Source: Allomuricauda ruestringensis DSM 13258
GTDB taxonomy: Bacteria; Bacteroidota; Bacteroidia; Flavobacteriales; Flavobacteriaceae
DNA length: 64,000 nucleotides
Assembly (NCBI RefSeq): GCF_000224085.1
Contig: NC_015945.1
Coordinates: forward strand, 1,561,501 to 1,625,500
Direction: 5' to 3'
The notes under the pieces: generated by a model
The model's input: the letters and a program-made list of their open reading frames with translations, nothing else
Told to the model about the DNA's origin: nothing
Database searches by the model: none
In this document: positions 1 to 64,000 of the stretch, in pieces
Layout of the letters: each line of letters starts with the position of its first letter
Numbering within the stretch: the first letter of the stretch is position 1
Position numbers and translations under genes: made by a program

Positions 1-857
1 GATATATTGAGGATGATGAGGCAAGACTATCGGAAATTTGCGTGCCCATTACCTGCGAGGATATTGTTTATGGCGTTATTGATTGCGAGCATCCCGAAAA
101 AGGCTTTTTTACGGACCATCATCTTAAGATGCTCTCGGCCTTTGCCGCCATCTGTGGCATAAAAATTAGAAGCGTTCGCACCCACGAAGCGCTGATGGAA
201 GAACACGATCGTTTGATAAAGATCAAAGAAGAGATGGTCGAGTTGAAGCTAAAAAGCCTGAGTTCGCAATTAAATCCACATTTTGTTTTCAATTCGCTCA
301 ATTCCATCCAGTATTTCATTACCTCGGAGAAAAAAAGACTGGCCTTGGAGTATTTGTCCATGTTCAGCAAGCTCATCCGATTTTACCTGAATCAATTGGG
401 GCAGGAAACGGTTCACTTAAAAGATGAGATAGACATGCTCCATTCGTACCTGAAGCTTCAAAAGCTACGTTATGATGGTTTGTTCGATTATGACATATCT
501 CTCCATGAAAACTCAAAAAAGATGGAAGAAGCGACCATTCCTTCCCTTGTAGTGCAAACGCTTTTTGAGAATATTATTGAAAGCGCCATGTACAACCAAC
601 AAAAGGGACAACATTTTAATGTGCTGCTAAAAATTGCCGACACTACTGTAACGCTCAAGGTTCTTCACCAATCGCTCCAGACAGGTAAATCCGCAAACAA
701 TCAATCAGGTTATCGCGAAAGCATTTTGCAGTGGCAAGATCAAGTCAACCTTCTAAATGCTGTAAAAGATTTTAAAATTACCACTACAATTACCCATAGT
801 TTTGACAATGACATCCAGAAAAGAAGTATTTCCCTAAAACTTCCCAATCTGATATAA
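1..857 (+). CDS. LytS-type histidine kinase homologue with GAF domain, 5' truncated, probable pseudokinase
   Basis: The reading frame is open from the left window edge (first full codon at 3), so the GTG at 42 is probably internal. The N-terminal part resembles the end of a GAF domain. A His_kinase (PF06580) region follows, with the NPHFVFN phospho-acceptor motif encoded around 273-293 and the helical Y-L-K-L-Q-K-L-R-Y segment. The C-terminal ATPase part is degenerate. The FEN of the N-box is present, but the following His is Ser and no DxGxG nucleotide-binding box is visible where the next gene has DDSGVGR. It ends 3 bp before that intact paralogue. Inference: a non-catalytic partner or regulator of the neighbouring kinase. 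The family normally works with a LytTR response regulator, which would have to lie outside the window. Confidence 0.8.
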   Translation, partial: YIEDDEARLSEICVPITCEDIVYGVIDCEHPEKGFFTDHHLKMLSAFAAICGIKIRSVRTHEALMEEHDRLIKIKEEMVELKLKSLSSQLNPHFVFNSLNSIQYFITSEKKRLALEYLSMFSKLIRFYLNQLGQETVHLKDEIDMLHSYLKLQKLRYDGLFDYDISLHENSKKMEEATIPSLVVQTLFENIIESAMYNQQKGQHFNVLLKIADTTVTLKVLHQSLQTGKSANNQSGYRESILQWQDQVNLLNAVKDFKITTTITHSFDNDIQKRSISLKLPNLI

Positions 858-860
858 CCT

Positions 861-2711
861 ATGCTAAGACTTACACGAAACCTATCCATTTTGCTTGTCT
901 GTTGGTTATGGCACCCCTGTTTTGCCCAAGAAGCCACTTTTGAAAAAGAGGTTTCATTTAAAATGATCAAGACATCGGATACCAGTTTGACCGTAAAAGA
1001 TATCCTTAACCAGACCGAAGAATTTAAACTTCCCCGTCAATTTGAACAAAAAACAGACCCAAAGGACATTTACTGGATTAGGTTGGATTTTGAGAACAGC
1101 ATTGCTTCCAAGGAATCCGATGCTATCTTTTACCTTAAAAACAACACGTTTGATTACGGGGCCTTTTACCACAAAAGCAAAAGTGGCATCGCCAAAAAGC
1201 CCATCGGACAATTTGATAAAGACCCCATTGCCAAAAGAATCAGGGGTTCCAATTACTACTCTTACCTCGAGTTCAATACCCAAGACCTGATCAATGATCG
1301 TTATTTAATGCTCAAGGTCCAGCGCATTACCTTTAAGGAAGATATTTCCAATTGGCATTTTAATTACAGTACCCTATCGCCTGATAAGTACGGTACACCC
1401 AATGATTTTCACCAACAAATTTTTTATGGGGTTTTTGCAGGGATTTGTCTTATCATCTGGTTTTCCACAACTTCCATGTACCTGTTTCAACAAAAACGGG
1501 AATTGCTTTATTATTCCACATATTTACTTTTGCTCTTCATCTATTTGACCGGAAGGTATTTCGGTTTTTTTCAGTTTGTGCTTAATGATTCTCCGTTACA
1601 ACATTGGGCATCCCAAGGCTTTATTTTTTCTTCCAATATAGCTTATGGCTATTTTTTGATAGCCTATCTCAACACCAAAAAAGATTATCTCATCATCCAT
1701 TATGCTTGTTTGGCAGCGATTGTAGTCAATATCGCAATTATAATCCTAATGGGAATCTTTTACTCCTTAAACTATATTGATGGACTTACATTTCTTGTGG
1801 GGCATAGCCAAAAAACTCTCAACCTTTACGGATTGCTTGCCTGTATGTTCTTGTTTTTGATATACCGGGATACACTTATGTATATTGTCCTATCCGCAAC
1901 AATGGTTCTCTGCCTTGGCGGTTTGGCGCGTTATTATTTGGCAGCCCCAAACGACGGGCTCTATATGAACAGTCTACCGTACTTGATCATAGGATGTTCC
2001 ATTGAGGTAATCATATTTGCTTTTGGATTAAACTATAAGGCCTATCTGGAATTTAGGGAAAACTATAGATTGCGCGAGGAAGTACTCATCAACAAAATAA
2101 AGGCGCTACGGGCACAGATCAATCCACATTTTATATTTAATGCACTTGGTTCCATCCAACATCTTATACTGGACAAGAAGAATACAAGTGCTCTTAAATA
2201 CCTGACCAAATTCAGTAGATTGATGCGTAACGTATTGGAGAGTTCCATAGTGGCCAACATACCTCTCGATGAAGAGATTGAAATGCTCAAAGACTATTTG
2301 GAACTGGAATCCCTTAGGTTCAACAATTCTTTCACGTACAACATTCAAGTCGATGAAAATTTGGATGAAACTGAAATTGAAGTGCCCTCCATGGTTTTGC
2401 AGCCCTTTGTGGAAAATGCCCTGATCCATGGTCTGTTGCCCAAAAAGGAAGGGCCCAAGGAGCTCGTTATCCAGTTTAAGGCAAAAGAACAACAACTCTG
2501 GTGTATAGTAGATGATTCGGGTGTGGGCAGACAATCGGCCAAAAACAAGACCCACATATATCCAAAAGAAAAAAAATCAAGAGGATTGGAGGTCACAAAA
2601 CAACGGTTGGAATCCTTGGGGGTTGCCCAGAATCCTATCCAAATAATAGATAAGTTTGATGAAGATAATCGCCCTTTGGGCACCACGGTGATTATAAAAA
2701 TACCGATATAG
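861..2711 (+). CDS. 7TMR-DISM-type LytS family sensor histidine kinase
   Basis: 616 aa. It has a signal peptide ending near Phe-Ala-Gln (about residue 22), an extracellular 7TMR-DISM-like sensor (about 25-180) and seven or so hydrophobic helices (about 190-395). A short coil is followed by the His_kinase domain, with His423 in NPHFIFN, an N-box with VENALIHG, and a G-box DDSGVGR. Known role of the family: membrane sensor that phosphorylates a LytTR-type response regulator. It begins 3 bp after the degenerate kinase-like gene, so the two are almost certainly co-transcribed. The catalytic boxes are complete, in contrast to the upstream gene. The ligand cannot be read from the sequence. Confidence 0.9.
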   Translation: MLRLTRNLSILLVCWLWHPCFAQEATFEKEVSFKMIKTSDTSLTVKDILNQTEEFKLPRQFEQKTDPKDIYWIRLDFENSIASKESDAIFYLKNNTFDYGAFYHKSKSGIAKKPIGQFDKDPIAKRIRGSNYYSYLEFNTQDLINDRYLMLKVQRITFKEDISNWHFNYSTLSPDKYGTPNDFHQQIFYGVFAGICLIIWFSTTSMYLFQQKRELLYYSTYLLLLFIYLTGRYFGFFQFVLNDSPLQHWASQGFIFSSNIAYGYFLIAYLNTKKDYLIIHYACLAAIVVNIAIIILMGIFYSLNYIDGLTFLVGHSQKTLNLYGLLACMFLFLIYRDTLMYIVLSATMVLCLGGLARYYLAAPNDGLYMNSLPYLIIGCSIEVIIFAFGLNYKAYLEFRENYRLREEVLINKIKALRAQINPHFIFNALGSIQHLILDKKNTSALKYLTKFSRLMRNVLESSIVANIPLDEEIEMLKDYLELESLRFNNSFTYNIQVDENLDETEIEVPSMVLQPFVENALIHGLLPKKEGPKELVIQFKAKEQQLWCIVDDSGVGRQSAKNKTHIYPKEKKSRGLEVTKQRLESLGVAQNPIQIIDKFDEDNRPLGTTVIIKIPI

Positions 2712-2716
2712 GATTT

Positions 2717-3454
2717 TTACTTTTTGGTCAGTTCTTTCAAAATTACATTTCTTACCTCTTCCCTTAAAGTAGAGGTATCCGACGCACTCAAAATTCCAGT
2801 CTCGAAAAACTCGTGCACTTTAGCCCTGATTTGTCCAGGTCCGCCACTAAAAAAGGTAAATGAAAAGCGTTTTTTATTATCCAAAAAAGTCATGGGTACC
2901 ACAGGAATTTTATGGGCAATCGCCATTTTAAACGCCCCATCCTTAAACTTGTCCAAAACAATATCCTCCTCGGGCACGCCCCCTTCCGGAAAAATACAAA
3001 TACTCAGCCCTTGATCTAGTCTTCTTTGGGCGCGACGATAAACCCTGGTTCTACTACGAACGTTTTCCCTATCCACCATTATGCAGACCCGTTTATAGAA
3101 AAATCCAAAAATGGGAATGCTCTCCAATTCCTTTTTGCCCACAAAAACAAAAGGGTTTCTACTAATCACCAACATCAGCATAATATCAAGCATACTGGTG
3201 TGGTTGGCCACTAGCATATAGCTCTTTCCTCTCACCATGCGCTGCTCGCGAACAATCTTGGGAAAACAGCCCATACCGTACAAAATAGGTCTGGCCCATA
3301 AATTCCGTGCCAACCAAAAAAAATGGGGGTAGGTTTTTTCGGAGATAGTAAAAATGAGCAAAATCGGGAAAAATAATAGAATGGGAACGGTAACCAAGAT
3401 ATAGAACCAAACCCTATACACTACATGTCCCGCATTTCTGATTATTCCAAGCAT
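2717..3454 (-). CDS. 1-acyl-sn-glycerol-3-phosphate acyltransferase family protein (PlsC-like)
   Basis: 245 aa membrane-associated acyltransferase. A hydrophobic N-terminal anchor (about residues 10-37) precedes the HX4D catalytic motif (His85-Asp90, in NHTSMLD) and the substrate-binding FPEGG (155-159). Family role: acylation of lysophosphatidate to phosphatidate at the inner membrane; Bacteroidota often carry several paralogues, so the exact acceptor is uncertain. It converges on the kinase gene with only 5 bp between stops, and its start at 3454 lies 57 bp from the divergent small membrane protein gene. Confidence 0.88.
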   Translation of the reverse strand: MLGIIRNAGHVVYRVWFYILVTVPILLFFPILLIFTISEKTYPHFFWLARNLWARPILYGMGCFPKIVREQRMVRGKSYMLVANHTSMLDIMLMLVISRNPFVFVGKKELESIPIFGFFYKRVCIMVDRENVRSRTRVYRRAQRRLDQGLSICIFPEGGVPEEDIVLDKFKDGAFKMAIAHKIPVVPMTFLDNKKRFSFTFFSGGPGQIRAKVHEFFETGILSASDTSTLREEVRNVILKELTKK

Positions 3455-3511
3455 TCATCAAAAGTAAAATTTTTGAATATCTTTATAAGACTAACCATTA
3501 AAATTTAGGAT

Positions 3512-3754
3512 ATGGGTATTTTATATGCTTTATTGATCGGTGCCCTGGCCGGATGGCTTGCGGGCAAAATCATGAAAGGGGGCGGCTTTGGTCTTCTTTT
3601 GAATATTATTTTAGGAATTGTTGGTGGTATTGTGGGCAATTGGCTTTTTGGTGCTCTTGGGGTTCATATAGGGTCGGGAATTATTGGCCACCTCATCACC
3701 GGGGTTATTGGCGCCGTAGTGATTCTTTTCATTGCCGGGCTGTTCAAGAAATAA
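3512..3754 (+). CDS. GlsB/YeaQ/YmgE family stress-response membrane protein
   Basis: 80 aa, almost entirely hydrophobic and glycine-rich, with three short transmembrane segments. It opens with a Gly-Leu-x-Ala-Gly-x-Leu-Ala-Gly pattern and has a Gly-Gly-Ile-Val-Gly-Asn-Trp-Leu-Phe centre, both typical of the transglycosylase-associated (PF04226) family. These are inner-membrane proteins induced by stress in enterobacteria; the biochemical role is not known. It stands alone between the divergent acyltransferase and trpS. Confidence 0.85.
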   Translation: MGILYALLIGALAGWLAGKIMKGGGFGLLLNIILGIVGGIVGNWLFGALGVHIGSGIIGHLITGVIGAVVILFIAGLFKK

Positions 3755-3841
3755 ACCCTGATTAAATCAATTCTACGTTAAGGGGTACTGCCGCTTTTTT
3801 TATATGTACGGGATGCTTACTTTTACGGGCAAAAATTTAGC

Positions 3842-4810
3842 ATGGCCCGAATTCTGACCGGAATACAAAGCACAGGCACACCCCACTTGGGTAATATTTT
3901 GGGAGCAATTTCGCCTGCCATTGAAATGGCGGAGGATCCCAAAAACGACTCCTTTCTCTTTATTGCAGATATGCACTCGCTTACCCAAATTAAGGATGGT
4001 GAGCTGTTACGAAACAACACCTATGCCATAGCTGCAGCTTGGCTGGCCTTTGGCCTTGATATTGAAAAAACTGTTTTTTACAGACAGAGCGATATTCCAC
4101 AAACAGCTGAATTGGCTTGGTACCTTAGCTGCTTTTTTCCGTACCAGCGATTAACATTGGCACATTCCTTTAAGGACAAGGCCGATAGGTTGGAAGATGT
4201 GAACGCAGGGTTGTTTACCTACCCCATGCTTATGGCAGCCGATATTTTATTGTATGATGCTGATATTGTTCCCGTAGGGAAAGACCAGCTCCAGCATTTG
4301 GAAATGACCCGCGATGTGGCCTCCCGCTTTCATAACCAGATGGGCGAAACCTTTGTGATGCCCGAAGCCAAAGTACACGAGCAAACCATGTACGTGCCTG
4401 GTACGGATGGTGAAAAAATGAGCAAAAGCCGTGGCAACCTCATCAACCTGTTTCAACCGGACAAAAAACTCCGTAAGCAAATTATGGGCATTGTTACCGA
4501 TAGTACGCCCATGGAAGAGCCCAAGGACCCAAGCAAGGACAATGTTTTTGCTTTGTACAAGCTATTGGCCTCTACTGCACAAATCGAAGAAATGAGCGCC
4601 AACTATTTAGCTGGAAACTATGGTTATGGACATGCTAAACAAGCCTTGTACGAACTCATTTTAAAAAAGTTTGAAGAACCCCGCGAAAAATTCGAATACT
4701 ATATGAACCACAAAAACGAGGTGGACGAAGCCTTGGCCTTTGGTGCAGAAAAAGCTCGCAAAGTAGCTGATAGTGTTTTGCTTCGGGTTCGTGAAAAGTT
4801 GGGGTATTGA
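3842..4810 (+). CDS. trpS: Tryptophan--tRNA ligase
   Basis: 322 aa class Ic aminoacyl-tRNA synthetase that charges tRNA-Trp. The HIGH-like motif is TPHLGN (13-18) and the KMSKS loop is intact (192-196, followed by RGN). The length is normal for the bacterial enzyme. The start directly follows a short AT-rich leader. No regulatory T-box or leader peptide was seen upstream, as expected in Bacteroidota. It stands alone, followed by about 300 bp without a gene. Confidence 0.97.
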   Translation: MARILTGIQSTGTPHLGNILGAISPAIEMAEDPKNDSFLFIADMHSLTQIKDGELLRNNTYAIAAAWLAFGLDIEKTVFYRQSDIPQTAELAWYLSCFFPYQRLTLAHSFKDKADRLEDVNAGLFTYPMLMAADILLYDADIVPVGKDQLQHLEMTRDVASRFHNQMGETFVMPEAKVHEQTMYVPGTDGEKMSKSRGNLINLFQPDKKLRKQIMGIVTDSTPMEEPKDPSKDNVFALYKLLASTAQIEEMSANYLAGNYGYGHAKQALYELILKKFEEPREKFEYYMNHKNEVDEALAFGAEKARKVADSVLLRVREKLGY

Positions 4811-5108
4811 TTTTGCTTTCTACCATTTTAAGGTGATGCTTTGCAAAACCTATGAATCGTATAGTACCATTCAATTGCTTTGACTCCATTTTGGTATGAC
4901 TATTTAAATCAAAAACCTCATTTATTGTCCATATAAAATATTGATAAAGAGTCTTTTAGTAGGGGTGAGCTCAAAATTCAGGTAAAATTCAACATAAGGC
5001 GCCTATTGAATTCATGGTATTCCAGCGGAAGGCTGGCGCTCAGGATGTCAGCTCTAAATGAACGAACATTTATTGAGAATTGTTCAATAGTTGATTGGTA
5101 AATTGTAG
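4811..5108. other. Intergenic region without a gene
   Basis: 298 bp between trpS and the convergent radical SAM gene. AT-rich, no convincing ORF. It holds a GC-richer block near 5020-5055 with short complementary stretches that could fold, possibly a decayed dispersed repeat. No clear intrinsic terminator is visible. Confidence 0.5.
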
Positions 5109-6182
5109 TTAAAACAACCTCATCTGCCCATCTTTGTATTGATTGTGAAGCTCCATGTTCAACCGAGGAAAGGTTTTGCCTTTAAAATATCGCTTCTTGG
5201 CCAAATGGGCCATTTCGTGTATTTGCTCCGCAATTTTACCCTCTCCTTTTGTTCTTGTGCCAAATCGGCTATCATTTAATGTTCCTCCATGGCAATCCTG
5301 TATTTGATGTAAAACTTTTTCCGCCCTATCTGGCATTGCTTTTTTTATCCAGTCCGAAAATATTTGACCTATGGCCCCATTGAGCCGCACTACCGTTAAC
5401 CCAAAGGAAAGGGCTCCATGGTCGGCCACGGCCTTGGCCAATGGCAACAACTCGTGGGAATTTATTCCAGGGATCATGGGTGCCAGCATAGCATTGACGG
5501 GTATATTGTTCTCGGATAACACCTGAATGGTCTTTAATCGTTTTTGAATGGATGCCGTTCTGGGTTCCAATTTTCGTCTCGTCTTTTCCGATAATGATGT
5601 AACAGAGATATTGACCCCGACCAATTGGTGTTTGTTCAGCTCTTTTAAAATGTCCAAATCACGAAGAACCAAAGCATTTTTTGTGATGATGCCCACAGGG
5701 TGGCGATACTTTAAAAAAACTTCAAGGCATTTACGTGTAATCTCGAACCTTTGCTCTGCGGGTTGGTAACAATCCGTATTGCCGGACAGCACAATGGTCT
5801 GTGCTTTCCATTTTTTATGCTTGATCTTGGTTTCTAAAAGCTCTGGTGCCGATTCTTTCACCAATATTCGTCGTTCAAAATCCAAACCTGCACTATAGCC
5901 CCAATATTCGTGGGTGTTTCTGGCATAACAATAAATACAACCATGCTCGCAGCCCTGGTAAGGGTTCATGGAATATCCCATCCCCACATCGGGGCTATCC
6001 ACTTTGTTGACAATCGTTTTTGGAAAAATAGGAATGTACTTTGTTTTGTTGCTTTCAGCTTCCTCTCCTTCCAAACGGCAGAATTCCAAAAAATCCTCCC
6101 GCATCTCATACACATGTTGCAAAAACCGATTGCTTGTGTTTTTCTGTGCTCCTCTCCCTTTTAGAAACTCTTTGGACGGCAT
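5109..6182 (-). CDS. PA0069-type radical SAM protein (SPL-like)
   Basis: 357 aa. The radical SAM cluster is Cys78-x3-Cys82-x2-Cys85 (CEHGCIYC), followed by YARNTHEY typical of the Rv2578c/PA0069 branch related to spore photoproduct lyase. The C-terminus is rich in Lys/Phe. The substrate of this branch is not established. Single gene, with repeats upstream. The start is supported by strong conservation immediately downstream (PSKEFLKGRGAQ). Confidence 0.9.
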   Translation of the reverse strand: MPSKEFLKGRGAQKNTSNRFLQHVYEMREDFLEFCRLEGEEAESNKTKYIPIFPKTIVNKVDSPDVGMGYSMNPYQGCEHGCIYCYARNTHEYWGYSAGLDFERRILVKESAPELLETKIKHKKWKAQTIVLSGNTDCYQPAEQRFEITRKCLEVFLKYRHPVGIITKNALVLRDLDILKELNKHQLVGVNISVTSLSEKTRRKLEPRTASIQKRLKTIQVLSENNIPVNAMLAPMIPGINSHELLPLAKAVADHGALSFGLTVVRLNGAIGQIFSDWIKKAMPDRAEKVLHQIQDCHGGTLNDSRFGTRTKGEGKIAEQIHEMAHLAKKRYFKGKTFPRLNMELHNQYKDGQMRLF

Positions 6183-6261
6183 TGTCTTGGATTTATTCCA
6201 AATATATGGATTATTTCCTTTGTTTGGATATTTTGATTGATGGATTACTAGAGATTTAGAT

Positions 6262-6660
6262 GGTTTATAAGTATTAATGAGGTTGACACAAATGTCACTC
6301 CGTCATTTCGAATGGGAACCCAATCTTGATTGGGTGTGAGAAATCTGAAGTATCAGCATCAAATAGATTTCTCAATCGTCGTTGCACTCCTCATTTCGAA
6401 ATGACATCACTTCTCTTGACATTTCAAGGAAGGTGAAGAATCCCTTCAACGCTATAAAGTTTGACACGCCTGCCTGCCGCCTTTAGGCAGGAATTGCACG
6501 GATTCCCTCGAATTTATTTTGTTTCACCACGGTTGTCATTCCGTGCGGATGGGCAGATAGCCATCAAGGGTACAATTGTTCTTGAGCTTATCGGGAGTCG
6601 GATGTCCGAAGAACGATGCACGAAGTCAGTTGGCAGTGGCAGTTTACAGCAATCCAATAA
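6262..6660. repeat. Dispersed intergenic repeat, copy A
   Basis: Begins with GGTTTATAAGTATTAATGAGG and shares long near-identical blocks with 6859-7025 and 8293-8640. Shared landmarks are a CCGTCATTTCGAA block, AGAAATCTGAAGTATCA, ATTTCTCAATCGTCGTTGCA, CATTTCGAAATGACATCAC, ATCCCTTCAACGCTATAAAG and GCCTGCCGCCTTTAGGCAGG (a hairpin). No real ORF; the short open frames here do not look coding. It resembles the non-autonomous repeats seen between flavobacterial genes. Confidence 0.7.
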
Positions 6661-6858
6661 CTCCAAACTTAATTCGTGCAAATTTGTGTCAGGCCGTCAT
6701 TCCGGACTTGTTTCGGAATCCCATAGGAGTGAGACCCTGAAACAAGTTCAGGGTGACGGGATTTCTCCCCTCTTTCACGCTAGAGTGAGCCTCTTTCGTG
6801 CCAAGTACACAAAATGCTGTAAATGATCGGAACGAGCGTGACGCTTGCACCAGCAATA

Positions 6859-7025
6859 GGTTTATAAGTATTAATGAGGTTGGCACAAATGTCATGAATT
6901 TGTATCAAGACACTCCGTCATTTCGAAATGACATCACTTCTATTGACATTTCAAGGAAGGTAAAGAATCCCTTCAACGCTATAAAGTTTGACACGCCTGC
7001 CTGCCGCCTTTAGGCAGGAATTGCC
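6859..7025. repeat. Dispersed intergenic repeat, copy B
   Basis: Second, shorter copy of the 6262 repeat in the same orientation. The start (GGTTTATAAGTATTAATGAGG) and the end (GCCTGCCGCCTTTAGGCAGG followed by AATTGC) match copy A nearly perfectly. The central part of copy A, between the first CATTTCGAA and the second, is missing, as if deleted by recombination between the two short internal repeats. Confidence 0.7.
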
Positions 7026-7066
7026 GAATTCTTTACCACTGTTGTCATTCCATGTCAAGCACAGAA

Positions 7067-7094
7067 TAAGAAAAGCCGAGCTTTCGCCCGGCTT
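7067..7094 (-). terminator. Intrinsic terminator of the collagen-like lipoprotein gene
   Basis: On the minus strand a GC-rich hairpin (AAGCCGGGC, loop GAAA, GCTCGGCTT, one mismatch) is followed by TTTTCTTAT. It lies 68 bp downstream of the stop codon at 7162 and is in the right orientation. Confidence 0.7.
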
Positions 7095-7161
7095 CTCCGT
7101 TTTGGTCAGGTGCCCCAACGGGGGAATATCCTTAATTAAAATGTTTATTATACTTCTTTAT

Positions 7162-8124
7162 CTATTTTTTAGAAAGGAATTCATAAAGTGGAGCCATTCT
7201 TTCTTCTGTTGTCATATTTTCCCAACTTTTTAGTTTTGAAGAATCAATATCGCCTTTTCCAGCATTATTGATTTCCTTAGTTTTAATAACTAGAACAGGT
7301 CTAAGGTCTGTTTGAATAGCTTCACTAGAAGAAAAACCTATTCTGCTTAAACCATTTACAGCCTCAGTAGACAGTCGCAATCGAACTCCTTTGTTTGCAT
7401 CACCTTGCTCTCCAATATTATCACATATCCAAGCAGTAACCACGGATTGCGGTAAAGGCAAGGCCATCCATCCTAAATCTTGAGATGAATTAACCATAGT
7501 CCCTAATCCAGCCGTGTAGTTATCCGACCCATTAAATGGCCCAACAAAAAGTTCACTTTTAGCCCCCGGTAAAAACCAAGAGTCAACGGCGTTCGCTTGT
7601 GTCCAAGTAGCATCTTCCTCATTAAAAATTGGATCGTTGGGGCCATAAAACCCATGATGGATATAGCCTTGATTAAATCCACCTGCTGCAACTGTTCCAG
7701 TACTATATAAATATAATATTGCTTGGGTAACAATATAGTCTTCTCCACAATTAGTATGATCAGATCCAAATTCACTATTGATATAATCCGAAATTCCATC
7801 GAATCTCATTAGAACATACCTATGGTTATCTGCATCAAGATCTTCTATAAGATTAAGTGTTTCATTATTTGTCGAACCAGAGTTAAAACTAATTTGTACA
7901 TCTTGAGTTCCTTCATATCCATCAAATCCATTTTGAAAGTAGAAGTCTACGTTTGGTCGGTTCTCTCCATCTTGTCCAGGTTCACCCTGATCCCCTTGTT
8001 CGCCTTGGGGACCTTGAGGTCCTTCTTTTCCTTGTAGTCCTTGTTCTCCATCTTCACCGGAGCAAGAGACCAAAACCATTGCCATGCCAAGCACGGCCAT
8101 ACTAAATAATCTAATTGATTTCAT
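7162..8124 (-). CDS. Collagen-like lipoprotein with DNRLRE-type beta domain
   Basis: 320 aa. Lipoprotein signal peptide with lipobox LVSC (Cys21). About eleven Gly-X-Y triplets rich in Gln, Glu and Pro (about residues 23-55) follow, then a roughly 200-residue beta-rich domain. The YLYSTGT segment, spaced Trp residues and a late VRLRLS strand resemble DNRLRE-type surface domains; that assignment is tentative. Bacterial Gly-X-Y segments usually form triple-helical stalks, so a trimeric surface-exposed stalked lipoprotein is inferred. The gene sits alone between two repeat-filled gaps and has its own terminator, which suggests an inserted accessory gene. Ligand unknown. Confidence 0.75.
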   Translation of the reverse strand: MKSIRLFSMAVLGMAMVLVSCSGEDGEQGLQGKEGPQGPQGEQGDQGEPGQDGENRPNVDFYFQNGFDGYEGTQDVQISFNSGSTNNETLNLIEDLDADNHRYVLMRFDGISDYINSEFGSDHTNCGEDYIVTQAILYLYSTGTVAAGGFNQGYIHHGFYGPNDPIFNEEDATWTQANAVDSWFLPGAKSELFVGPFNGSDNYTAGLGTMVNSSQDLGWMALPLPQSVVTAWICDNIGEQGDANKGVRLRLSTEAVNGLSRIGFSSSEAIQTDLRPVLVIKTKEINNAGKGDIDSSKLKSWENMTTEERMAPLYEFLSKK

Positions 8125-8158
8125 AAAAATTTTGTTTTTAATTAGGGTTATATGAAAC

Positions 8159-8166
8159 CAAAAGTA
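8159..8166 (-). promoter_or_regulatory. Candidate -7 box of the lipoprotein gene
   Basis: TACTTTTG on the minus strand fits the Bacteroidota TAnnTTTG element and lies 35 bp upstream of the start codon at 8124. No good TTG -33 partner is visible at the usual spacing, so this is a weak call. Confidence 0.4.
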
Positions 8167-8292
8167 TGTTGTAAAAATGGGTGTTTTAGTACCTAACTAA
8201 CCTATGACCAATTTGGTTTGACGGATGGTGCAAATGAATTGATAGAAAAACTAAATTGTAAGTTTTTTCTTTCTTAATTAAATAATAAAAGG

Positions 8293-8640
8293 ATTGACAC
8301 TAGTTCCACGAATTAGCATTAAGACCCTCCGTCATTTTCGAACGGGAACCCGATCTTGATTGGGTGGAGTGTGAGAAATCTGAAGTATCAACATCGAATA
8401 GATTTCTCAATCGTCGTTGCACTCCTCATTTCGAAATGACATCACTGCCCTCGACATTCCAAACAATGCAAAGAGAATCCTTTCAACGCTGTAAAGCTTG
8501 ACACGAATTGCACAGATTCTCTCGATTTTTTTGTTTCACCACTGTTGTCATTCCGTGCGGACAGGCAGATAGCCATAAAGGGGACAAATGTTCTTGCTCT
8601 TGATGCTTGGGCTTGTCGGGAGTCCGAAGTCGGAGTCAAT
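8293..8640. repeat. Dispersed intergenic repeat, copy C
   Basis: Third copy of the family at 6262 and 6859, same orientation, more diverged. Shared blocks include AGAAATCTGAAGTATCA, ATTTCTCAATCGTCGTTGCA, CATTTCGAAATGACATCAC and GTTGTCATTCCGTGCGGA. Its start, TTGACACTAGTTCCACGAATT, recurs near 35700 (TTGACACCAATTCCACGAATT), so the family is also present beyond this region. Confidence 0.65.
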
Positions 8641-8830
8641 TTGCAGTAAGCAATAACTCTTGAACTTGAAACTTGAACTTGTCAGAAGTCGGGAGTCAGT
8701 AGTCAGTAGGCAGATTGCAGTAACTGGATAACCCAATAACTTAGTCCGATGTACAAAGTCTTGTCTCTTGTGTCTTGGTTCTTGACTCTCTTTTCTTTGT
8801 ATTTGATGCTTGAGCTTGTACTTGATGTTG
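8640..8830. repeat. Low-complexity word-repeat stretch
   Basis: Composed of short recurring words: GAACTTGAAACTTGAACTTG, GTCAGAAGTCGGGAGTCAGT, AGTCAGTAGGCAG and GGATAACCCAATAACTTAG. Two of its words are identical to sequences flanking the four-helix-bundle genes in the suf and sdh operons: AACTTGAAACTT (8663-8674, also within 30639-30655) and CCAATAACTTA (8733-8743, also within 14360-14382). Confidence 0.6.
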
Positions 8831-8844
8831 ATGAGTCTTGGTTC

Positions 8845-10398
8845 TTATTTAAAATCGACCTTTACCAATTGTTTTCTGCTTCCTTGCTTGGCGTAGAAGA
8901 GCATTTTGCCCTCCTCTTCGTCCTTAAGTGGTTTGGAGACCATGAGTGGTAATCTGGCTTCTTGCTGATCGATGATTTTCTCATAATCCATAACTCCGTT
9001 TTCATCCAAAGAAATCAGGAAAACGTTACGATTTCTACTAAACCCTTGTTTAAAAATCAATCGCTCGTTGTTTATGAGTTGTGGGTGCTCCGAAGAAGTA
9101 CAGATAAAAAAATACGTTTTACCATTTTTGCAGTAAGAACTGTAGGAGGCATAGGCTCCATCGCCTTGGGTAACTTCGGTCTTGTTGATATTTCTGGCCC
9201 ATTTCATATCGCCATTGGCCCCTAATTTAACGCTGACAATGTCATTATAGTGATAACGCTCAATCTTTACACGTTGTCCGGCTCCAGTAACCTCTAAACC
9301 TGAAGTGACAAAATATTCTTCCGCATTGAACAAGATATCTTGGTCATCGGTTATCTCAACTCCTTTAAATACCAGGTTTTTGATATCATGGTCCCCTGCC
9401 CGTCCAAATTTATCGTCCATAAACTGCTGTGAAAAGGGATTGTATTTTTGGACTTGGATATCCAATGTTCCAGGGTCTACATCAAAATAGGCTATGCCAT
9501 TGTAGCGATTATCTCTCCTATCTGAATAAAACCCAACACAGACCAGTCTGTTTTTTGTGATGATAGGGTAGAGTCCCTCGGGATACTTGCCAGGATCTAC
9601 AAAAGGTTGGGTCTTACTGTCGTTTTGCGACACACTGATCAACTCATAATGATACTTTCGCTCATCTACCCGAAATCGTCTCTTTTTATAATAGGCCTTG
9701 CCCACTATATATGCCGTTTGCATGTCCCGGGAGATGGCCACATTCTCAAAAGCATAGTTCTTTTCCTCAATCTCATTGGAAAAATCATATTCAAACTTTT
9801 TGTTCAGAGCGGTATCGAACAAATGAATCATATGCTTGTTGCTCTTCCCTCTTTTATGATGTGTACTTATGACGAACCCCGATTTGTCTTCATTAAAAAG
9901 TATGGCCGTGGTGAATCCTTTTGCAAAATCGCGGTTGTAATAATTTTTGCCCACAGGATCCTTAACTTCTTCTGAAGCTATTGAAAGTAACTTTTTTGGT
10001 TTAAAATTAAAGTCGATTATAGGGCTGGTATGTACCCAATATTCATATTCCCCTTTATTGGGATTATAATTTAGGAACAAAAGGTTCAACTGACCATTTT
10101 TGAGGAATCCGTCCACAAAATCCAACCCCTTGAGCTTATAATTGTACTCGGACACCAGTTCGAGCTCACTATTGTATTTTTCAATAAGATACCCTTTGGG
10201 TTTGAGTACCAATCCCTGATAGTAGGCACGTACCAAAACATAGCCCCCAGAGTCGTCCTCTTCAAGCGTAACGAGATTGGAATAGCGGTGTCTGTCGCGG
10301 TATTTTTCCCCAAAATCGTAGGAAACGGGCATTTTTTGGGCATTGACGGCCATACCTGTCAATACAAAGCAAAATAATGGAAGTAGGTATTTTTTCAT
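8845..10398 (-). CDS. Secreted protein of unknown function
   Basis: 517 aa with a clear signal peptide (cleavage near Val-Asn-Ala-Gln, about residue 20). The rest is soluble, rich in Tyr, Lys and Asp, with repeated short beta-strand patterns such as GYVLVRAYY and TAYIVGKAYY that could form a propeller, though no repeat unit can be defined by eye. I do not recognise a family. It ends with a TonB/T9SS-free tail (VKVDFK). It lies 24 bp downstream of the crotonase gene on the same strand and so may share its transcript. Confidence 0.75.
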   Translation of the reverse strand: MKKYLLPLFCFVLTGMAVNAQKMPVSYDFGEKYRDRHRYSNLVTLEEDDSGGYVLVRAYYQGLVLKPKGYLIEKYNSELELVSEYNYKLKGLDFVDGFLKNGQLNLLFLNYNPNKGEYEYWVHTSPIIDFNFKPKKLLSIASEEVKDPVGKNYYNRDFAKGFTTAILFNEDKSGFVISTHHKRGKSNKHMIHLFDTALNKKFEYDFSNEIEEKNYAFENVAISRDMQTAYIVGKAYYKKRRFRVDERKYHYELISVSQNDSKTQPFVDPGKYPEGLYPIITKNRLVCVGFYSDRRDNRYNGIAYFDVDPGTLDIQVQKYNPFSQQFMDDKFGRAGDHDIKNLVFKGVEITDDQDILFNAEEYFVTSGLEVTGAGQRVKIERYHYNDIVSVKLGANGDMKWARNINKTEVTQGDGAYASYSSYCKNGKTYFFICTSSEHPQLINNERLIFKQGFSRNRNVFLISLDENGVMDYEKIIDQQEARLPLMVSKPLKDEEEGKMLFYAKQGSRKQLVKVDFK

Positions 10399-10422
10399 GA
10401 TCTGGCTTGGTTAGGCCAATGG

Positions 10423-11205
10423 TCACGATCCGGGGAAATCTGCCTTGCGTTTGTCCAAAAATGCGGAAGTTCCTTCTTTAAAGTCGTCTGTTCCAAAGCA
10501 ATTGCCAAAGGCATCAATTTCCACCGAATAGCCATCAGCGTCATATTTAAAACCAGCATTTATCGCTTTTATTGCATGTTTTATGGCGACACTGGAATTA
10601 TTCGATATCCTGCTCGCAATTTTCATACAAAATGGCAACAATTCTTCAGAAGAAACGACATGGTTCACCAACCCATATCCAAATGCTTTGTCGGAATCGA
10701 TCATTCCTGCGGTCATGATCATTTCCATGGCCCTTCCCTTTCCTACCAACTGGGGCAAGCGTTGGGTTCCGCCATAACCGGGAATTACTCCCAACGATAC
10801 TTCGGGCAAGCCCATTCTTGCATTGCTACTGGCCACTCTAAAATGACATGCCATGGCAAGTTCCAGACCTCCTCCCAGGGCAAAACCATTGATGGCAGCA
10901 ATAACGGGAGTGGAAAGATTTGCTACAAAATCGAACAGATGTTGCTGCCCAACTGCTGCCAACTGACGACCCTCTTTTACCGAGAAATTGGCAAATTCGG
11001 AAATATCGGCACCGGCAACAAAGGCTTTCTCTCCACTTCCTGTGATAATGATCACTTTTATGTCCCTATCCTCGTCCAGTTCCTTAAAGGCCACGTGTAA
11101 CTCTTCAATTGTTCTTTTGTTCAGGGCATTTAGCTTTTTTGGTCTGTTTATGGTTATGGTGGCCAAATTGTTATCTTCTTCAATGTAAATGTTTTCGAAA
11201 TCCAT
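10423..11205 (-). CDS. Enoyl-CoA hydratase/isomerase (crotonase) family protein
   Basis: 260 aa from the ATG at 11205 (MDFENIYIEE). An upstream in-frame ATG at 11235 would add ten unusual residues. The crotonase fold is clear: oxyanion-hole segments AFVAGADISEF and INGFALGGGLELAMACHFRVA, catalytic glutamates in the GGLELA and LPEVSLG regions, and GYGGTQRLP. Family role: syn-hydration of trans-2-enoyl-CoA in fatty-acid or polyhydroxybutyrate metabolism. It is followed by the unknown secreted protein gene and preceded by a sensor kinase gene whose stop is 43 bp away. Confidence 0.93.
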   Translation of the reverse strand: MDFENIYIEEDNNLATITINRPKKLNALNKRTIEELHVAFKELDEDRDIKVIIITGSGEKAFVAGADISEFANFSVKEGRQLAAVGQQHLFDFVANLSTPVIAAINGFALGGGLELAMACHFRVASSNARMGLPEVSLGVIPGYGGTQRLPQLVGKGRAMEMIMTAGMIDSDKAFGYGLVNHVVSSEELLPFCMKIASRISNNSSVAIKHAIKAINAGFKYDADGYSVEIDAFGNCFGTDDFKEGTSAFLDKRKADFPGS

Positions 11206-11247
11206 GTATACTGATGTTTGAGACGGGCTATACAATGTCCGCCATTA

Positions 11248-12762
11248 TTATTTATGTTCTTTTGGAAACTCAATGGTAAAAACGGTCCCTTTTCCAACTT
11301 TAGAAGTAAAGTTAATGGTTCCGCCATAGTTTTCCACAATGTTCTTTACCATACCCAGCCCCAGACCCGTTCCACTGGACTTGGTAGTAAACTTAGGCTC
11401 AAAAATTTGGTGTTTGTGCTCGTCCGCTATTCCAAGGCCGTTGTCTGCAATCGAAATTTTAACACGATCGCCTACGGAGGCCACTGTTACCAAGATTCTC
11501 GGGGAGTCTACATCGGGCACTGCTTGAATGGCATTCTTCACCAGATTGGTGATTACCCTTATTAACTGGGTACGATCCAGCTTGGCCACAATTTCTTCTT
11601 CGTCAGCTATAAAATGAATGTAGTCCTCATTAAAAATCTCCATAGCCAATTTTACCACCTTAACCACATTCAAAGTCTCGTTCTGCTGAGCGGGCATATC
11701 GGCAAAACTGGAAAATGCTGTGGCTATATTGCTCATCGTGTCTATTTGTTGTATCAAGGTTTTGGAAAACTCTTTGACCTTTTTCTGAATATCAGGATCA
11801 TTTGGGTCGAATTTGCGCTCAAAACTCTGCACAGTTAGCCGTAAAGGAGTGAGAGGATTCTTGATTTCATGGGCTACCTGTTTGGCCATTTCACGCCACG
11901 CCTGTTCTCGTTCACTTCTAGCCAGTTTTACGGCACTTTCCTCCAACTCATCGATCATTCGGTTGTACGAATCCACTAATTTGCCAATTTCCTCTCCAGG
12001 ACTTTCCAAATATATTTTTTCGTTTTGATGGGTCAAGTTGGTTCTGTTGATTTTGTCCGATATGGTCTGTAGCGACCTTGTAATGTATTTAGAAATGAAA
12101 TATGCCAAAATAATGGCGATGATCAGCATTAAAAGATACACCATGCCCAACCTAAAGAGAAATTCCCTCAATTCCATATTATTGAAGGTGTTGTCTTCAA
12201 AATAAGGAAGGTTCAGTATACCGATGGGTTTGAACCTGAGGTCGTAAATGTAGGTGTAGGTGGATTGATAATTATCTCCGGCCGTCCTTTTTTCTTCCAC
12301 AAACCGTGGCTCCCCACTTTCCCTTAAAAAATTGAGTACTTCGGGGTCGAGACATGTAGCGATTGAATTGGATTCAAAAGTAGGACGAGAGCTTTTGATC
12401 AAATTGCCCTCGAGATCGTAAATGTTGAAATTTACATTTTGGATGTTGGCTATCTCATAAATCTCCTCGCTGAATATAAGGTGGAGATTCTCCGTGGTTA
12501 TGGGATATGTCGTTTCCTTTAGGACATAATCGATGCTTTTTATGAGCTGCTCTTCCTTTCGCTCCAACCTTTCGTTGTGATAGTCGTTGCCTTGTTCCTT
12601 GTATTGATAAACCGTAACCCCGGCAATCAAGACAGAAGCGAGTACTACCAAGGTAATCATGGCAACAAATATGCGTGACCTTAAGGAAAACTTTCTTAAC
12701 AAGCTCGCTTGATTTAGCCTTAAATTTAAGCAATTATCGAGCCAAATAAAGTGCAAGTGCAA
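11248..12762 (-). CDS. NtrY-like sensor histidine kinase
   Basis: 504 aa. TM1 is about 31-50 and a periplasmic sensor about 51-203. TM2 is about 204-224, followed by a HAMP linker (225-280) and a HisKA domain with His298 in AHEIKNPLTPL. The ATPase part has an N-box (NLVKNAIQAV), G1 (DNGLGI) and G2 (GTGLGLGMVKNIV). The HEIKNPLTP motif is typical of NtrY-type kinases, whose partners are NtrC-type response regulators; none is adjacent. The start is uncertain: the first 17-20 residues are atypical and no other ATG precedes TM1, so a downstream TTG is possible. Confidence 0.9.
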   Translation of the reverse strand: MHLHFIWLDNCLNLRLNQASLLRKFSLRSRIFVAMITLVVLASVLIAGVTVYQYKEQGNDYHNERLERKEEQLIKSIDYVLKETTYPITTENLHLIFSEEIYEIANIQNVNFNIYDLEGNLIKSSRPTFESNSIATCLDPEVLNFLRESGEPRFVEEKRTAGDNYQSTYTYIYDLRFKPIGILNLPYFEDNTFNNMELREFLFRLGMVYLLMLIIAIILAYFISKYITRSLQTISDKINRTNLTHQNEKIYLESPGEEIGKLVDSYNRMIDELEESAVKLARSEREQAWREMAKQVAHEIKNPLTPLRLTVQSFERKFDPNDPDIQKKVKEFSKTLIQQIDTMSNIATAFSSFADMPAQQNETLNVVKVVKLAMEIFNEDYIHFIADEEEIVAKLDRTQLIRVITNLVKNAIQAVPDVDSPRILVTVASVGDRVKISIADNGLGIADEHKHQIFEPKFTTKSSGTGLGLGMVKNIVENYGGTINFTSKVGKGTVFTIEFPKEHK

Positions 12763-13167
12763 AAATCAAGTTCAAGAACTTCATTTACATTGACTCTTTA
12801 GAAAGGTATTGTAGATGTTTTGTGAAATTCCTACCTTAAGGTGGCAGGCGGGCAATCAAAAATTCCACTTACTTTATCATAAAAGATACTTAGTCCAGCA
12901 AAGAATGAATAACTCATTGTTCGATTTTTGGATTGATCGTCATTCTAAGAGAGCAGAGCGAATGAAGAATCTAACTTGCACAAAGCAAGTGATTTTGACA
13001 CAAACCCTACTGATATTCACTAATATGTCACCTTAAACGGAATCCAGAGGTAGAAAGAGAGCTAAAGTCATGGGCGTCCGAGTTGGCACTACTTAGATTT
13101 TTTCCACAAAGAAAAAACCCAAACTCCTATTGGAATTTGGGTTTTGTATGTTGAAATATTATGAGAT
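12763..13167. other. Intergenic region with decayed repeat and terminator
   Basis: 405 bp between the kinase 5' end and the sdhB 3' end. It holds a hairpin-like CCTACCTTAAGGTGGCAGG (12830-12848), related to the CCTGCC/GGCAGG repeats elsewhere. A GTCATTCTAAGAG...GAAGAATCT type repeat fragment lies around 12938-12973, and the sdh terminator at 13112-13145. No gene seen. Confidence 0.6.
13112..13145 (-). terminator. Intrinsic terminator of the sdhCAB operon
   Basis: Perfect 10-bp stem AAAACCCAAA (13114-13123) with TTTGGGTTTT (13136-13145) around a 12-nt loop. Read on the minus strand it ends in a run of six U, 23 bp after the sdhB stop. Confidence 0.85.
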
Positions 13168-13914
13168 TTATCCCTTTAAAGTAGCGGATAAGTACTCGCG
13201 GTTCATACGGGCAATGTTGGTTAAGGAAATACCTTTAGGGCACTCCACTTCACATGCTCCCGTGTTGGTACAATTGCCAAAACCTTCCAAGTCCATTTGA
13301 CGGACCATATTTTGAACACGTTCTGTAGCTTCGATTCTTCCTTGCGGCAACAAGGCAAACTGGGAAACTTTGGCAGAGGTGAACAACATGGCACTTGCAT
13401 TTTTGCAAGCGGCCACACAAGCACCACAACCAATACAGGTAGCGGCATCCATGGCTTCGTCTGCATCGTATTTGTTAATGGGAATGGCATTGGCGTCCAC
13501 AGTGTTCCCCGAAGTGTTCACAGAGATATAACCACCAGCTTGTTGGATTCTCTCAAACGAACTCCGATCCACGATCAGATCCTTGATTACAGGAAATGCT
13601 TTGGCACGGAAAGGCTCAATTACAATGGTATCCCCATCGTTGAACTTTCGCATGTGCAATTGGCAAGTGGTTACCAATCGGTCTGGACCGTGGGGCTCTC
13701 CATTGATTTGCAAGGAACAGGTTCCGCAGATACCTTCCCTACAATCGTGATCGAACTCAACAGGCTCTTCTCCTTTGGAGACCAATTCTTCATTCAAGAT
13801 GTCCAGCATCTCCAGGAAAGACATATCTCCTTCTACACCGTCAAGGGTATAATCAACTATTTTCCCAGGTGAGGATGCGTCCTTTTGACGCCATATTTTT
13901 AAATGTAGCTTCAT
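13168..13914 (-). CDS. sdhB: Succinate dehydrogenase/fumarate reductase iron-sulfur subunit
   Basis: 248 aa electron-transfer subunit of complex II. [2Fe-2S] ligands Cys58, Cys63, Cys66 and Cys84 lie in the N-terminal ferredoxin domain. The C-terminal domain has Cys160, Cys163, Cys166 (CIGCGAC) plus Cys170 and then Cys215, Cys221, Cys225 for the [4Fe-4S] and [3Fe-4S] clusters. It passes electrons from SdhA FAD to the membrane heme subunit. Last gene of sdhCAB; separated from sdhA by an inserted four-helix-bundle gene and followed by a strong terminator. Confidence 0.97.
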
Positions 13915-13924
13915 TGCTTCGCTA

Positions 13925-13948
13925 GTTATTAAGTTAATCGGTTATTGG
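13925..13948. repeat. Left inverted-repeat arm of the sdh four-helix-bundle cassette
   Basis: GTTATTAAGTTAATCGGTTATTGG. Its reverse complement begins CCAATAAC and ends CTTAATAAC, matching words of the right arm at 14360-14382 in inverted orientation. It overlaps the stop codon of the four-helix-bundle gene. Confidence 0.55.
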
Positions 13949-14334
13949 TGTAAACCTTCTTTTAGTTTAGCATCCTTTAAATATTTGATATAACCGTTTA
14001 ATATTTTCAATGTTTTATTGTGCAACTCTCTAAAGTTATTAAGTTTTTCCTCTGCAATATAGTTTTCATCCAATGCTATTATTACATGATCCAAAGTTTC
14101 ATTCAACGAACCTCTTGCCATCCTGCAGAATTGAATGTTTTCCTGATAGTTGAACCTCCCAAATCCTTCTGCAATATTGTTTCCAATTGAGCGGGATGAA
14201 CGCCTTATTTGGCTGATAAGTCCAAACTTTTCAGAATTTGGCAATTGTGGGATAATTTCATCTTTAACATAATTTCGAAGAATTCTCGATTCTTTCCAGC
14301 AAGCTAACTCTTCAAAAGATTTAAAACTTCCCAC
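13942..14334 (-). CDS. Four-helix-bundle protein, 23S rRNA intervening-sequence (S23) family
   Basis: 130 aa. The family pattern is clear: an N-terminal FKSFEELACWKES, then GLISQIRRSSRSIGNNIAEGFGR (written here in parts: SQIRRSSRSIGN and NIAEGFGR), then FCRMARGSLNET. The related proteins are encoded in intervening sequences of 23S rRNA genes and resemble the Avd accessory protein of diversity-generating retroelements; a general function is not known. It lies between sdhA and sdhB in the same direction and is flanked by AT-rich inverted words. Sdh operons normally have no gene here, so it looks like a passenger. A second copy type sits in the suf operon (30245-30634). Confidence 0.88.
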   Translation of the reverse strand: MGSFKSFEELACWKESRILRNYVKDEIIPQLPNSEKFGLISQIRRSSRSIGNNIAEGFGRFNYQENIQFCRMARGSLNETLDHVIIALDENYIAEEKLNNFRELHNKTLKILNGYIKYLKDAKLKEGLHQ

Positions 14335-14359
14335 TAATAATTCTACTGCTGTTCTTTAT

Positions 14360-14382
14360 CCAATAACTTAATAACCAATAAC
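14360..14382. repeat. Right inverted-repeat arm of the sdh four-helix-bundle cassette
   Basis: CCAATAACTTAATAACCAATAAC, an imperfect inverted partner of 13925-13948. It lies 8 bp downstream (minus strand) of the sdhA stop. The 11-mer CCAATAACTTA recurs at 8733. Confidence 0.55.
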
Positions 14383-14389
14383 ACAATAA

Positions 14390-16393
14390 TTATTTATATG
14401 ATCTTGTCTTCAGTTCAATGTTTTCGTATACCAAATCCTCTTTGTGCAATTCGGCATCTTTGGGCTCGCCTTTATATTCCCAAGCGGCCACATATTTAAA
14501 GTTCTCGTCATCACGTAGCGCTTCACCCTCTTCGGTTTGGTACTCTTCTCGGAAGTGTCCGCCACAAGATTCGTTTCTGTGCAATGCATCTTTCGCGAAA
14601 AGCTCGCCCAGTTCCAAGAAATCGGCAACGCGCCCAGCTTTTTCCAGTTCTTGGTTTTTAGAATCGATGCTTCCGGGAATTTTTACGTTCTCCCAGAAAT
14701 CTTTCCTTAGTGCTGAAATCTCCTTGATGGCTTCTTTCAGTTCCTTTTCGTTTCGGGCCATACCACATTTGTTCCACATAATCTTGCCCAGTTTTTTGTG
14801 ATAGTAGTCCACGGAATGGATTCCATAACCACCCATCAACTTCTCCATTCTATCGCGAACCTGTTGTTCGGCTTCGTCAAATTCTTTAGTATCAGTTGGA
14901 ATGGCCCCCGTTCTAATATCATGTGATAGATAGTCGCCAATCGTATATGGCAGTACAAAATATCCATCTGCCAAACCTTGCATCAAGGCCGAAGCACCCA
15001 ATCGGTTGGCACCGTGGTCGCTAAAGTTGGCCTCTCCGGCTGCGTAGCAACCAGGGATTGTGGTCTGCAAGTTATAATCTACCCAAAGCCCTCCCATGGT
15101 GTAGTGTACCGCAGGATAAATCATCATCGGGGTTTTGTATGGATTCTGATCTACGATTTTTTCGTACATCTGGAAAAGGTTACCATATTTAGCCTCAACA
15201 ACCTCTTCACCCAGTTTTATGATGGTTGCCTCATCTGGGTTCTTAAGTCCAGAGGTCAATGCCTTTTCTTTTCCGTAACGCTTGATGGCGGATGCGAAAT
15301 CCAAGAATACCGCTTCTCCAGTTTTGTTTACTCCAAATCCTGCATCGCAACGTTCCTTGGCAGCTCTCGAAGCCACATCACGGGGAACAAGGTTACCGAA
15401 GGCAGGATACCTTCTTTCCAAATAATAATCTCTGTCTTCTTCAGCAATCTCCGTTGGTTTCAACTTGCCTTCGCGGACTGCGATCGCATCTTCTTTTTTC
15501 TTGGGGACCCAAATTCGACCATCGTTTCGAAGTGATTCGGACATCAATGTCAATTTGGATTGATGGTCCCCTGAAACAGGAATACAGGTTGGGTGAATCT
15601 GTGTAAAACATGGGTTGGCAAAGAAAGCTCCCTTACGGTGTGCTCTCCATGCAGCCATTACGTTACTTCCCATGGCGTTGGTGGAAAGGAAGAACACATT
15701 TCCGTACCCTCCAGTAGCCAGAACTACCGCGTGTGCACTATGTCTTTCAATTTCTCCGGTCACCAAGTTTCTGGCGATTATTCCACGAGCCTTACCGTCT
15801 ACCAATACCAAATCCATCATTTCGTGACGGTTAAAGGCCTGTATCTTACCACGGTTTATCTGGCGGTTCATGGCAGAATAGGCACCGAGCAACAATTGCT
15901 GTCCGGTTTGTCCTTTGGCATAAAAAGTTCTCGATACAAGTACCCCTCCAAAAGAACGGTTGTCCAACATTCCCCCATACTCACGGGCAAAGGGAACCCC
16001 TTGTGCCACACACTGGTCGATAATGTTTCCAGAGACCTCGGCCAAACGGTATACATTACCTTCTCGGGAGCGGTAATCCCCACCTTTTATAGTGTCGTAG
16101 AAAAGACGGTAATTACTATCGCCATCTCCTTGATAGTTCTTTGCTGCGTTGATTCCCCCTTGGGCTGCAATGGAGTGCGCCCTACGTGGTGAATCTTGAT
16201 AGCAGAATGTTTTTACGTTATAACCCAACTCGGCCAAAGTGGCTGCAGCGGCACCACCTGCAAGTCCTGTACCTACAACAATGATGTCGATGTTCCTTTT
16301 GTTGGCAGGATTAACCAGATTGATGTCGTTTTTATGCTTGGTCCATTTGTCGGCCAACGGCCCAGATGGAATTTTGGAATCCAATATGCCCAT
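14390..16393 (-). CDS. sdhA: Succinate dehydrogenase/fumarate reductase flavoprotein subunit
   Basis: 667 aa, the Bacteroidota/epsilon-type length. FAD-binding GTGLAGG (41-47) and the covalent-FAD His73 in [10 protein letters not shown] are present. The substrate-site block [14 protein letters not shown] and the Rossmann second half ([21 protein letters not shown]) follow. It oxidises succinate to fumarate at the cytoplasmic face of complex II. Directly downstream of sdhC (2 bp gap), so co-transcribed. Confidence 0.97.
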
Positions 16394-16395
16394 AC

Positions 16396-17064
16396 TTAAT
16401 GTGTTATTGGGTTAAGGTGGTGATATAGGGCGATAAAAGCAAAGCCCAATGGAATGACCACCGAAAATATTTTTGTGAAAGTTTTGATGGCTGGAGTGTA
16501 CTTGTTGTTTACGCCCATGGATTGGAAAGATGAAGCAAACCCATGCCATAAGTGAAGGCTCAGTAGAAAGAATGCCACCACATAAAGGATGGTTCTCCAA
16601 AAGGGAGCGAACTTTTCTACGGTTTCTGCGTAGTAACGTGTAGGGTCCTCAGGGTTGGCCTCAATATATTTATAGGCCATTTCGTGCACCCAAAAATCGT
16701 AGAAGTGCAATGCCAGAAAAGCAAGGATAACCAATCCAGAATAGATCATATTGCGGGACACCCATGGAGCATTGGCGCTGCCCTTATACTTTACATAGCC
16801 TATGCCTCTTGCTTTTTTGTTCTGGATTTCCAAAACAAAGCCCATGACAAAGTGTACAATTACGCCTGCAATCAAAATAGGTTGTAGGATAAACTGTACC
16901 AAGGGGTTGTATCCCATAAAATGGGACCAGGAATTAAAAGTTTCGGGATCTACTACCGAAGCGAGATTAATGGTAAAATGTTGTGTAAGAAAAACAACCA
17001 AAAAAAGACCCGAAAGTGCCATTATCACTTTTCGGGCAAGCGATGATTTTATCATTCCACTCAT
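16396..17064 (-). CDS. sdhC: Succinate dehydrogenase cytochrome b subunit
   Basis: 222 aa from the ATG at 17064 ([12 protein letters not shown]). An upstream ATG at 17112 lies inside the promoter and is rejected. Five transmembrane helices with conserved histidines ([30 protein letters not shown]) are typical of the single-subunit di-heme anchor of the Bacillus/Wolinella class, consistent with no sdhD in the operon. It anchors SdhAB to the inner membrane and transfers electrons to menaquinone (family knowledge). First gene of the operon. Confidence 0.94.
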
Positions 17065-17081
17065 TAGTGCTGGTTTTTCAA

Positions 17082-17112
17082 CAAATTTACGGCATGGATG
17101 AGTTTTTAACAA
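17082..17112 (-). promoter_or_regulatory. sdhCAB promoter (Bacteroidota type)
   Basis: Minus-strand TTG (17112-17110), 20-nt spacer, then TAAATTTG (17089-17082), fitting TTTG-N19/20-TAnnTTTG. The -7 box ends 18 bp before the sdhC start at 17064, leaving a short leader. Confidence 0.7.
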
Positions 17113-17236
17113 GCTTTCAACATCGTAAAGCTAGTTATTTAGATTCATTTTAAGCTACTGGGATTTAATCCTTCAGGATTCTATTTTGGGAATTTTAACC
17201 GATATTACGATTGATTTTCAAACCAATGCAAAAAAC

Positions 17237-18127
17237 ATGGACATTGCCATCTTATCCGTAAGCCTCAATGTATATTCTACAGCTAGGATTGCAGAGGAAT
17301 TTGAAAAGGCAGGTCATTATGTGGAGCATATTGACCATACCAAATGTTCGGTGCAGTTGGGCGACGATAAGCCGCAGATTTTTTTAGGAACGGAGAACAT
17401 TACCGATGAATTTGATGCCATTGTTCCGAGAATTGGAACTACGGTAACCCGTCACGGAGCTGCGATTGTAAAGCAGTTTGAAATGAACCATGTCTTCAGC
17501 ACGGCAAAATCACTGGGGATCATCAGGGCCAGAAACAAGGTTTCTACCCTACAAATGATGTCCAAGAAGGGAATACCTGTGCCAAAAACCGTGTTCTCCA
17601 TCAACCCGAACAATGTAGGGGATCAAATAGAGCTGTTGGGTGGTGCACCTGTTATCATTAAACTGCAAGAAGGGACCCAGGGCAAAGGGGTTATTTTGGC
17701 GGAGAGTAAAAAATCCGCCAAGTCGGTGATCGATACATTATATAATATGAACACCAGTATTTTGTTGCAGGAGTATATTGAGGAAGCCAACGGTGAAGAT
17801 TTGAGAATAGTGGTGGTGGGCAACAAAATTGTGGCCAGCATGAAGCGGACCAGCGAATTGGACGATTTTAGGTCCAATGTACACCGAGGAGCGGAAACCC
17901 AAAAAGTACAGTTAACGCCAAGGGAAAAATTTATAGCTGTAAATGCTACCAAACATTTGGGTCTTGGCGTGGCCGGAGTGGATTTGATCCGGTCCAAAAA
18001 CGGCCCTTTGCTGATAGAGGTAAATGCATCGCCAGGGTTAAAGGGTATTGAGGCGGTAACTGGAGTAAATGTGGCCAAGCACATTGTTCAATATGTAGAA
18101 AAGCACAGTGGAAGGAACAGAAAATGA
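17237..18127 (+). CDS. rimK: RimK family ATP-grasp protein (ribosomal S6 glutamate ligase-like)
   Basis: 296 aa from the ATG at 17237 (MDIAILSVS); the upstream ATG at 17186 would add 17 atypical residues. ATP-grasp domain: KLQEGTQGKGVILAE, LQEYIEEANGEDLRIVVVG and the C-terminal metal-binding LIEVNASPGLKGIE. Family role: ATP-dependent ligation of glutamate residues to the C-terminus of ribosomal protein S6. It is single, diverging from the sdh operon; the stop TGA overlaps a 15-mer found in the MITE-like termini at 37029. Confidence 0.88.
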   Translation: MDIAILSVSLNVYSTARIAEEFEKAGHYVEHIDHTKCSVQLGDDKPQIFLGTENITDEFDAIVPRIGTTVTRHGAAIVKQFEMNHVFSTAKSLGIIRARNKVSTLQMMSKKGIPVPKTVFSINPNNVGDQIELLGGAPVIIKLQEGTQGKGVILAESKKSAKSVIDTLYNMNTSILLQEYIEEANGEDLRIVVVGNKIVASMKRTSELDDFRSNVHRGAETQKVQLTPREKFIAVNATKHLGLGVAGVDLIRSKNGPLLIEVNASPGLKGIEAVTGVNVAKHIVQYVEKHSGRNRK

Positions 18128-18140
18128 ACTCGTCTTGAGT
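18126..18140. repeat. Solo copy of the 37029-element terminal 15-mer
   Basis: GAACTCGTCTTGAGT, identical to the outer 15 bp of both ends of the element at 37029-37245. It contains the small palindrome ACTC-GTCTT-GAGT. It overlaps the rimK stop codon; no second arm was seen nearby. Confidence 0.5.
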
Positions 18141-18148
18141 GGTTAAGT

Positions 18149-18580
18149 TCAAGCCGACAAGTCAATTTTTTTTTCTTTGACTTTGGTCAAGCTCCACTTT
18201 ATGGCATCTTCCAAGTTTGAAAATTGACGTATTTTGTTTCTAAAGAACATTTTTTCCAGAACAAGGCTGGCCAAACCGCTTTTGTTGTAAGCAACAACGG
18301 AATAAAATTCCAGTTGGTGTCGGTGTTTGTAAAATTTTAACCAATCGGTAGGGACAACCGAGTAGTTATGAATGCGATTACTGATGTAGGCAATAGGTTT
18401 GTCTTTTCCCAAAACCTCGTAGGCCACGGATATTATTTTTTCGGCAATGGACCAGTCAAAAACTTCACCTTCTTTTATTTCTGATATGACCAATCCATCA
18501 AAAAAGTAGAAAATTCCAAATTCGTATTCCCGTATTTCCCGTATGGTTTTAAAAAACTCCAAATCCTTAACTCGCTGCAT
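18149..18580 (-). CDS. Hypothetical protein, possibly SpoIIAA/STAS-like
   Basis: 143 aa, no signal peptide or membrane segment. Alternating short strands and helices (GIFYFFDGLVISEI, AYISNRIHNYS, LEFYSVVAYN) and a C-terminal amphipathic helix with DAIKWSLTKVKE resemble SpoIIAA-like/STAS-like proteins that Flavobacteriaceae encode singly. The assignment rests on fold impression only. Its 3' end lies 21 bp from the convergent rimK stop. Confidence 0.6.
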   Translation of the reverse strand: MQRVKDLEFFKTIREIREYEFGIFYFFDGLVISEIKEGEVFDWSIAEKIISVAYEVLGKDKPIAYISNRIHNYSVVPTDWLKFYKHRHQLEFYSVVAYNKSGLASLVLEKMFFRNKIRQFSNLEDAIKWSLTKVKEKKIDLSA

Positions 18581-18764
18581 ATATCCTTTCAGTAAGATGA
18601 ATCAAATTGTATTCATCAAAAGTAGAAGCAAGCAACGGTTATTTTTGAGCTGATTTTACCAATGCCCCTGTAGGATTGGTGCAACTGGCTTTTCAATTGA
18701 CAACTAATTTTTTCACATTTCAACCAAAAAGAAGTATTCCTACATAAGCCGTTATAAAAACTGA

Positions 18765-19154
18765 TTATTTTTCCATATTCTTTAATTGGATTCCCAATGC
18801 CTTTGTGGATAATTGCACTTCTAAAAGAGAGAGCACCAAGGAAATCATAAGGAACACCAAACTGATTCCAAAAATAACATTGGCCCAAACACGCATTTCC
18901 ACATAGATCAAGAACATGGTTACTGCTGCCAACAAAAAACTGATAATGGCAGTTGCCTGCATATTTTTTATGATGCCCAAACGGGCCCGTAATTGGTTGA
19001 TCTGTTGTTTTAAGGGCTGGGCAGAGGTTTCCTCGAACTGTTTGTGCAATTGCCTAATCAAAGCTGCAATGGCCAAATACCGGGCGTTATAGGCCAACAT
19101 GGTCAAGGAAATGGCAGGAAAAAGAAGTGCGGGAATACTTAGGTTGAGCTGCAT
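18765..19154 (-). CDS. DUF2721 membrane protein
   Basis: 129 aa with three hydrophobic helices: residues about 5-30, 70-88 and 92-112. The cytoplasmic link contains RYLAIAALIRQLH and a charged coil. This arrangement and the pattern PALLFPAISLTMLAYNARY match DUF2721 proteins, whose function is unknown. Monocistronic, diverging from the M24 peptidase gene. Confidence 0.8.
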   Translation of the reverse strand: MQLNLSIPALLFPAISLTMLAYNARYLAIAALIRQLHKQFEETSAQPLKQQINQLRARLGIIKNMQATAIISFLLAAVTMFLIYVEMRVWANVIFGISLVFLMISLVLSLLEVQLSTKALGIQLKNMEK

Positions 19155-19182
19155 GTTTTCAATTTGATATGGAAGGTAAGAA

Positions 19183-19214
19183 TTTGTCTTCGGTAACGCA
19201 ATTACCTACATTTG
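19183..19214 (+). promoter_or_regulatory. Promoter of the M24 peptidase gene
   Basis: TTTG (19183-19186), 20-nt spacer, TACATTTG (19207-19214): an exact Bacteroidota-type promoter. The -7 box ends 20 bp before the ATG at 19234. Confidence 0.75.
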
Positions 19215-19233
19215 GGCAAATCAAATTAAACTT

Positions 19234-20526
19234 ATGAAATACGCTCAAATAGACAGCAATCTCTTTGTAAAGAACCGCAGGAAATTCATGGCCCAAATGA
19301 AGCCAAAAAGCATTGCGGTTTTCAATTCCAATGATATTTATCCGATCGGCGCGGACAGTACCTTGCCTTTTGAGCAAGATCGTGATATTTTTTACTTGAG
19401 CGGAGCGGATCAAGAAGAAACGATTTTATTGTTGTTCCCCGATGCCATGGACCCCAAGCACAGGGAAATATTGTTTGTAAGGGAAACCAACGACCATATT
19501 GCGGTTTGGGAAGGAGCAAAGCTCACCAAGGAAAAAGCAACCGAAGTATCGGGCATCGAGACCGTTTATTGGCTCACTGAGTTTGATAAAATCTTTTTTG
19601 ATTTGATGACGGAGGCGGACACGATTTATTTCAATACCAACGAACATTACCGTCAAGCAGTGGAAACCCAAACAAGGGAAGCACGATTTATCGAAAAATG
19701 CAAAAAGGAGTACCCAGCGCATCAATGGGCCAAGAGCAATCCTATTTTGCAAAACATCCGTGGTGTAAAAGAACCAGAGGAAATCGAGTTGATGGAAACC
19801 GCCTGCGATATTACCGAAAAAGGATTCAGAAGAATCTTGGAGTTTGTTAAGCCAGGGGTTTGGGAGCACGAAATTGAAGCAGAATTTTTGCACGAATTTG
19901 TTCGCAACCGTTCCAGAGGTTTTGCATATCCCCCTATTATTGCAGCGGGCAACAATGCCAATGTACTCCACTATTTGGAAAACAACAAAGAGGTGAAAGA
20001 CGGGGACATGATTTTGTTGGATCTTGCTGCCGAGTACGCCAACTATTCCAGTGATATGACCCGTACCATTCCTGTAAACGGGAAATTTACCGACAGGCAG
20101 AAACAAGTTTACAGTGCGGTGCTTCGCGTTAAGAACGAGGCAACAAAAATGTTGGTACCAGGTACAATTTGGGCCGAGTTCCATAAAGAAGTGGGTAAGC
20201 TTATGACTTCTGAACTTATAGGTTTGGGCTTGTTGGACAAGGCCGATGTGCAGAACGAAAACCCTGATTGGCCAGCCTATAAAAAATACTTTATGCACGG
20301 AACCAGTCATCACATAGGCCTGAACACCCACGATTATGGTGAATTGAAAAAACCGATGAAAGCCAATATGGTGTTTACGGTAGAACCAGGAATTTATATT
20401 CCAGCCGAAGGAATGGGAGTTCGTTTGGAAGATGATGTTGTAATTCAAGAAAAAGGAGAGCCTTTTAACTTAATGAGAAACATTCCCATTGAGATTGAAG
20501 AGATAGAGGAGTTGATGAATAAATAG
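19234..20526 (+). CDS. Aminopeptidase P family (M24B) metallopeptidase
   Basis: 430 aa. An N-terminal creatinase-like domain (about 1-170) precedes the pita-bread catalytic domain. Metal ligands are recognisable in LLDLAAEYANYSSDMTRT (first Asp replaced by the Ala-Glu context, second Asp in SSDMTR), HGTSHHIGLNTHDYG, VFTVEPGIY and GVRLEDDVV. Cleaves Xaa-Pro bonds at peptide N-termini in the cytoplasm (family knowledge). It has its own strong promoter; a 58-aa membrane ORF follows 5 bp downstream. Confidence 0.93.
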   Translation: MKYAQIDSNLFVKNRRKFMAQMKPKSIAVFNSNDIYPIGADSTLPFEQDRDIFYLSGADQEETILLLFPDAMDPKHREILFVRETNDHIAVWEGAKLTKEKATEVSGIETVYWLTEFDKIFFDLMTEADTIYFNTNEHYRQAVETQTREARFIEKCKKEYPAHQWAKSNPILQNIRGVKEPEEIELMETACDITEKGFRRILEFVKPGVWEHEIEAEFLHEFVRNRSRGFAYPPIIAAGNNANVLHYLENNKEVKDGDMILLDLAAEYANYSSDMTRTIPVNGKFTDRQKQVYSAVLRVKNEATKMLVPGTIWAEFHKEVGKLMTSELIGLGLLDKADVQNENPDWPAYKKYFMHGTSHHIGLNTHDYGELKKPMKANMVFTVEPGIYIPAEGMGVRLEDDVVIQEKGEPFNLMRNIPIEIEEIEELMNK

Positions 20527-20531
20527 ACCAG

Positions 20532-20708
20532 ATGAAGGGTTTACTGTTTATAGTACAACAATCAAACATTGAAAAAAAGATGGAAGAAGCTCCCGATAAC
20601 GCCTACGAAATAGGTGTGGTCATCGGGAGCTACCTCCCTTTTGTGGTATTGGCCGCCATTGCTTATACCATTTACTACTACAATAAAAAGAAGCGGGGTT
20701 CGGAATAA
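20532..20708 (+). CDS. Small single-pass membrane protein (58 aa)
   Basis: The ATG at 20532 opens a 58-codon frame ending at TAA 20706-20708. The first 25 residues are polar, one transmembrane segment runs from IGVVIGSYLPFVVLAAIAY (about 27-45), and a Lys/Arg tail follows (NKKKRGSE), giving an N-out/C-in topology. An internal ATG at codon 17 would shorten it to 42 aa. It starts 5 bp after the peptidase stop, so it is likely translationally coupled. Function unknown. Confidence 0.6.
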   Translation: MKGLLFIVQQSNIEKKMEEAPDNAYEIGVVIGSYLPFVVLAAIAYTIYYYNKKKRGSE

Positions 20709-20750
20709 TTTCTTTAGACCGTGTAACCTGTTTCAATAAAGTACCGTCAT

Positions 20751-20776
20751 ACCTTACAAATCAAAAGATGTAAGGT
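20751..20776. promoter_or_regulatory. Inverted repeat in the leader of the serine hydrolase gene
   Basis: Perfect 8-bp arms ACCTTACA (20751-20758) and TGTAAGGT (20769-20776) with a 10-nt loop, ending 3 bp before the ATG at 20780. It could be an operator or an RNA hairpin hiding the start region. There is no U tract, so it is not a terminator. Confidence 0.45.
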
Positions 20777-20779
20777 AAA

Positions 20780-21874
20780 ATGAAAAACAGACTTAATACG
20801 GGACTTCGATGGTTTCTGTTGATTGCTTTTTTAGTAGGGCTTCAACCGTTGTTGAACGCACAGGACATAGAGACCCAGATAGACAATAAGCTTAAAGAAA
20901 AATTTGCCAAAAACGGACCTGGTTCTGTTTTTTTGGTAGCAAAAAAGGGTAATGTCATTTACAAAAAAGCGTTTGGTTTGGCCAACCTTGAACTTCAAGT
21001 GCCGATGGAAACCAAGAATGTCTTCGAAATCGGCTCCATGACCAAACAATTTACTGCTGTTTCCATTTTAATGTTGATGGAAGAGGGAAAATTGCAATTG
21101 GATGATGAAATAATCGAATACATTCCCGATTATCCCACACGCGGCCACGTAATCACCATTCACCACTTATTGAACCATACTTCAGGAATAAAAAGCTTTA
21201 CAAGCATGAAAGGGCTCAACGCTATCGCGAACAATAACATGGAACCGTTGGAGATGATTGATTTTTTTAAGAACGAGCCCATGGACTTTCACCCCGGCGA
21301 AAAATTTAAATACAACAATTCGGGCTATATCATTTTAGGCTATATTATTGAAAAAGCTTCGGGTATGGGATATGCCGATTTTGTGGAAAAGCATATTTTC
21401 AAAAAACTGGGAATGTCGTCGTCCTATTATGCAAGACGTTCAAAAGTGATACCGAACAGAGCTTCCGGCTATCATAAAAGAGAAGACTATATCAACGCTA
21501 GGCATATCAATTATTCCATCCCTTTTGCATCGGGATCCTTAATGTCAACTGTGGATGATATGTTAAAGTGGGAACAAGCGATCAAGAACCATATATTGCT
21601 CAGTAAGGAAAGCACAAGAAAGGTTTTTACGAATTATACCTTGAACAATGGGGAACTGACCAATTATGGCTATGGGTGGCATGTCAAAACCATGAATGGC
21701 AGTAAGAGTCTTGAACATGGAGGCTCTATTTTTGGGTTTAAATCCATGGGTGTTTATTTGCCCGAAGAGGATATTTATGTGATAGGCCTAAGTAATTGTG
21801 ATTGTAACTCACCTACAAAAATTACACGTGAAATAGCTGAAATGACCTTGAACAATAACGATTTTGGGAGGTGA
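20780..21874 (+). CDS. Serine hydrolase, beta-lactamase class C family
   Basis: 364 aa with a signal peptide (cleavage near LNAQ, about residue 28). Penicillin-binding fold: Ser86-x-x-Lys89 (SMTK), Tyr178-x-Asn180 (YNN) and His313-Gly-Gly. Family members are periplasmic or exported D-aminopeptidases, esterases or DD-peptidases; the exact substrate cannot be told. Monocistronic, with an 8-bp inverted repeat right at the start. Confidence 0.9.
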   Translation: MKNRLNTGLRWFLLIAFLVGLQPLLNAQDIETQIDNKLKEKFAKNGPGSVFLVAKKGNVIYKKAFGLANLELQVPMETKNVFEIGSMTKQFTAVSILMLMEEGKLQLDDEIIEYIPDYPTRGHVITIHHLLNHTSGIKSFTSMKGLNAIANNNMEPLEMIDFFKNEPMDFHPGEKFKYNNSGYIILGYIIEKASGMGYADFVEKHIFKKLGMSSSYYARRSKVIPNRASGYHKREDYINARHINYSIPFASGSLMSTVDDMLKWEQAIKNHILLSKESTRKVFTNYTLNNGELTNYGYGWHVKTMNGSKSLEHGGSIFGFKSMGVYLPEEDIYVIGLSNCDCNSPTKITREIAEMTLNNNDFGR

Positions 21875-21970
21875 TTGCCAATTTGTTTGATTTTTATCCC
21901 GAAATCTCGGAAATTGGAGAAGTCTAAAAAGAAAGATTGAATGTCCGCAATGTGTCATAATATTACCAAC

Positions 21971-22060
21971 GTCACCCTGAACTTGATTCAGGGTCACATA
22001 AAGATGCTCATGTTCAGCAGGATGAGATGTTGAAACAAGTTCAACATGACGCCAAAAACA
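21971..22060. repeat. Flavobacterial intergenic hairpin repeat
   Basis: Two hairpins in a row: CCCTGAA-CTTGA-TTCAGGG (21975-21993) and TGTTGAAACAAGTTCAACA (22029-22047). The first recurs around 6735-6755 (CCCTGAAACAAGTTCAGGG). Could act as bidirectional transcript ends but has no U tract. Confidence 0.6.
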
Positions 22061-22097
22061 TCATTATGACATTAAACGGACAATCAGTAAAGAAAGC

Positions 22098-22745
22098 ATG
22101 CCTAAGACGTTTCCAATGAGTCAGGATAGAAAACTTTACCGGACCGCATTTGCTCTGGCCCTGTTCACCATTTTTTACAACATTGCCGAGGGGATTATTT
22201 CCACCTATTTGGGTTTTGAGGATGAAAGCCTTGCGCTATTTGGTTTTGGAACCGATAGCTTTATCGAGGTGATTTCCGGACTGGGCATTGCCCACATGGT
22301 TTTGCGCATCCAAAAGAATCCGGACAGCAATCGCGACAATTTTGAGCGAACCGCCCTTAGGGTTACAGGGGCGGCTTTTTATCTTTTGGTTGTCGGATTG
22401 GTCATTTCCAGCATTTATAATATTTGGACGGGGCACAAACCTTTGACGACCTTTTGGGGAGTCATCATTTCAGCAATATCCATACTCATTATGTGGATTT
22501 TGGTCTGGTGGAAACGCAAAGTAGGTCATAAACTGAATTCAGCACCAATTTTGGCCGATGCCAATTGCACGTTGGTCTGCGTGTACATGTCCATCATCTT
22601 ACTGGTGAGCAGTGGGATCTACGAACTTTTTAAGATTCCTTATATTGATAGTATCGGTACTTTGGGATTGGCCTATTTTGCTTTTTCCGAAGGAAAGGAA
22701 TGTTTTGAAAAGGCCAGGAGCAATAAACACTGTGGTTGTGATTGA
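22098..22745 (+). CDS. Cation-efflux (CDF)-like membrane protein
   Basis: 215 aa with five to six hydrophobic helices. The segment ESLALFGFGTDSFIEVISG resembles the metal-binding helix of cation diffusion facilitators (DSLxxGxDSxxE). Helix 5 carries ADANCT, like the second metal-site Asp of that family. The usual cytoplasmic C-terminal domain is absent, so it is a compact branch. It ends in HCGCD, a possible metal-binding tail. Inferred to be an inner-membrane divalent-cation transporter; the metal is unknown. An alternative start is Met7. Confidence 0.8.
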   Translation: MPKTFPMSQDRKLYRTAFALALFTIFYNIAEGIISTYLGFEDESLALFGFGTDSFIEVISGLGIAHMVLRIQKNPDSNRDNFERTALRVTGAAFYLLVVGLVISSIYNIWTGHKPLTTFWGVIISAISILIMWILVWWKRKVGHKLNSAPILADANCTLVCVYMSIILLVSSGIYELFKIPYIDSIGTLGLAYFAFSEGKECFEKARSNKHCGCD

Positions 22746-22932
22746 TAAAATGTCTTTACTCAAGTAGCCTTTAATCAAAACGCTTCAAAAAGTATTTGAT
22801 TCAAAAAATAGAGCATTGGCCACTCCTTCATTAGGGAGCGCTTGGCCAGTTTCAACAGAGCAGTTGATCATATCATCTTTTGTCGGCAAGAAATATCTAT
22901 TTTAGTTTGTAAAACACATAAAATCATTTACT
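22746..22932. other. Short intergenic region with imperfect hairpin
   Basis: 187 bp. Contains TTGGCCACTCC...GGGAG-CGC-TTGGCCA (22816-22848), an imperfect inverted repeat that is also a direct repeat of TTGGCCA. No U tract follows. Nothing else seen. Confidence 0.4.
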
Positions 22933-23742
22933 ATGAACAAACTGGAAAAGGCAAGACAAGCGATTTTGGATTATCCACTCAAGGAATATTTTGAAATAAT
23001 TGGAATAGAAGCTTCAGACTATATTTTTTCAAACGAACACATTTCAGAAGGTTTGCAGTTTTGTATTGACGTAGTCAACGATAAAGTGTTAAATGAGTCT
23101 GATATTCCAATTGGCTCATCAAAGAGTTTGGGAGCTCCTCACCTTCCAAAAATCGTGGATTTGGAATCATTGAAAGGCTATGACTTTTTGGTTCAATTTA
23201 ATTTTGAGGAATTAAAACCTTGTGATATTTTCGATTTTTTTCCAAACAAGGGCATTGTTTACTTATTTTATGACTTCAACAGCGTATCGGCAAAAGCGTT
23301 GTATTTTGATGGAGATTTTGAGCAGTTGGAAGTATTTGAAAAGGCAGGGGATAATTCAAAGAATAAATTTTCATCTCAATCAAAAAGGGAAAATCCATCA
23401 AAAATAACTTTCGATGCTGGATTTACATTTGGAAATTGGGATGAGAGAGAAGAAATAACCAAAGTAATTCCAAAGGAATTGAAAGCGACTCTATCAGAGA
23501 TTTTTGGCTTCTCCAATCTTGATCCGTTGCGTTATGATTTTAACAAGGAAATATCTGGCAGTATTCTTGGCAAACCAACGTTTCTTATTGATGATGAAGG
23601 GTATGATAACCCGTTTTTGGACGACTATATTTTGTTATACGACTATTGTTTTGGGGACAATTACCTCCATTTTTGGATTGCCCCTGAGAATTTAAAAAAA
23701 CGTGATTTTTCCAGGATTGAGGTAACAGTCTCTGTTGGGTAA
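22933..23742 (+). CDS. YwqG family protein (DUF1963)
   Basis: 269 aa soluble protein. The IGSSKSLGAPHLP segment and the following FLVQFNFEELKP and GIVYLFYDF are the family signature (in relatives G-G-x-P-x-L-P and Q-I-x-L). A C-terminal DDYILLYDYCFGDN / LHFWIAPENLKKRDFS block also fits. Function unknown; members often occur in toxin-immunity or stress contexts. Codon use is visibly AT-richer than its neighbours, hinting at transfer. It is followed 27 bp later by a methyltransferase gene. Confidence 0.83.
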   Translation: MNKLEKARQAILDYPLKEYFEIIGIEASDYIFSNEHISEGLQFCIDVVNDKVLNESDIPIGSSKSLGAPHLPKIVDLESLKGYDFLVQFNFEELKPCDIFDFFPNKGIVYLFYDFNSVSAKALYFDGDFEQLEVFEKAGDNSKNKFSSQSKRENPSKITFDAGFTFGNWDEREEITKVIPKELKATLSEIFGFSNLDPLRYDFNKEISGSILGKPTFLIDDEGYDNPFLDDYILLYDYCFGDNYLHFWIAPENLKKRDFSRIEVTVSVG

Positions 23743-23769
23743 TAACGAGCAAAAATTTAAATAGTAAGT

Positions 23770-24378
23770 ATGGATAAAAAAGACCATTGGGAAACCGTTT
23801 ACGAAACCAAAAACCCCGATGAGGTAAGTTGGACGCAGGAGATTCCACAGACCTCTCTGGATTTTATCCATTCTTTTGGATTGGACAAAACATCCAAAAT
23901 TATTGATGTGGGTGGTGGCGATAGTAAACTAGTCGATTTTTTGCTCGATGAGGGGTTTGAAAATGTTACCGTACTCGATATATCGGGCAAGGCCATTAAA
24001 AGAGCCAAAGAAAGGTTGGGGGATAGGGCTCAAAAGGTAAAATGGATTGAAAGTGACATTACCAAATTTAAACCTAAAGAAACTTATGATGTTTGGCATG
24101 ATCGAGCCACATTTCATTTTTTAACTGAATCAAATCAGATTCAAACCTATGTGGAATTGACCAATAAAGCCGCCGTGGGCTACATGGTCCTGGGAACCTT
24201 CTCCGAAAATGGACCAAAAAAGTGCAGCGGTCTCGACATCAAACAATATAATGAACAGCAAATGGAGGCAACGTTTAAGGGATTTGATAAAATAGAATGC
24301 AAGACTGAGGACCACATCACGCCTTTTGGCACCACACAGCATTTTATCTTTTGCAGTTTTAAAAGAAAACAAGATTAG
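23770..24378 (+). CDS. Class I SAM-dependent methyltransferase
   Basis: 202 aa. The N-terminal DHWETVYETKNPDEVSW is typical of a widespread small-molecule methyltransferase group. Motif I is IIDVGGGDSKLVDFL, the acidic VTVLDIS ends the second strand, and motif IV-like YDVWHDRATFHFL follows. Substrate unknown. The last 4 bp overlap the 3' end of convergent brnQ. Confidence 0.85.
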   Translation: MDKKDHWETVYETKNPDEVSWTQEIPQTSLDFIHSFGLDKTSKIIDVGGGDSKLVDFLLDEGFENVTVLDISGKAIKRAKERLGDRAQKVKWIESDITKFKPKETYDVWHDRATFHFLTESNQIQTYVELTNKAAVGYMVLGTFSENGPKKCSGLDIKQYNEQQMEATFKGFDKIECKTEDHITPFGTTQHFIFCSFKRKQD

Positions 24379-25682
24379 CTTGAAGCAGCTGTTTCTTTAC
24401 TGTTGGTGATGTTCGAAACAATAAAGGCAATCAACGCTGGAAACACCCATCCCATTTGGTGTTGGCCCAACGGAATCCAATCAACATAAGGGGAAATAAA
24501 CCCACCAAGGCCGATGCTTCCCAAAAAATCGGGAATGCTGAACAGAATAGTCACTCCAATTACCCGTTGAAACACCTTGGGCGAACCCCATTTTTTTGGA
24601 ACCACATTCAGTAAAATCAAAATTATGGTAATGGGATAAATAAACATGAGTGATGGAACAGCTACGGTAATAATGTAGCCAACATCAAACTGCCCCACCA
24701 ATACTCCCAGCGAGCAACCGATAAAGGCCGTAATCCGATAGGCCGATATAGCATTGTTGAACCTTCCTTTAATAAAATCCGAAGTTCCGGTTACGATTCC
24801 TACCGCTGTGGTAAAGCAGGCCAAGCTTACCAAAATACTGAGCAATATATTGGCCGTTTGCCCCAAGGTTTTTGTGCTGATTCCCCTTAGAAGAGCAGTT
24901 CTGGAAATATCGGTATCAAAAGCATCCCCGAACAATGCACCTGTGAGGATAAGGCCCCCGTACACCAAGAACAGCCCAATTCCCGCCCAAAGACCTGCTC
25001 TCCCAATAAGTCTCTTTTTATCTTTGAATGAAGCGGCTTTTTCCTTTAGGTTGATGGATATGATGATTACCGCCCCTACGACCACGGCACCAATCGCATC
25101 AAAAGTTTGGTAACCCTCCAAAATGCCCGAACTAAAGGGTTGGCCCATTTCTGATGGTACAAAATCAAAGTCCAATGCAAAGACAGCCGTTGCTATCATT
25201 ATTAATAAGATAATCAGGATGCCTGGCGTTAATAGCTTGCCCAATGTATCTAAAACTTTGGAACGATTGATGACAAACACAAATACCAACATAAAATAGA
25301 TTAGGCTGGTTAGCAACGAAGAAGAATCCGAAAAGGGCTGGACGGCCATTTCATGCGTTACCGATGCGGTTCTGGGCGATGGCAAAGCGATGGCGATGGC
25401 ATAAATTAAATAACAGTACACCACACTAAATGTAGGAGAAACTTTTTTGGCAAAATCGAACAGGGTGCCCTGCAATTTGGCATGGGCAATAATGCCCAAA
25501 ATTGGGATAAGGACGCCCGAAATGCAAAATCCCAAGGTGACCAACCACCATAAATCTCCTGATTTAAATCCCAATAATGGAGGCAAAACAAGGTTTCCCG
25601 CACCAAAAAAGAGGGAAAAAAGCGCAAAAGATGTAATTATTAAAGATTTCTTGCCGGTGGATTGTTGATAATTTGTTTTCAA
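24375..25682 (-). CDS. brnQ: Branched-chain amino acid carrier protein
   Basis: 435 aa inner-membrane transporter with about 12 hydrophobic helices. The N-terminal signature FALFSLFFGAGNLVLPPLLG and the later AIAIALPSPRTASVTHEM are diagnostic of the LIVCS (BrnQ) family, which imports Leu, Ile and Val with Na+ or H+. It converges on the methyltransferase gene. A TCATCGA-type motif shared with the subtilase upstream region lies 60-90 bp upstream. Confidence 0.93.
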   Translation of the reverse strand: MKTNYQQSTGKKSLIITSFALFSLFFGAGNLVLPPLLGFKSGDLWWLVTLGFCISGVLIPILGIIAHAKLQGTLFDFAKKVSPTFSVVYCYLIYAIAIALPSPRTASVTHEMAVQPFSDSSSLLTSLIYFMLVFVFVINRSKVLDTLGKLLTPGILIILLIMIATAVFALDFDFVPSEMGQPFSSGILEGYQTFDAIGAVVVGAVIIISINLKEKAASFKDKKRLIGRAGLWAGIGLFLVYGGLILTGALFGDAFDTDISRTALLRGISTKTLGQTANILLSILVSLACFTTAVGIVTGTSDFIKGRFNNAISAYRITAFIGCSLGVLVGQFDVGYIITVAVPSLMFIYPITIILILLNVVPKKWGSPKVFQRVIGVTILFSIPDFLGSIGLGGFISPYVDWIPLGQHQMGWVFPALIAFIVSNITNSKETAASS

Positions 25683-25741
25683 TACAGTATATTACAAAAG
25701 CGTTTTTGAGCGAAAAAAGATAGCTTTTTGTCGATTTTATT

Positions 25742-25771
25742 GCATTTCATCGAAAAAAATACTTTATCGAT
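25742..25771. promoter_or_regulatory. Shared motif GCATTTCATCGAA / TTTATCGAT upstream of brnQ
   Basis: GCATTTCATCGAA (25742-25754) followed by TTTATCGAT (25763-25771). The same pair of words, with slightly wider spacing, occurs at 44253-44286 upstream of the subtilase gene. Preceded here by another TCGAT (TTGTCGATTTTATT). Possibly a binding site for an unidentified regulator. Confidence 0.4.
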
Positions 25772-25925
25772 GCGATTACAAAATAAAAAGTTATCAACAT
25801 CCGTTCCTATTAAAAGTTGAACCACTTAAAAATATTTTTATAACACAAAATTACTATTCACCAATTTAAGCATTTTCGAAGCTCCATATCGTAAATCATT
25901 GCTTTTCTCCAAACAACACCAGCTT

Positions 25926-26180
25926 ATGAAAACAACTACTACACAGCATGGCAACAAATTCTCTTCTTTCTTTTGCAGTCTGTTCGGGCACCATTACACG
26001 GTTTCCAAAAAAGTGACCCAACACATAAAAGAATACAAATGTGTTCATTGCCAAAAACAGGTTACTACGGATGTTACTGGTAAACTTTCTGCATTGACTC
26101 CGCAAATGCAAGAAATCAACAGTACATTGGAAGATATGTACCGAAAACGAAAAAGCAGGGTAGTGCACCAAGTGGCATAA
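25926..26180 (+). CDS. Small zinc-ribbon-like protein
   Basis: 84 aa from the ATG at 25926. An FCSLFGHHY segment and a CVHCQK pair are spaced like a short zinc finger (Cys, His-His, Cys-x2-Cys). The C-terminal half is a charged helix (MQEINSTLEDMYRKRKSR). It resembles small DUF1660-type CxxxGH...CxxC proteins, but I cannot assign it. An upstream ATG at 25899 would add nine residues. Monocistronic, between divergent brnQ and convergent thiL. Confidence 0.65.
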   Translation: MKTTTTQHGNKFSSFFCSLFGHHYTVSKKVTQHIKEYKCVHCQKQVTTDVTGKLSALTPQMQEINSTLEDMYRKRKSRVVHQVA

Positions 26181-26299
26181 CCCTTTTTTATTTTAGAAAA
26201 GGCCCAAATCTTATCCCGGAAACTTAAGTAATTGCCTACTGCTAATGGTTGCGTGCCCCAATGCCATGATGTAGGGATGCCCTTGATTTTCGGGATTTT

Positions 26300-27352
26300 T
26301 TATTGATTTTCGTTAAAGGAATTCCATCCCTGAGCCGTAATCGGAATTTTGGTCTCTGCCCTTGTAATCAGGTGGACGCCTTCGCTCTTTTCGGTCATGT
26401 GACCGATTACCGTTAGGTTCGGGTTCCCTTTTATTTTAGGAAAATCTGCTTGGTCGATCGTGAATAACAATTCATAATCCTCACCACCGCTCATGGCGAT
26501 CATGGTACTGTCCATTTTAAATTCTTCGGAAGCGGAAATCACCGTGGGGTCCAAGGGAATTTTATCCTCAAAAACATTGCAGCCCACCTCGCTGTGCTTG
26601 CACAAGTGCATTACTTCGGAAGATAGTCCATCACTAATATCGATCATGGAAGTTGGTTTTACTTCCAGCTTTTTGAGCAAATCCACAATATCTTTTCGGG
26701 CTTCGGGCTTCAACTGTCTTTCTACGATATAGGAATAGGGCTCTAGGTCGGGTTGGCTGTTGGGGTTGACCTTGAAGACTTCTTTTTCACGTTTCAGGAC
26801 TTGTAATCCCAAATAAGCACCACCTAAATCGCCGGTAACAACGAGTAAATCATTGGGCCTGCTTCCTTTTCGGTAAACGATGTCGTTTTCATTGGCCGCT
26901 CCAAGGGCAGTAACGCTAACAATCATTCCCCTAGTGGAAGAAGTAGTGTCGCCTCCTACCAAATCAACATTGTACAGTTTGCAGGCCAAGGCCACGCCTT
27001 CGTAAAATTCTTCAAGCGCTTCCAAAGGAAACCTGTTGGAAATGGCCAGTGAAACGGTGACCTGCGTGGCCATGGCATTCATGGCATAAATATCGGAAAG
27101 GTTAACCATCACCGATTTGTATCCCAAATGCTTTAGGGGCATGTAGCTCAAATCAAAATGAACACCCTCAACCAACATATCGGTGGACACAATGGTTTTT
27201 TTGCCCTCGTAATCCATTACGGCAGCGTCATCCCCGACCCCGATGAGGGAGGATGGTTGATTGAGTTTAAAGTTTTTGGTAAGATGTTCGATCAGGCCAA
27301 ATTCGCCCAATTCTTCCAACGATGTACGTTCTTGATTCTTGTCTTCTAGCAT
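26300..27352 (-). CDS. thiL: Thiamine-phosphate kinase
   Basis: 350 aa from the ATG at 27352 (MLEDKNQ); the longer frame to 27457 adds 35 residues rich in Tyr/His that do not fit. Features: LIGVGDDAAVM, TDMLVEGVHFDLSYMPLKHLGYKSVMVNLSDIYAM (in parts TDMLVEGVHFD and NLSDIYAM), GGDTTSS, TGDLGGAYLGL, DISDGLSSE and GGEDYELLFT. It phosphorylates thiamine monophosphate to the pyrophosphate cofactor (AIR-synthase-like fold). Single gene; no TPP riboswitch seen. Confidence 0.95.
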   Translation of the reverse strand: MLEDKNQERTSLEELGEFGLIEHLTKNFKLNQPSSLIGVGDDAAVMDYEGKKTIVSTDMLVEGVHFDLSYMPLKHLGYKSVMVNLSDIYAMNAMATQVTVSLAISNRFPLEALEEFYEGVALACKLYNVDLVGGDTTSSTRGMIVSVTALGAANENDIVYRKGSRPNDLLVVTGDLGGAYLGLQVLKREKEVFKVNPNSQPDLEPYSYIVERQLKPEARKDIVDLLKKLEVKPTSMIDISDGLSSEVMHLCKHSEVGCNVFEDKIPLDPTVISASEEFKMDSTMIAMSGGEDYELLFTIDQADFPKIKGNPNLTVIGHMTEKSEGVHLITRAETKIPITAQGWNSFNENQ

Positions 27353-27563
27353 TTTGCAAAAATAATGAGGATAATTGTAAATTTTGGTGTGGGACGGAAC
27401 ATAAATTTTTTTCGTTGAAATGATGTGATAAATAAAGGAAAATCCATGAGAGTACAAGCTATACAGGCATTGTGGCCAAGCAGGTCAATTTTCCATAAGG
27501 AACACCTATGGAATCATTCGTTATAATAATGTTAGTTGCTATGGTAAAACCCTACATATACAG

Positions 27564-27571
27564 TATATTTG
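27564..27571 (+). promoter_or_regulatory. Candidate -7 box of the suf operon
   Basis: TATATTTG fits TAnnTTTG and lies 28 bp upstream of the ATG at 27600. The nearest TTG is 25 bp upstream, further than usual. It is the only good box before the first suf gene. Confidence 0.5.
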
Positions 27572-27599
27572 TGGGCTATTTAGATTAAATACAAGTAAG

Positions 27600-27929
27600 A
27601 TGATTAAGGTTTCAGAATCAGCAAGGCACAAAGTAGTTTCGCTCATGACCGAAGAAGGTTTTGATGCAACTACGGATTTTGTGCGTGTTGGCGTAAAGAG
27701 TGGCGGGTGCAGTGGATTGTCTTATGAGTTGACATTTGACAATTCTGCGGCAGATACGGATAAAGTTTTTGAGGATAACGATGTGAGAATCATTGTGGAC
27801 AAAAAGAGCTTTTTGTATTTGGTAGGCACCACATTGGAATATTCTGGAGGTTTAAACGGGAAAGGATTTGTTTTCAACAACCCAAATGCCCAACGAACCT
27901 GCGGATGTGGAGAAAGTTTTTCACTATAA
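27600..27929 (+). CDS. HesB/IscA-type iron-sulfur carrier (SufA-like)
   Basis: 109 aa. The three conserved cysteines are present: Cys37 (GGCSGLSY) and Cys101/Cys103 (TCGCGESF). The family binds and passes Fe-S clusters to apo-proteins. First gene of the suf operon, 40 bp before sufB, with a candidate promoter just upstream. Its position argues for a SufA role rather than ErpA. Confidence 0.93.
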   Translation: MIKVSESARHKVVSLMTEEGFDATTDFVRVGVKSGGCSGLSYELTFDNSAADTDKVFEDNDVRIIVDKKSFLYLVGTTLEYSGGLNGKGFVFNNPNAQRTCGCGESFSL

Positions 27930-27969
27930 ACATTGACAAAAAGCCTGTAATTGGCTAACTTATAGATAT

Positions 27970-29415
27970 ATGGCTTATACAGAGGAAGAATTAAAAAAAG
28001 AACTGGAGACCAAAGAGTACGAGTATGGTTTCTACACGGATATTGAATCGGATACCCTTCCCAAAGGGTTGAACGAGGATATTGTTATTGCCATCTCCAA
28101 AAAGAAGGAAGAACCGGACTGGATGACAGCGTGGCGATTGGAAGCTTTTCGTGCTTGGAAAGAAATGGACGAACCCGAGTGGGCAAACGTAACCTATAAG
28201 AAACCGGACTTTCAGGATATTTCCTATTATTCTGCACCCAACAAAAAACCGAAGTATGATAGCTTGGACGAAGTGGATCCAGAATTGCTGGACACTTTTA
28301 AAAAGTTGGGAATATCGGTGGACGAGCAAAAGAAGTTGGCTGGAGTTGCTGTGGATATTGTTATGGACTCCGTTTCGGTGGCCACAACCTTCAAAAAGAC
28401 ATTGGCGGAGAAAGGGATTATTTTCTGTTCCATTTCCGAAGCCATAAAAGAACATCCTGAATTGGTTAAAAAGTATTTGGGAACCGTAGTGCCCCAAAAA
28501 GACAACTTTTATGCGGCATTGAATTCGGCTGTTTTCTCCGATGGGTCTTTCTGCTATATTCCAAAAGGAGTAAGATGTCCGATGGAACTTTCTACCTATT
28601 TCCGGATTAACCAAGCAGGAACCGGTCAGTTCGAAAGAACTTTGGTGATTGCCGAAGAAGGCAGTTATGTGAGTTATTTGGAAGGATGTACCGCCCCCAT
28701 GCGTGATGAGAACCAATTGCACGCAGCCGTTGTTGAGTTGGTCGCCTTGGACAATGCAGAAATCAAATACTCCACAGTTCAGAATTGGTACCCAGGAAAC
28801 GACCAGGGAAAAGGAGGTGTTTTCAACTTTGTGACCAAACGTGGACTTTGTGAGAACCATGCCAAAATTTCATGGACACAGGTGGAAACAGGCTCGGCCG
28901 TAACATGGAAATATCCGTCCTGCATCTTGAAGGGAGATTATTCCATAGGCGAGTTTTATTCCATCGCCGTGACCAACAATTTTCAGCAAGCCGATACAGG
29001 GACCAAAATGATCCACTTGGGGAAAAACACCAAGAGCACCATTATTTCCAAAGGTATTTCCGCAGGTAAGTCGCAAAACAGCTACCGAGGATTGGTACAG
29101 GTGAACAGTAGGGCGGAAAACGCCAGAAACTTCTCACAATGTGATTCCCTGTTGATGGGTAACGATTGTGGAGCGCATACATTCCCCTACATTGAGGTTA
29201 AGAACAAAACAGCGCAGATAGAACACGAAGCCACCACCAGTAAGATCGGGGAGGATCAGATTTTCTATTGTAACCAACGTGGTATCGATACCGAAAAAGC
29301 CATTGCATTGATCGTAAATGGATTTAGCAAGGAAGTATTGAACAAGCTGCCTATGGAGTTTGCTGTTGAGGCACAAAAACTATTGGAAATCAGTTTGGAA
29401 GGTTCAGTTGGATAA
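27970..29415 (+). CDS. sufB: Fe-S cluster assembly scaffold subunit SufB
   Basis: 481 aa, the normal length. Conserved blocks include [59 protein letters not shown] (in parts), [21 protein letters not shown] and [13 protein letters not shown] near the C-terminal core. With SufC and SufD it forms the SufBC2D scaffold on which [4Fe-4S] clusters are built in the cytoplasm. Second gene of the operon. Confidence 0.97.
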
Positions 29416-29451
29416 AAAAACATCATAAAATAATATTTGAAGAAGAATAGC

Positions 29452-30201
29452 ATGCTAGAAATCAAAAATTTACACGCAAGCGTAGACGATAAAGAAATCC
29501 TTAAGGGAATTGACCTAAAGGTGAATGCAGGAGAGGTACACGCTATTATGGGACCCAACGGTTCAGGTAAAAGTACCTTGGCCGAAGTAATCGCGGGTCA
29601 AGAGGAATTTGAAGTAGGTGAAGGAAGCATCCTCTTGGAAGGAGAGGATTTGGAAGAACTTTCTCCAGAGGAAAGAGCTCATAAAGGTGTTTTTCTTTCG
29701 TTCCAATACCCCGTTGAGATTCCAGGGGTGTCGGTTACCAACTTTATGAGAACCGCCATTAACGAATCGAGAAAAGCACAAGGTTTGGAAGATATGCCAG
29801 CCAATGAAATGCTGAAAAAGATTCGTGAGAAGTCCGAAATGTTGGAAATTGATAGAAAATTTCTATCCCGTTCCTTGAACGAAGGTTTCTCTGGAGGTGA
29901 AAAGAAGCGTAACGAAATCTTTCAAATGGCGATGATGGAACCCAAATTGGCCATCTTGGACGAAACCGACTCTGGTTTGGACATTGATGCCCTTAGAATT
30001 GTGGCCAATGGTGTAAACAAATTGCGCGGCAAGGACAACGCCATTATCGTGATTACCCACTACCAGCGATTGCTGGAATACATCGTTCCCGATTTTGTTC
30101 ACGTATTGCACGATGGTAAAATCGTGAAATCTGGAACCAAGCAATTAGCCTTGGAACTGGAGGAAAAAGGATACGACTGGTTAAAAGAAGAAGTTGTTTA
30201 A
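29452..30201 (+). CDS. sufC: Fe-S cluster assembly ATPase SufC
   Basis: 250 aa from the ATG at 29452 (MLEIKNLHASVDD); a TTG further upstream is rejected. ABC ATPase: Walker A GPNGSGKST, signature LNEGFSGGEKKRNEI, Walker B LAILDETDSGLDID, and an H-loop VITHYQ. It drives conformational change of SufBD during cluster assembly. The last Val codon and the TAA lie inside the left arm of a 17-bp inverted repeat that brackets the next gene. Confidence 0.97.
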   Translation: MLEIKNLHASVDDKEILKGIDLKVNAGEVHAIMGPNGSGKSTLAEVIAGQEEFEVGEGSILLEGEDLEELSPEERAHKGVFLSFQYPVEIPGVSVTNFMRTAINESRKAQGLEDMPANEMLKKIREKSEMLEIDRKFLSRSLNEGFSGGEKKRNEIFQMAMMEPKLAILDETDSGLDIDALRIVANGVNKLRGKDNAIIVITHYQRLLEYIVPDFVHVLHDGKIVKSGTKQLALELEEKGYDWLKEEVV

Positions 30202-30212
30202 AGTTTCAAGTT
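30196..30212. repeat. Left arm of the 17-bp inverted repeat around the suf four-helix-bundle gene
   Basis: GTTTAAAGTTTCAAGTT, perfect inverse complement of 30639-30655. It overlaps the sufC stop codon. The tail continues as word-like TTTGATGTTCAAGGTTTGAAG. Confidence 0.8.
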
Positions 30213-30244
30213 TGATGTTCAAGGTTTGAAGTTAATCATAAGTT

Positions 30245-30634
30245 ATGGCAACTGTAAAACGATTTGAAGACTTGGAAATTTGGCAAGAAGCGAGAAAGCT
30301 TGCTGAAGAAATCAATAAACTTGCAACTAGTACAGCGCTTAAAAACGACTATAAACTAAAAGACCAAATAAAAGGCTCGTCCGGTTCGGTTATGGACAAC
30401 ATAGCCGAGGGTTTTGAACGTGACGGCAATATGGAATTCCGTCAGTTTTTGTCCATAGCCAAAGGCTCTTCGGGCGAAACGCGTTCACAACTGTACCGAG
30501 TTTTTGATTGCGGATATATTTCAGAAGAAATTCTTGATAAATTAACTTCTGAATACAGGCAACTGAGCAAGAGAATTGCTTCGTTTATGACCTATTTAAA
30601 TAAGAAAGATTACAAAGGAAATAAGTTCAGGTAA
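30245..30634 (+). CDS. Four-helix-bundle protein, 23S rRNA intervening-sequence (S23) family
   Basis: 129 aa. Family pattern: FEDLEIWQEARKLAEEI, YKLKDQIKGSSGSVMDNIAEGFER (in parts DQIKGSSGSV and NIAEGFE), FRQFLSIAKGSSGETRSQLYR. It belongs to the same family as 13942-14334, but the two are diverged rather than recent copies. It sits between sufC and sufD, where flavobacterial suf operons usually have nothing, in operon orientation. It is bracketed by a perfect 17-bp inverted repeat, as IVS elements in 23S rRNA are bracketed by complementary ends. Function unknown. Confidence 0.9.
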   Translation: MATVKRFEDLEIWQEARKLAEEINKLATSTALKNDYKLKDQIKGSSGSVMDNIAEGFERDGNMEFRQFLSIAKGSSGETRSQLYRVFDCGYISEEILDKLTSEYRQLSKRIASFMTYLNKKDYKGNKFR

Positions 30635-30638
30635 AAGG

Positions 30639-30655
30639 AACTTGAAACTTTAAAC
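30639..30655. repeat. Right arm of the 17-bp inverted repeat around the suf four-helix-bundle gene
   Basis: AACTTGAAACTTTAAAC, perfect inverse complement of 30196-30212, 5 bp after the four-helix-bundle stop and 17 bp before the sufD start. The first 12 bp also occur at 8663. Confidence 0.8.
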
Positions 30656-30671
30656 CTGAAACAAGAAACCA

Positions 30672-31994
30672 ATGAAAATGGATTTAAAGGAAAAATTAGT
30701 CTCCTCTTTTTTGGCTTTTGAAGATGGATTGGATTTAGATCATCCGGTACATGAAGAGCGAAACAATGCCATTAAGAACTTTGAGACAAAGGGCTTTCCC
30801 ACCAAAAAGGACGAAGCTTGGAAATATACCTCGTTGAGAGGCTTGCAAAAAGTAGATTTCAGCATCTTTCCAAAGCAAGAGACCACTTTGGAATACAAAG
30901 ATGTCAAGAAATACTTTCTCCACGAGATAGATACTTACAAAATTGTTTTTGTGGATGGCGTTTATAGCTCATACCTATCCGAAACAACGCACGATGGTGT
31001 GGATGTCTGTTTGATGAGCTCCGCGTTCAGCAAGCCGATGTTTCAACAGGTGATAGAGGTGTATTTCAACAAGGCGGCATCCAAGGATGAGTCTTTGACC
31101 TCGTTGAACACTGCATTTTGTAAAGAAGGAGCATACATCTACATTCCAAAGAACAAAATGCCCAAAAAGCCTATCCAAATATTGCATTTGGCCACAGGCA
31201 ATGAGGCAGCTTTGATGCTACAACCTAGGAACTTGATCGTTGCCGAGGACAACGCCGAGGTTCAAATTATAGAACGTCACCAAAGCTTGACCGGCAACGA
31301 AGTGTTCACCAATTCCGTAACCGAAATTTTTGCGGGCAAGGATGCTATCGTTGATTATTACAAGGTTCAAAACGACGAGTCTACCGCTTCTTTGGTGGAC
31401 AACACTTATATATCCCAAAAGAATAGCAGTGTCGTAAGGGTACACACCTTCTCTTTGGGCGGAAAATTGATTCGTAACAACCTGAACTTTTATCAGAATG
31501 GGGAGCGCATCGACTCTACATTAAAAGGAATTACCATTCTTGGGGATAAACAGCACGTGGATCATCATACTTTGGTACACCACGCGCAGCCCAACTGTGA
31601 GAGCCACCAAGATTACAAAGGAATATTTGGAGATGGTTCCACAGGGGTTTTCAACGGTAAGATTGTTGTGGACAAGATTGCTCAGAAAACGGATGCCTTT
31701 CAGCAGAACAACAATATTTTGTTGAGCGATAAATCGACCATCAACTCAAAACCCCAACTGGAGATTTTTGCGGACGATGTAAAATGTTCGCACGGATGTA
31801 CCATTGGTCAGTTGGATGAAGAAGCACTCTTTTACCTAAGATCAAGAGGGATTCCTAAGAAAGAAGCTAAAGCTTTGTTGATGTACGCTTTTGCCAACAA
31901 CGTGTTGGAAAGTGTTCGTATTCCCGAGCTTAAGGCACGAATCAACAAAATCATAGCCAATAAACTGGGCGTTCGTATGGGATTTGACCTTTAG
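30672..31994 (+). CDS. sufD: Fe-S cluster assembly protein SufD
   Basis: 440 aa. N-terminal helical domain with DEAWKYTSLRGL; then a right-handed beta-helix core with VEIIERHQS-like (AEVQIIERHQSL), HHTLVHHAQPNCESHQDYKG (in parts HHTLVHHAQPNC, SHQDYKG) and the C-terminal CSHGCTIGQLDEEALFYLRSRG typical of SufB/SufD. It pairs with SufB in the SufBC2D scaffold. A second Met (codon 3) is an alternative start. Confidence 0.96.
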   Translation: MKMDLKEKLVSSFLAFEDGLDLDHPVHEERNNAIKNFETKGFPTKKDEAWKYTSLRGLQKVDFSIFPKQETTLEYKDVKKYFLHEIDTYKIVFVDGVYSSYLSETTHDGVDVCLMSSAFSKPMFQQVIEVYFNKAASKDESLTSLNTAFCKEGAYIYIPKNKMPKKPIQILHLATGNEAALMLQPRNLIVAEDNAEVQIIERHQSLTGNEVFTNSVTEIFAGKDAIVDYYKVQNDESTASLVDNTYISQKNSSVVRVHTFSLGGKLIRNNLNFYQNGERIDSTLKGITILGDKQHVDHHTLVHHAQPNCESHQDYKGIFGDGSTGVFNGKIVVDKIAQKTDAFQQNNNILLSDKSTINSKPQLEIFADDVKCSHGCTIGQLDEEALFYLRSRGIPKKEAKALLMYAFANNVLESVRIPELKARINKIIANKLGVRMGFDL

Positions 31995-32092
31995 ACATAA
32001 AGTTTGTAAAATAATACTTCAACCTTACTCTATATTATTAATCAAAGCTGCACTAATTAGATGTATGGCTTTAAATTCAAGTTTGATTAAAT

Positions 32093-32764
32093 ATGAAAAA
32101 ATCAGTAAGTGTTGTTGTAATTGTTTTGTTAGCGAGCAGTTTATTTGTGAATGCCCAAGAACGAAATTTTGGAGTTGTTGGAGGCATAAATTATGGAAAT
32201 ATTAGAGGAGATAGAGCAGAATCCATCAACAGTAGTTGGCGTCTTGCTTATCATTTTGGTATCTTTTCAAATATTTCATTGAGTGATAGGATAGCTTTGG
32301 AGCCAAGAATACTCTTTTCTTCAAAAGGATATGATGATGAAATTGATTTTGACGAGCTTAACTTTGCTCCAATAGATGGCCCAACTATTCCACAAAATCG
32401 TGTAAACTATACTAGTAGAAATAATTATCTGTCAGTTCCTGTATTGCTTAAATATAAGTTGGTGAATAATCTTAGTTTGGATTTGGGACCAGAAATTGCT
32501 TTCTTATTGCATTCAAAAGATATAATTACCAAAGTCGATAGAGAAGGCTTTTATGCGAAAGGTGATGTGCCGAATGAGGGTTCAGGTGATTTCTTTCTGG
32601 ATTATGGAGCTATGGCTGGTGTAACCTATTATTTTACAGATGATGCATCCATACAACTTAATTATTTTCATGGGCTATCCAATTTACACAGAAAAAATCC
32701 CATAGGTGATTCAACGGAGAACAATTCAGTGATTCAACTTTCTTTAGGTTATCTTATTTTTTAA
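32093..32764 (+). CDS. Outer-membrane beta-barrel (porin family) protein
   Basis: 223 aa with a signal peptide (cleavage near FVNAQ, about residue 22). Alternating aromatic/polar strands follow, with a C-terminal barrel strand ending in Phe (LSLGYLIF), typical of OMP_b-brl_2/PorT-like 8-strand barrels. It lies between sufD and sufS and its TAA overlaps the sufS ATG (TAATG), so translation is coupled. The gene is AT-richer than its suf neighbours and has a 98-bp leader. A Fe-S role is unlikely from the fold; it looks like an inserted gene. Function unknown. Confidence 0.8.
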   Translation: MKKSVSVVVIVLLASSLFVNAQERNFGVVGGINYGNIRGDRAESINSSWRLAYHFGIFSNISLSDRIALEPRILFSSKGYDDEIDFDELNFAPIDGPTIPQNRVNYTSRNNYLSVPVLLKYKLVNNLSLDLGPEIAFLLHSKDIITKVDREGFYAKGDVPNEGSGDFFLDYGAMAGVTYYFTDDASIQLNYFHGLSNLHRKNPIGDSTENNSVIQLSLGYLIF

Positions 32765-33990
32765 TGATTGTAAAGACTCTAGACATACAAGCAATACGTA
32801 AGGACTTCCCCATCCTCCAAAGAGAGGTCAATGGGAAGCCTTTGGTGTATTTGGACAATGCAGCCACCTCACAGACACCACAGCAGGTAATCGATGCGAT
32901 TGTAAATTATTACCAAGGCTATAATGCCAATATCCACCGTGGGGTACATACCCTGTCACAAGAAGCAACGGATGCCTACGAAGCAGCGCGGTATAAAATC
33001 CAAAAGCACTTTAATATTGCCCATCCCTACGAGGTGATTTTTACTTCGGGAACCACCGACAGTATCAATTTGGTTGCCAATGGATTCAATTCGTTTTTGA
33101 AAGAAGGAGACGAGATTCTGGTTTCTGCTATGGAGCACCATTCCAATATTGTGCCTTGGCAAATGCTGTGCGAACGAACAGGTGCAGTGCTCAGAGTGAT
33201 TCCCATGAATCTGGAGGGAGAGTTGGTCATGGAAGAATATCGCAAGTTGTTGTCTGAAAAGACCAAGTTGGTATTCTGTAACCACGTTTCGAATGCATTG
33301 GGAACCATCAATCCAATAAAAGAAATCATTGATGCCGCCCACGAAGTCGGAGCCGCCATTCTGATTGATGGCGCACAGGCAGCGGCCCACATTAAAGCGG
33401 ACCTACAAGCCTTGGATGTGGATTTTTATACCGTCTCCGCCCATAAAATGTGTGGGCCTACAGGTGTTGGAATGTTGTATGGCAAGGAGGAATGGCTTAA
33501 AAAATTGCCGCCCTACCAAGGAGGAGGGGAAATGATTGCCGAAGTTACTTTTGAAAAGACCACCTACGCCGATTTGCCCCATAAGTTTGAAGCAGGGACT
33601 CCGAACATCTGCGGAGGAATAGCTTTTGGTGCAGCATTGGATTATATGAACAGTATCGGTTTTGATGCCATCGCCCAGTATGAAGATGAGTTGGTGGAAT
33701 ATGCCACAGAACAATTGCTCACCATCGATGGACTGAAAATTTACGGAACGGCAGCGAACAAAACTTCGGTGATATCCTTCAATATTGAAGGAATCCATCC
33801 CTACGACATCGGTACCATAGTGGATAAATTGGGCATCGCCGTGCGTACAGGGCACCATTGTGCACAACCCATTATGGATTTTTATAAGATTCCGGGGACG
33901 GTAAGAGCCAGTTTCAGTTTTTACAATACCAAAGAAGAAGTGGATAAATTGGTCGAAGCCGTAAAGCGGGCCAGGAATATGTTGCTGTAG
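32764..33990 (+). CDS. sufS: Cysteine desulfurase SufS
   Basis: 408 aa PLP-dependent group II cysteine desulfurase. PLP Schiff-base Lys228 in SAHKMCGPTG; active-site Cys366 in RTGHHCAQPIM; ISF..EGIHPYDIGTIVDK fits the SufS/CsdA type. It releases sulfur from cysteine as persulfide and hands it to SufE. The ATG overlaps the stop of the beta-barrel gene. Confidence 0.97.
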   Translation: MIVKTLDIQAIRKDFPILQREVNGKPLVYLDNAATSQTPQQVIDAIVNYYQGYNANIHRGVHTLSQEATDAYEAARYKIQKHFNIAHPYEVIFTSGTTDSINLVANGFNSFLKEGDEILVSAMEHHSNIVPWQMLCERTGAVLRVIPMNLEGELVMEEYRKLLSEKTKLVFCNHVSNALGTINPIKEIIDAAHEVGAAILIDGAQAAAHIKADLQALDVDFYTVSAHKMCGPTGVGMLYGKEEWLKKLPPYQGGGEMIAEVTFEKTTYADLPHKFEAGTPNICGGIAFGAALDYMNSIGFDAIAQYEDELVEYATEQLLTIDGLKIYGTAANKTSVISFNIEGIHPYDIGTIVDKLGIAVRTGHHCAQPIMDFYKIPGTVRASFSFYNTKEEVDKLVEAVKRARNMLL

Positions 33991-34062
33991 CCGAAGCGTT
34001 ATCATTATCATAAAGACTTGAATTGCAGCTTACCGAGTTGTACTTTTGAACAAAACCACAGC

Positions 34063-34485
34063 ATGACCATAAAAAAAATACAGGAAGAGATAATAGACGA
34101 GTTCTCCATGTTCGACGACTGGATGCAGCGATATGAATATATGATTGAACTCGGAAAGGCCCTTCCATTGATAGAGGAACAGTACAAGACGGATGATAAC
34201 CTGATCAAAGGTTGCCAGAGCAAGGTTTGGGTGCATGCCGAACTGGATGATGACAAATTGGTTTTTACTGCCGATAGCGATGCCATAATCACCAAAGGTA
34301 TTATAGCCATATTGGTACGAGCTTTCAGCAATCAAAAACCACAGGACATTATTGATGCCGATGTTGAGTTTATAGATGAAATAGGACTTAAAGAACATTT
34401 GTCGCCAACACGTGCAAACGGATTGGTAAGTATGATCAAGCAACTAAAATTGTACGCGGTTGCCTATCAAACACAGTTAAAATAA
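34063..34485 (+). CDS. sufE: Sulfur acceptor protein SufE
   Basis: 140 aa from the ATG at 34063 (MTIKKIQEEI); the TTG at 34018 is rejected. The persulfide-accepting Cys51 lies in LIKGCQSKVW, as in the family. It stimulates SufS and relays sulfur to SufBCD. The next gene follows after 6 bp. Confidence 0.95.
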   Translation: MTIKKIQEEIIDEFSMFDDWMQRYEYMIELGKALPLIEEQYKTDDNLIKGCQSKVWVHAELDDDKLVFTADSDAIITKGIIAILVRAFSNQKPQDIIDADVEFIDEIGLKEHLSPTRANGLVSMIKQLKLYAVAYQTQLK

Positions 34486-34491
34486 CACAGA

Positions 34492-34821
34492 ATGAACGAA
34501 GAAACTACCATAGATACACAAGAACTGGGCGAAAAAATCGTAAAAGTGCTCAAGACCATTTATGATCCAGAGATTCCTGTGGACATATATGAACTGGGCT
34601 TGATTTACGATGTTTTCGTGAACGAAGAATACGAGGTGAAAATCCTGATGACGCTTACATCGCCCAACTGTCCCGTGGCCGAAACCCTGCCCGTTGAGGT
34701 TGAGGAAAAAGTAAAATCCATTGATGTTTTGAAGGATGTGGAGGTGGAGATCACGTTTGATCCCCCTTGGACCCAAGAGTTGATGAGCGAGGAGGCGAAG
34801 TTGGAGCTAGGTCTCTTGTAA
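34492..34821 (+). CDS. DUF59/MIP18 family Fe-S assembly factor (SufT-like)
   Basis: 109 aa. Signature DPEIPVDIYELGLIYDV and LTSPNCPVAETLPVEVE with the conserved Cys64 plus DPPWTQELMSEEAK at the end. This family (SufT, PaaD, MIP18) helps Fe-S cluster maturation of target proteins. Part of the suf operon, 6 bp after sufE; followed by about 260 bp of repeats. Confidence 0.93.
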   Translation: MNEETTIDTQELGEKIVKVLKTIYDPEIPVDIYELGLIYDVFVNEEYEVKILMTLTSPNCPVAETLPVEVEEKVKSIDVLKDVEVEITFDPPWTQELMSEEAKLELGLL

Positions 34822-35010
34822 AGATTGGTCATTCTGAACTTGCCTGCCTGCCGGCAAAGGTAGGTCTTAGAATCTCTGTAGTTAACTATGGATTCCGCAT
34901 CGTGCTTCGACTACGCTCAGCATCCGTGCGCAATGACATTCTAACTTATTTTATCAAGAGTTTTGTCATTCCTGCGAAAGCAGGAATCCATAAATGAATA
35001 TTCCTGTTTT
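34822..35010. repeat. Cluster of flavobacterial hairpin repeats
   Basis: Several palindromes in 190 bp: CCTGCCTGCCGGCAAAGGTAGG, TGCTTCGACTACGCTCAGCA, ATTCCTGCGAAAGCAGGAAT (34969-34988) and ATTCCTGTTTTGGCAGGA. The second recurs at 58084 (TGCTTCGACTTCGCTCAGCA) and the third type at 58035. They lie inside the suf operon between the DUF59 and DUF2480 genes and could shape the mRNA. Confidence 0.7.
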
Positions 35011-35081
35011 GGCAGGAGCAATCCATAGCTTGGTCAAGCACTTGGAACAAAAATATATACGACCTCAGACTTCTGAATATT

Positions 35082-35591
35082 ATGGAAAAGGAAATCGTAA
35101 ATAGAGTAGCGCAAAGCAAGTTGATTACCTTCAACTTGGAGGATTATTATCCCATAGGAGAACGTAAGGTGCTGGACATTAAAGATTGGTTGTACGAAGG
35201 CTTTATTTTGCGTGAAAAGGAGTTTCGTGCCCATGTGGAAGAACACGATTGGTCAAACTACCAAGATGCTTATGTAGCCTTGCAATGTTCCACGGATGCC
35301 ATTGTGCCGGGTTGGGCCTTTATGCTGATTGCGTCCAAACTCCATCCTTATGCCAAAAAGGTGGTTCAAGGAAGCTTGGAAAATCTTGAAACCGCACTCT
35401 ATCAAACTATACTGGAACAATTGGATGTTTCGGAATTTGCGGATAAACCCGTAATCATAAAAGGTTGTTCCAACAAACCCGTTCCCGAAAATGCCTACCT
35501 AATGGCCGTTACCAAAATACAAGAAGTGGCCAAAAGTGTCATGTACGGCGAAGCATGTTCATCTGTGCCCTTGTTTAAAAGAAAAAAATAA
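35082..35591 (+). CDS. DUF2480 family protein
   Basis: 169 aa, soluble. Conserved features: FNLEDYYPIGERKVLDIKDWL, VALQCSTDAIVPGWAFMLIASKL (in parts CSTDAIVPGWAFML), VIIKGCSNKPVPENAYL. In Bacteroidota the DUF2480 gene is a regular member of suf operons; role unknown. Two conserved cysteines (CSTDAIVP and KGCSNKPVP) could bind a metal or cluster (inference). Confidence 0.9.
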   Translation: MEKEIVNRVAQSKLITFNLEDYYPIGERKVLDIKDWLYEGFILREKEFRAHVEEHDWSNYQDAYVALQCSTDAIVPGWAFMLIASKLHPYAKKVVQGSLENLETALYQTILEQLDVSEFADKPVIIKGCSNKPVPENAYLMAVTKIQEVAKSVMYGEACSSVPLFKRKK

Positions 35592-35860
35592 GTTTTATTC
35601 ATTTGATGTCCATTTCTGTAATTCTGGGTGGAGCGAAGAATCTATATTCGGTTAAGGGATGAAAGGTAAATGGTGCAGCAATCATTTCTTAGCTGATTGG
35701 GTTGACACCAATTCCACGAATTTTCACAAGTTGTTCTGCTAAATTCTTATGTATCAACTCCAATAGTCCTGATTCCTTTACCTATTGATTATTGTTGCTT
35801 GTTAAATGGAAAAGAAGTGACATTCCTTACATTTGCGGTTCTAAACATAAACTCCATACT
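35592..35860. other. Intergenic region with repeat remnant
   Basis: 269 bp. It holds a fragment of the GTCATTC..GAAGAATCT type repeat (35607-35645), the word TTGACACCAATTCCACGAATT (35702-35722, shared with 8295), and the candidate promoter box of the DUF3078 gene at 35828. Confidence 0.5.
35828..35835 (+). promoter_or_regulatory. Candidate -7 box of the DUF3078 gene
   Basis: TACATTTG, 25 bp upstream of the ATG at 35861; the closest TTG is 26 bp further up. Suggests the DUF3078 gene can be transcribed separately from the suf operon. Confidence 0.5.
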
Positions 35861-36793
35861 ATGAAAAAACTACTCTTTACTGCTGTGGCTTTCTTTGTGC
35901 TGTTATCGGCAACTGCACAGACCGAGGAAGAACTCAAAGCCCAAATCGCCCCAAAAAAAGATTCTATCGCTGCTATCCAGTCGCGGGTCAATGCGCTTCA
36001 AGCAAAACTGAACGCATTGCCGGGTTGGAAAGTTGGTGCTTTTGGAACCATTGGCGGAAGTATATCCCAGTTCAACAATTGGTTTGCCCAAGGAATTCCC
36101 AATAACTCATCAGGTAATATTGGATTTACCGTAAATGCTTTTGCCAATCTTCAAGAAGAGAAGTTTTTTTGGAGAAATGCTGCCAATTTGAACCTGTCTT
36201 GGGTTAAACTGGACGACAAGGACGACCCCACCGACAATGATAGTTTTCGCCAAGCTACGGATGTGTTCAATATTTCATCTTTGTATGGTAGAAAACTGAG
36301 TGAGAAATTTGCAATTTCTGCTTTGGCGGAATACAGGACCACCATTTTGAGCAACTTTAACGACCCAGGATACCTCGACCTTGGTGTAGGTGCTACGTGG
36401 ACACCTATTCCGGATTTGGTGGTTGTGATGCATCCGCTCAACTACAACTTCGTGTTCAGTAGTGAAGATACTATTTTTGAATCTTCCATGGGTGCCAAGA
36501 TTGTGGCAGACTACACCAAGCAAATTGGTGCGATTAGCTTTAAGAGTAACCTGTCCTTGTTCCAGAGTTATGAAAGTAGCAATTTGAGCAATTGGACATG
36601 GACCAACTCCTTTAGCTACAAGTTATGGAAAATGATTGGTGTAGGTTTTGACTTTGGATTGAGAAACAACAAGCAGGAAACCTTGAATTATATTGTAAAC
36701 AACGCTCCAACTACAAACCCAGATGCCACGTTCGATACCATTGATAACGAGTTGCAAACATACTGGACCTTGGGATTGAGCTATAAGTTTTGA
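35861..36793 (+). CDS. DUF3078 outer-membrane protein
   Basis: 310 aa from the ATG at 35861; the longer frame from 35792 has no signal peptide. Signal peptide ends near SATAQ. A short coil (QSRVNALQAKLNAL) is followed by GWKVGAFGTIGGSISQFNNWFAQG and a beta-barrel-like run of strands with alternating aromatics, ending TYWTLGLSYKF with a terminal Phe. DUF3078 proteins are predicted Bacteroidota outer-membrane barrels found near suf genes. Followed by a strong terminator. Confidence 0.9.
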   Translation: MKKLLFTAVAFFVLLSATAQTEEELKAQIAPKKDSIAAIQSRVNALQAKLNALPGWKVGAFGTIGGSISQFNNWFAQGIPNNSSGNIGFTVNAFANLQEEKFFWRNAANLNLSWVKLDDKDDPTDNDSFRQATDVFNISSLYGRKLSEKFAISALAEYRTTILSNFNDPGYLDLGVGATWTPIPDLVVVMHPLNYNFVFSSEDTIFESSMGAKIVADYTKQIGAISFKSNLSLFQSYESSNLSNWTWTNSFSYKLWKMIGVGFDFGLRNNKQETLNYIVNNAPTTNPDATFDTIDNELQTYWTLGLSYKF

Positions 36794-36813
36794 TCAAGCA
36801 AGGCACATTGACA

Positions 36814-36843
36814 AAAAAAGCCCTCGATAAAGAGGGCTTTTTT
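36814..36843 (+). terminator. Intrinsic terminator after the DUF3078 gene (suf region end)
   Basis: Perfect 12-bp stem AAAAAAGCCCTC (36814-36825) / GAGGGCTTTTTT (36832-36843) with a 6-nt loop and terminal U run, 20 bp after the stop. Confidence 0.92.
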
Positions 36844-37023
36844 GTGGGGTGAAAAATATGTTTTCCGTGTTTTTAAGCCATGGTCTAAGTAGGTTAAGAT
36901 CTGTAAAATCTGTGCGTGACACTAAAATGACTTAAAAACAATGTGAAAGTAGGTCATCTGTTGCCACTCACTAAACTTTTGTTGTGAATTGGCCAGAATA
37001 TGTTGTGGAAAGAGTCTATCAAG

Positions 37024-37250
37024 ATATAGAACTCGTCTTGAGTTGTTGTAATTTGCTGCAAAATCTTCTTTTGCCCCCATATTTTACCTTTTTCTTGCCC
37101 CGTATCCCTGCTATGTCGCTCGAAAAAGTCTTCATCTGGACACAGGACGGAGCGTATAAAAATAATCCTGTGGATTATTATAGCAAACAGGCCGGCCGGC
37201 ACCAAGGCTAATTTTCGCTTAAATGAAACAACTCAAGACGAGTTCATATA
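37024..37250. mobile_element. MITE-like element: 19-bp terminal inverted repeats with 5-bp direct repeats
   Basis: Perfect 19-bp inverted repeats GAACTCGTCTTGAGTTGTT (37029-37047) and its complement (37227-37245) enclose 179 bp. Both outer sides carry ATATA (37024-37028 and 37246-37250), fitting a 5-bp target-site duplication. There is no transposase inside, so it would be non-autonomous. The interior has a small hairpin ATAATCC-TGT-GGATTAT. The outer 15 bp recur alone at 18126. Confidence 0.6.
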
Positions 37251-37473
37251 ATCGGAAAAATGGAACACTTTGTCCCGAGGAGTTTTTTCAGTATTCGTCC
37301 AAAAGTTCGGGATATTTATGGCAAATCCATTTCGTGAATGGTTGCTTTATTGATAATGGGCCAGATTATGATAGTGTTGGATATTGGTAGTATTTGAAAC
37401 TATAGCGTTAGTGGGTCAAAAGAGGACAACATATTTTAGATGTGCCCCAATTGTCTGAAATTAAGTAACTTGT

Positions 37474-40422
37474 ATGGATACGCCCCTAAAGATGAAAAGA
37501 TTTTTATCGATACTTTTTTTCCTTGCTTTCGTTTTATCCCATTCACAGAAAAAAGTGGACAGCTTGAGAATGGAACTGTCAAGGACCAAGATTGATTCCT
37601 TCCAAATAAAGACCTTGTACCGTCTTTTCGTGGAGTATCAAAAAAATTCGACCAAAAAAGCGGAGAAGACCATACTCCAGGCCATAGAATTGGCAGAAAA
37701 ATCTGATTACCATAACCTTTTGGCCAAGGGTTACAATTTATATGGAGATTTTTTAAGGATACAGTCTAGGGAAGATTCTGCCATTGCCGTGATCAAGACC
37801 GGTTTGACAATTTCCGAGCGTATTGGTTTTGAAAAAGGAAAATGGGAAGCCTTGGTCAGCTTGGGACATTGCTATTGGCAAAAAGGGGATTTTGACAAGG
37901 CCCAAAAATCGTATAATAAAGTCATAGGAACCACAAAAGATCTTGGAGGCACGGCCCTGGCCTATATTGGCATGGGAGCCGTATACTCCCAAAAAGGGGA
38001 GTACGCGAGGGCAATGGAACAATACACCATGGCTTCCGAAAATTTTTTGCAGTTGGGAGACGAAGCCAATTATGCCGTGGCCATTGGCAACATTGGGTAT
38101 ATACAGCGCAGCTTGGAAAATTATGGAAGCGCGGCCAACTATTTTAAGATAAGCGACAGCATCAACAACAAACTGGGGAATCTTTCAGGCCAGGCTTTCG
38201 CTGCCTACAATTTATCGGTGGTTTATAAAAACATGGACGTATTGGATTCTGCCACCATATACAACAAAAAGGGGTTGGAACTTTATTCCCAGCTGGGATA
38301 TAAAAAAAGAATTTCCTATTGCCATTTTACCATGGGGGAAATCCATGTAAAGAAAAACAATCTCCAAGAAGCCCTGGAATCGTACCAAAAATCATTGGAC
38401 ATTTCCATTGCGGTCGATGACTCGGTACAAATAGGCTATTCCAGTATGGCCGTTGCAGATATGTACAATCTATTGGGCAATCGAAAAAAATCCGTTGCCT
38501 ACCTCAAAAATGCTGCAAAAGTGGCCAGCAGGATGGAGCTGAACATTCTTTCCATGGATATCCATGAGCGTTTGGCAAAACACCTTTCCGCCGAAGGGGA
38601 CATGGCCGGAGCCTACAAAAACCTTGAACAGTTCGTGCTGTTGAAAGACAGTCTCTATACCCGGGAAAAGCGCGAACTGGCAAGCGAGATCGAGGCTCAA
38701 TACCAAAATGAACAAAAGACCAAGGAAATTGCACTCCTGGCTTCCGAAAGGGAATTGCAGACACTTCAGTTGAGGAAAAGGGTGAACGAGCGCAATGCCA
38801 TAATCATATTTGCAGTTTTGACCATCCTTTTGGCAGTCCTTCTGTTCAATCAGTACCGGATAAAACAAAGGTCAAATAAAGAGCTCCAAGAACTGGATCG
38901 GTTGAAGTCCAATTTTTTTGCCAACATTTCCCACGAGTTCAGGACGCCATTGACGCTGATAAAAGGGACGATTGAAAAATGGGAACAAAATCCCGGGGAA
39001 AAACCGGAAAAGGAGGACGTGAAGATGGTACGTAGAAACACGAACAAGGTCCTGGGACTCGTAAACCAGTTGTTGGAACTCTCGAAGATAGACCAGGGAA
39101 AACTGCAATTAAAGCCCACTGAAGGGGATGTCCATAAATGCCTCCGAACGGCCACCTCATCCTTTAATTCCCATGCGGCACAACGGGACATGGATTATCG
39201 TGTAAAGATTCCAAGCGAAGTATTATGGGCAGCTTTTGATCGTGACAAATTGGAGAAAGTAGTGTACAATCTCCTGAGCAATGCATTTAAATTTAGTGGA
39301 AATGGCGAATGTGTGTCATTTACTGCCACGTATGAAACCAATGAACTCACGATCCAAGTTTTGGATTCGGGCAAAGGGATTTCCGGCGAAAAGTTGCCTT
39401 TCATCTTTGACCGTTTTTATCAGGTCGATAGCACTTTGACAAAGGAACACGAAGGTTCGGGAATCGGGCTTTCACTCTCCAAGGATTTGATCGAATTGAT
39501 GGACGGCACCATAACCGTAGCGAGCGAGGAAGGCAAAGGATCATGCTTTACGGTACAGATTCCCATTGAAAGGATAGAGACCGGACAGCCCCGGCCAAAG
39601 GAACAGGAACAGGTGACTGGAAACAAACAAGCACGATACACCACCCCGTTCCGCCTCAACAAATCGGACAAACGCAATGTGCCAACAATATTATTGGTGG
39701 AGGACAATGAAGACATGCGGCAATTCATTAAGGCAGGACTTTTGGATGAATATCGAATCTTGGAAGCAGTGAATGGAGAAGATGGGCTGAAAATGGCCAT
39801 CTCAAAAATGCCCGACCTAGTGATAACAGATCTGATGATGCCCAAAATGGACGGAGTGGATCTCTGCAAAAAAATGAAGACCATGGTGGAAACCTGCCAT
39901 ATTCCCATAATAATGCTAACGGCCAAAGCAGGTGTGGAAAACAAGATAGAGGGGTTGGAAACCGGAGCCGATGATTATTTGACCAAACCTTTTGAGACCA
40001 AAGAACTTTTGGTGCGTGCCCGAAACCTTATCGAACAGCGAAGAAAATTCAGGGAACTTTTTTCAAGCCAAGCAACAAAAATCGACCCCAAGGAAGTCAC
40101 GGTAAATTCTTTGGACGAGCAGTTCTTGGAAAAAGTACTCGATTTGTTGGAAAGGGAACATGCCGATTCAGATTTCGGTGTGGCCCAAATGCAAAAGGGA
40201 TTGGCGATGAGCAAAACCCAATTGCACAGAAAATTAAAGGCCATTACCAACGAATCCCCAGGTGAACTGCTAAGGAATTTCAGATTGAAACGGGCCGCAC
40301 AACTGTTGTCCCAAAATGTGGACAGTGTCACACAAGTTGCCTACCAGGTCGGGTTCAACAATCTTTCCTATTTTGCCAAATGTTTTAAAGAACTCTACGG
40401 GGTTTCCCCGTCTTCCTACTAA
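37474..40422 (+). CDS. TPR-containing hybrid two-component sensor/regulator with AraC-type DNA-binding domain
   Basis: 982 aa, one-protein two-component system. Signal peptide (a better start may be Met7, 37492); periplasmic tetratricopeptide repeats (about 40-410); a coil; TM about 449-466. HisKA follows with His487 (SHEFRTPLTL), then HATPase (NLLSNAFKFS, DSGKGIS, GSGIGLSLS), receiver with Asp786 (VITDLMMPKMDG) and Lys in LTKPFE, and a C-terminal AraC helix-turn-helix ending VAYQVGFNNLSYFAKCFKELYG. Unlike SusR/BT-type hybrids it has TPRs rather than a propeller/Y_Y_Y sensor. It is followed at 146 bp by a barrel protein and a lipoprotein, possible targets. Confidence 0.95.
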   Translation: MDTPLKMKRFLSILFFLAFVLSHSQKKVDSLRMELSRTKIDSFQIKTLYRLFVEYQKNSTKKAEKTILQAIELAEKSDYHNLLAKGYNLYGDFLRIQSREDSAIAVIKTGLTISERIGFEKGKWEALVSLGHCYWQKGDFDKAQKSYNKVIGTTKDLGGTALAYIGMGAVYSQKGEYARAMEQYTMASENFLQLGDEANYAVAIGNIGYIQRSLENYGSAANYFKISDSINNKLGNLSGQAFAAYNLSVVYKNMDVLDSATIYNKKGLELYSQLGYKKRISYCHFTMGEIHVKKNNLQEALESYQKSLDISIAVDDSVQIGYSSMAVADMYNLLGNRKKSVAYLKNAAKVASRMELNILSMDIHERLAKHLSAEGDMAGAYKNLEQFVLLKDSLYTREKRELASEIEAQYQNEQKTKEIALLASERELQTLQLRKRVNERNAIIIFAVLTILLAVLLFNQYRIKQRSNKELQELDRLKSNFFANISHEFRTPLTLIKGTIEKWEQNPGEKPEKEDVKMVRRNTNKVLGLVNQLLELSKIDQGKLQLKPTEGDVHKCLRTATSSFNSHAAQRDMDYRVKIPSEVLWAAFDRDKLEKVVYNLLSNAFKFSGNGECVSFTATYETNELTIQVLDSGKGISGEKLPFIFDRFYQVDSTLTKEHEGSGIGLSLSKDLIELMDGTITVASEEGKGSCFTVQIPIERIETGQPRPKEQEQVTGNKQARYTTPFRLNKSDKRNVPTILLVEDNEDMRQFIKAGLLDEYRILEAVNGEDGLKMAISKMPDLVITDLMMPKMDGVDLCKKMKTMVETCHIPIIMLTAKAGVENKIEGLETGADDYLTKPFETKELLVRARNLIEQRRKFRELFSSQATKIDPKEVTVNSLDEQFLEKVLDLLEREHADSDFGVAQMQKGLAMSKTQLHRKLKAITNESPGELLRNFRLKRAAQLLSQNVDSVTQVAYQVGFNNLSYFAKCFKELYGVSPSSY

Positions 40423-40567
40423 TTTCCATAAGCTATTTGCCAAAGTTCCCGGTATGGAACCTTACTGTCATCTTTTGGAACTTTTCTATTAGTGCCCTGC
40501 GTGTCCAACAGATAATTTTGGACTGGTTCCAAAGCTCCCCTTCTTTTTAATCTAAAAACTTTCAATT

Positions 40568-41140
40568 ATGAAAAAATTGGTTCTTTTAACAGTATTGGGT
40601 TTGTTGAATTATCTGCCCGGAATCGCACAACAAATAAATTTCGGGGCCAAGGCAGGGCTGAACTTAGCAACACTGTCCGAGGATTATGACCCGGATGTCG
40701 CTGCCAGAACATCTTTCCACTTTGGCGCAATGGCGGAAATCCCCATATCTGAAATGTTCTCAATACAACCGGAATTATTGTACTCATCCCAAGGGGCCAC
40801 TGATGACGGGGATGACGATGAAGAGGTAAGACTCAATTATATCACGCTCCCCGTATTGGCCAAATACTATGTTTTTGATGGGCTGAGCATTGAGGGTGGC
40901 CCACAATTGGGATTGTTGCTTTTGGGTGAAATAGAGGATAATGGGGAAACTACAGATGTCAAGGACATTTCTAAATCCACAGATTTTGGTCTTGCGTTTG
41001 GCCTTGGATATAAAATGGAAACTGGACTGAATTTTGGGGTGCGCTATTATTTTGGTTCCGACATTAACGACATAGCAGAGTCATCGGATAAAATAAAGAA
41101 CAAAGTGTTCCAGATTTCTGTGGGATATTTTTTCAATTAA
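40568..41140 (+). CDS. Outer-membrane beta-barrel (PorT/OMP_b-brl_2-like) protein
   Basis: 190 aa. Signal peptide ends near PGIAQQ (about residue 20). FGAKAGLNLATLS and a final barrel strand KVFQISVGYFFN ending with an aromatic-Asn match small outer-membrane barrels of Bacteroidota. A DDGDDDEE acidic loop could bind calcium (inference). Likely one transcriptional group with the following lipoprotein (48 bp gap) and perhaps under control of the upstream hybrid regulator. Confidence 0.85.
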   Translation: MKKLVLLTVLGLLNYLPGIAQQINFGAKAGLNLATLSEDYDPDVAARTSFHFGAMAEIPISEMFSIQPELLYSSQGATDDGDDDEEVRLNYITLPVLAKYYVFDGLSIEGGPQLGLLLLGEIEDNGETTDVKDISKSTDFGLAFGLGYKMETGLNFGVRYYFGSDINDIAESSDKIKNKVFQISVGYFFN

Positions 41141-41188
41141 ACAACAGGCACCTTAAATGTGCTATAGTAATGAAAAAAAAAGTACGAG

Positions 41189-41902
41189 ATGAAACGATTT
41201 AAATACATAACAAACTTTTTATCATTGTCAACAGTTATCATCTTATTAGGTTGTAGCAGTGATGATGGACCAAGTAATCGAGTCCCTGAACAAGCAGTGC
41301 TCATCAGCCCCGCAGACCAATCCGAAGGAGTGGATATTGAAAACACAGACCTACAATGGCAGCAAGTAGCCGATCCCGATGGAGATGTGGTGTCCTATGA
41401 TGTTTATCTTGACAGTGTAAACCCACCCTTGGAAGCAGTTGCAACCGCCCTGAACACGACAAGCTATTCGATAACTGTACCTCTTGGGTACGAAACACCC
41501 TATTATTGGAATGTGGTGGCCAAAGACGGCAGCGGAGGGGAAAGCCAAAGTGGAGTGGGCATGTTCACCACCCGGGAAGCCTATCCTGACGAATTGATCG
41601 TTGGCAAATGGTTTATAAATGAGCAAATAGTCAATGGAATGCCGGATACCATTACCGATTGCAACAAGACCTCTTATTTTGAGTTTGAGGCCAACGGGAC
41701 CTTGAGCGTGGTGACCTATGATGGCGACCCCTGCGTGATTTCCTCGAGCACCATCCTCCAATACAGTGTGCCCGATGCCATGACCCTTGTTTTGAGCAAT
41801 GGGGGGACCACCGAGAGTGTTCCCATTATTTCCCTGACCGAAACAGAATTGAAAATTATGTTGGAAACAACCACCCAATACAATTTGATAAAAGAAGATT
41901 GA
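41189..41902 (+). CDS. Lipoprotein with fibronectin-III-like and lipocalin-like domains
   Basis: 237 aa. Lipobox LLGC (Cys22) followed by SSDDG, which favours surface export in Bacteroidota. Residues about 35-130 form an Ig/FnIII-like domain (NTDLQWQQVADPDGDVVSYDVYLD, in parts; TPYYWNVVAKDGSG). Residues about 135-237 form a lipocalin-like domain (ELIVGKWFINEQ, SYFEFEANGTLSVVTYD). Ligand unknown. Follows the barrel gene. Confidence 0.8.
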   Translation: MKRFKYITNFLSLSTVIILLGCSSDDGPSNRVPEQAVLISPADQSEGVDIENTDLQWQQVADPDGDVVSYDVYLDSVNPPLEAVATALNTTSYSITVPLGYETPYYWNVVAKDGSGGESQSGVGMFTTREAYPDELIVGKWFINEQIVNGMPDTITDCNKTSYFEFEANGTLSVVTYDGDPCVISSSTILQYSVPDAMTLVLSNGGTTESVPIISLTETELKIMLETTTQYNLIKED

Positions 41903-41930
41903 ATCCTTTCATGTGGGCAATCCATGAGTA

Positions 41931-43142
41931 TCAATACTCATCCAAATGTTCCGGATATAGAAAGTTGTTGTATGGGAAACGGGTGACGTGGATATCGCGC
42001 ACCGCATCGTAAACACGTTTTCTAAATTCGTCCATGTTTTCCTTGTTCAGTGCCGAGATAAATAGCGCTTTGTCCCCGAGCTTATTAAAATAGGTTTTCT
42101 TCCATTCCTCTAATGTAAAATGAGCGGTTGTGCGTTCCGTAACCAAATCGTCTTCATCAATAGTTTCGGGGCGGTATTGGTCTATTTTGTTGAAAACCAT
42201 GATGCAGGGTTTTCCAGAGCTATCAATTTCATCCAAAATTTGATTTACCGAGGCAATATGCTCTTCAAAATTAGGATGCGAAATATCTACCACATGCAGC
42301 AGTAGGTCGGCCTCGCGAACCTCATCCAAGGTACTTTTAAAACTCTCTACCAATTGAGTCGGTAATTTTCTGATGAATCCCACCGTATCACTCAATAGAA
42401 AAGGAAGGTTTCCGAGTACCACTTTGCGAACAGTGGTGTCCAGCGTAGCAAAAAGTTTGTTCTCTGCAAACACATCGCTTTTGCTGATCACGTTCATTAA
42501 GGTAGATTTGCCAACGTTGGTATATCCCACCAAAGCAACCCGAACCAAAGAACCACGGTTACCACGCTGGGTTTCCATTTGACGATCTATTTTGGCAAGT
42601 TTCTTTTTGAGCAAAGCAATACGATCACGAACAATACGTCTATCCGTTTCAATTTCCGTTTCACCGGGACCACGCATACCAATACCCCCTCGTTGCCGCT
42701 CCAAGTGTGTCCAAAGACCTGTCAATCTTGGTAAAAGATATTCGTATTGGGCTAACTCTACCTGGGTCCTGGCATAACTTGTCTTTGCTCTTTGGGCAAA
42801 TATGTCCAGAATCAAACTGGTTCTGTCCAGCACTTTACAGCGCAGTAGTTTTTCAACATTGTTCTGTTGTGCTGGCGATAGTTCGTCATCAAAGATTACG
42901 GAACCTATTTCATTTTCCTTCACAAATTGGCGTACCTCTTCCATTTTACCGCTGCCAATGTAAGTTTTGGGATTGGGCACATCAATGCGTTGCACAAATC
43001 TTTTCTCAACTTCGCCACCGGCAGTGTATGTCAAAAATTCAAGCTCGTCCAAGTACTCTTTTACCTTGTCTTCGTCTTGGTGCTGATTCATTACACCAAT
43101 AAGTACCGCCTTTTCATATTCAATTGACTTCTTTTCTAGCAT
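41931..43142 (-). CDS. hflX: GTPase HflX
   Basis: 403 aa. N-terminal HflX domain (KTYIGSGKMEEV, VIFDDELSPAQQNN), the coil with RRGGIGMRGPGETEIETDRR (in parts GIGMRGPGETEIETD), then the G domain: G1 GYTNVGKSTLMN, G3 DTVGFIRKLP, G4 NKID. Known role: ribosome-splitting heat-shock GTPase acting on stalled 70S ribosomes. It starts 30 bp from the start of the divergent nuclease gene. Confidence 0.96.
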   Translation of the reverse strand: MLEKKSIEYEKAVLIGVMNQHQDEDKVKEYLDELEFLTYTAGGEVEKRFVQRIDVPNPKTYIGSGKMEEVRQFVKENEIGSVIFDDELSPAQQNNVEKLLRCKVLDRTSLILDIFAQRAKTSYARTQVELAQYEYLLPRLTGLWTHLERQRGGIGMRGPGETEIETDRRIVRDRIALLKKKLAKIDRQMETQRGNRGSLVRVALVGYTNVGKSTLMNVISKSDVFAENKLFATLDTTVRKVVLGNLPFLLSDTVGFIRKLPTQLVESFKSTLDEVREADLLLHVVDISHPNFEEHIASVNQILDEIDSSGKPCIMVFNKIDQYRPETIDEDDLVTERTTAHFTLEEWKKTYFNKLGDKALFISALNKENMDEFRKRVYDAVRDIHVTRFPYNNFLYPEHLDEY

Positions 43143-43171
43143 CGAACAGGTTTAGAGTACAAATTTACGCA

Positions 43172-44188
43172 ATGTTTTGGAAGCTATTTTTGTACTTTGG
43201 CATTTCTATTGAATCGTTGGAAAAAGAAACAGATATCTTGCATAAAAAGGAAAACAGATATACGATAGCATTTTATAATCTCGAAAATTTCTTTGACACC
43301 AAAGATGACCCGTATCTGTTGGATGATGATTTTACTCCAAAAGGGTTTAAAAGGTGGAACAAATCTAAATTTTGGAACAAGGCCAATAAGATTTCCAGGG
43401 CTATTTCTAGAATAGGATTGGAAGAAAGTAATCATCCTCCAGTTTTGGTAGGTATGGCCGAAGTTGAAAATAAAGGTGGAATTAAATCGCTTTTACGATC
43501 AAAACAATTACGGGATATAGATTATGGGGTCATTCATTTTGATTCCCCCGATGAGCGAGGAATAGATACGGCCCTGATTTACCATAAAGAGCATTTTGAG
43601 GTGCTCGATGCCGAAACCATTCCTTTGATGGTACAAAATACCAATGGGGATAGAGACCTTACCCGAGATATTTTGTATGTACACGGCAAGTTGCATCAAG
43701 AAGCAATCCATGTTTTTGTGAACCATTGGCCATCCCGTAGGGAAGGAGCCGAGGAAACCAGCTATAAACGCATCAAGGCAGCGGAAACCATTCTTCAAAA
43801 AATTGATGCCATACAAGAGAATCGTTCAAACATTATTGTTATGGGCGATTTTAATGATGACCCTAACTCACAAAGCATCCAAACGCTTATGGACACTGGA
43901 AAGTTCATCAACCCTATGAAAAAATTGTTGTCCCCTGTATCGGGCAGTGCCAATTACAAAGGGGAATGGAGTTTGTTTGATCAGATATTACTCTCGCACA
44001 GCTTTTTGAATTACGAAAAGGATACCCACAGCTTTATAGAAGCAAAAATATTTTCACCAAGATTTTTAAAAGAATGGAAGGGCAAATACAAAGTAAATCC
44101 TTTCAGAACTTTTGCCGGAAAGAAATATTTGGGGGGCTATAGTGATCATTTTCCTGTATATATTGTATTGGATGAAAGCAAGAAATGA
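43172..44188 (+). CDS. Endonuclease/exonuclease/phosphatase family protein
   Basis: 338 aa from the ATG at 43172. An ATG at 43124 lies inside the start of the divergent hflX. Family motifs: AFYNLENFFDT, VGMAEVENKGG, ALIYHKEHFEV, VFVNHWPSRREGAEET, IVMGDFNDDPNS and a final GYSDHFPVYIV. Metal-dependent phosphoesterase fold (DNase I-like). Substrate (DNA, RNA or phosphoinositide) cannot be told. No signal peptide. Confidence 0.9.
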   Translation: MFWKLFLYFGISIESLEKETDILHKKENRYTIAFYNLENFFDTKDDPYLLDDDFTPKGFKRWNKSKFWNKANKISRAISRIGLEESNHPPVLVGMAEVENKGGIKSLLRSKQLRDIDYGVIHFDSPDERGIDTALIYHKEHFEVLDAETIPLMVQNTNGDRDLTRDILYVHGKLHQEAIHVFVNHWPSRREGAEETSYKRIKAAETILQKIDAIQENRSNIIVMGDFNDDPNSQSIQTLMDTGKFINPMKKLLSPVSGSANYKGEWSLFDQILLSHSFLNYEKDTHSFIEAKIFSPRFLKEWKGKYKVNPFRTFAGKKYLGGYSDHFPVYIVLDESKK

Positions 44189-44252
44189 TTGTGAGAAAAA
44201 AATTACACCACGTAAAAGTGAATTTTCACAACAGAAAGAAGTAAAACGCTAT

Positions 44253-44286
44253 GCATTTCATCGAATAAAGTAGGAATTTTATCGAT
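44253..44286 (+). promoter_or_regulatory. Shared motif GCATTTCATCGAA / TTTTATCGAT upstream of the subtilase
   Basis: GCATTTCATCGAA (44253-44265) and TTTTATCGAT (44277-44286), 55-88 bp upstream of the ATG at 44341. Same words as at 25742-25771 upstream of brnQ. Not part of the hairpin repeat families. Confidence 0.4.
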
Positions 44287-44340
44287 AAATGGCACATATC
44301 GCTATATATTCGTAGTCCAAATCTTACCATAAACTCAATT

Positions 44341-46533
44341 ATGGACTATCGTTTTCCTATAGGGGTTAAGGGAGTAATTTTCTCCTTTTTATTTTCGCTT
44401 CTAGGCGTAGTTTCCATATTTGCCCAATCCAAAAGTGCAAAAGAGCAAATTCGTTTTTCCTATGACCAAGGGAAAATATCCTCTTTTATTTCCGAAATGG
44501 AAATTGAACACCAGTCCAAGCTTAGAAAAATAGGCGAGCTGATAAAGACCAAAGGACTTACAGCTTCAAAAAACAACAACGGTACACAGATAGCCTTAAA
44601 AGATATCGGTACCGATGGAACGCCACTTTACTATACTACCTTAAACGATTACGCATCGCAAACTTCAAGGGCTCATACGCTTTATGATAAAGGGCTGCTA
44701 AATTTAGGTTTAACAGGTAGGGGCATGGAAGTTGGTGTTTGGGATTCCGGTGTAGCTTTGTCCTCTCACCAGGAGTTTGATACCAGAGCAAAGAATGCCG
44801 ATAATGCCAATGAGATAAGTCTGCATGCCACTTTGGTGACAGGCAACCTTATATCTGCCGGTGTGGAACCCAGTGCCAAAGGTGCTGCCTATGGCGCACA
44901 AGCCTTGACCCACGATTGGAGTCGCGATAAAATTGAAGTGGCAGAAGCCGCTGCCAATGGACTTTTGTTGAGCAACCACTCCTACGGAATTTTGTCCGAT
45001 AGAGTGCCAGATTGGTATTTTGGCTCCTATATTAAAGTAACCCAAGACTGGGACAGGATCATGTACAATGCTCCTTATTACCTAATGGTGACAGCAGCGG
45101 GCAATGCGCAAAAATCTTACGATAACGAAACACCAAATTTTGGTAAAACCGCCGATGGCTTTGATCTTTTATTGGGTTTTACCGCAACCAAAAACGGATT
45201 GACCATTGCCGGTGCCAACACGGAAATTGATGGCAGCGGTGATTTAAAAAAAGCTTCGGTTGCGGGATATAGCAGTTTTGGACCTGTAGATGATGGTCGC
45301 GTAAAACCAGACTTGGCAGGAGATGGAGGGGATATTCTTTCCACAAGTTCGGCCACCAATAGTAGTTATCAGGTGTCTGCCGGAACTTCCATGGCCGCAC
45401 CTGGGGTTACAGGCTCACTTTTGTTGTTGCAACAGTATCACGAAGAGCTTTTTGGTTCCTATATGAAAGCGGCTACCTTAAAAGGACTTGCGCTTCATAC
45501 TGCCGATGATGTGGATGCCAAAGGACCGGATTATAAAATGGGTTGGGGTATAATGAATGCCAAATCTGCGGCAGAGGTACTTCAGAATAAAGAATATACC
45601 TCCTTGATAAACGAAGAAACGCTATCAGACGGAGAAACCTACTCCATAACGGTTTTGGCCATGGAAAATGAACCATTGATGGCCTCCATATCTTGGACCG
45701 ACCCAGAATCGGAATATATAAACCGAGGAGAGCTTAACAGTACCCGAGCAGCTTTGATGAACGATTTGGATATTAGAATCACCAAGGACGGAGAAACCTA
45801 CTTTCCATGGAAATTGAACCCTGCCAAGGCCAACGACGCCGCTACTAAAGGAGACAACACGGTTGATCCTTTTGAACGTGTTGAGGTAGAAAATGCAAGA
45901 GGGACTTACACCATTACTATTTCGCACAAGGGAGGGTTAAAAAATGGTCTTCAAGATTTTTCCTTGATTGTTTCCGGGGCACAACTGTCCAATTGTTCCA
46001 TAGCGACTCCTTCGGACGTGGATTTGGAAGGCTCCTCAAGCGAAAGCACAACCATTTCTTGGGACGATGCCGGAGAAACGTTATTTGAAGTGCAATACAA
46101 GAGCATTGATACAGATAATTGGGAAAGTGAATTGATCTGGGAAAATAGCTTTGAGCTTACCGCTTTGGAAGAAGGCAAAGTGTACGAAGCCCGTGTTCGT
46201 TCTATCTGTACCGAGAATGTCGTATCCGAATTCTCTGAGACCATTGCGTTTGAGTTTAAAGGTGAAGAAACAGTGCTGATACAAAATACCTCGATGTTTG
46301 TCCCTCAGGAATTGAACATAACCATTTATCCGAATCCTGCTGTTGATTATTTGAACGTGAATGCGGATTTGTCCAAAGATGCCGAGTTTTCTATTGTTAC
46401 CACTTCTGGAAACATCATTAAAAAAGGAAAGACCGAAGGTTCCATCAACGTGTCTTCTTTGTCTTCTGGATTATATGTACTGGTGGTTCAGGATTACTCG
46501 GGAATCAAAAGTACTAAGTTTTATAAGAACTAG
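44341..46533 (+). CDS. S8 family serine peptidase with T9SS type A sorting domain
   Basis: 730 aa secreted protease. Signal peptide to about FAQ (28-29). Subtilisin triad: Asp135 (GVWDSGV), His162 (SLHATLVTG), Ser350 (GTSMAAPG), with the oxyanion Asn in TAAGNA. A P-domain-like/beta region follows (about 430-560), then a fibronectin-III-like domain (about 565-645), and a C-terminal T9SS sorting domain (IYPNPAVDYLNV ... GLYVLVVQD). It is exported through the type IX system to the cell surface or outside. Monocistronic. Confidence 0.93.
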   Translation: MDYRFPIGVKGVIFSFLFSLLGVVSIFAQSKSAKEQIRFSYDQGKISSFISEMEIEHQSKLRKIGELIKTKGLTASKNNNGTQIALKDIGTDGTPLYYTTLNDYASQTSRAHTLYDKGLLNLGLTGRGMEVGVWDSGVALSSHQEFDTRAKNADNANEISLHATLVTGNLISAGVEPSAKGAAYGAQALTHDWSRDKIEVAEAAANGLLLSNHSYGILSDRVPDWYFGSYIKVTQDWDRIMYNAPYYLMVTAAGNAQKSYDNETPNFGKTADGFDLLLGFTATKNGLTIAGANTEIDGSGDLKKASVAGYSSFGPVDDGRVKPDLAGDGGDILSTSSATNSSYQVSAGTSMAAPGVTGSLLLLQQYHEELFGSYMKAATLKGLALHTADDVDAKGPDYKMGWGIMNAKSAAEVLQNKEYTSLINEETLSDGETYSITVLAMENEPLMASISWTDPESEYINRGELNSTRAALMNDLDIRITKDGETYFPWKLNPAKANDAATKGDNTVDPFERVEVENARGTYTITISHKGGLKNGLQDFSLIVSGAQLSNCSIATPSDVDLEGSSSESTTISWDDAGETLFEVQYKSIDTDNWESELIWENSFELTALEEGKVYEARVRSICTENVVSEFSETIAFEFKGEETVLIQNTSMFVPQELNITIYPNPAVDYLNVNADLSKDAEFSIVTTSGNIIKKGKTEGSINVSSLSSGLYVLVVQDYSGIKSTKFYKN

Positions 46534-46549
46534 TCGTTGGTTTGATGTC

Positions 46550-46571
46550 AGTTCGAGCGCAGTCGAGAACT
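46550..46571. terminator. Imperfect hairpin between convergent genes
   Basis: AGTTCGAGCGCAGTCGAGAACT pairs AGTT/AACT and CGA/TCG around a small loop, with TT after it. Of the flavobacterial TTCGA..CGCAGTCGA repeat type. It lies between the subtilase stop (46533) and the exonuclease stop (46573), so it could end transcripts from both sides. Confidence 0.45.
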
Positions 46572-46572
46572 T

Positions 46573-47286
46573 TCACACCTTCTTAATCTCCTCATCGGCC
46601 AGAAGTTCCTCGTTTCGTAATCGTAAGAATACTTGTGCAGTCGTCACAACGTCCAATTCGCAATACGTGATGATTCTATCAATATCGTTTTCCTTGTAGA
46701 ATACATCCTTTACCATACTCCCGTCCATATCATCTTTGGGAGATGGAATGCCCAGCACATGTGCCAACAATTTTAAGGAGGTGTAATGTTTGTAGTCGCC
46801 AAACTTCCAGAGTTCCATGGTATCCAAATGGGGAACTTCCCAAGGCTTTTTACCGAAGAGATCCAGTTTGTAGGGTAAATTGATGCCGTTTATCACCATT
46901 CTGCGGGCGATATAGGGGAAATCGAACTCTTTGCCATTATGGGCGCACAAAAGATGCTTAACCTGGCTAAAATGATCTTTAAGAAGTTGTTTGAATTGTT
47001 TAAGGATTTGTATTTCCTCACCATAAAAGGAAGTGATTCTAAAGGTTCTCAAATCGCCTTTACTATTAAAATACCCAACAGAAATACAAACAATTTTCCC
47101 AAACTCGGCCCAAATCCCCGCACGGTCATAAAATTCTTCGGCGGTAAACTCGTCTTTACGCTTGTACTGCGTTTTTTGTTCCCATAAAAGCTGGGCGGTT
47201 TCATCCAAGTCGGTGAAATGTTGCTGTTGGGGTACGGTCTCGATATCCAAAAAGAGGATATGCTCCAGGTTAAGTTTATAAAGCAT
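46573..47286 (-). CDS. Predicted 3'-5' exonuclease, PolB-like (DEDDy family)
   Basis: 237 aa. Exo I FLDIETVP (Asp14, Glu16), Exo II CAHNGKEFDFPYIARRM with Asp, and Exo III YCELDVVTTAQVF with Tyr and Asp, i.e. the DEDDy arrangement of the PolB-like exonuclease group. Likely acts on nucleic-acid 3' ends in repair or RNA maturation (inference). It is followed upstream by the methyltransferase gene 9 bp away. Confidence 0.9.
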   Translation of the reverse strand: MLYKLNLEHILFLDIETVPQQQHFTDLDETAQLLWEQKTQYKRKDEFTAEEFYDRAGIWAEFGKIVCISVGYFNSKGDLRTFRITSFYGEEIQILKQFKQLLKDHFSQVKHLLCAHNGKEFDFPYIARRMVINGINLPYKLDLFGKKPWEVPHLDTMELWKFGDYKHYTSLKLLAHVLGIPSPKDDMDGSMVKDVFYKENDIDRIITYCELDVVTTAQVFLRLRNEELLADEEIKKV

Positions 47287-47295
47287 GGTAGCTAA

Positions 47296-47766
47296 TTAAA
47301 AAAGAGTCGTCTGCTTTGCAGGGCTCTCGTGTTCCAATAACCATTTTTTTCTATGCAGTCCACCTGCATATCCTGTGAGGTCTCCGTTGGTTCCGATAAC
47401 GCGATGACAGGGAACCACAATCCAAAGTGGATTTTTGCCATTGGCCGAGGCTACTGCACGAATGGCTTTTACATCGCCTAGTTGTTTGGAAAGTTCCAAA
47501 TAAGAAATGGTTTTTCCAAAAGGTATTTTTAAAAGGGCATCCCAAACTCTCTTTTGAAATTCGGTGCCCGAGGGGTTTAGTTTAAGGTCGAATACCTTTC
47601 GGTCTCCATTGAAATATTCTTGAAATTGCTGGGCAGCATCCTGTAAAATTTCAGGAATTGTACCATTTGGTTTTTCGTTATTTAAAACAGAGATAGAGGC
47701 AAGACCATTTGCATCACCTTTTAACTCTGCTGTTCCAATAGGAGTCTGTATATAAGCAATTTCCAT
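47296..47766 (-). CDS. Methylated-DNA--protein-cysteine methyltransferase
   Basis: 156 aa. Acceptor Cys120 in IVVPCHRVIG, preceded by the helix-turn-helix ISYLELSKQLGDVKAIRAVASANGKNPL (in parts). Length fits an Ogt-type single-domain O6-alkylguanine-DNA repair enzyme without an Ada N-terminal domain. Its ATG overlaps the last base of the CNNM gene, so the two are translationally coupled. Confidence 0.94.
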   Translation of the reverse strand: MEIAYIQTPIGTAELKGDANGLASISVLNNEKPNGTIPEILQDAAQQFQEYFNGDRKVFDLKLNPSGTEFQKRVWDALLKIPFGKTISYLELSKQLGDVKAIRAVASANGKNPLWIVVPCHRVIGTNGDLTGYAGGLHRKKWLLEHESPAKQTTLF

Positions 47767-48887
47767 TATTCTACTTCATCTTTACCTTCAATAATTCCTA
47801 ATCGCTTTGCGCGAGCTTCCCAGTTTTTCCTGGCGAGTGTTTGAAGGTTTTCTACATTGTCACTTTCATCCATAATTTCCAATCCTAGCAAGGTTTCGAT
47901 CACATCTTCCATGGTGACCAACCCGCTTACCGAACCATACTCGTCCACAACTAGAGAAATGTGTTCTCTCTTCTGTACAAATTTCTTGAAAAGGTCATTT
48001 ATGGACTTACTACGATTTGTTACCAGTATTTCCCTTCTGATGGTAGATAGGTTTTCATTGCCCTTTTTGTTGATGATAGCTTCCAACAGTTCATCTTTTA
48101 AAAAGAAACCTGTGATGTTGTCCATGCGATCTTTGTACAATGGAATCCTTGAAAAACGCAAGGGTCTATTTTTTTCAAAAAATTTCTTTATCGTAGTGTC
48201 TTCGGATGCTATTTTCATAACAGTTCTTGGGGTCATTACGTCGCGTGCCAAAATTTCATCAAAATAAAGCAGGTTTTTGATCATTTTGGATTCCGATTCC
48301 TTGAACACACCTTCTTCATGGGCAATTTCGGTCATAGCACTAAAATCCTCCCGATTCAACACACTACCATGTTCAGCTTTTGCACCCACCAATTTGGTAA
48401 AGAGTTGTAGCAACCATAGCAATCCGGTCCATTTAAGCACAAACACCATAATGTTCAGTGCCTTACTGGTAAAATTGGCCAATTGCTTCCAGAAAGTGGC
48501 CCCAATGGTCTTTGGAATGATCTCTGAGGCGACCAAAATCAATATGGTCATTAGGGTAGAGACAATTCCGACCATAAGATCTTCGGTAAGTTTGAAGCCC
48601 AATATAGTCCGTTCCGTGCTACCGTATATTTCCGCATAAGCCACTTTGGCCTGTACCCCTACCAAAATGGCACCTACGGTATGCGCAATGGTGTTCAGGG
48701 TAAGAATGGCGATCAGCGGCTTGTCCACATCCTTTTTAAGGGTTTCCAATGTGGTGGCATACTCTTTTCCCTCTTGCTTTTTTACATTGATAAAGGTGGG
48801 TGTTATGCTCAACAGAACAGCCTCCAATATGGAGCACAAGAATGAGAAGAAAATGGAAATAAGGGCATAAAATATAAGTAGTCCCAT
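47766..48887 (-). CDS. CNNM/CBS domain-containing hemolysin family protein
   Basis: 373 aa. N-terminal CNNM (DUF21) domain with four hydrophobic helices (about 1-25, 55-85, 95-125, 130-155). Paired CBS domains follow (MTPRTVMKIASEDTTIKKFF; VVDEYGSVSGLVTMEDVIETLLG, in parts). The CorC_HlyC C-terminal domain is missing or very short. Relatives transport Mg2+/Co2+ or regulate it. Downstream genes on the same strand are ogt-like and an exonuclease. Confidence 0.9.
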   Translation of the reverse strand: MGLLIFYALISIFFSFLCSILEAVLLSITPTFINVKKQEGKEYATTLETLKKDVDKPLIAILTLNTIAHTVGAILVGVQAKVAYAEIYGSTERTILGFKLTEDLMVGIVSTLMTILILVASEIIPKTIGATFWKQLANFTSKALNIMVFVLKWTGLLWLLQLFTKLVGAKAEHGSVLNREDFSAMTEIAHEEGVFKESESKMIKNLLYFDEILARDVMTPRTVMKIASEDTTIKKFFEKNRPLRFSRIPLYKDRMDNITGFFLKDELLEAIINKKGNENLSTIRREILVTNRSKSINDLFKKFVQKREHISLVVDEYGSVSGLVTMEDVIETLLGLEIMDESDNVENLQTLARKNWEARAKRLGIIEGKDEVE

Positions 48888-48927
48888 AGAATGGCAGAAT
48901 CTTTAGTACCAAGATAGGGAATAGGAA

Positions 48928-50313
48928 TTAATTTTGAATGCTTAATCCCCCGGCTTTATAGAAAACATCCTGAAGCGCCGTTCGGATATTTAAATTGTAG
49001 AGTTCCCGATGGTCTCTGGACGGATACACCCTGTTGGAAAGAAAAATAAAGGTAAGTTTGTTTTCGGGGTCGGCCCATACAAAGGTTCCCGTAAATCCCG
49101 AATGCCCAAAACTTTTGGGGCTGGTCAAAGGAGAGGGGTACGCTTCTTCCAATGGGAGTTCGGCATTATCCAGCAAGGGTTTGTCAAAACCCAGCCCCCT
49201 GCGGTTTTCGTTTTCGGGATACTGCACTTCTGTAAACTCTTTTACGGTTTGGGTTGAAATCAGCTGTTTGCCATCCACCTTGCCATAATTTTGATAAAAT
49301 AGCATCAATTTGGCCAGATCATCAGCCGTGCCAAATAATCCAGCATTACCGGAAACACCGCCTTTGAGTGAAGCATTTTCATCGTGAACCCAGCCTTTTA
49401 CCACCGTTTTTCGAAAGAGCGTATCCACTTCGGTAGGTACAATGGCATTTACGTAGTGGTTTTTGTTTGGCAAATAACCAAGGGTGTGACAACCCAAAGG
49501 ACGATAGAAATTTTCATCCAAGTAGGTTTGATAGTCGGTTCCTGAGAGCTGTTCAATCAATTTAGGAAAAATGAGAAAGGTGAGCCCGGAATACACGTAT
49601 TTCTTTTCATTTGAAACCTTGGACCGATTGATGATTCGGTTCATTTTTCGCTCAAAACGATCGTTGATGTAGAGACCATCATACACTTGTCCTTGAAATC
49701 TTTTATTGGATGAATTTTGGACAAAGCGTCTTTTGATTTTACCATTCTTCCGTAGCACTTTCTGCAAAAAAACGATGTAGGGCATCAAACCGGCCTGATG
49801 CGCCAAAATCTCCCGCAGGGTAAGGTCTTTTTTGTCCTTTCGATGTTGCCAGGGCTTCCAGTAGGTGCTGAAAGGCTTGTCCAAATCGAGTTTGCCCTCG
49901 TCCACCAACTTCATCAGGGCAGGCAAGGGCCCCGTGATTTTAGTAACGGAAGCTAAATCGTACAGGTCGTTCAAGGCAACGAGATGAATACTGTCGTAGG
50001 TGTGGAAGCCGTATGCTTTGTGAAAAATAACGGTATCGTTCTTAGCGACCAATAGTTGCGCTCCTGGAAAGGCCAAACTATCGATACCCATTTCCATAAT
50101 GGAATCCACCTTTTGGTTGATGAAAACTTCATCGAAGCCTAATTTGGACGGGTAGGCATGGATGAGCTCCCGTTGGGCAATACACTTTTCAGAAAAAAAA
50201 AGTATTGCAACACAAATTAAGGAACGCCTCGTTAATGTAGCCCAAAGAGTAATAATTTGAAAAAAATCTTTGATTTGAGATTTATCCAAATTAAAGAGTA
50301 ACCTTTTTTTCAA
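48928..50313 (-). CDS. Serine hydrolase, beta-lactamase class C family
   Basis: 461 aa. Penicillin-binding fold: Ser122-x-x-Lys125 (SVTK), YSGLTF in the Tyr-x-Gly/Asn position, and C-terminal GHSGFTGTF. The hydrophobic secretion-like segment (SLICVAILFFSEKCIAQ) begins only at about residue 31, so the first 30 residues are odd. They start inside the preceding 61-codon ORF (23 bp overlap), suggesting that the upstream insertion changed the original start. Resembles Bacteroidota exported esterase/DD-peptidase-like enzymes. Confidence 0.82.
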   Translation of the reverse strand: MKKRLLFNLDKSQIKDFFQIITLWATLTRRSLICVAILFFSEKCIAQRELIHAYPSKLGFDEVFINQKVDSIMEMGIDSLAFPGAQLLVAKNDTVIFHKAYGFHTYDSIHLVALNDLYDLASVTKITGPLPALMKLVDEGKLDLDKPFSTYWKPWQHRKDKKDLTLREILAHQAGLMPYIVFLQKVLRKNGKIKRRFVQNSSNKRFQGQVYDGLYINDRFERKMNRIINRSKVSNEKKYVYSGLTFLIFPKLIEQLSGTDYQTYLDENFYRPLGCHTLGYLPNKNHYVNAIVPTEVDTLFRKTVVKGWVHDENASLKGGVSGNAGLFGTADDLAKLMLFYQNYGKVDGKQLISTQTVKEFTEVQYPENENRRGLGFDKPLLDNAELPLEEAYPSPLTSPKSFGHSGFTGTFVWADPENKLTFIFLSNRVYPSRDHRELYNLNIRTALQDVFYKAGGLSIQN

Positions 50314-50476
50314 TAAGATTAAGCAGTTTTTTAGAAATTATTTCTGCTATTTCCTCTCCATCAGTTTCTTGTCCAATAACTCTTTCATCCAGAGATTCCT
50401 CTTTTTTCGACATTTTTTTCAATAATGCAGGAGTTAAAGTGTCGTATTTTGACTTTGGTGAGTTTTTAAGAAACAT
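50291..50476 (-). CDS. Small hypothetical protein (61 aa) next to the proteasome-like gene
   Basis: Highly charged, Lys/Glu-rich, predicted helical (EEIAEIISKKLLNLIEKK at the C-terminus). N-terminal TPALLKKMSKKEESLDE. No signal peptide or membrane segment. It follows the proteasome-fold gene by 22 bp on the same strand and overlaps the start of the serine hydrolase gene by 23 bp. AT-rich like its neighbour. Could be a substrate, adaptor or regulator of the hydrolase-fold protein (pure inference). Not recognised. Confidence 0.5.
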   Translation of the reverse strand: MFLKNSPKSKYDTLTPALLKKMSKKEESLDERVIGQETDGEEIAEIISKKLLNLIEKKVTL

Positions 50477-50498
50477 CGTGATTAAAATTTATTAATTA

Positions 50499-51785
50499 TT
50501 ATGTCCTAAAATAATTTTTTATAAAATGTGGATTATGGTTTTCTTCGAAATAATGCTTTCTTTTTATCCAAATGAAACCATCGCCTTTGGAAATAATCGC
50601 CACATCGACTGGTCCACCAACTGATTCTTCATCAGAACTAATTCTTCTTTTAAGATACGTCAAATATATTAAACTTTCGGCCATTTCCGCAAGGTCTTCC
50701 TTTGAAAGGATTGATACGGTATTCACAGTTGGTTGAATGTGCTTTATTTCTTTAACATTTTCAATTTCACTTACAAACTGACTGCATATTTGATTTATAT
50801 CTATTTCTTGTATTTCCTTCGCCAGTTTTGGTTGGTCTTTTTCAAGTAAGTTAATCAAATGATCATTATAACCATGGAGAAAACTTTTAAACGTAGAAAA
50901 AAGAGGTTCATTTATGTCGGGGCTTATTCCCGTAATAAGAGTGTCAATGACATCTCTTTGGGCAAAAGGCATAATGGATCCATTGTTGCCATCATCAATT
51001 TTTTCAACGTGTTCGGTATAGAATCTTATTTTATTATCGAAGATGTCTGAAATTTTTGTACTAATTGTGGTCGGGTAAATATCATCATCACCATAACCAG
51101 CAAAAACAAGTCCTGTCCATTGACCACGAAAAACCTTACTTTTTAAATAATGAAAAATCAAAGAAGAAAATTTTGCTTTGATTTTTTTTGTATTGAAATC
51201 CGAAAACTCTGTTTCCAATATTTCATCTAATTCAGCACCAATAATCTCATCAAATTTATTTTTGGTCAATGATTTGAAATCTGATAGTTTTTCTTCTGAT
51301 TTAATTTTTTGAATTTGAAATTCGATTATACTTAATAAATTCTCTTTGTAAATTGATTCTCTCTCTTTTTGTGATTTGGTTATTAAGTCAGAATAATCTT
51401 CGATTGCCTTTTCCATAGCCATTTCTGATAATTCATTAAATGAATGATATATAAGAGATTGAATGGAATGATTAATGGTTTCAGGAGTATTGAAAAATTC
51501 TCGTTCTTCCAGAAATTTAAAAAAGTCATCTGAATAATCTTTGAGATTAGGGAATGACTTGTCTCCTAATTCATTTCTATATATTTTGACAATTATTTCC
51601 CATGGCGTGGTTATGAAGTTTGCAGAATTATAAATAACAATGGAAACTGGATGATACTTTGAAAGGGTAAAGATTTTGTTTGCAGTATTATAGATTTTTC
51701 TCCCATTACTTCCAGAAACAGTAACGGCTGAATCAGCCGCCAATGCTACGGCATTTTTATTCAGTATTCCTATTACTGCCGTCAT
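50499..51785 (-). CDS. Uncharacterised proteasome-fold (Ntn-hydrolase) protein with helical insert
   Basis: 428 aa. After removal of Met1, Thr is residue 1 and ADSAVT places Asp at 17 and Thr at 21, as in proteasome beta and HslV subunits. NKIFTL resembles the strand that carries catalytic Lys33 (three residues later here). The C-terminal part again looks proteasome-like: a helix EDLAEMAESLIYLTY, then SVGGPVDVAIISKGDGFIWI. Between the two lies a long helical, Lys/Glu-rich region (about 75-215) and strands FAGYGDDDIYPT. This is much larger than HslV or Anbu subunits. The gene is AT-rich (roughly 30% GC by eye), lies between hemB and a serine hydrolase gene, and looks acquired. Self-processing activity and substrate are unknown. 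Confidence 0.75.
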   Translation of the reverse strand: MTAVIGILNKNAVALAADSAVTVSGSNGRKIYNTANKIFTLSKYHPVSIVIYNSANFITTPWEIIVKIYRNELGDKSFPNLKDYSDDFFKFLEEREFFNTPETINHSIQSLIYHSFNELSEMAMEKAIEDYSDLITKSQKERESIYKENLLSIIEFQIQKIKSEEKLSDFKSLTKNKFDEIIGAELDEILETEFSDFNTKKIKAKFSSLIFHYLKSKVFRGQWTGLVFAGYGDDDIYPTTISTKISDIFDNKIRFYTEHVEKIDDGNNGSIMPFAQRDVIDTLITGISPDINEPLFSTFKSFLHGYNDHLINLLEKDQPKLAKEIQEIDINQICSQFVSEIENVKEIKHIQPTVNTVSILSKEDLAEMAESLIYLTYLKRRISSDEESVGGPVDVAIISKGDGFIWIKRKHYFEENHNPHFIKNYFRT

Positions 51786-51803
51786 ATTGTTTTTTTAACA
51801 ATA

Positions 51804-52793
51804 TTAGTGAAATATTCTGATAAAATCCTTCGCAAAGTAACTGGCGATAATATTGGCACCGGCTCTTTTAATGGCCGTAAGCTGTTCCAACATCACGGCA
51901 TCGTGATCCAACCACCCTTTTTCGGCAGCGGCTTTTACCATGGCATACTCTCCGGAAACTTGATAAACGGCAACCGGGACATCTACATCGTTTCGGATTT
52001 CCCGAACGATGTCCAAATAGCACAATCCAGGTTTTACCATTACAATATCGGCTCCTTCGTCAATGTCCATTTGGGTTTCTTTGATGGCTTCATACCGATT
52101 GGCATAATCCATTTGATAGGTCTTTTTGTCCTTGGGCACATTGGCAATATCCACGGGTGCGGAATCCAAGGCATCGCGGAACGGTCCGTAAAATGCGCTG
52201 GCGTATTTGGCAGAATAGGCCATAATGCCCGTATTGGTGAATCCTTCATCCTCCAAAGCCTCTCGGATGGTCAAAATTCTACCGTCCATCATATCGCTGG
52301 GGGCTACAAAGTCGGCCCCAGCTTTGGCATGGGAGACGCTCATTTCTGCCAAAACCTCTGTAGTTTCATCGTTCAAGATTTGACCTTCGGCAACAATGCC
52401 ATCGTGTCCATAAGAGGAAAATGGGTCCAGGGCAACGTCCGTCATCACCAACATTTGTGGACAGGCGTTTTTTACTGTTTTTATGGCACGTTGCATCAAA
52501 CCGTTCGGATTTAAGGCCTCGGTTCCTTTGTTATCTTTAAGTTTATCATCAACCTTTACAAAAAGAAGCACGGAACAAAGTCCCATTTTCCAGAGTTCCT
52601 TCACTTCTTTTTCAAGATTGTCCAAACTCAACCTAAAATAGTTGGGCATGGAAGGTATTTCTTCCCTAATTCCTTTTCCTTCTGTCACAAATAAAGGCAC
52701 CAGAAAGTCGTCTGGCGTCAAGGTGGTTTCCCGAACCAATCTTCTAATGGATTCGGATGCGCGTAGTCTTCTGTTTCGTATGAGTGGGTACAT
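51804..52793 (-). CDS. hemB: Porphobilinogen synthase (delta-aminolevulinic acid dehydratase)
   Basis: 329 aa. Condenses two 5-aminolevulinate into porphobilinogen. Schiff-base lysines Lys196 (AYSAKYASAF) and Lys254 (VMVKPG). The segment DVALDPFSSYGHDG replaces the three-cysteine zinc site, so this is the Zn-independent, Mg-type enzyme. Last heme gene of the cluster in the direction of transcription, separated from hemF by PhzF and an inserted RM pair. Confidence 0.97.
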   Translation of the reverse strand: MYPLIRNRRLRASESIRRLVRETTLTPDDFLVPLFVTEGKGIREEIPSMPNYFRLSLDNLEKEVKELWKMGLCSVLLFVKVDDKLKDNKGTEALNPNGLMQRAIKTVKNACPQMLVMTDVALDPFSSYGHDGIVAEGQILNDETTEVLAEMSVSHAKAGADFVAPSDMMDGRILTIREALEDEGFTNTGIMAYSAKYASAFYGPFRDALDSAPVDIANVPKDKKTYQMDYANRYEAIKETQMDIDEGADIVMVKPGLCYLDIVREIRNDVDVPVAVYQVSGEYAMVKAAAEKGWLDHDAVMLEQLTAIKRAGANIIASYFAKDFIRIFH

Positions 52794-52796
52794 ATG

Positions 52797-52835
52797 TTAA
52801 GTTTTAAGCTTTTGGCATTAAGCTGTAAGCTGATA
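52797..52835. repeat. Word-repeat spacer between PhzF gene and hemB
   Basis: Overlapping TTAAGTTTTAAGC, TTTTGGCATTAAGC and TGTAAGCTG words in the short gap. Of the same style as the low-complexity stretches near the four-helix-bundle genes, though with different words. Significance unclear. Confidence 0.35.
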
Positions 52836-52842
52836 TTTTTAT

Positions 52843-53631
52843 TTAGATGTCAATCTCGCCAGTTAAATAAAGAGCTGCTTTTCCTGAAATCTTAACTCGT
52901 TCCCCCAAATATTCGCAGACCAAATCTCCACCTCTTTTGGAAAGCTGTTTGGCGGTCATTTTGGTTTTATCCAGTACTTCGGACCAATAGGGACTAAGTG
53001 ATGTGTGTGCGGAACCGGTCACCGGGTCTTCCGGAACACCACAGGCAGGGGCAAAAAAACGGGACACAAAATCCACTTCGTCCCCGGGCGCGGTTACAAT
53101 AACGCCCCGAACATCCAATTGCGCCAACAAATGGTGGTTGGGTTCGATGGCTTCAATTTCCTTTTGGGATTGGTAAACCATCATATAATCCGTTTTGCCC
53201 TTCAGGGTTTTGATCGGGCTTTGTCCAATGGCATTGTCCAACGCTTCCATATTTTGAATGGCGATGAGATTATCCGTCGGAAAATCCATGGTCAACCAGC
53301 CGTTATCTGCTTTGCTAACAATAAGTTCTCCGCTTCGGGGCGAATAAAACTGAATGGTATATTTTTCAAGCTCATAAAAGTGAAACAACACAAAAGCTGT
53401 TGCCAAGGTCGCATGTCCGCATAGGTCAACCTCGACTTCAGGTGTAAACCATCTTATTTCGTATAGCTCATCTTTTTTGACAGCAAAAGCGGTTTCGGCC
53501 AAATTGTTCTCTTGGGCAATTTTTTGCATCAATTCTGGACTCAACCACGAATCCAAAATGCAGACCGCAGCGGGATTTCCGCCAAAAGTTTGGCTAGAAA
53601 ATGCATCTATTTGGTAAATTTTCTGTCTCAT
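52843..53631 (-). CDS. PhzF family isomerase/epimerase
   Basis: 262 aa. DAFSSQTFGGNPAAV opening, catalytic Glu46 in NNLAETAF, CGHATLATA and the closing DPVTGSAH. Members isomerise phenazine precursors or unknown metabolites; the function here is not known. It lies in the heme gene run next to hemB, with the RM pair immediately upstream. Confidence 0.92.
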   Translation of the reverse strand: MRQKIYQIDAFSSQTFGGNPAAVCILDSWLSPELMQKIAQENNLAETAFAVKKDELYEIRWFTPEVEVDLCGHATLATAFVLFHFYELEKYTIQFYSPRSGELIVSKADNGWLTMDFPTDNLIAIQNMEALDNAIGQSPIKTLKGKTDYMMVYQSQKEIEAIEPNHHLLAQLDVRGVIVTAPGDEVDFVSRFFAPACGVPEDPVTGSAHTSLSPYWSEVLDKTKMTAKQLSKRGGDLVCEYLGERVKISGKAALYLTGEIDI

Positions 53632-53683
53632 AGGCTTGGTTTCAGGACAAAACAGTTCGTTTTTGAGTATGGGTTAACGATTG

Positions 53684-54667
53684 TTAATACTTGAGAATAT
53701 TATTGAGTGTAGTTTTTTCATCTAATTTTAGCAATAATTGTTCAGGCAAATCATAAACTTTAGGTTTAGAAGTCAATTGAGATTTGTCGTTTTTAATTCG
53801 AGATTTCATCTCAGAATTTGAGATGCTATCTTTCAATTCAATATTTGATAAAATTGCTTCATAAACTGCATTTCGATTAGTTTCCTTACCACCCACGTGA
53901 TAAAAATGTTCTTTTGTTGCTATGAAACAGTTCTCCCAAACTGAAAAAATATAATCGTTAGTTCTATATTTATTGCTTAACCAAGTTGAAAGAATGAACT
54001 TGCAGTTTGATTCCTCTAAGCCTTTATTTAATAAGATTTCTTCCTTTTCTGTCCAACTATCAAAATAATCAACGTGTCTTCCAATATAAGGTGGGTCAGA
54101 ATAAACAAAATCAGTACTTTTTAATTCTGACAAAGTTTCTTCAAAATCTTGGTGTTTAAATTCATAATCTCCTTGTTCAATAATCTTAGAGATATTTTCT
54201 ACTTGATTAGTTATTTTGGTAACTAATGCTTGTGCAAATCGATTTGGTTTTTTACAGAATGGGACATTAAAACCTCCTTTTTTATTGAATCTCATCATTC
54301 CATTAAAGCAGGAACGACTTAGAAACAAAAAGTCTAAAGGGTTCCCTTTTTCATTGAAACGATTTCGAACTGTATAGTAGTGTTCTCCTTCTGTTCCTAA
54401 TAGTTTTTGACCTTCTTCATTCAAAAAATCTTTTACAATTCCGTTTGTTATTTCTTTGTTTTGAACCGCCTTGTAAAAGTTTATTAAGTGTGGATTGCTA
54501 TCACAGAGTAATGCTCTTTTTGGTCGAACATTAAAAGCAACAACACCTGTTCCCATAAAAGGCTCGACCCAACGGTCATAGGATACTTCATTTACGTTTG
54601 AAGAAATCCATTCAACAAGTTTGGTTTTGATACCTTGTGATTTTATAGGAGGAACAAATACTTTCAT
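53684..54667 (-). CDS. D12-class DNA adenine-N6 methyltransferase, M.EcoRV-like
   Basis: 327 aa. N-terminal [15 protein letters not shown]; motif [15 protein letters not shown]; catalytic motif IV DPPY at 191-194; a C-terminal [15 protein letters not shown]. Dam-like alpha-type N6-adenine methyltransferase; by its partner it should modify GATATC. Its ATG overlaps the stop of the endonuclease gene by 4 bp. AT-rich relative to hem genes; likely acquired with the endonuclease. Confidence 0.93.
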
Positions 54668-55512
54668 TTCTTGTTTTTTCGTTTAGGTTTCATTGGATTT
54701 ATTTTATCCGAACCCATTCCTTTAAATTCAAGAAACTCAGTTAATTTTGTCAACTTTTTAAAATTGCCTGCTTTCTTTGGGTCGGGAACTTTTAAAACAC
54801 CTTGATTTATCCAATATTCATCAAATATTTTTTCTCCAAGATTTTTGAATACACCATTTCCTTTAAGAATATCATCTATGTATTGAATACTTCCGATGTT
54901 TGCCGTATTTCCGCTGCCACCTTTATCACTCGAAATCTTCCATTTTTCTTCTGCGAAGAAAACGAGGTCTTTTATGACTGAAGTGATTTTGTCTAATTCA
55001 TTTAATTGAAGAATTTTAGTTTCATCAATGTCTGTGGATAAAGCTCTTGTGTATAAAATCCCTAAACAAATATGAGCTGTATAATCGGCATACGGAAATT
55101 GAATGTTTTTTGTGCTTGTTCTTTTTCTAAAATATTCTCCGTGAGAACCAAGAGTAAATCCATTGCAAAATCCATCATAGTCGTCTAATCGGTAAGTTGT
55201 TTTTATATCAACTGCGAATTTGATTTTTGGATTTGATTTATTTACAAAAGACAAATCTGGATACCAATTCTGCTTTTCTGCAAGAACTATATCATAACCG
55301 TTTTGGTCGGCAAATTCTTGAAATTTTGGGAAAAGTTGAATTTCAAGAATTTTAGAGATTATTTTGGTGTCAGAAGATATAGTATAAATACTCTTTTCTA
55401 TGTCGATAAACCCCTTTACTTTCCAGTCCCCAACTTTGTCTGAAACGTATTCAGTTAGTTCTTTTGAAAAGTCTTTAAGTTTATCTAAAAAATCTTTTTT
55501 TACATTACTCAT
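54664..55512 (-). CDS. EcoRV-family type II restriction endonuclease
   Basis: 282 aa (EcoRV itself 245). Active-site residues match EcoRV Asp74, Asp90 and Lys92: Asp86 in WYPDLSF, Asp102 and Lys104 in AVDIKTTYR, with the same 16-residue spacing. [24 protein letters not shown] and the DNA-recognition loop [11 protein letters not shown] also align with EcoRV. Predicted to cut GATATC bluntly; the recognition is inferred from homology. First gene of the RM pair. It lies between hemF and the PhzF gene. Confidence 0.93.
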
Positions 55513-55606
55513 AATCTCTTTTTGACAATTATTGGGAATTTACAAATAATTGACAATACAATTTTAAAACCTTCTTTGCGTTTCAAGTTGTTATTAACAT
55601 CTGATG

Positions 55607-56509
55607 CTAAACCCAATCTTTTGGGCTTTGCAGTACTTCTATCAACTTATCTTCCTCACTTCCTTTTTCGGGATGGTGGTTATATCGCCATTGCACGTGA
55701 GGTGGCAAGCTCATCAAAATACTTTCTATGCGGCCATTCGTTTTCAGTCCAAAAAGGGTGCCTTTGTCATGTACCAAATTGAACTCCACATAGCGTCCCC
55801 GTCTTATTTCCTGCCAATCTAGCTGTTCTTTAGAGTAGGGTAAATCTTTTCTTTTGGAAACAATGGGTACGTAGGCATCCAAAAAACTATCCCCGACCTC
55901 TGTCACAAAATTGTACCAGTCTTCCATGCTCGTTTCTTCGGTTGCTTTGCAATAATCGAAGAACAACCCACCCACTCCGCGGGCTTCGTTTCGGTGTGAG
56001 TTCCAAAAATAGTCGTCGCATTTCTTTTTGTAAGCTGGATAAAATTCAGGATTGTGGGCATCGCAGGCTTTCTTGCAAACGGAGTGAAAATGCTCTGCAT
56101 CCTCTTCAAACAAATAATAAGGGGTAAGGTCTTGTCCGCCACCAAACCATTGATCTACAATTTCACCCTGTTTGTTGTACATCTCAAAATAGCGCCAGTT
56201 GGCATGTACGGTGGGCACCATGGGACTTTTTGGGTGAATCACCAAGCTAAGGCCACAGGCGAAGAAATCCACATCCTCCACTCCAAAATAGTTTTGCATA
56301 CTTTTTGGCAATGGTCCGTGTACTTTGGAAATGTTTACGCCCCCTTTTTCAAAAACAGCTCCGTTTTCGATAACACGCGTTCTGCCGCCGCCACCTTCTT
56401 TGCGTTCCCAAAAGTCTTGCTGGAACTTGGCGGAACCGTCCAGTTGTTCAAGTTTGTTGGTAATGGTATCCTGTAGCTGTTGAATGTATTCGTAAAACGT
56501 ATCTTTCAT
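55607..56509 (-). CDS. hemF: Oxygen-dependent coproporphyrinogen III oxidase
   Basis: 300 aa. GRTRVIENGAVFEKGGVN opening, HANWRYFEMY, and the conserved WFGGGQDLTPYYLFEEDAEHFH (in parts) and HRNEARGVGGLFFDY. Converts coproporphyrinogen III to protoporphyrinogen IX using O2 in heme synthesis. Part of the minus-strand heme cluster. It follows the DUF6973 gene by 2 bp. Confidence 0.97.
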   Translation of the reverse strand: MKDTFYEYIQQLQDTITNKLEQLDGSAKFQQDFWERKEGGGGRTRVIENGAVFEKGGVNISKVHGPLPKSMQNYFGVEDVDFFACGLSLVIHPKSPMVPTVHANWRYFEMYNKQGEIVDQWFGGGQDLTPYYLFEEDAEHFHSVCKKACDAHNPEFYPAYKKKCDDYFWNSHRNEARGVGGLFFDYCKATEETSMEDWYNFVTEVGDSFLDAYVPIVSKRKDLPYSKEQLDWQEIRRGRYVEFNLVHDKGTLFGLKTNGRIESILMSLPPHVQWRYNHHPEKGSEEDKLIEVLQSPKDWV

Positions 56510-56511
56510 GG

Positions 56512-56997
56512 TTATAAAATATGCACCATTTGGTTTTTATATTCAGTTAGTGTTGAGCTATCATCAATTTTGATGGATTCCAAAGTCATTTGCTTTAATA
56601 ACGCTATGACTTCCTGTTCTGATTTCTCTCTGTTTTGCTCAAAAATGAAACGTCCCACTTCGTTATTGTGCAAATCCATTGCTTCGGGCAATTTTTTATT
56701 GGGAAATGAATCCTCGTGCCAATCCGTCACCTTTTTGGCCCAAGCCAAAACGACTTCCTCATTTTCTTGCCATTTAAAACACCGTTTTGCAATCAGATAA
56801 TTCCAAAAAGCGTGTCTAAACGCATTGGCTCGACCATTTTTATGGTGGAGCTTGCCGTAGTTTTTGGTCGATATGGATATGCAATCCTTGGTAGCTTTTA
56901 TGGTTGGCCAAATAAAATGTGGACGGCTTAATCCAATACCTATAATTTTCAGTATATTTTTAAAATCAACCCGTTTTAGTACTGCAAAAAGGTTCAC
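56512..56997 (-). CDS. DUF6973-type protein
   Basis: 161 aa, no signal peptide. [15 protein letters not shown] with the His in a [10 protein letters not shown] pattern, KVTDWHED and a DLHNNEVGR block are the family hallmark, resembling a metal-dependent phospholipase-like site (inference). It lies between hemE (4-bp overlap at 56994-56997) and hemF, so it is co-transcribed with heme genes. Function unknown. Confidence 0.82.
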
Positions 56998-58019
56998 TCC
57001 TTGTATTCTTTTACGGCATCAATAAACGCTTTTGCATTTTCTACGGGAATATGTGGCAAAATTCCGTGACCCAAGTTTACGATGTACTTGTCCTTGCCAA
57101 AATCACGGATCATTTGTGTGACCATTTTCTTGATTGTGGCAGGAGGTGAAAGTAAACGGGCAGGATCAAAATTACCTTGCAGTGTGACGTTTCCTCCGGT
57201 TAAATATCTTGCATTTTGAGGTGAACAGGTCCAATCGACCCCAACAGCCGAAGCCCCTGAGTTTGCCATTTCCTTTAAAGCGAACCAGCATCCTTTTCCA
57301 AAAACAATAACAGGGGCCTCATCTTTTAAAGCATCCACAATCTGCTGCATGTATTTCCAAGAAAACTCTTGATAATCCTGAGGTGAGAGCATTCCGCCCC
57401 AAGAATCAAAGACCTGAACGGCATTTACACCAGCTTTGACCTTTGCTTTAAGGTAGGCGATGGTGGTGTCCGTTATTTTTTGAAGCAATTCGTGAGCAGC
57501 TTCCGGCTGGGTAAAGCAAAATCCTCTGGCCTTATCAAAACTCTTGCTTCCTTGGCCTTCGACACAGTAACAAAGCAATGTCCAAGGAGAACCTGCAAAC
57601 CCGATCAAAGGAACTTCGTCGTTCAACTTTTCCTTTGTCATGGTAATGGCATCCATTACATAACCCAATGTGTCCTGAATATCAGGCACGATTACTTTAT
57701 CCAAATCCGCTTGCGAACGGATAGGGTTTGGCAGGTAAGGTCCAAAATTCGGTTTCATCTGCACTTTGATGTCCATAGCCTGGGGAATCACCAAAATATC
57801 GCTGAACAAAATAGCGGCATCCATTCCGTATCGGCGAATGGGCTGTACGGTAATCTCGGAAGCCAATTCTGGGGTCTGGCAACGGGTAAAGAAATCATAT
57901 TTTTTACGGAGTTCCATAAACTCGGGCAAATAGCGCCCCGCCTGTCGCATCATCCAAACGGGTGGACGTTCAACAGTTTCACCTTCTAGTGCTTTTAGGA
58001 ACAAGTCGTTTTTTATCAT
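56994..58019 (-). CDS. hemE: Uroporphyrinogen decarboxylase
   Basis: 341 aa. Signature [16 protein letters not shown] near the N-terminus, [19 protein letters not shown], and [19 protein letters not shown] toward the end. Removes the four acetate carboxyls of uroporphyrinogen III. Overlaps the DUF6973 gene by 4 bp; 89 bp of repeat sequence separate it from hemD. Confidence 0.97.
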
Positions 58020-58031
58020 AGATTTTAATTT

Positions 58032-58107
58032 GTTATTCCTGTTAAGACAGGAATCTTTTAATTGTTTTTTCGATGTTGAAAGATGCTTCGACTTCGCTCA
58101 GCATCCG
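58032..58107. repeat. Flavobacterial hairpin repeats between hemE and hemD
   Basis: Perfect hairpin ATTCCTGT-TAAG-ACAGGAAT (58035-58054), then TGCTTCGACTTCGCTCAGCATCCG (58084-58107), the latter nearly identical to 34905-34928. They lie within the heme transcript and may form RNA structures. Confidence 0.65.
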
Positions 58108-58108
58108 T

Positions 58109-58768
58109 TTATTTCGACAGTTCTTTTATTGCCTGTACCAACACATTTTCTACAGTTGGTTTGTTAGCTGTAATTATATTTTTTGAATGCTTTTGAGCTT
58201 CAGCAGCTGTAGTTTCACCAATACAGAACAAAGTGCTGTTTCCAATGCTATTTTCTAATAGATAGCTTCGTATTCCACTGGGACTAAAGAACAGAATGCC
58301 ATCAAAATTTCTTTCAAAGGCCCTTGGATTTAGATGGGTATGATACACCTCCAACTCTTTATACTGAACGTTATTTTTCGTCAAAGTATCAGGAAGGTCA
58401 TTTCTTCTCTTGTTGCCACAAAGAAATACAAATGCTTCATTTTTGTGGTTTTTGATGAGGATTTCACCCAATTCTGATGCATATTCGGCCATTTTAACCA
58501 CTTTTACACCATTTTCTTCCAAAAGTGCTTTGGTTTTTTCGCCAACACAATAGGCGCGGAGCTCTGATTTGTCCATACCTTCGGATTGATTCAAAAATAC
58601 CTTTACGGCATTCTTGCTGGTATAAATATAGTTGGTGTAGTTGAAAGGAATCTTCACATCCAGCGCCTCGATTTTCAAGGCATCGTACTCCACCAATCCC
58701 AAACCAGAATTTAGGAATAACTCTTTTTGTGGAGCGGTCAGTATTTTAGTGGAGAGTACTGTTTTCAT
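58109..58768 (-). CDS. hemD: Uroporphyrinogen-III synthase
   Basis: 219 aa, weakly conserved family. YIYTSKNAVKVFL, AYCVGEKTKALLEENG, ILFFSPSGIRSYL and FCIGETTAAEAQKH are the recognisable blocks. Cyclises hydroxymethylbilane to uroporphyrinogen III. Its start overlaps the end of hemC by 23 bp. Confidence 0.92.
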   Translation of the reverse strand: MKTVLSTKILTAPQKELFLNSGLGLVEYDALKIEALDVKIPFNYTNYIYTSKNAVKVFLNQSEGMDKSELRAYCVGEKTKALLEENGVKVVKMAEYASELGEILIKNHKNEAFVFLCGNKRRNDLPDTLTKNNVQYKELEVYHTHLNPRAFERNFDGILFFSPSGIRSYLLENSIGNSTLFCIGETTAAEAQKHSKNIITANKPTVENVLVQAIKELSK

Positions 58769-59672
58769 TTCTGATTTCCTGCATCAATTTATCGCCTCCT
58801 TTTTGCAGCACTTCTTGCGCACAACTTTTCCCTAGGCCTTCGGCATCGGACAACTTCACTTCTTTTTTGATGTCTATTTTTTGTTTCCCATCCAAGGAGA
58901 ACACCACTCCCTCAAAATAAACGGTTTCGTCTTTTATTTGGGCCAACGCACCAATTGGTGCGGTACATCCCCCTTCAAGGGTGCGTAAAAATTCACGCTC
59001 AATGGTAGTGGCGGTTTCCGAACTTGGGTGATTGAGTTTTACCAATGCTTCTTTGGTAAATTCATCTTCTTCTTTGGCAACCACCAACATGGCCCCTTGC
59101 GCCGGAGCGGGAATCATCCAATCCAGATATAGGGCATCTTTCGGCAACAATTTGATGCGCTGCAACCCTGCTTGGGCAAAAATGGCTCCTTGCCAATCGT
59201 TTTCGATTAATTTGAGCAGTCGGGTATTCACGTTTCCTCGCAGATCAACCACTTTGTGGTTGGGATATTTATTGAGCCACTGCGCTTTTCTTCGCAAACT
59301 ACCTGTGGCAATGGTGGCGGGTTGGTCCGATTCCAGAAAACCGGAACCTTTGTGTACCAGTATATCATGGGTTTTGGCGCGCTCCAAAACGGCTATTTGC
59401 ACAATACCCTTTGGTAGCTGCGTAGGAACGTCTTTCATGGAATGGACGGCAATATCAATTTGGTCTTTTAGTAAAGCAACATCCAAGGTTTTGGTGAAAA
59501 TTCCCGTCACACCAAGTTCATACAAGGGTTTGTCCAACACTTGGTCACCTATGGATTTAGTGGGGACCAAAATGGTGTCATACCCCAGTTCCTCCAGCTT
59601 TTGTTGCACGGTAGTTGCTTGCCACAGCGCGAGTTCGCTGTCGCGGGTTCCAATTCGGATGATTTTGCTCAT
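58746..59672 (-). CDS. hemC: Hydroxymethylbilane synthase (porphobilinogen deaminase)
   Basis: 308 aa. RIGTRDSELALWQA start, HSMKDVPTQLP, IATGSLRRKAQ, and dipyrromethane-cofactor Cys236 in LEGGCTAPIGALA. Polymerises four porphobilinogens. Overlaps hemA by 4 bp and hemD by 23 bp, so expression is tightly coupled. Confidence 0.96.
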   Translation of the reverse strand: MSKIIRIGTRDSELALWQATTVQQKLEELGYDTILVPTKSIGDQVLDKPLYELGVTGIFTKTLDVALLKDQIDIAVHSMKDVPTQLPKGIVQIAVLERAKTHDILVHKGSGFLESDQPATIATGSLRRKAQWLNKYPNHKVVDLRGNVNTRLLKLIENDWQGAIFAQAGLQRIKLLPKDALYLDWMIPAPAQGAMLVVAKEEDEFTKEALVKLNHPSSETATTIEREFLRTLEGGCTAPIGALAQIKDETVYFEGVVFSLDGKQKIDIKKEVKLSDAEGLGKSCAQEVLQKGGDKLMQEIRNENSTLH

Positions 59673-60925
59673 TTGGAATGTAATTCTAGCTGAAAAACTT
59701 TTTGGATAAGCTCCAGACTGTCTTCGGTATCTACCTCGTTGCTCTTTAGGTGATTGGCAAACTGCTTGGTGATTTTTTGGATGATTCGGTCCGAGATGAT
59801 TTCCGCTTGTATTTGGTCAAATCCCTCAATTTTTTTGGTCTGAAAATCGATTTCCTCGGTTTTCATGGTGTTTAGTTTGTCCTTGAGGGCATTGATCACG
59901 GGAGCAAACTTTCGGGTTTCCAACCATTTCAAGAAATCCTTTTTTACCTTTTCTATGATAGCTTCTGCTTTGGGAACGTATTCTTTTCTTTTGGTCAATG
60001 TCTCATCCGTAATTTGTGAAAGTTGGTCCAAATGCACCAAGGACACATTATCCAACTCTTTTACATCGTCCGATACGTTTTTAGGAACGGATAGATCCAA
60101 AATCAACAACGGTTTTTTAGTATAGATCAAGGCTTTGGAAACCGTGGGCAACTGTGCTCCGGTAGCCACCACAAGAATATCGGCCTTTCTGATTTCGGTT
60201 TGCAAATCGCCATAATCCCTTACGGTCAATTGGAATTTGCCCGCAATATCCTCCGCTTTTTCCCGGGTTCTGTTGATCAAAGTAATGTGGGAGTTGTTCG
60301 AATGCTTCACCAAGTTTTCACAGGTGTTTCTACCAATTTTCCCCGTTCCGAACAATAAAATATTCTTGTTGGAAATATCATCAACATTGTCCAAAATATA
60401 TTTTACCGAAGCAAATGCGACCGATGTAGCTCCAGATGATAGCTCCGTTTCGTTTTTGATGCGCTTGCTGGCCTGAATTACAGCATTGCATAAACGCTCC
60501 AAGAACGGATTGGCCATCTCAAGCTTTTTGGAGCGATAAAATCCTTGCTTAATTTGGCTAATGATCTCAAAATCCCCCAAAATCTGACTATCAAGACCAG
60601 TACCTACTTTAAACATGTGCGAAATGGCATCATGGTTTTTGTACACGTAGGCTACTTCTTGAAATTCTTCAACAGTACCATTGGTTTGGTCGCAAAGTAG
60701 TTTGATCAATTGATAGGGGTGTTGTGCAAAACCGTATAGCTCGGTTCTATTGCAGGTGGAAATGGCCAAAAGACCATCAATACCAATTTCCTTGGCCTTA
60801 CCTAAGATATGATCAATGGCAGGAACATCCAGACTGAACTTTCCTCTCACCTCTGCATCCGCCTTCTTATAACTCAACCCAATGGCGTAGAAGGAATTAT
60901 GTTTTGAAATATGGTAGTTCCTCAT
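59669..60925 (-). CDS. hemA: Glutamyl-tRNA reductase
   Basis: 418 aa from the ATG at 60925 (MRNYHISKHN); a longer frame to 60970 is rejected. Catalytic Cys58 in ISTCNRTELYGF, GTGLDSQILGDFEIISQIK, the NADP-binding GTGKIGRNTCENL, and a C-terminal helical dimerisation tail. Reduces glutamyl-tRNA to glutamate-1-semialdehyde, the first committed step of the C5 heme route. First gene of the cluster, divergent from an AraC regulator. Confidence 0.96.
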   Translation of the reverse strand: MRNYHISKHNSFYAIGLSYKKADAEVRGKFSLDVPAIDHILGKAKEIGIDGLLAISTCNRTELYGFAQHPYQLIKLLCDQTNGTVEEFQEVAYVYKNHDAISHMFKVGTGLDSQILGDFEIISQIKQGFYRSKKLEMANPFLERLCNAVIQASKRIKNETELSSGATSVAFASVKYILDNVDDISNKNILLFGTGKIGRNTCENLVKHSNNSHITLINRTREKAEDIAGKFQLTVRDYGDLQTEIRKADILVVATGAQLPTVSKALIYTKKPLLILDLSVPKNVSDDVKELDNVSLVHLDQLSQITDETLTKRKEYVPKAEAIIEKVKKDFLKWLETRKFAPVINALKDKLNTMKTEEIDFQTKKIEGFDQIQAEIISDRIIQKITKQFANHLKSNEVDTEDSLELIQKVFQLELHSK

Positions 60926-60945
60926 AAAGGATATAAATCGCAGGA

Positions 60946-60953
60946 CAAAAATA
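60946..60953 (-). promoter_or_regulatory. Candidate -7 box of the hem cluster
   Basis: TATTTTTG on the minus strand, 20 bp upstream of the hemA ATG. The nearest TTG is only 14 bp further up, closer than usual, so a weak call. Confidence 0.4.
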
Positions 60954-61060
60954 ATAGGGTTATGGGTCAAAAAATAACGCTAGCGGAACTATAAATAACT
61001 GTTACTGTTATTTTACGTTATATTTTTGATGAAAATGATGGAAAGCATTGTTATTATTGA

Positions 61061-61068
61061 TAAATTTG
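61061..61068 (+). promoter_or_regulatory. Candidate -7 box of the AraC regulator gene
   Basis: TAAATTTG, 37 bp upstream of the ATG at 61106, a perfect TAnnTTTG. No TTG at the usual spacing. Confidence 0.4.
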
Positions 61069-61105
61069 ATGGTAAATAACGCAATTTAGAGCGATTCTAA
61101 ATTAA

Positions 61106-62014
61106 ATGAAAAACGAGATTAGGTTGAAAACAAACATGAAAAATATCGCTAGAGGTTCATATGACGAAATTTTGGTAGAGGACGGGATTTACATCCTCAA
61201 AATCCAAAACGATGCTCAGGAACCAAAGCTTATTGAACGGGATATCGACAGCTCGTACATACAATTCCACTTTTGTTTAAAGGGGAGGTCGAAATTTAAT
61301 TTTAACGAGGGCAACTATTATTTGGAGGTGAACGAGGAAAACTCCTTGCTCCTATACAATACCCAAAAAAACCTGCCTTTGGACCTTATTGTTCCGCCTG
61401 GTTCTTGGTTACTTTCCGTAGTAATGACCATCAGAAAATTTCACTCCTTGTTTTCAGACGAAGCGGATTACATCCCATTTTTAAGCGATGAGAACAAGGA
61501 AAAGAAATATTATTCCCAAGAAATAGTGTCGCCGGCAGCTGCGGTTGTATTGAGTCAGTTGATGAATTTCAACCTTCATCCATCCATCAAAAAGTTATAC
61601 TTGAAAGGGAAGGTATACGAATTGATTTCCCTGTATTTCAACAAAACCGAAGATGCCGATTTGGAACAATGCCCTTATTTGGCAGATGAAGACAATGTGC
61701 GCAGGATTCGGATGGCTAAGGAAATCATGATTTCCCGAATGGCCGAACCACCAACATTGGCGGAACTATCCCAAGAAGTTGGGTTGGGCCTCAAAAAGTT
61801 GAAAGAGGGGTTCAAACAGATTTACGGCGATTCCGTTTTTGGATTCTTGTTCGATTATAAAATGGAATATGCCCGAAAAATGTTGGAAACGGGCAAACAC
61901 AATGTGAACGAGGTTGGGTTGAAAGTGGGGTACAGCACAGCCAGTCATTTTATTGCTTCCTTTAAAAAGAAGTTCGGCACTACACCAAAAAAATACTTAA
62001 CTTCAAACGTCTAA
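61106..62014 (+). CDS. AraC family transcriptional regulator
   Basis: 302 aa. The N-terminal region is a cupin-like sensing domain. The C-terminal double helix-turn-helix is typical (MISRMAEPPTLAELSQEVGLGLKKLKEGF in parts; NVNEVGLKVGYSTASHFIASFKKKFGTTPKKY in parts). The MxEPPTLxELSxxVGL pattern is that of PchR-like regulators, which in several bacteria respond to iron/siderophore status. Divergent from hemA over 180 bp, so it may control the heme cluster and itself (inference). The ThuA-type gene follows by 10 bp. Confidence 0.9.
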   Translation: MKNEIRLKTNMKNIARGSYDEILVEDGIYILKIQNDAQEPKLIERDIDSSYIQFHFCLKGRSKFNFNEGNYYLEVNEENSLLLYNTQKNLPLDLIVPPGSWLLSVVMTIRKFHSLFSDEADYIPFLSDENKEKKYYSQEIVSPAAAVVLSQLMNFNLHPSIKKLYLKGKVYELISLYFNKTEDADLEQCPYLADEDNVRRIRMAKEIMISRMAEPPTLAELSQEVGLGLKKLKEGFKQIYGDSVFGFLFDYKMEYARKMLETGKHNVNEVGLKVGYSTASHFIASFKKKFGTTPKKYLTSNV

Positions 62015-62024
62015 AACTATAACT

Positions 62025-62780
62025 ATGAGATTTACCGTCCTGCTACTAACTTTTTGCTTTGCAATCTGTGCTTGTGCCCAAGAGGAACCTGCAAAAGAAG
62101 ACGAAAATGTAAAAATGCCAGAATTGGTGATGGTATTTACCAAAACCGAAGGCTGGAGACATAAATCCATTGAAAAAGGAGTGCAGACCCTAAGAAAACT
62201 TGGCAGGCAGAACGGATTTGTTGCTTTACAAACCGAGTCAGGTGAAGACTTTACTTCCCAAAACCTTCAAAACTATAAACTGGTGGTGTTTTTGAATACC
62301 ACGATGGATGTGTTGAACGATGCACAGCAAAGAGCATTTGAATCGTACATCAAAGGAGGGGGTGCTTTTTTAGGTGTTCATGCGGCTGCCGATACCGAAT
62401 ACGATTGGCCTTGGTACGGAAAACTGGTTGGCGGTTATTTTGTGAGCCATCCCAACGACCCCAATGTCCGAAAAGCAACCATTGATGTGGTAAGCAAAGC
62501 CCATCCATCAACAGAGCATTTACCAGATTCATGGATGAGGACGGATGAGTGGTACAACTTCAAAGACCTAAGTTCCAGTACCACAGTTTTGCTCAATTTG
62601 GATGAGAGTACCTACGAAGGAGGCACCAACGGCTCCAATCATCCCATTGCGTGGTATCACGAATTTGATGGAGGAAGGGCTTTTTACACAGGGGGAGGGC
62701 ATACCGAAGACTCTTATGACGAGCCCATGTTTCGTCAACATTTGTTGGGAGCCATCGAATGGTGCCTAAAGCGAAAGTAA
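62025..62780 (+). CDS. ThuA domain-containing exported protein
   Basis: 251 aa. Signal peptide ends near AICACAQ, or a lipobox around Cys14-Cys16. ThuA (class-I glutamine-amidotransferase-like) features: VMVFTKTEGWRHKSI, FLNTTMDVLNDAQQRAFESYIKGGGAFLGVHAA (in parts), DRWYNFKDL-like EWYNFKDLSSS, HPIAWYHEFDGGRAFYTGGGHTEDSY (in parts). Family linked to trehalose or other sugar utilisation; the reaction is not known. Cotranscribed with the AraC gene; its stop overlaps the convergent DUF1460 gene by 15 bp. Confidence 0.88.
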   Translation: MRFTVLLLTFCFAICACAQEEPAKEDENVKMPELVMVFTKTEGWRHKSIEKGVQTLRKLGRQNGFVALQTESGEDFTSQNLQNYKLVVFLNTTMDVLNDAQQRAFESYIKGGGAFLGVHAAADTEYDWPWYGKLVGGYFVSHPNDPNVRKATIDVVSKAHPSTEHLPDSWMRTDEWYNFKDLSSSTTVLLNLDESTYEGGTNGSNHPIAWYHEFDGGRAFYTGGGHTEDSYDEPMFRQHLLGAIEWCLKRK

Positions 62781-63617
62781 AGTGGGCCTGGCCACAATAA
62801 TACCAATATTGCTTTTGATGTTTTTGAGATAATCCGCCAAGGGCAATTCAGAGATTTCCACTTCACCATTTTTGCTGGAGGCGTGCAATAAATGTAATCG
62901 ACCATCGGGTTGATGGATGGCAATTCCCGTGTGGGTCACGTCCAACCCTTTTATGGATGTGGCCAAGGCAAGGATGTCACCTGATTTGATAAGATGTTCC
63001 TTGCTTTCAATTTGGTCTTGTGGCAAGTAGCAAAGCGCTTCTTTGGCAAGTTCTTTTTCCACCTCCAACATCGCTTTAAAGTTCTCGTCGCTGGCCAAAA
63101 AAGGATATAGGTTACGGTGGGTACCCATAAAATTGATGGGCTTTTCAAGTTCCTCGCCACCCAGTTCGGCTGTAATGTCCTTTACCAATCCTTTTTTCTC
63201 GTTGTTGCGAATCCATTCCGTAAAATAATGCAAGCGAGAGGGATATCCGTTCAAATCTCCGTTTCTATACCGAACGGTCTCTAGGTTTCTAGTGAAATTT
63301 TCAAAATCTTTCTGTTGCTTTTGTAGCATCAAGCTAAAGGCCAGCACATTCTCAACAAAGGTGGTACAGTCCAATCCTCCAAAGTTCACTACCAAGGTTT
63401 CCGTATCGCCAACTTCCAATGTTTTTTCCACATAGGGCGTTCCCAAAAAAGATTGACCCACGGAGGCAATGGTATCGCCAAGACTGGAAGCTTTTGTTTG
63501 CTCTAAATCATTGATTTTGGTTTCAAACAATAATTTGTCCTCAGGCGAGCAAGTGATTTTTTGGGCATTGACAAAAGTTCCCAAAACCAAAAAAAGAGTA
63601 ACTAATTTATGCTTCAT
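62766..63617 (-). CDS. DUF1460 family protein (N-acetylmuramoyl-L-alanine amidase-like)
   Basis: 283 aa from the ATG at 63617 (MKHKLVTLFLVLG, signal peptide); frames starting at 63641 or 63629 would add 4-8 residues. An NlpC/P60-like papain fold is indicated by Cys in GLDCTTFVENVLAFS, the motif LGTPYVEKTLE and a later HTGIAIHQPDGRLHLLHAS with His. Related structures are predicted periplasmic peptidoglycan amidases. Its start overlaps the 3' end of the MscS gene by 11 bp. Confidence 0.87.
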   Translation of the reverse strand: MKHKLVTLFLVLGTFVNAQKITCSPEDKLLFETKINDLEQTKASSLGDTIASVGQSFLGTPYVEKTLEVGDTETLVVNFGGLDCTTFVENVLAFSLMLQKQQKDFENFTRNLETVRYRNGDLNGYPSRLHYFTEWIRNNEKKGLVKDITAELGGEELEKPINFMGTHRNLYPFLASDENFKAMLEVEKELAKEALCYLPQDQIESKEHLIKSGDILALATSIKGLDVTHTGIAIHQPDGRLHLLHASSKNGEVEISELPLADYLKNIKSNIGIIVARPTLLSL

Positions 63618-64000
63618 GACTGTTTTCATTTTTTTGTTCAACCGTCAACCTAGTGGTCCTAGCAATACTTTCAGGATAGTTTTCCTGCAGATACACAATG
63701 AGCTTTTCTCGAACGTGCACACGTAAATCCCAAGCGGTGGGCGAATCTTTGGCGCTTACAAGGGACCGAATCTCCACATAATTGGGCTTGGTATCGGTAA
63801 CTTGGAGCACATTAACTTTGCCATCCCACAGGTCAGTGTCCTTTAAAATACGCGTTTGTTCTTCCCGTATTTTATCAAAAGGAACATTGTAATCCACATA
63901 TAAAAACACGGTTCCCATAAGTTCCGATGAGGTTTTGGTCCAGTTTTGGAAAGGTTTGTCAATAAAATAGGGTGTAGGTACGATCAAACGTCTTTTGTCC
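63607..64000 (-). CDS. Mechanosensitive ion channel (MscS family) protein, truncated by the window edge
   Basis: The frame is open to base 64000 (DKRRLIVPTPYFIDKP read from the edge), so only the C-terminal about 130 residues are seen. PTPYFIDKPFQNWTKTSSELMGTVFLYVDYNVP (in parts) and the following alpha/beta cytoplasmic vestibule segment with VRSLVSAK-like IRSLVSAKDSPTAWDLRVHVREKLIVYL (in parts) fit the MscS cytoplasmic domain. The transmembrane part lies outside the window. A TTG at 63987 is internal. Confidence 0.83.
   Translation of the reverse strand, partial: DKRRLIVPTPYFIDKPFQNWTKTSSELMGTVFLYVDYNVPFDKIREEQTRILKDTDLWDGKVNVLQVTDTKPNYVEIRSLVSAKDSPTAWDLRVHVREKLIVYLQENYPESIARTTRLTVEQKNENSHEA

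Follow-up and report, generated by a model that had tools for sequence, protein, structure and literature searches.

Behind hemB, Allomuricauda ruestringensis DSM 13258 carries a two-gene unit consisting of an enzyme with a predicted proteasome fold and conserved catalytic residues and a small partner open reading frame (ORF), which is also conserved. The two genes are transferred between genomes as a unit and sit at accessory positions. In the 64,000-nucleotide window that we analyzed (NC_015945.1, positions 1,561,501 to 1,625,500), both ORFs lie on the minus strand exactly where an earlier note, made from the sequence alone, had placed them (Table 1). The partner ORF starts 22 nt past the enzyme stop codon, and the pair is flanked by hemB (51804-52793) and a gene for a beta-lactamase-fold hydrolase. 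The description of an AT-rich pair within a heme gene run also holds, with GC contents of 0.308 for the large ORF, 0.296 for the small ORF, and 0.454 for hemB. Promoter-like scans gave no signal above shuffle level.

Table 1. Features of the two-gene unit (positions are those of the window)
Feature	Position	Strand	Basis
428-aa proteasome-fold Ntn hydrolase, probable PMI-4 member	50499..51785	-	ORF, phrog_5990 match, predicted model, structure comparison, alignment
61-aa charged small partner	50291..50476	-	ORF list; partner conservation; dN/dS
Insertion between hemB and hydrolase gene, approximate	50290..51815	.	Flanks of occupied versus empty sites, by eye
Thr2 codon, predicted nucleophile after Met1 removal	51780..51782	-	Alignment; aligned with chain residue 1 of beta subunits
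Asp18 codon (Asp17 equivalent)	51732..51734	-	46/46
Lys37 codon (Lys33 equivalent)	51675..51677	-	46/46
SVGGPVDVAIISKGDG block, aligned with ASGGMIDVAVITRKDG of Thermoplasma beta	50577..50624	-	Profile alignment
First helical insertion, ~residues 95-222, after first helix pair	51120..51503	-	Model secondary structure; borders by eye
Second helical insertion, ~residues 286-361, within second helix pair	50703..50930	-	Model secondary structure; borders by eye

Predicted fold and active site of the enzyme

Profile searches placed the enzyme in a family of unknown function, phrog_5990, which matches residues 1 to 425 (E = 1.3e-112). The Pfam Proteasome profile aligned with residues 2 to 39 at an E value of 0.0059, under its cut-off, and matched 8 of 46 family members at E values up to 0.1. 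No NCBIfam family reached its cut-off against the enzyme, and PADLOC-DB 2.0.0 (2023) returned a single chance-level row for the enzyme (E = 0.61) and none for the partner. Both Foldseek and VIA group the enzyme with proteasome relatives. The proteasome fold is supported by the predicted model and by structure comparison.

Thr2, Asp18, Thr22, Lys37 of an NKIF strand, and the SVGGPVDVAIISKGDG block, all pointed out in the earlier note, are present. In an alignment of 46 family members (A2, window included), residues 2 and 22 are each Thr in 45 sequences and Ser in 1, and Asp18 and Lys37 are invariant, so that the two residues whose conservation the note had made its check, Thr2 and Asp18, are indeed kept in homologues. 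Across 101 loci, several of them near-identical copies, residue 2 is Thr in 99 and Ser in 2. Together with the predicted fold, these residues support the note's reading of an unusual Ntn hydrolase in which Thr2 serves as the catalytic residue. In the profile alignment and in A2, the equivalent of Ser169 is Val and that of Asp166 is out of register; by eye, the Ser129 equivalent is out of register as well.

The extra length of the enzyme comes from helical insertions in the predicted model. A large helical insert had been proposed and is present, only as two inserts and not one, and the helices at 62-73 and 81-94 (corresponding to H1/H2) are retained. Methionine aminopeptidase would suffice to expose a Thr2 placed directly after Met1, and self-cleavage would therefore be unnecessary for activation.

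A conserved partner and a mobile pair

To survey the partner, we reduced the 101 loci to 56 at <75% identity, 54 of which had room for the test, and looked for ATG-started ORFs of 35 to 80 codons whose start falls between -35 and +60 nt of the enzyme stop. Such an ORF was present in 51 of the 54 loci, compared with 33 of 194 control ORFs (further ORFs from these loci with a length of 250 aa or more), which upholds the proposal of a two-gene pair; a ribosome-site-like word accompanied it in 25 of 54 loci and 10 of 194 controls. Three loci have no qualifying partner. In L071, a GTG-started 69-aa ORF occupies the partner position; the other two are L013 and L076, whose enzymes have C-terminal extensions. 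We dropped the idea of an enzyme-partner fusion in the latter two, as the extensions are unlike partners by eye. Escherichia coli strain H3 has an unannotated 49-aa ORF 23 nt past the enzyme gene.

Between near relatives, the substitution pattern of the 61-aa ORF is that of coding DNA under purifying selection (window versus A. chongwuensis: dN, 0.050, and dS, 0.878, for the partner; dN, 0.062, and dS, 1.269, for the enzyme). These values and the 51/54 versus 33/194 comparison argue against a chance small ORF. Beyond near relatives, the partner evolves faster than the enzyme: a third species with the pair at hemB has 46% partner identity and 68% enzyme identity to the window, and in the prophage pairs compared, the values are 38 to 69% and 63 to 74%, respectively. 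The 51 partners are hydrophilic, with a median length of 59 aa (35 to 79), and share no obvious constant motif by eye. A membrane-active partner was rejected, as none of the 51 contains a 19-residue segment with hydropathy of >1.6. In searches of Pfam, PADLOC, NCBIfam, and PHROG, the window partner gave no match except one chance-level NCBIfam row, and no DNA-binding or other antitoxin domain was found in it with the same profile sets. Joint structure prediction, which the earlier note had suggested, lent no support to docking of the partner on the enzyme: in one tethered AlphaFold2 run, with the L101 enzyme and partner as one chain and seven partner sequences, the partner had a pLDDT of <50, which is weak evidence either way.

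Full-length relatives of the enzyme exist in phages, satellites, plasmids, and E. coli prophages, a distribution that the earlier note had missed. Relatives were found in 13 of 50,697 phage records (9 Streptococcus, 2 Stenotrophomonas, 1 Porphyromonas, and 1 Providencia), satellites accounting for 7 of the 9 Streptococcus records. Matches also occurred in 10 of 72,556 plasmids (8 with at least 80% covered), 9 of 5,426 E. coli genomes, and 10 of 395 Bacteroidota genomes (6 full-length, own included), and IMG/VR yielded 167 relatives, of which 80 were kept. Two Bacteroidota hits (L023 and L025) appear to be false positives. Two others, L022:1465-2262 (265 aa) and L024:1477-2214 (245 aa), are short proteins that begin with Met-Ser and carry a similar GG-ID and W-RK signature at the C terminus; neither contains a large insertion or matches Pfam, and they are perhaps uninserted relatives.

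The pair moves as one unit between genomes. Between two Bacteroidota loci from different genera (L109 and L110), a 2,357-bp block around the pair is 94.4% identical, and elsewhere the loci match only in two pieces of ~100 bp. In the two E. coli prophages inspected, the enzyme gene is antisense between the Q antiterminator and DNA methyltransferase genes, with a short ORF between. In three inspected Streptococcus satellites, the pair follows, or shares a slot with, a Gp49/HTH toxin-antitoxin-like pair; it comes last in two of them and is followed by further cargo in Javan421. Nine Streptococcus satellites have the same regulator; two near relatives among them, Javan99 and Javan342, do not carry the pair and show a short ORF or a different gene in its place. 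The pair of Porphyromonas phage 022a is located within the block of structural genes.

Within the genus, phrog_5990 was found in 3 of 71 genomes (own included), namely, the window genome, A. chongwuensis, and one further species (G069), and in all three the pair is directly behind hemB. In a survey of 24 genus genomes, hemB was found in 22, 2 of which were occupied; the pair was absent at all 20 other hemB loci. In 16 of these 20, the hydrolase gene directly follows hemB, and the remaining 4 had no hydrolase match in the flank examined. Side-by-side comparison of the flanks, with approximate ends, indicates that the insertion replaces the final hemB codons. In the window, the sequence past the partner stop again resembles the empty site, and no right insertion edge can be made out in the two further occupied genomes. 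The hydrolase gene after the insertion (window 50200-50313) is apparently devoid of the ATG start of its empty-site relatives, and a TTG at 50313, overlapping the partner ORF, is the first start listed for it. In G069, the partner is followed by an 11-pair terminator-like hairpin; none was found after the partner in the window.

Trees of hemB, phzF, and the hydrolase gene scatter the three occupied genomes among empty-site ones. As the hemB-enzyme spacer looks alike in the three species, independent insertions are disfavored, and we prefer loss or transfer of one insertion. The pair had been described as a recent acquisition; acquisition into the heme run stands, given the 20 pair-free loci, and "recent" is too strong, since the pair occupies one and the same site in three species, and the enzymes of the other two are 88% and 68% identical to the window copy.

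The heme gene run seems to accept small insertions at several places. An EcoRV-type restriction endonuclease (PF09233; E = 2.6e-126) and a Dam-type methyltransferase (MTase_II; E = 6.2e-130) are inserted in the same run at 53684-55512, 1.9 kb upstream of the enzyme pair, with a GC content of 0.308. A. chongwuensis has phzF directly after hemF, with no EcoRV-type pair, and carries between phzF and hemB a separate 119-aa ORF (L001:6603-6962) that by eye resembles the 23S rRNA intervening-sequence (four-helix bundle) protein.

Neighboring genes and possible roles

Defense systems tend to gather in the cargo slots of satellites, among antisense genes of prophages, and near restriction genes. The pair occupies such satellite, antisense prophage, and restriction sites, and we therefore favor an anti-phage reading: anti-phage defense or superinfection exclusion is tentatively the likeliest role for this mobile accessory module with its proteasome-type active site. 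Repressor, Q, and endolysin families among the IMG/VR neighbors likewise fit a cargo position. Pfam gave 46 families for 42 neighbors at five chromosomal Bacteroidota loci (counts pooled over loci, with no random-gene baseline); among the first 25 of these, HsdR, HsdS, an Eco57I-type methylase, AbiEii, a Schlafen-group helicase, and a Fic C-terminal domain occurred once each, and SmpB, arginine deiminase, and an M50 peptidase occurred twice each. A PADLOC scan of 10 of the neighbors matched 5 and gave no defense model for the other 5. One locus (L111) has type I HsdS and HsdR, a 766-aa GajB/RT-associated helicase, and, by eye, an HsdM-like gene; L109 has a type IIG enzyme, and L110 has a PDC-S60 match over part of its length. 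Counting the last, defense genes lie near three of the five loci and in the window, again as raw counts without a baseline.

In the mechanism that we envisage, Met1 would be removed and Thr2 would become the nucleophile, with Asp18 and Lys37 completing a proteasome-type active site. The enzyme would cleave proteins; its two helical insertions probably replace ring assembly and ATPase gating, and we propose that it therefore hits particular targets and not bulk unfolded protein. The partner, which is short and charged and changes fast, probably acts as a regulator of the enzyme or delivers its targets, and the module would act against phages. A more specific version, which is possible but doubtful, is a widespread immune module in which an unfoldase-free proteasome-fold threonine protease, gated by helical lids and a fast-evolving disordered partner of ~60 residues, recognizes an infecting phage and breaks down a protein of the phage or the host. 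Against the favored reading as a whole stand the pLDDT of <50 of the tethered partner and the equivalents of Ser129, Asp166, and Ser169 being out of register. The defense module suggested in the earlier note gains circumstantial support from positions and restriction neighbors but matches no PADLOC model. Also counting against defense are the five scanned neighbors with no defense match, the arginine deiminase, SmpB, and M50 peptidase genes, and the place of the pair within structural genes in Porphyromonas phage 022a; lysogenic-conversion or addiction genes, moreover, use the same kinds of slot.

An addiction (toxin-antitoxin) module, in which a harmful protease and a small inhibitor stabilize mobile elements and affect phages only incidentally, would fit two genes with a short second one, their presence on mobile elements and plasmids, and the toxin-antitoxin-like pairs before the unit or in its slot in the three satellites. 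The patchy presence and easy absence at hemB do not suggest addiction, however, and the window partner has no antitoxin domain, making this explanation unlikely. ImmA-type proteases govern prophages by cleaving regulators, and the enzyme might similarly cut a repressor or other regulator that controls lysogeny or induction. Repressor families are the commonest PHROGs among the 147 neighboring ORFs at 40 IMG/VR loci (phrog_4, 12; phrog_8, 10; phrog_2328, 8; a Q family and an endolysin family account for 4 and 3), but these are raw counts of families, not loci, with no baseline, and repressors are common in prophages. As no repressor is adjacent at hemB or, among the matches listed, at several Bacteroidota loci, we consider prophage control distinctly improbable.

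Foldseek and VIA place the enzyme with other proteasome relatives, which use ATPases for bulk protein degradation, and this would agree with a general role in protein quality control or with some other metabolic hydrolase encoded on accessory DNA. No ATPase gene was found beside the enzyme in the window, however, and the pair is mobile and patchy, which makes such a role very unlikely. We give the least credence to a ligase- or transpeptidase-like enzyme that joins or trims the small partner instead of acting as a protease. Such an activity is known from connectase, described as a specific ligase with a proteasome fold and a helical insertion (PMC8665760), and the conserved, dedicated short partner would suit it, as would multiubiquitin and ThiF E1 genes near the pair at four Rhizobium/Mesorhizobium plasmid loci (L009, L010, L136, and L013). 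Yet the insertion sites differ from those described for connectase, the partners lack an obvious constant motif, and the rhizobial neighborhood is not general. At L009, a single protein combines Multi_ubiq with Prok-E2_E according to Pfam, which also identified DUF6527 and a ClpP/SDH-like protease there.

The cargo slots that the pair takes up in prophages and satellites, together with its restriction gene neighbors, point to a testable role. If the partner controls or feeds the enzyme, the pair would show a proteasome fold working without a gating ATPase, and if the immune-module reading is true, a proteasome relative would be used as a bacterial antiviral effector.

Comparison with known proteasome-like families

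A literature search, with few subscription papers and no bioRxiv preprints in its scope, turned up no account of what this family does. Twenty-two proteasome-like families were named in 2021, in the passages cited here with no hint of a function from co-occurrence or genomic context (Fuchs, Alva and Lupas 2021, PMC8665760). Among them, PMI-4 is a proteasome homolog with multiple insertions, found in Proteobacteria, Firmicutes, Bacteroidetes, and phages (Table 1 of that paper). Insertions after H1/H2 and between H3/H4 are described for PMI-3 and PMI-4, and of the PMI groups only PMI-4 is marked for phages. Our enzyme resembles PMI-4 in having the Thr1/Asp17/Lys33 triad in a proteasome-like fold with no propeptide, in its insertions after H1/H2 and between H3/H4 (helices mapped by eye; PMI-3 shares both sites), and in the occurrence of relatives in phages, Firmicutes, and Bacteroidetes. 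From both insertion sites and the phage mark, the family is therefore likely PMI-4, as assigned by the paper's description and not by sequence comparison; the earlier note had missed this architecture. In contrast to the published account, which in those passages gives no context, the family here has a conserved partner ORF and cargo positions. One of the larger families named in 2021, probably PMI-4, would thus gain a conserved partner gene and a minimal two-gene mobile unit.

Connectase, a proteasome-like ligase whose specificity is set by a helical insertion, is described as lacking H1/H2 and having its insertion between S3 and S4 (PMC8665760). The enzyme is likewise proteasome-like and bears helical insertions, but it keeps H1/H2 and has insertions at other sites. 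Anbu is shorter (~235 aa versus 428 aa), lacks the two large helical insertions, and has a long C-terminal helix H5 (coiled coil), whereas the enzyme has only a short helix at 419-424, within a low-confidence tail. With 20S beta subunits and HslV, the enzyme shares the fold and the catalytic Thr, Asp, and Lys but differs in its large insertions, in the change of Ser169 to Val, and in the register of Asp166; unlike HslV, it has no HslU ATPase beside it, its neighbors in the window being hemB and the beta-lactamase-fold hydrolase.
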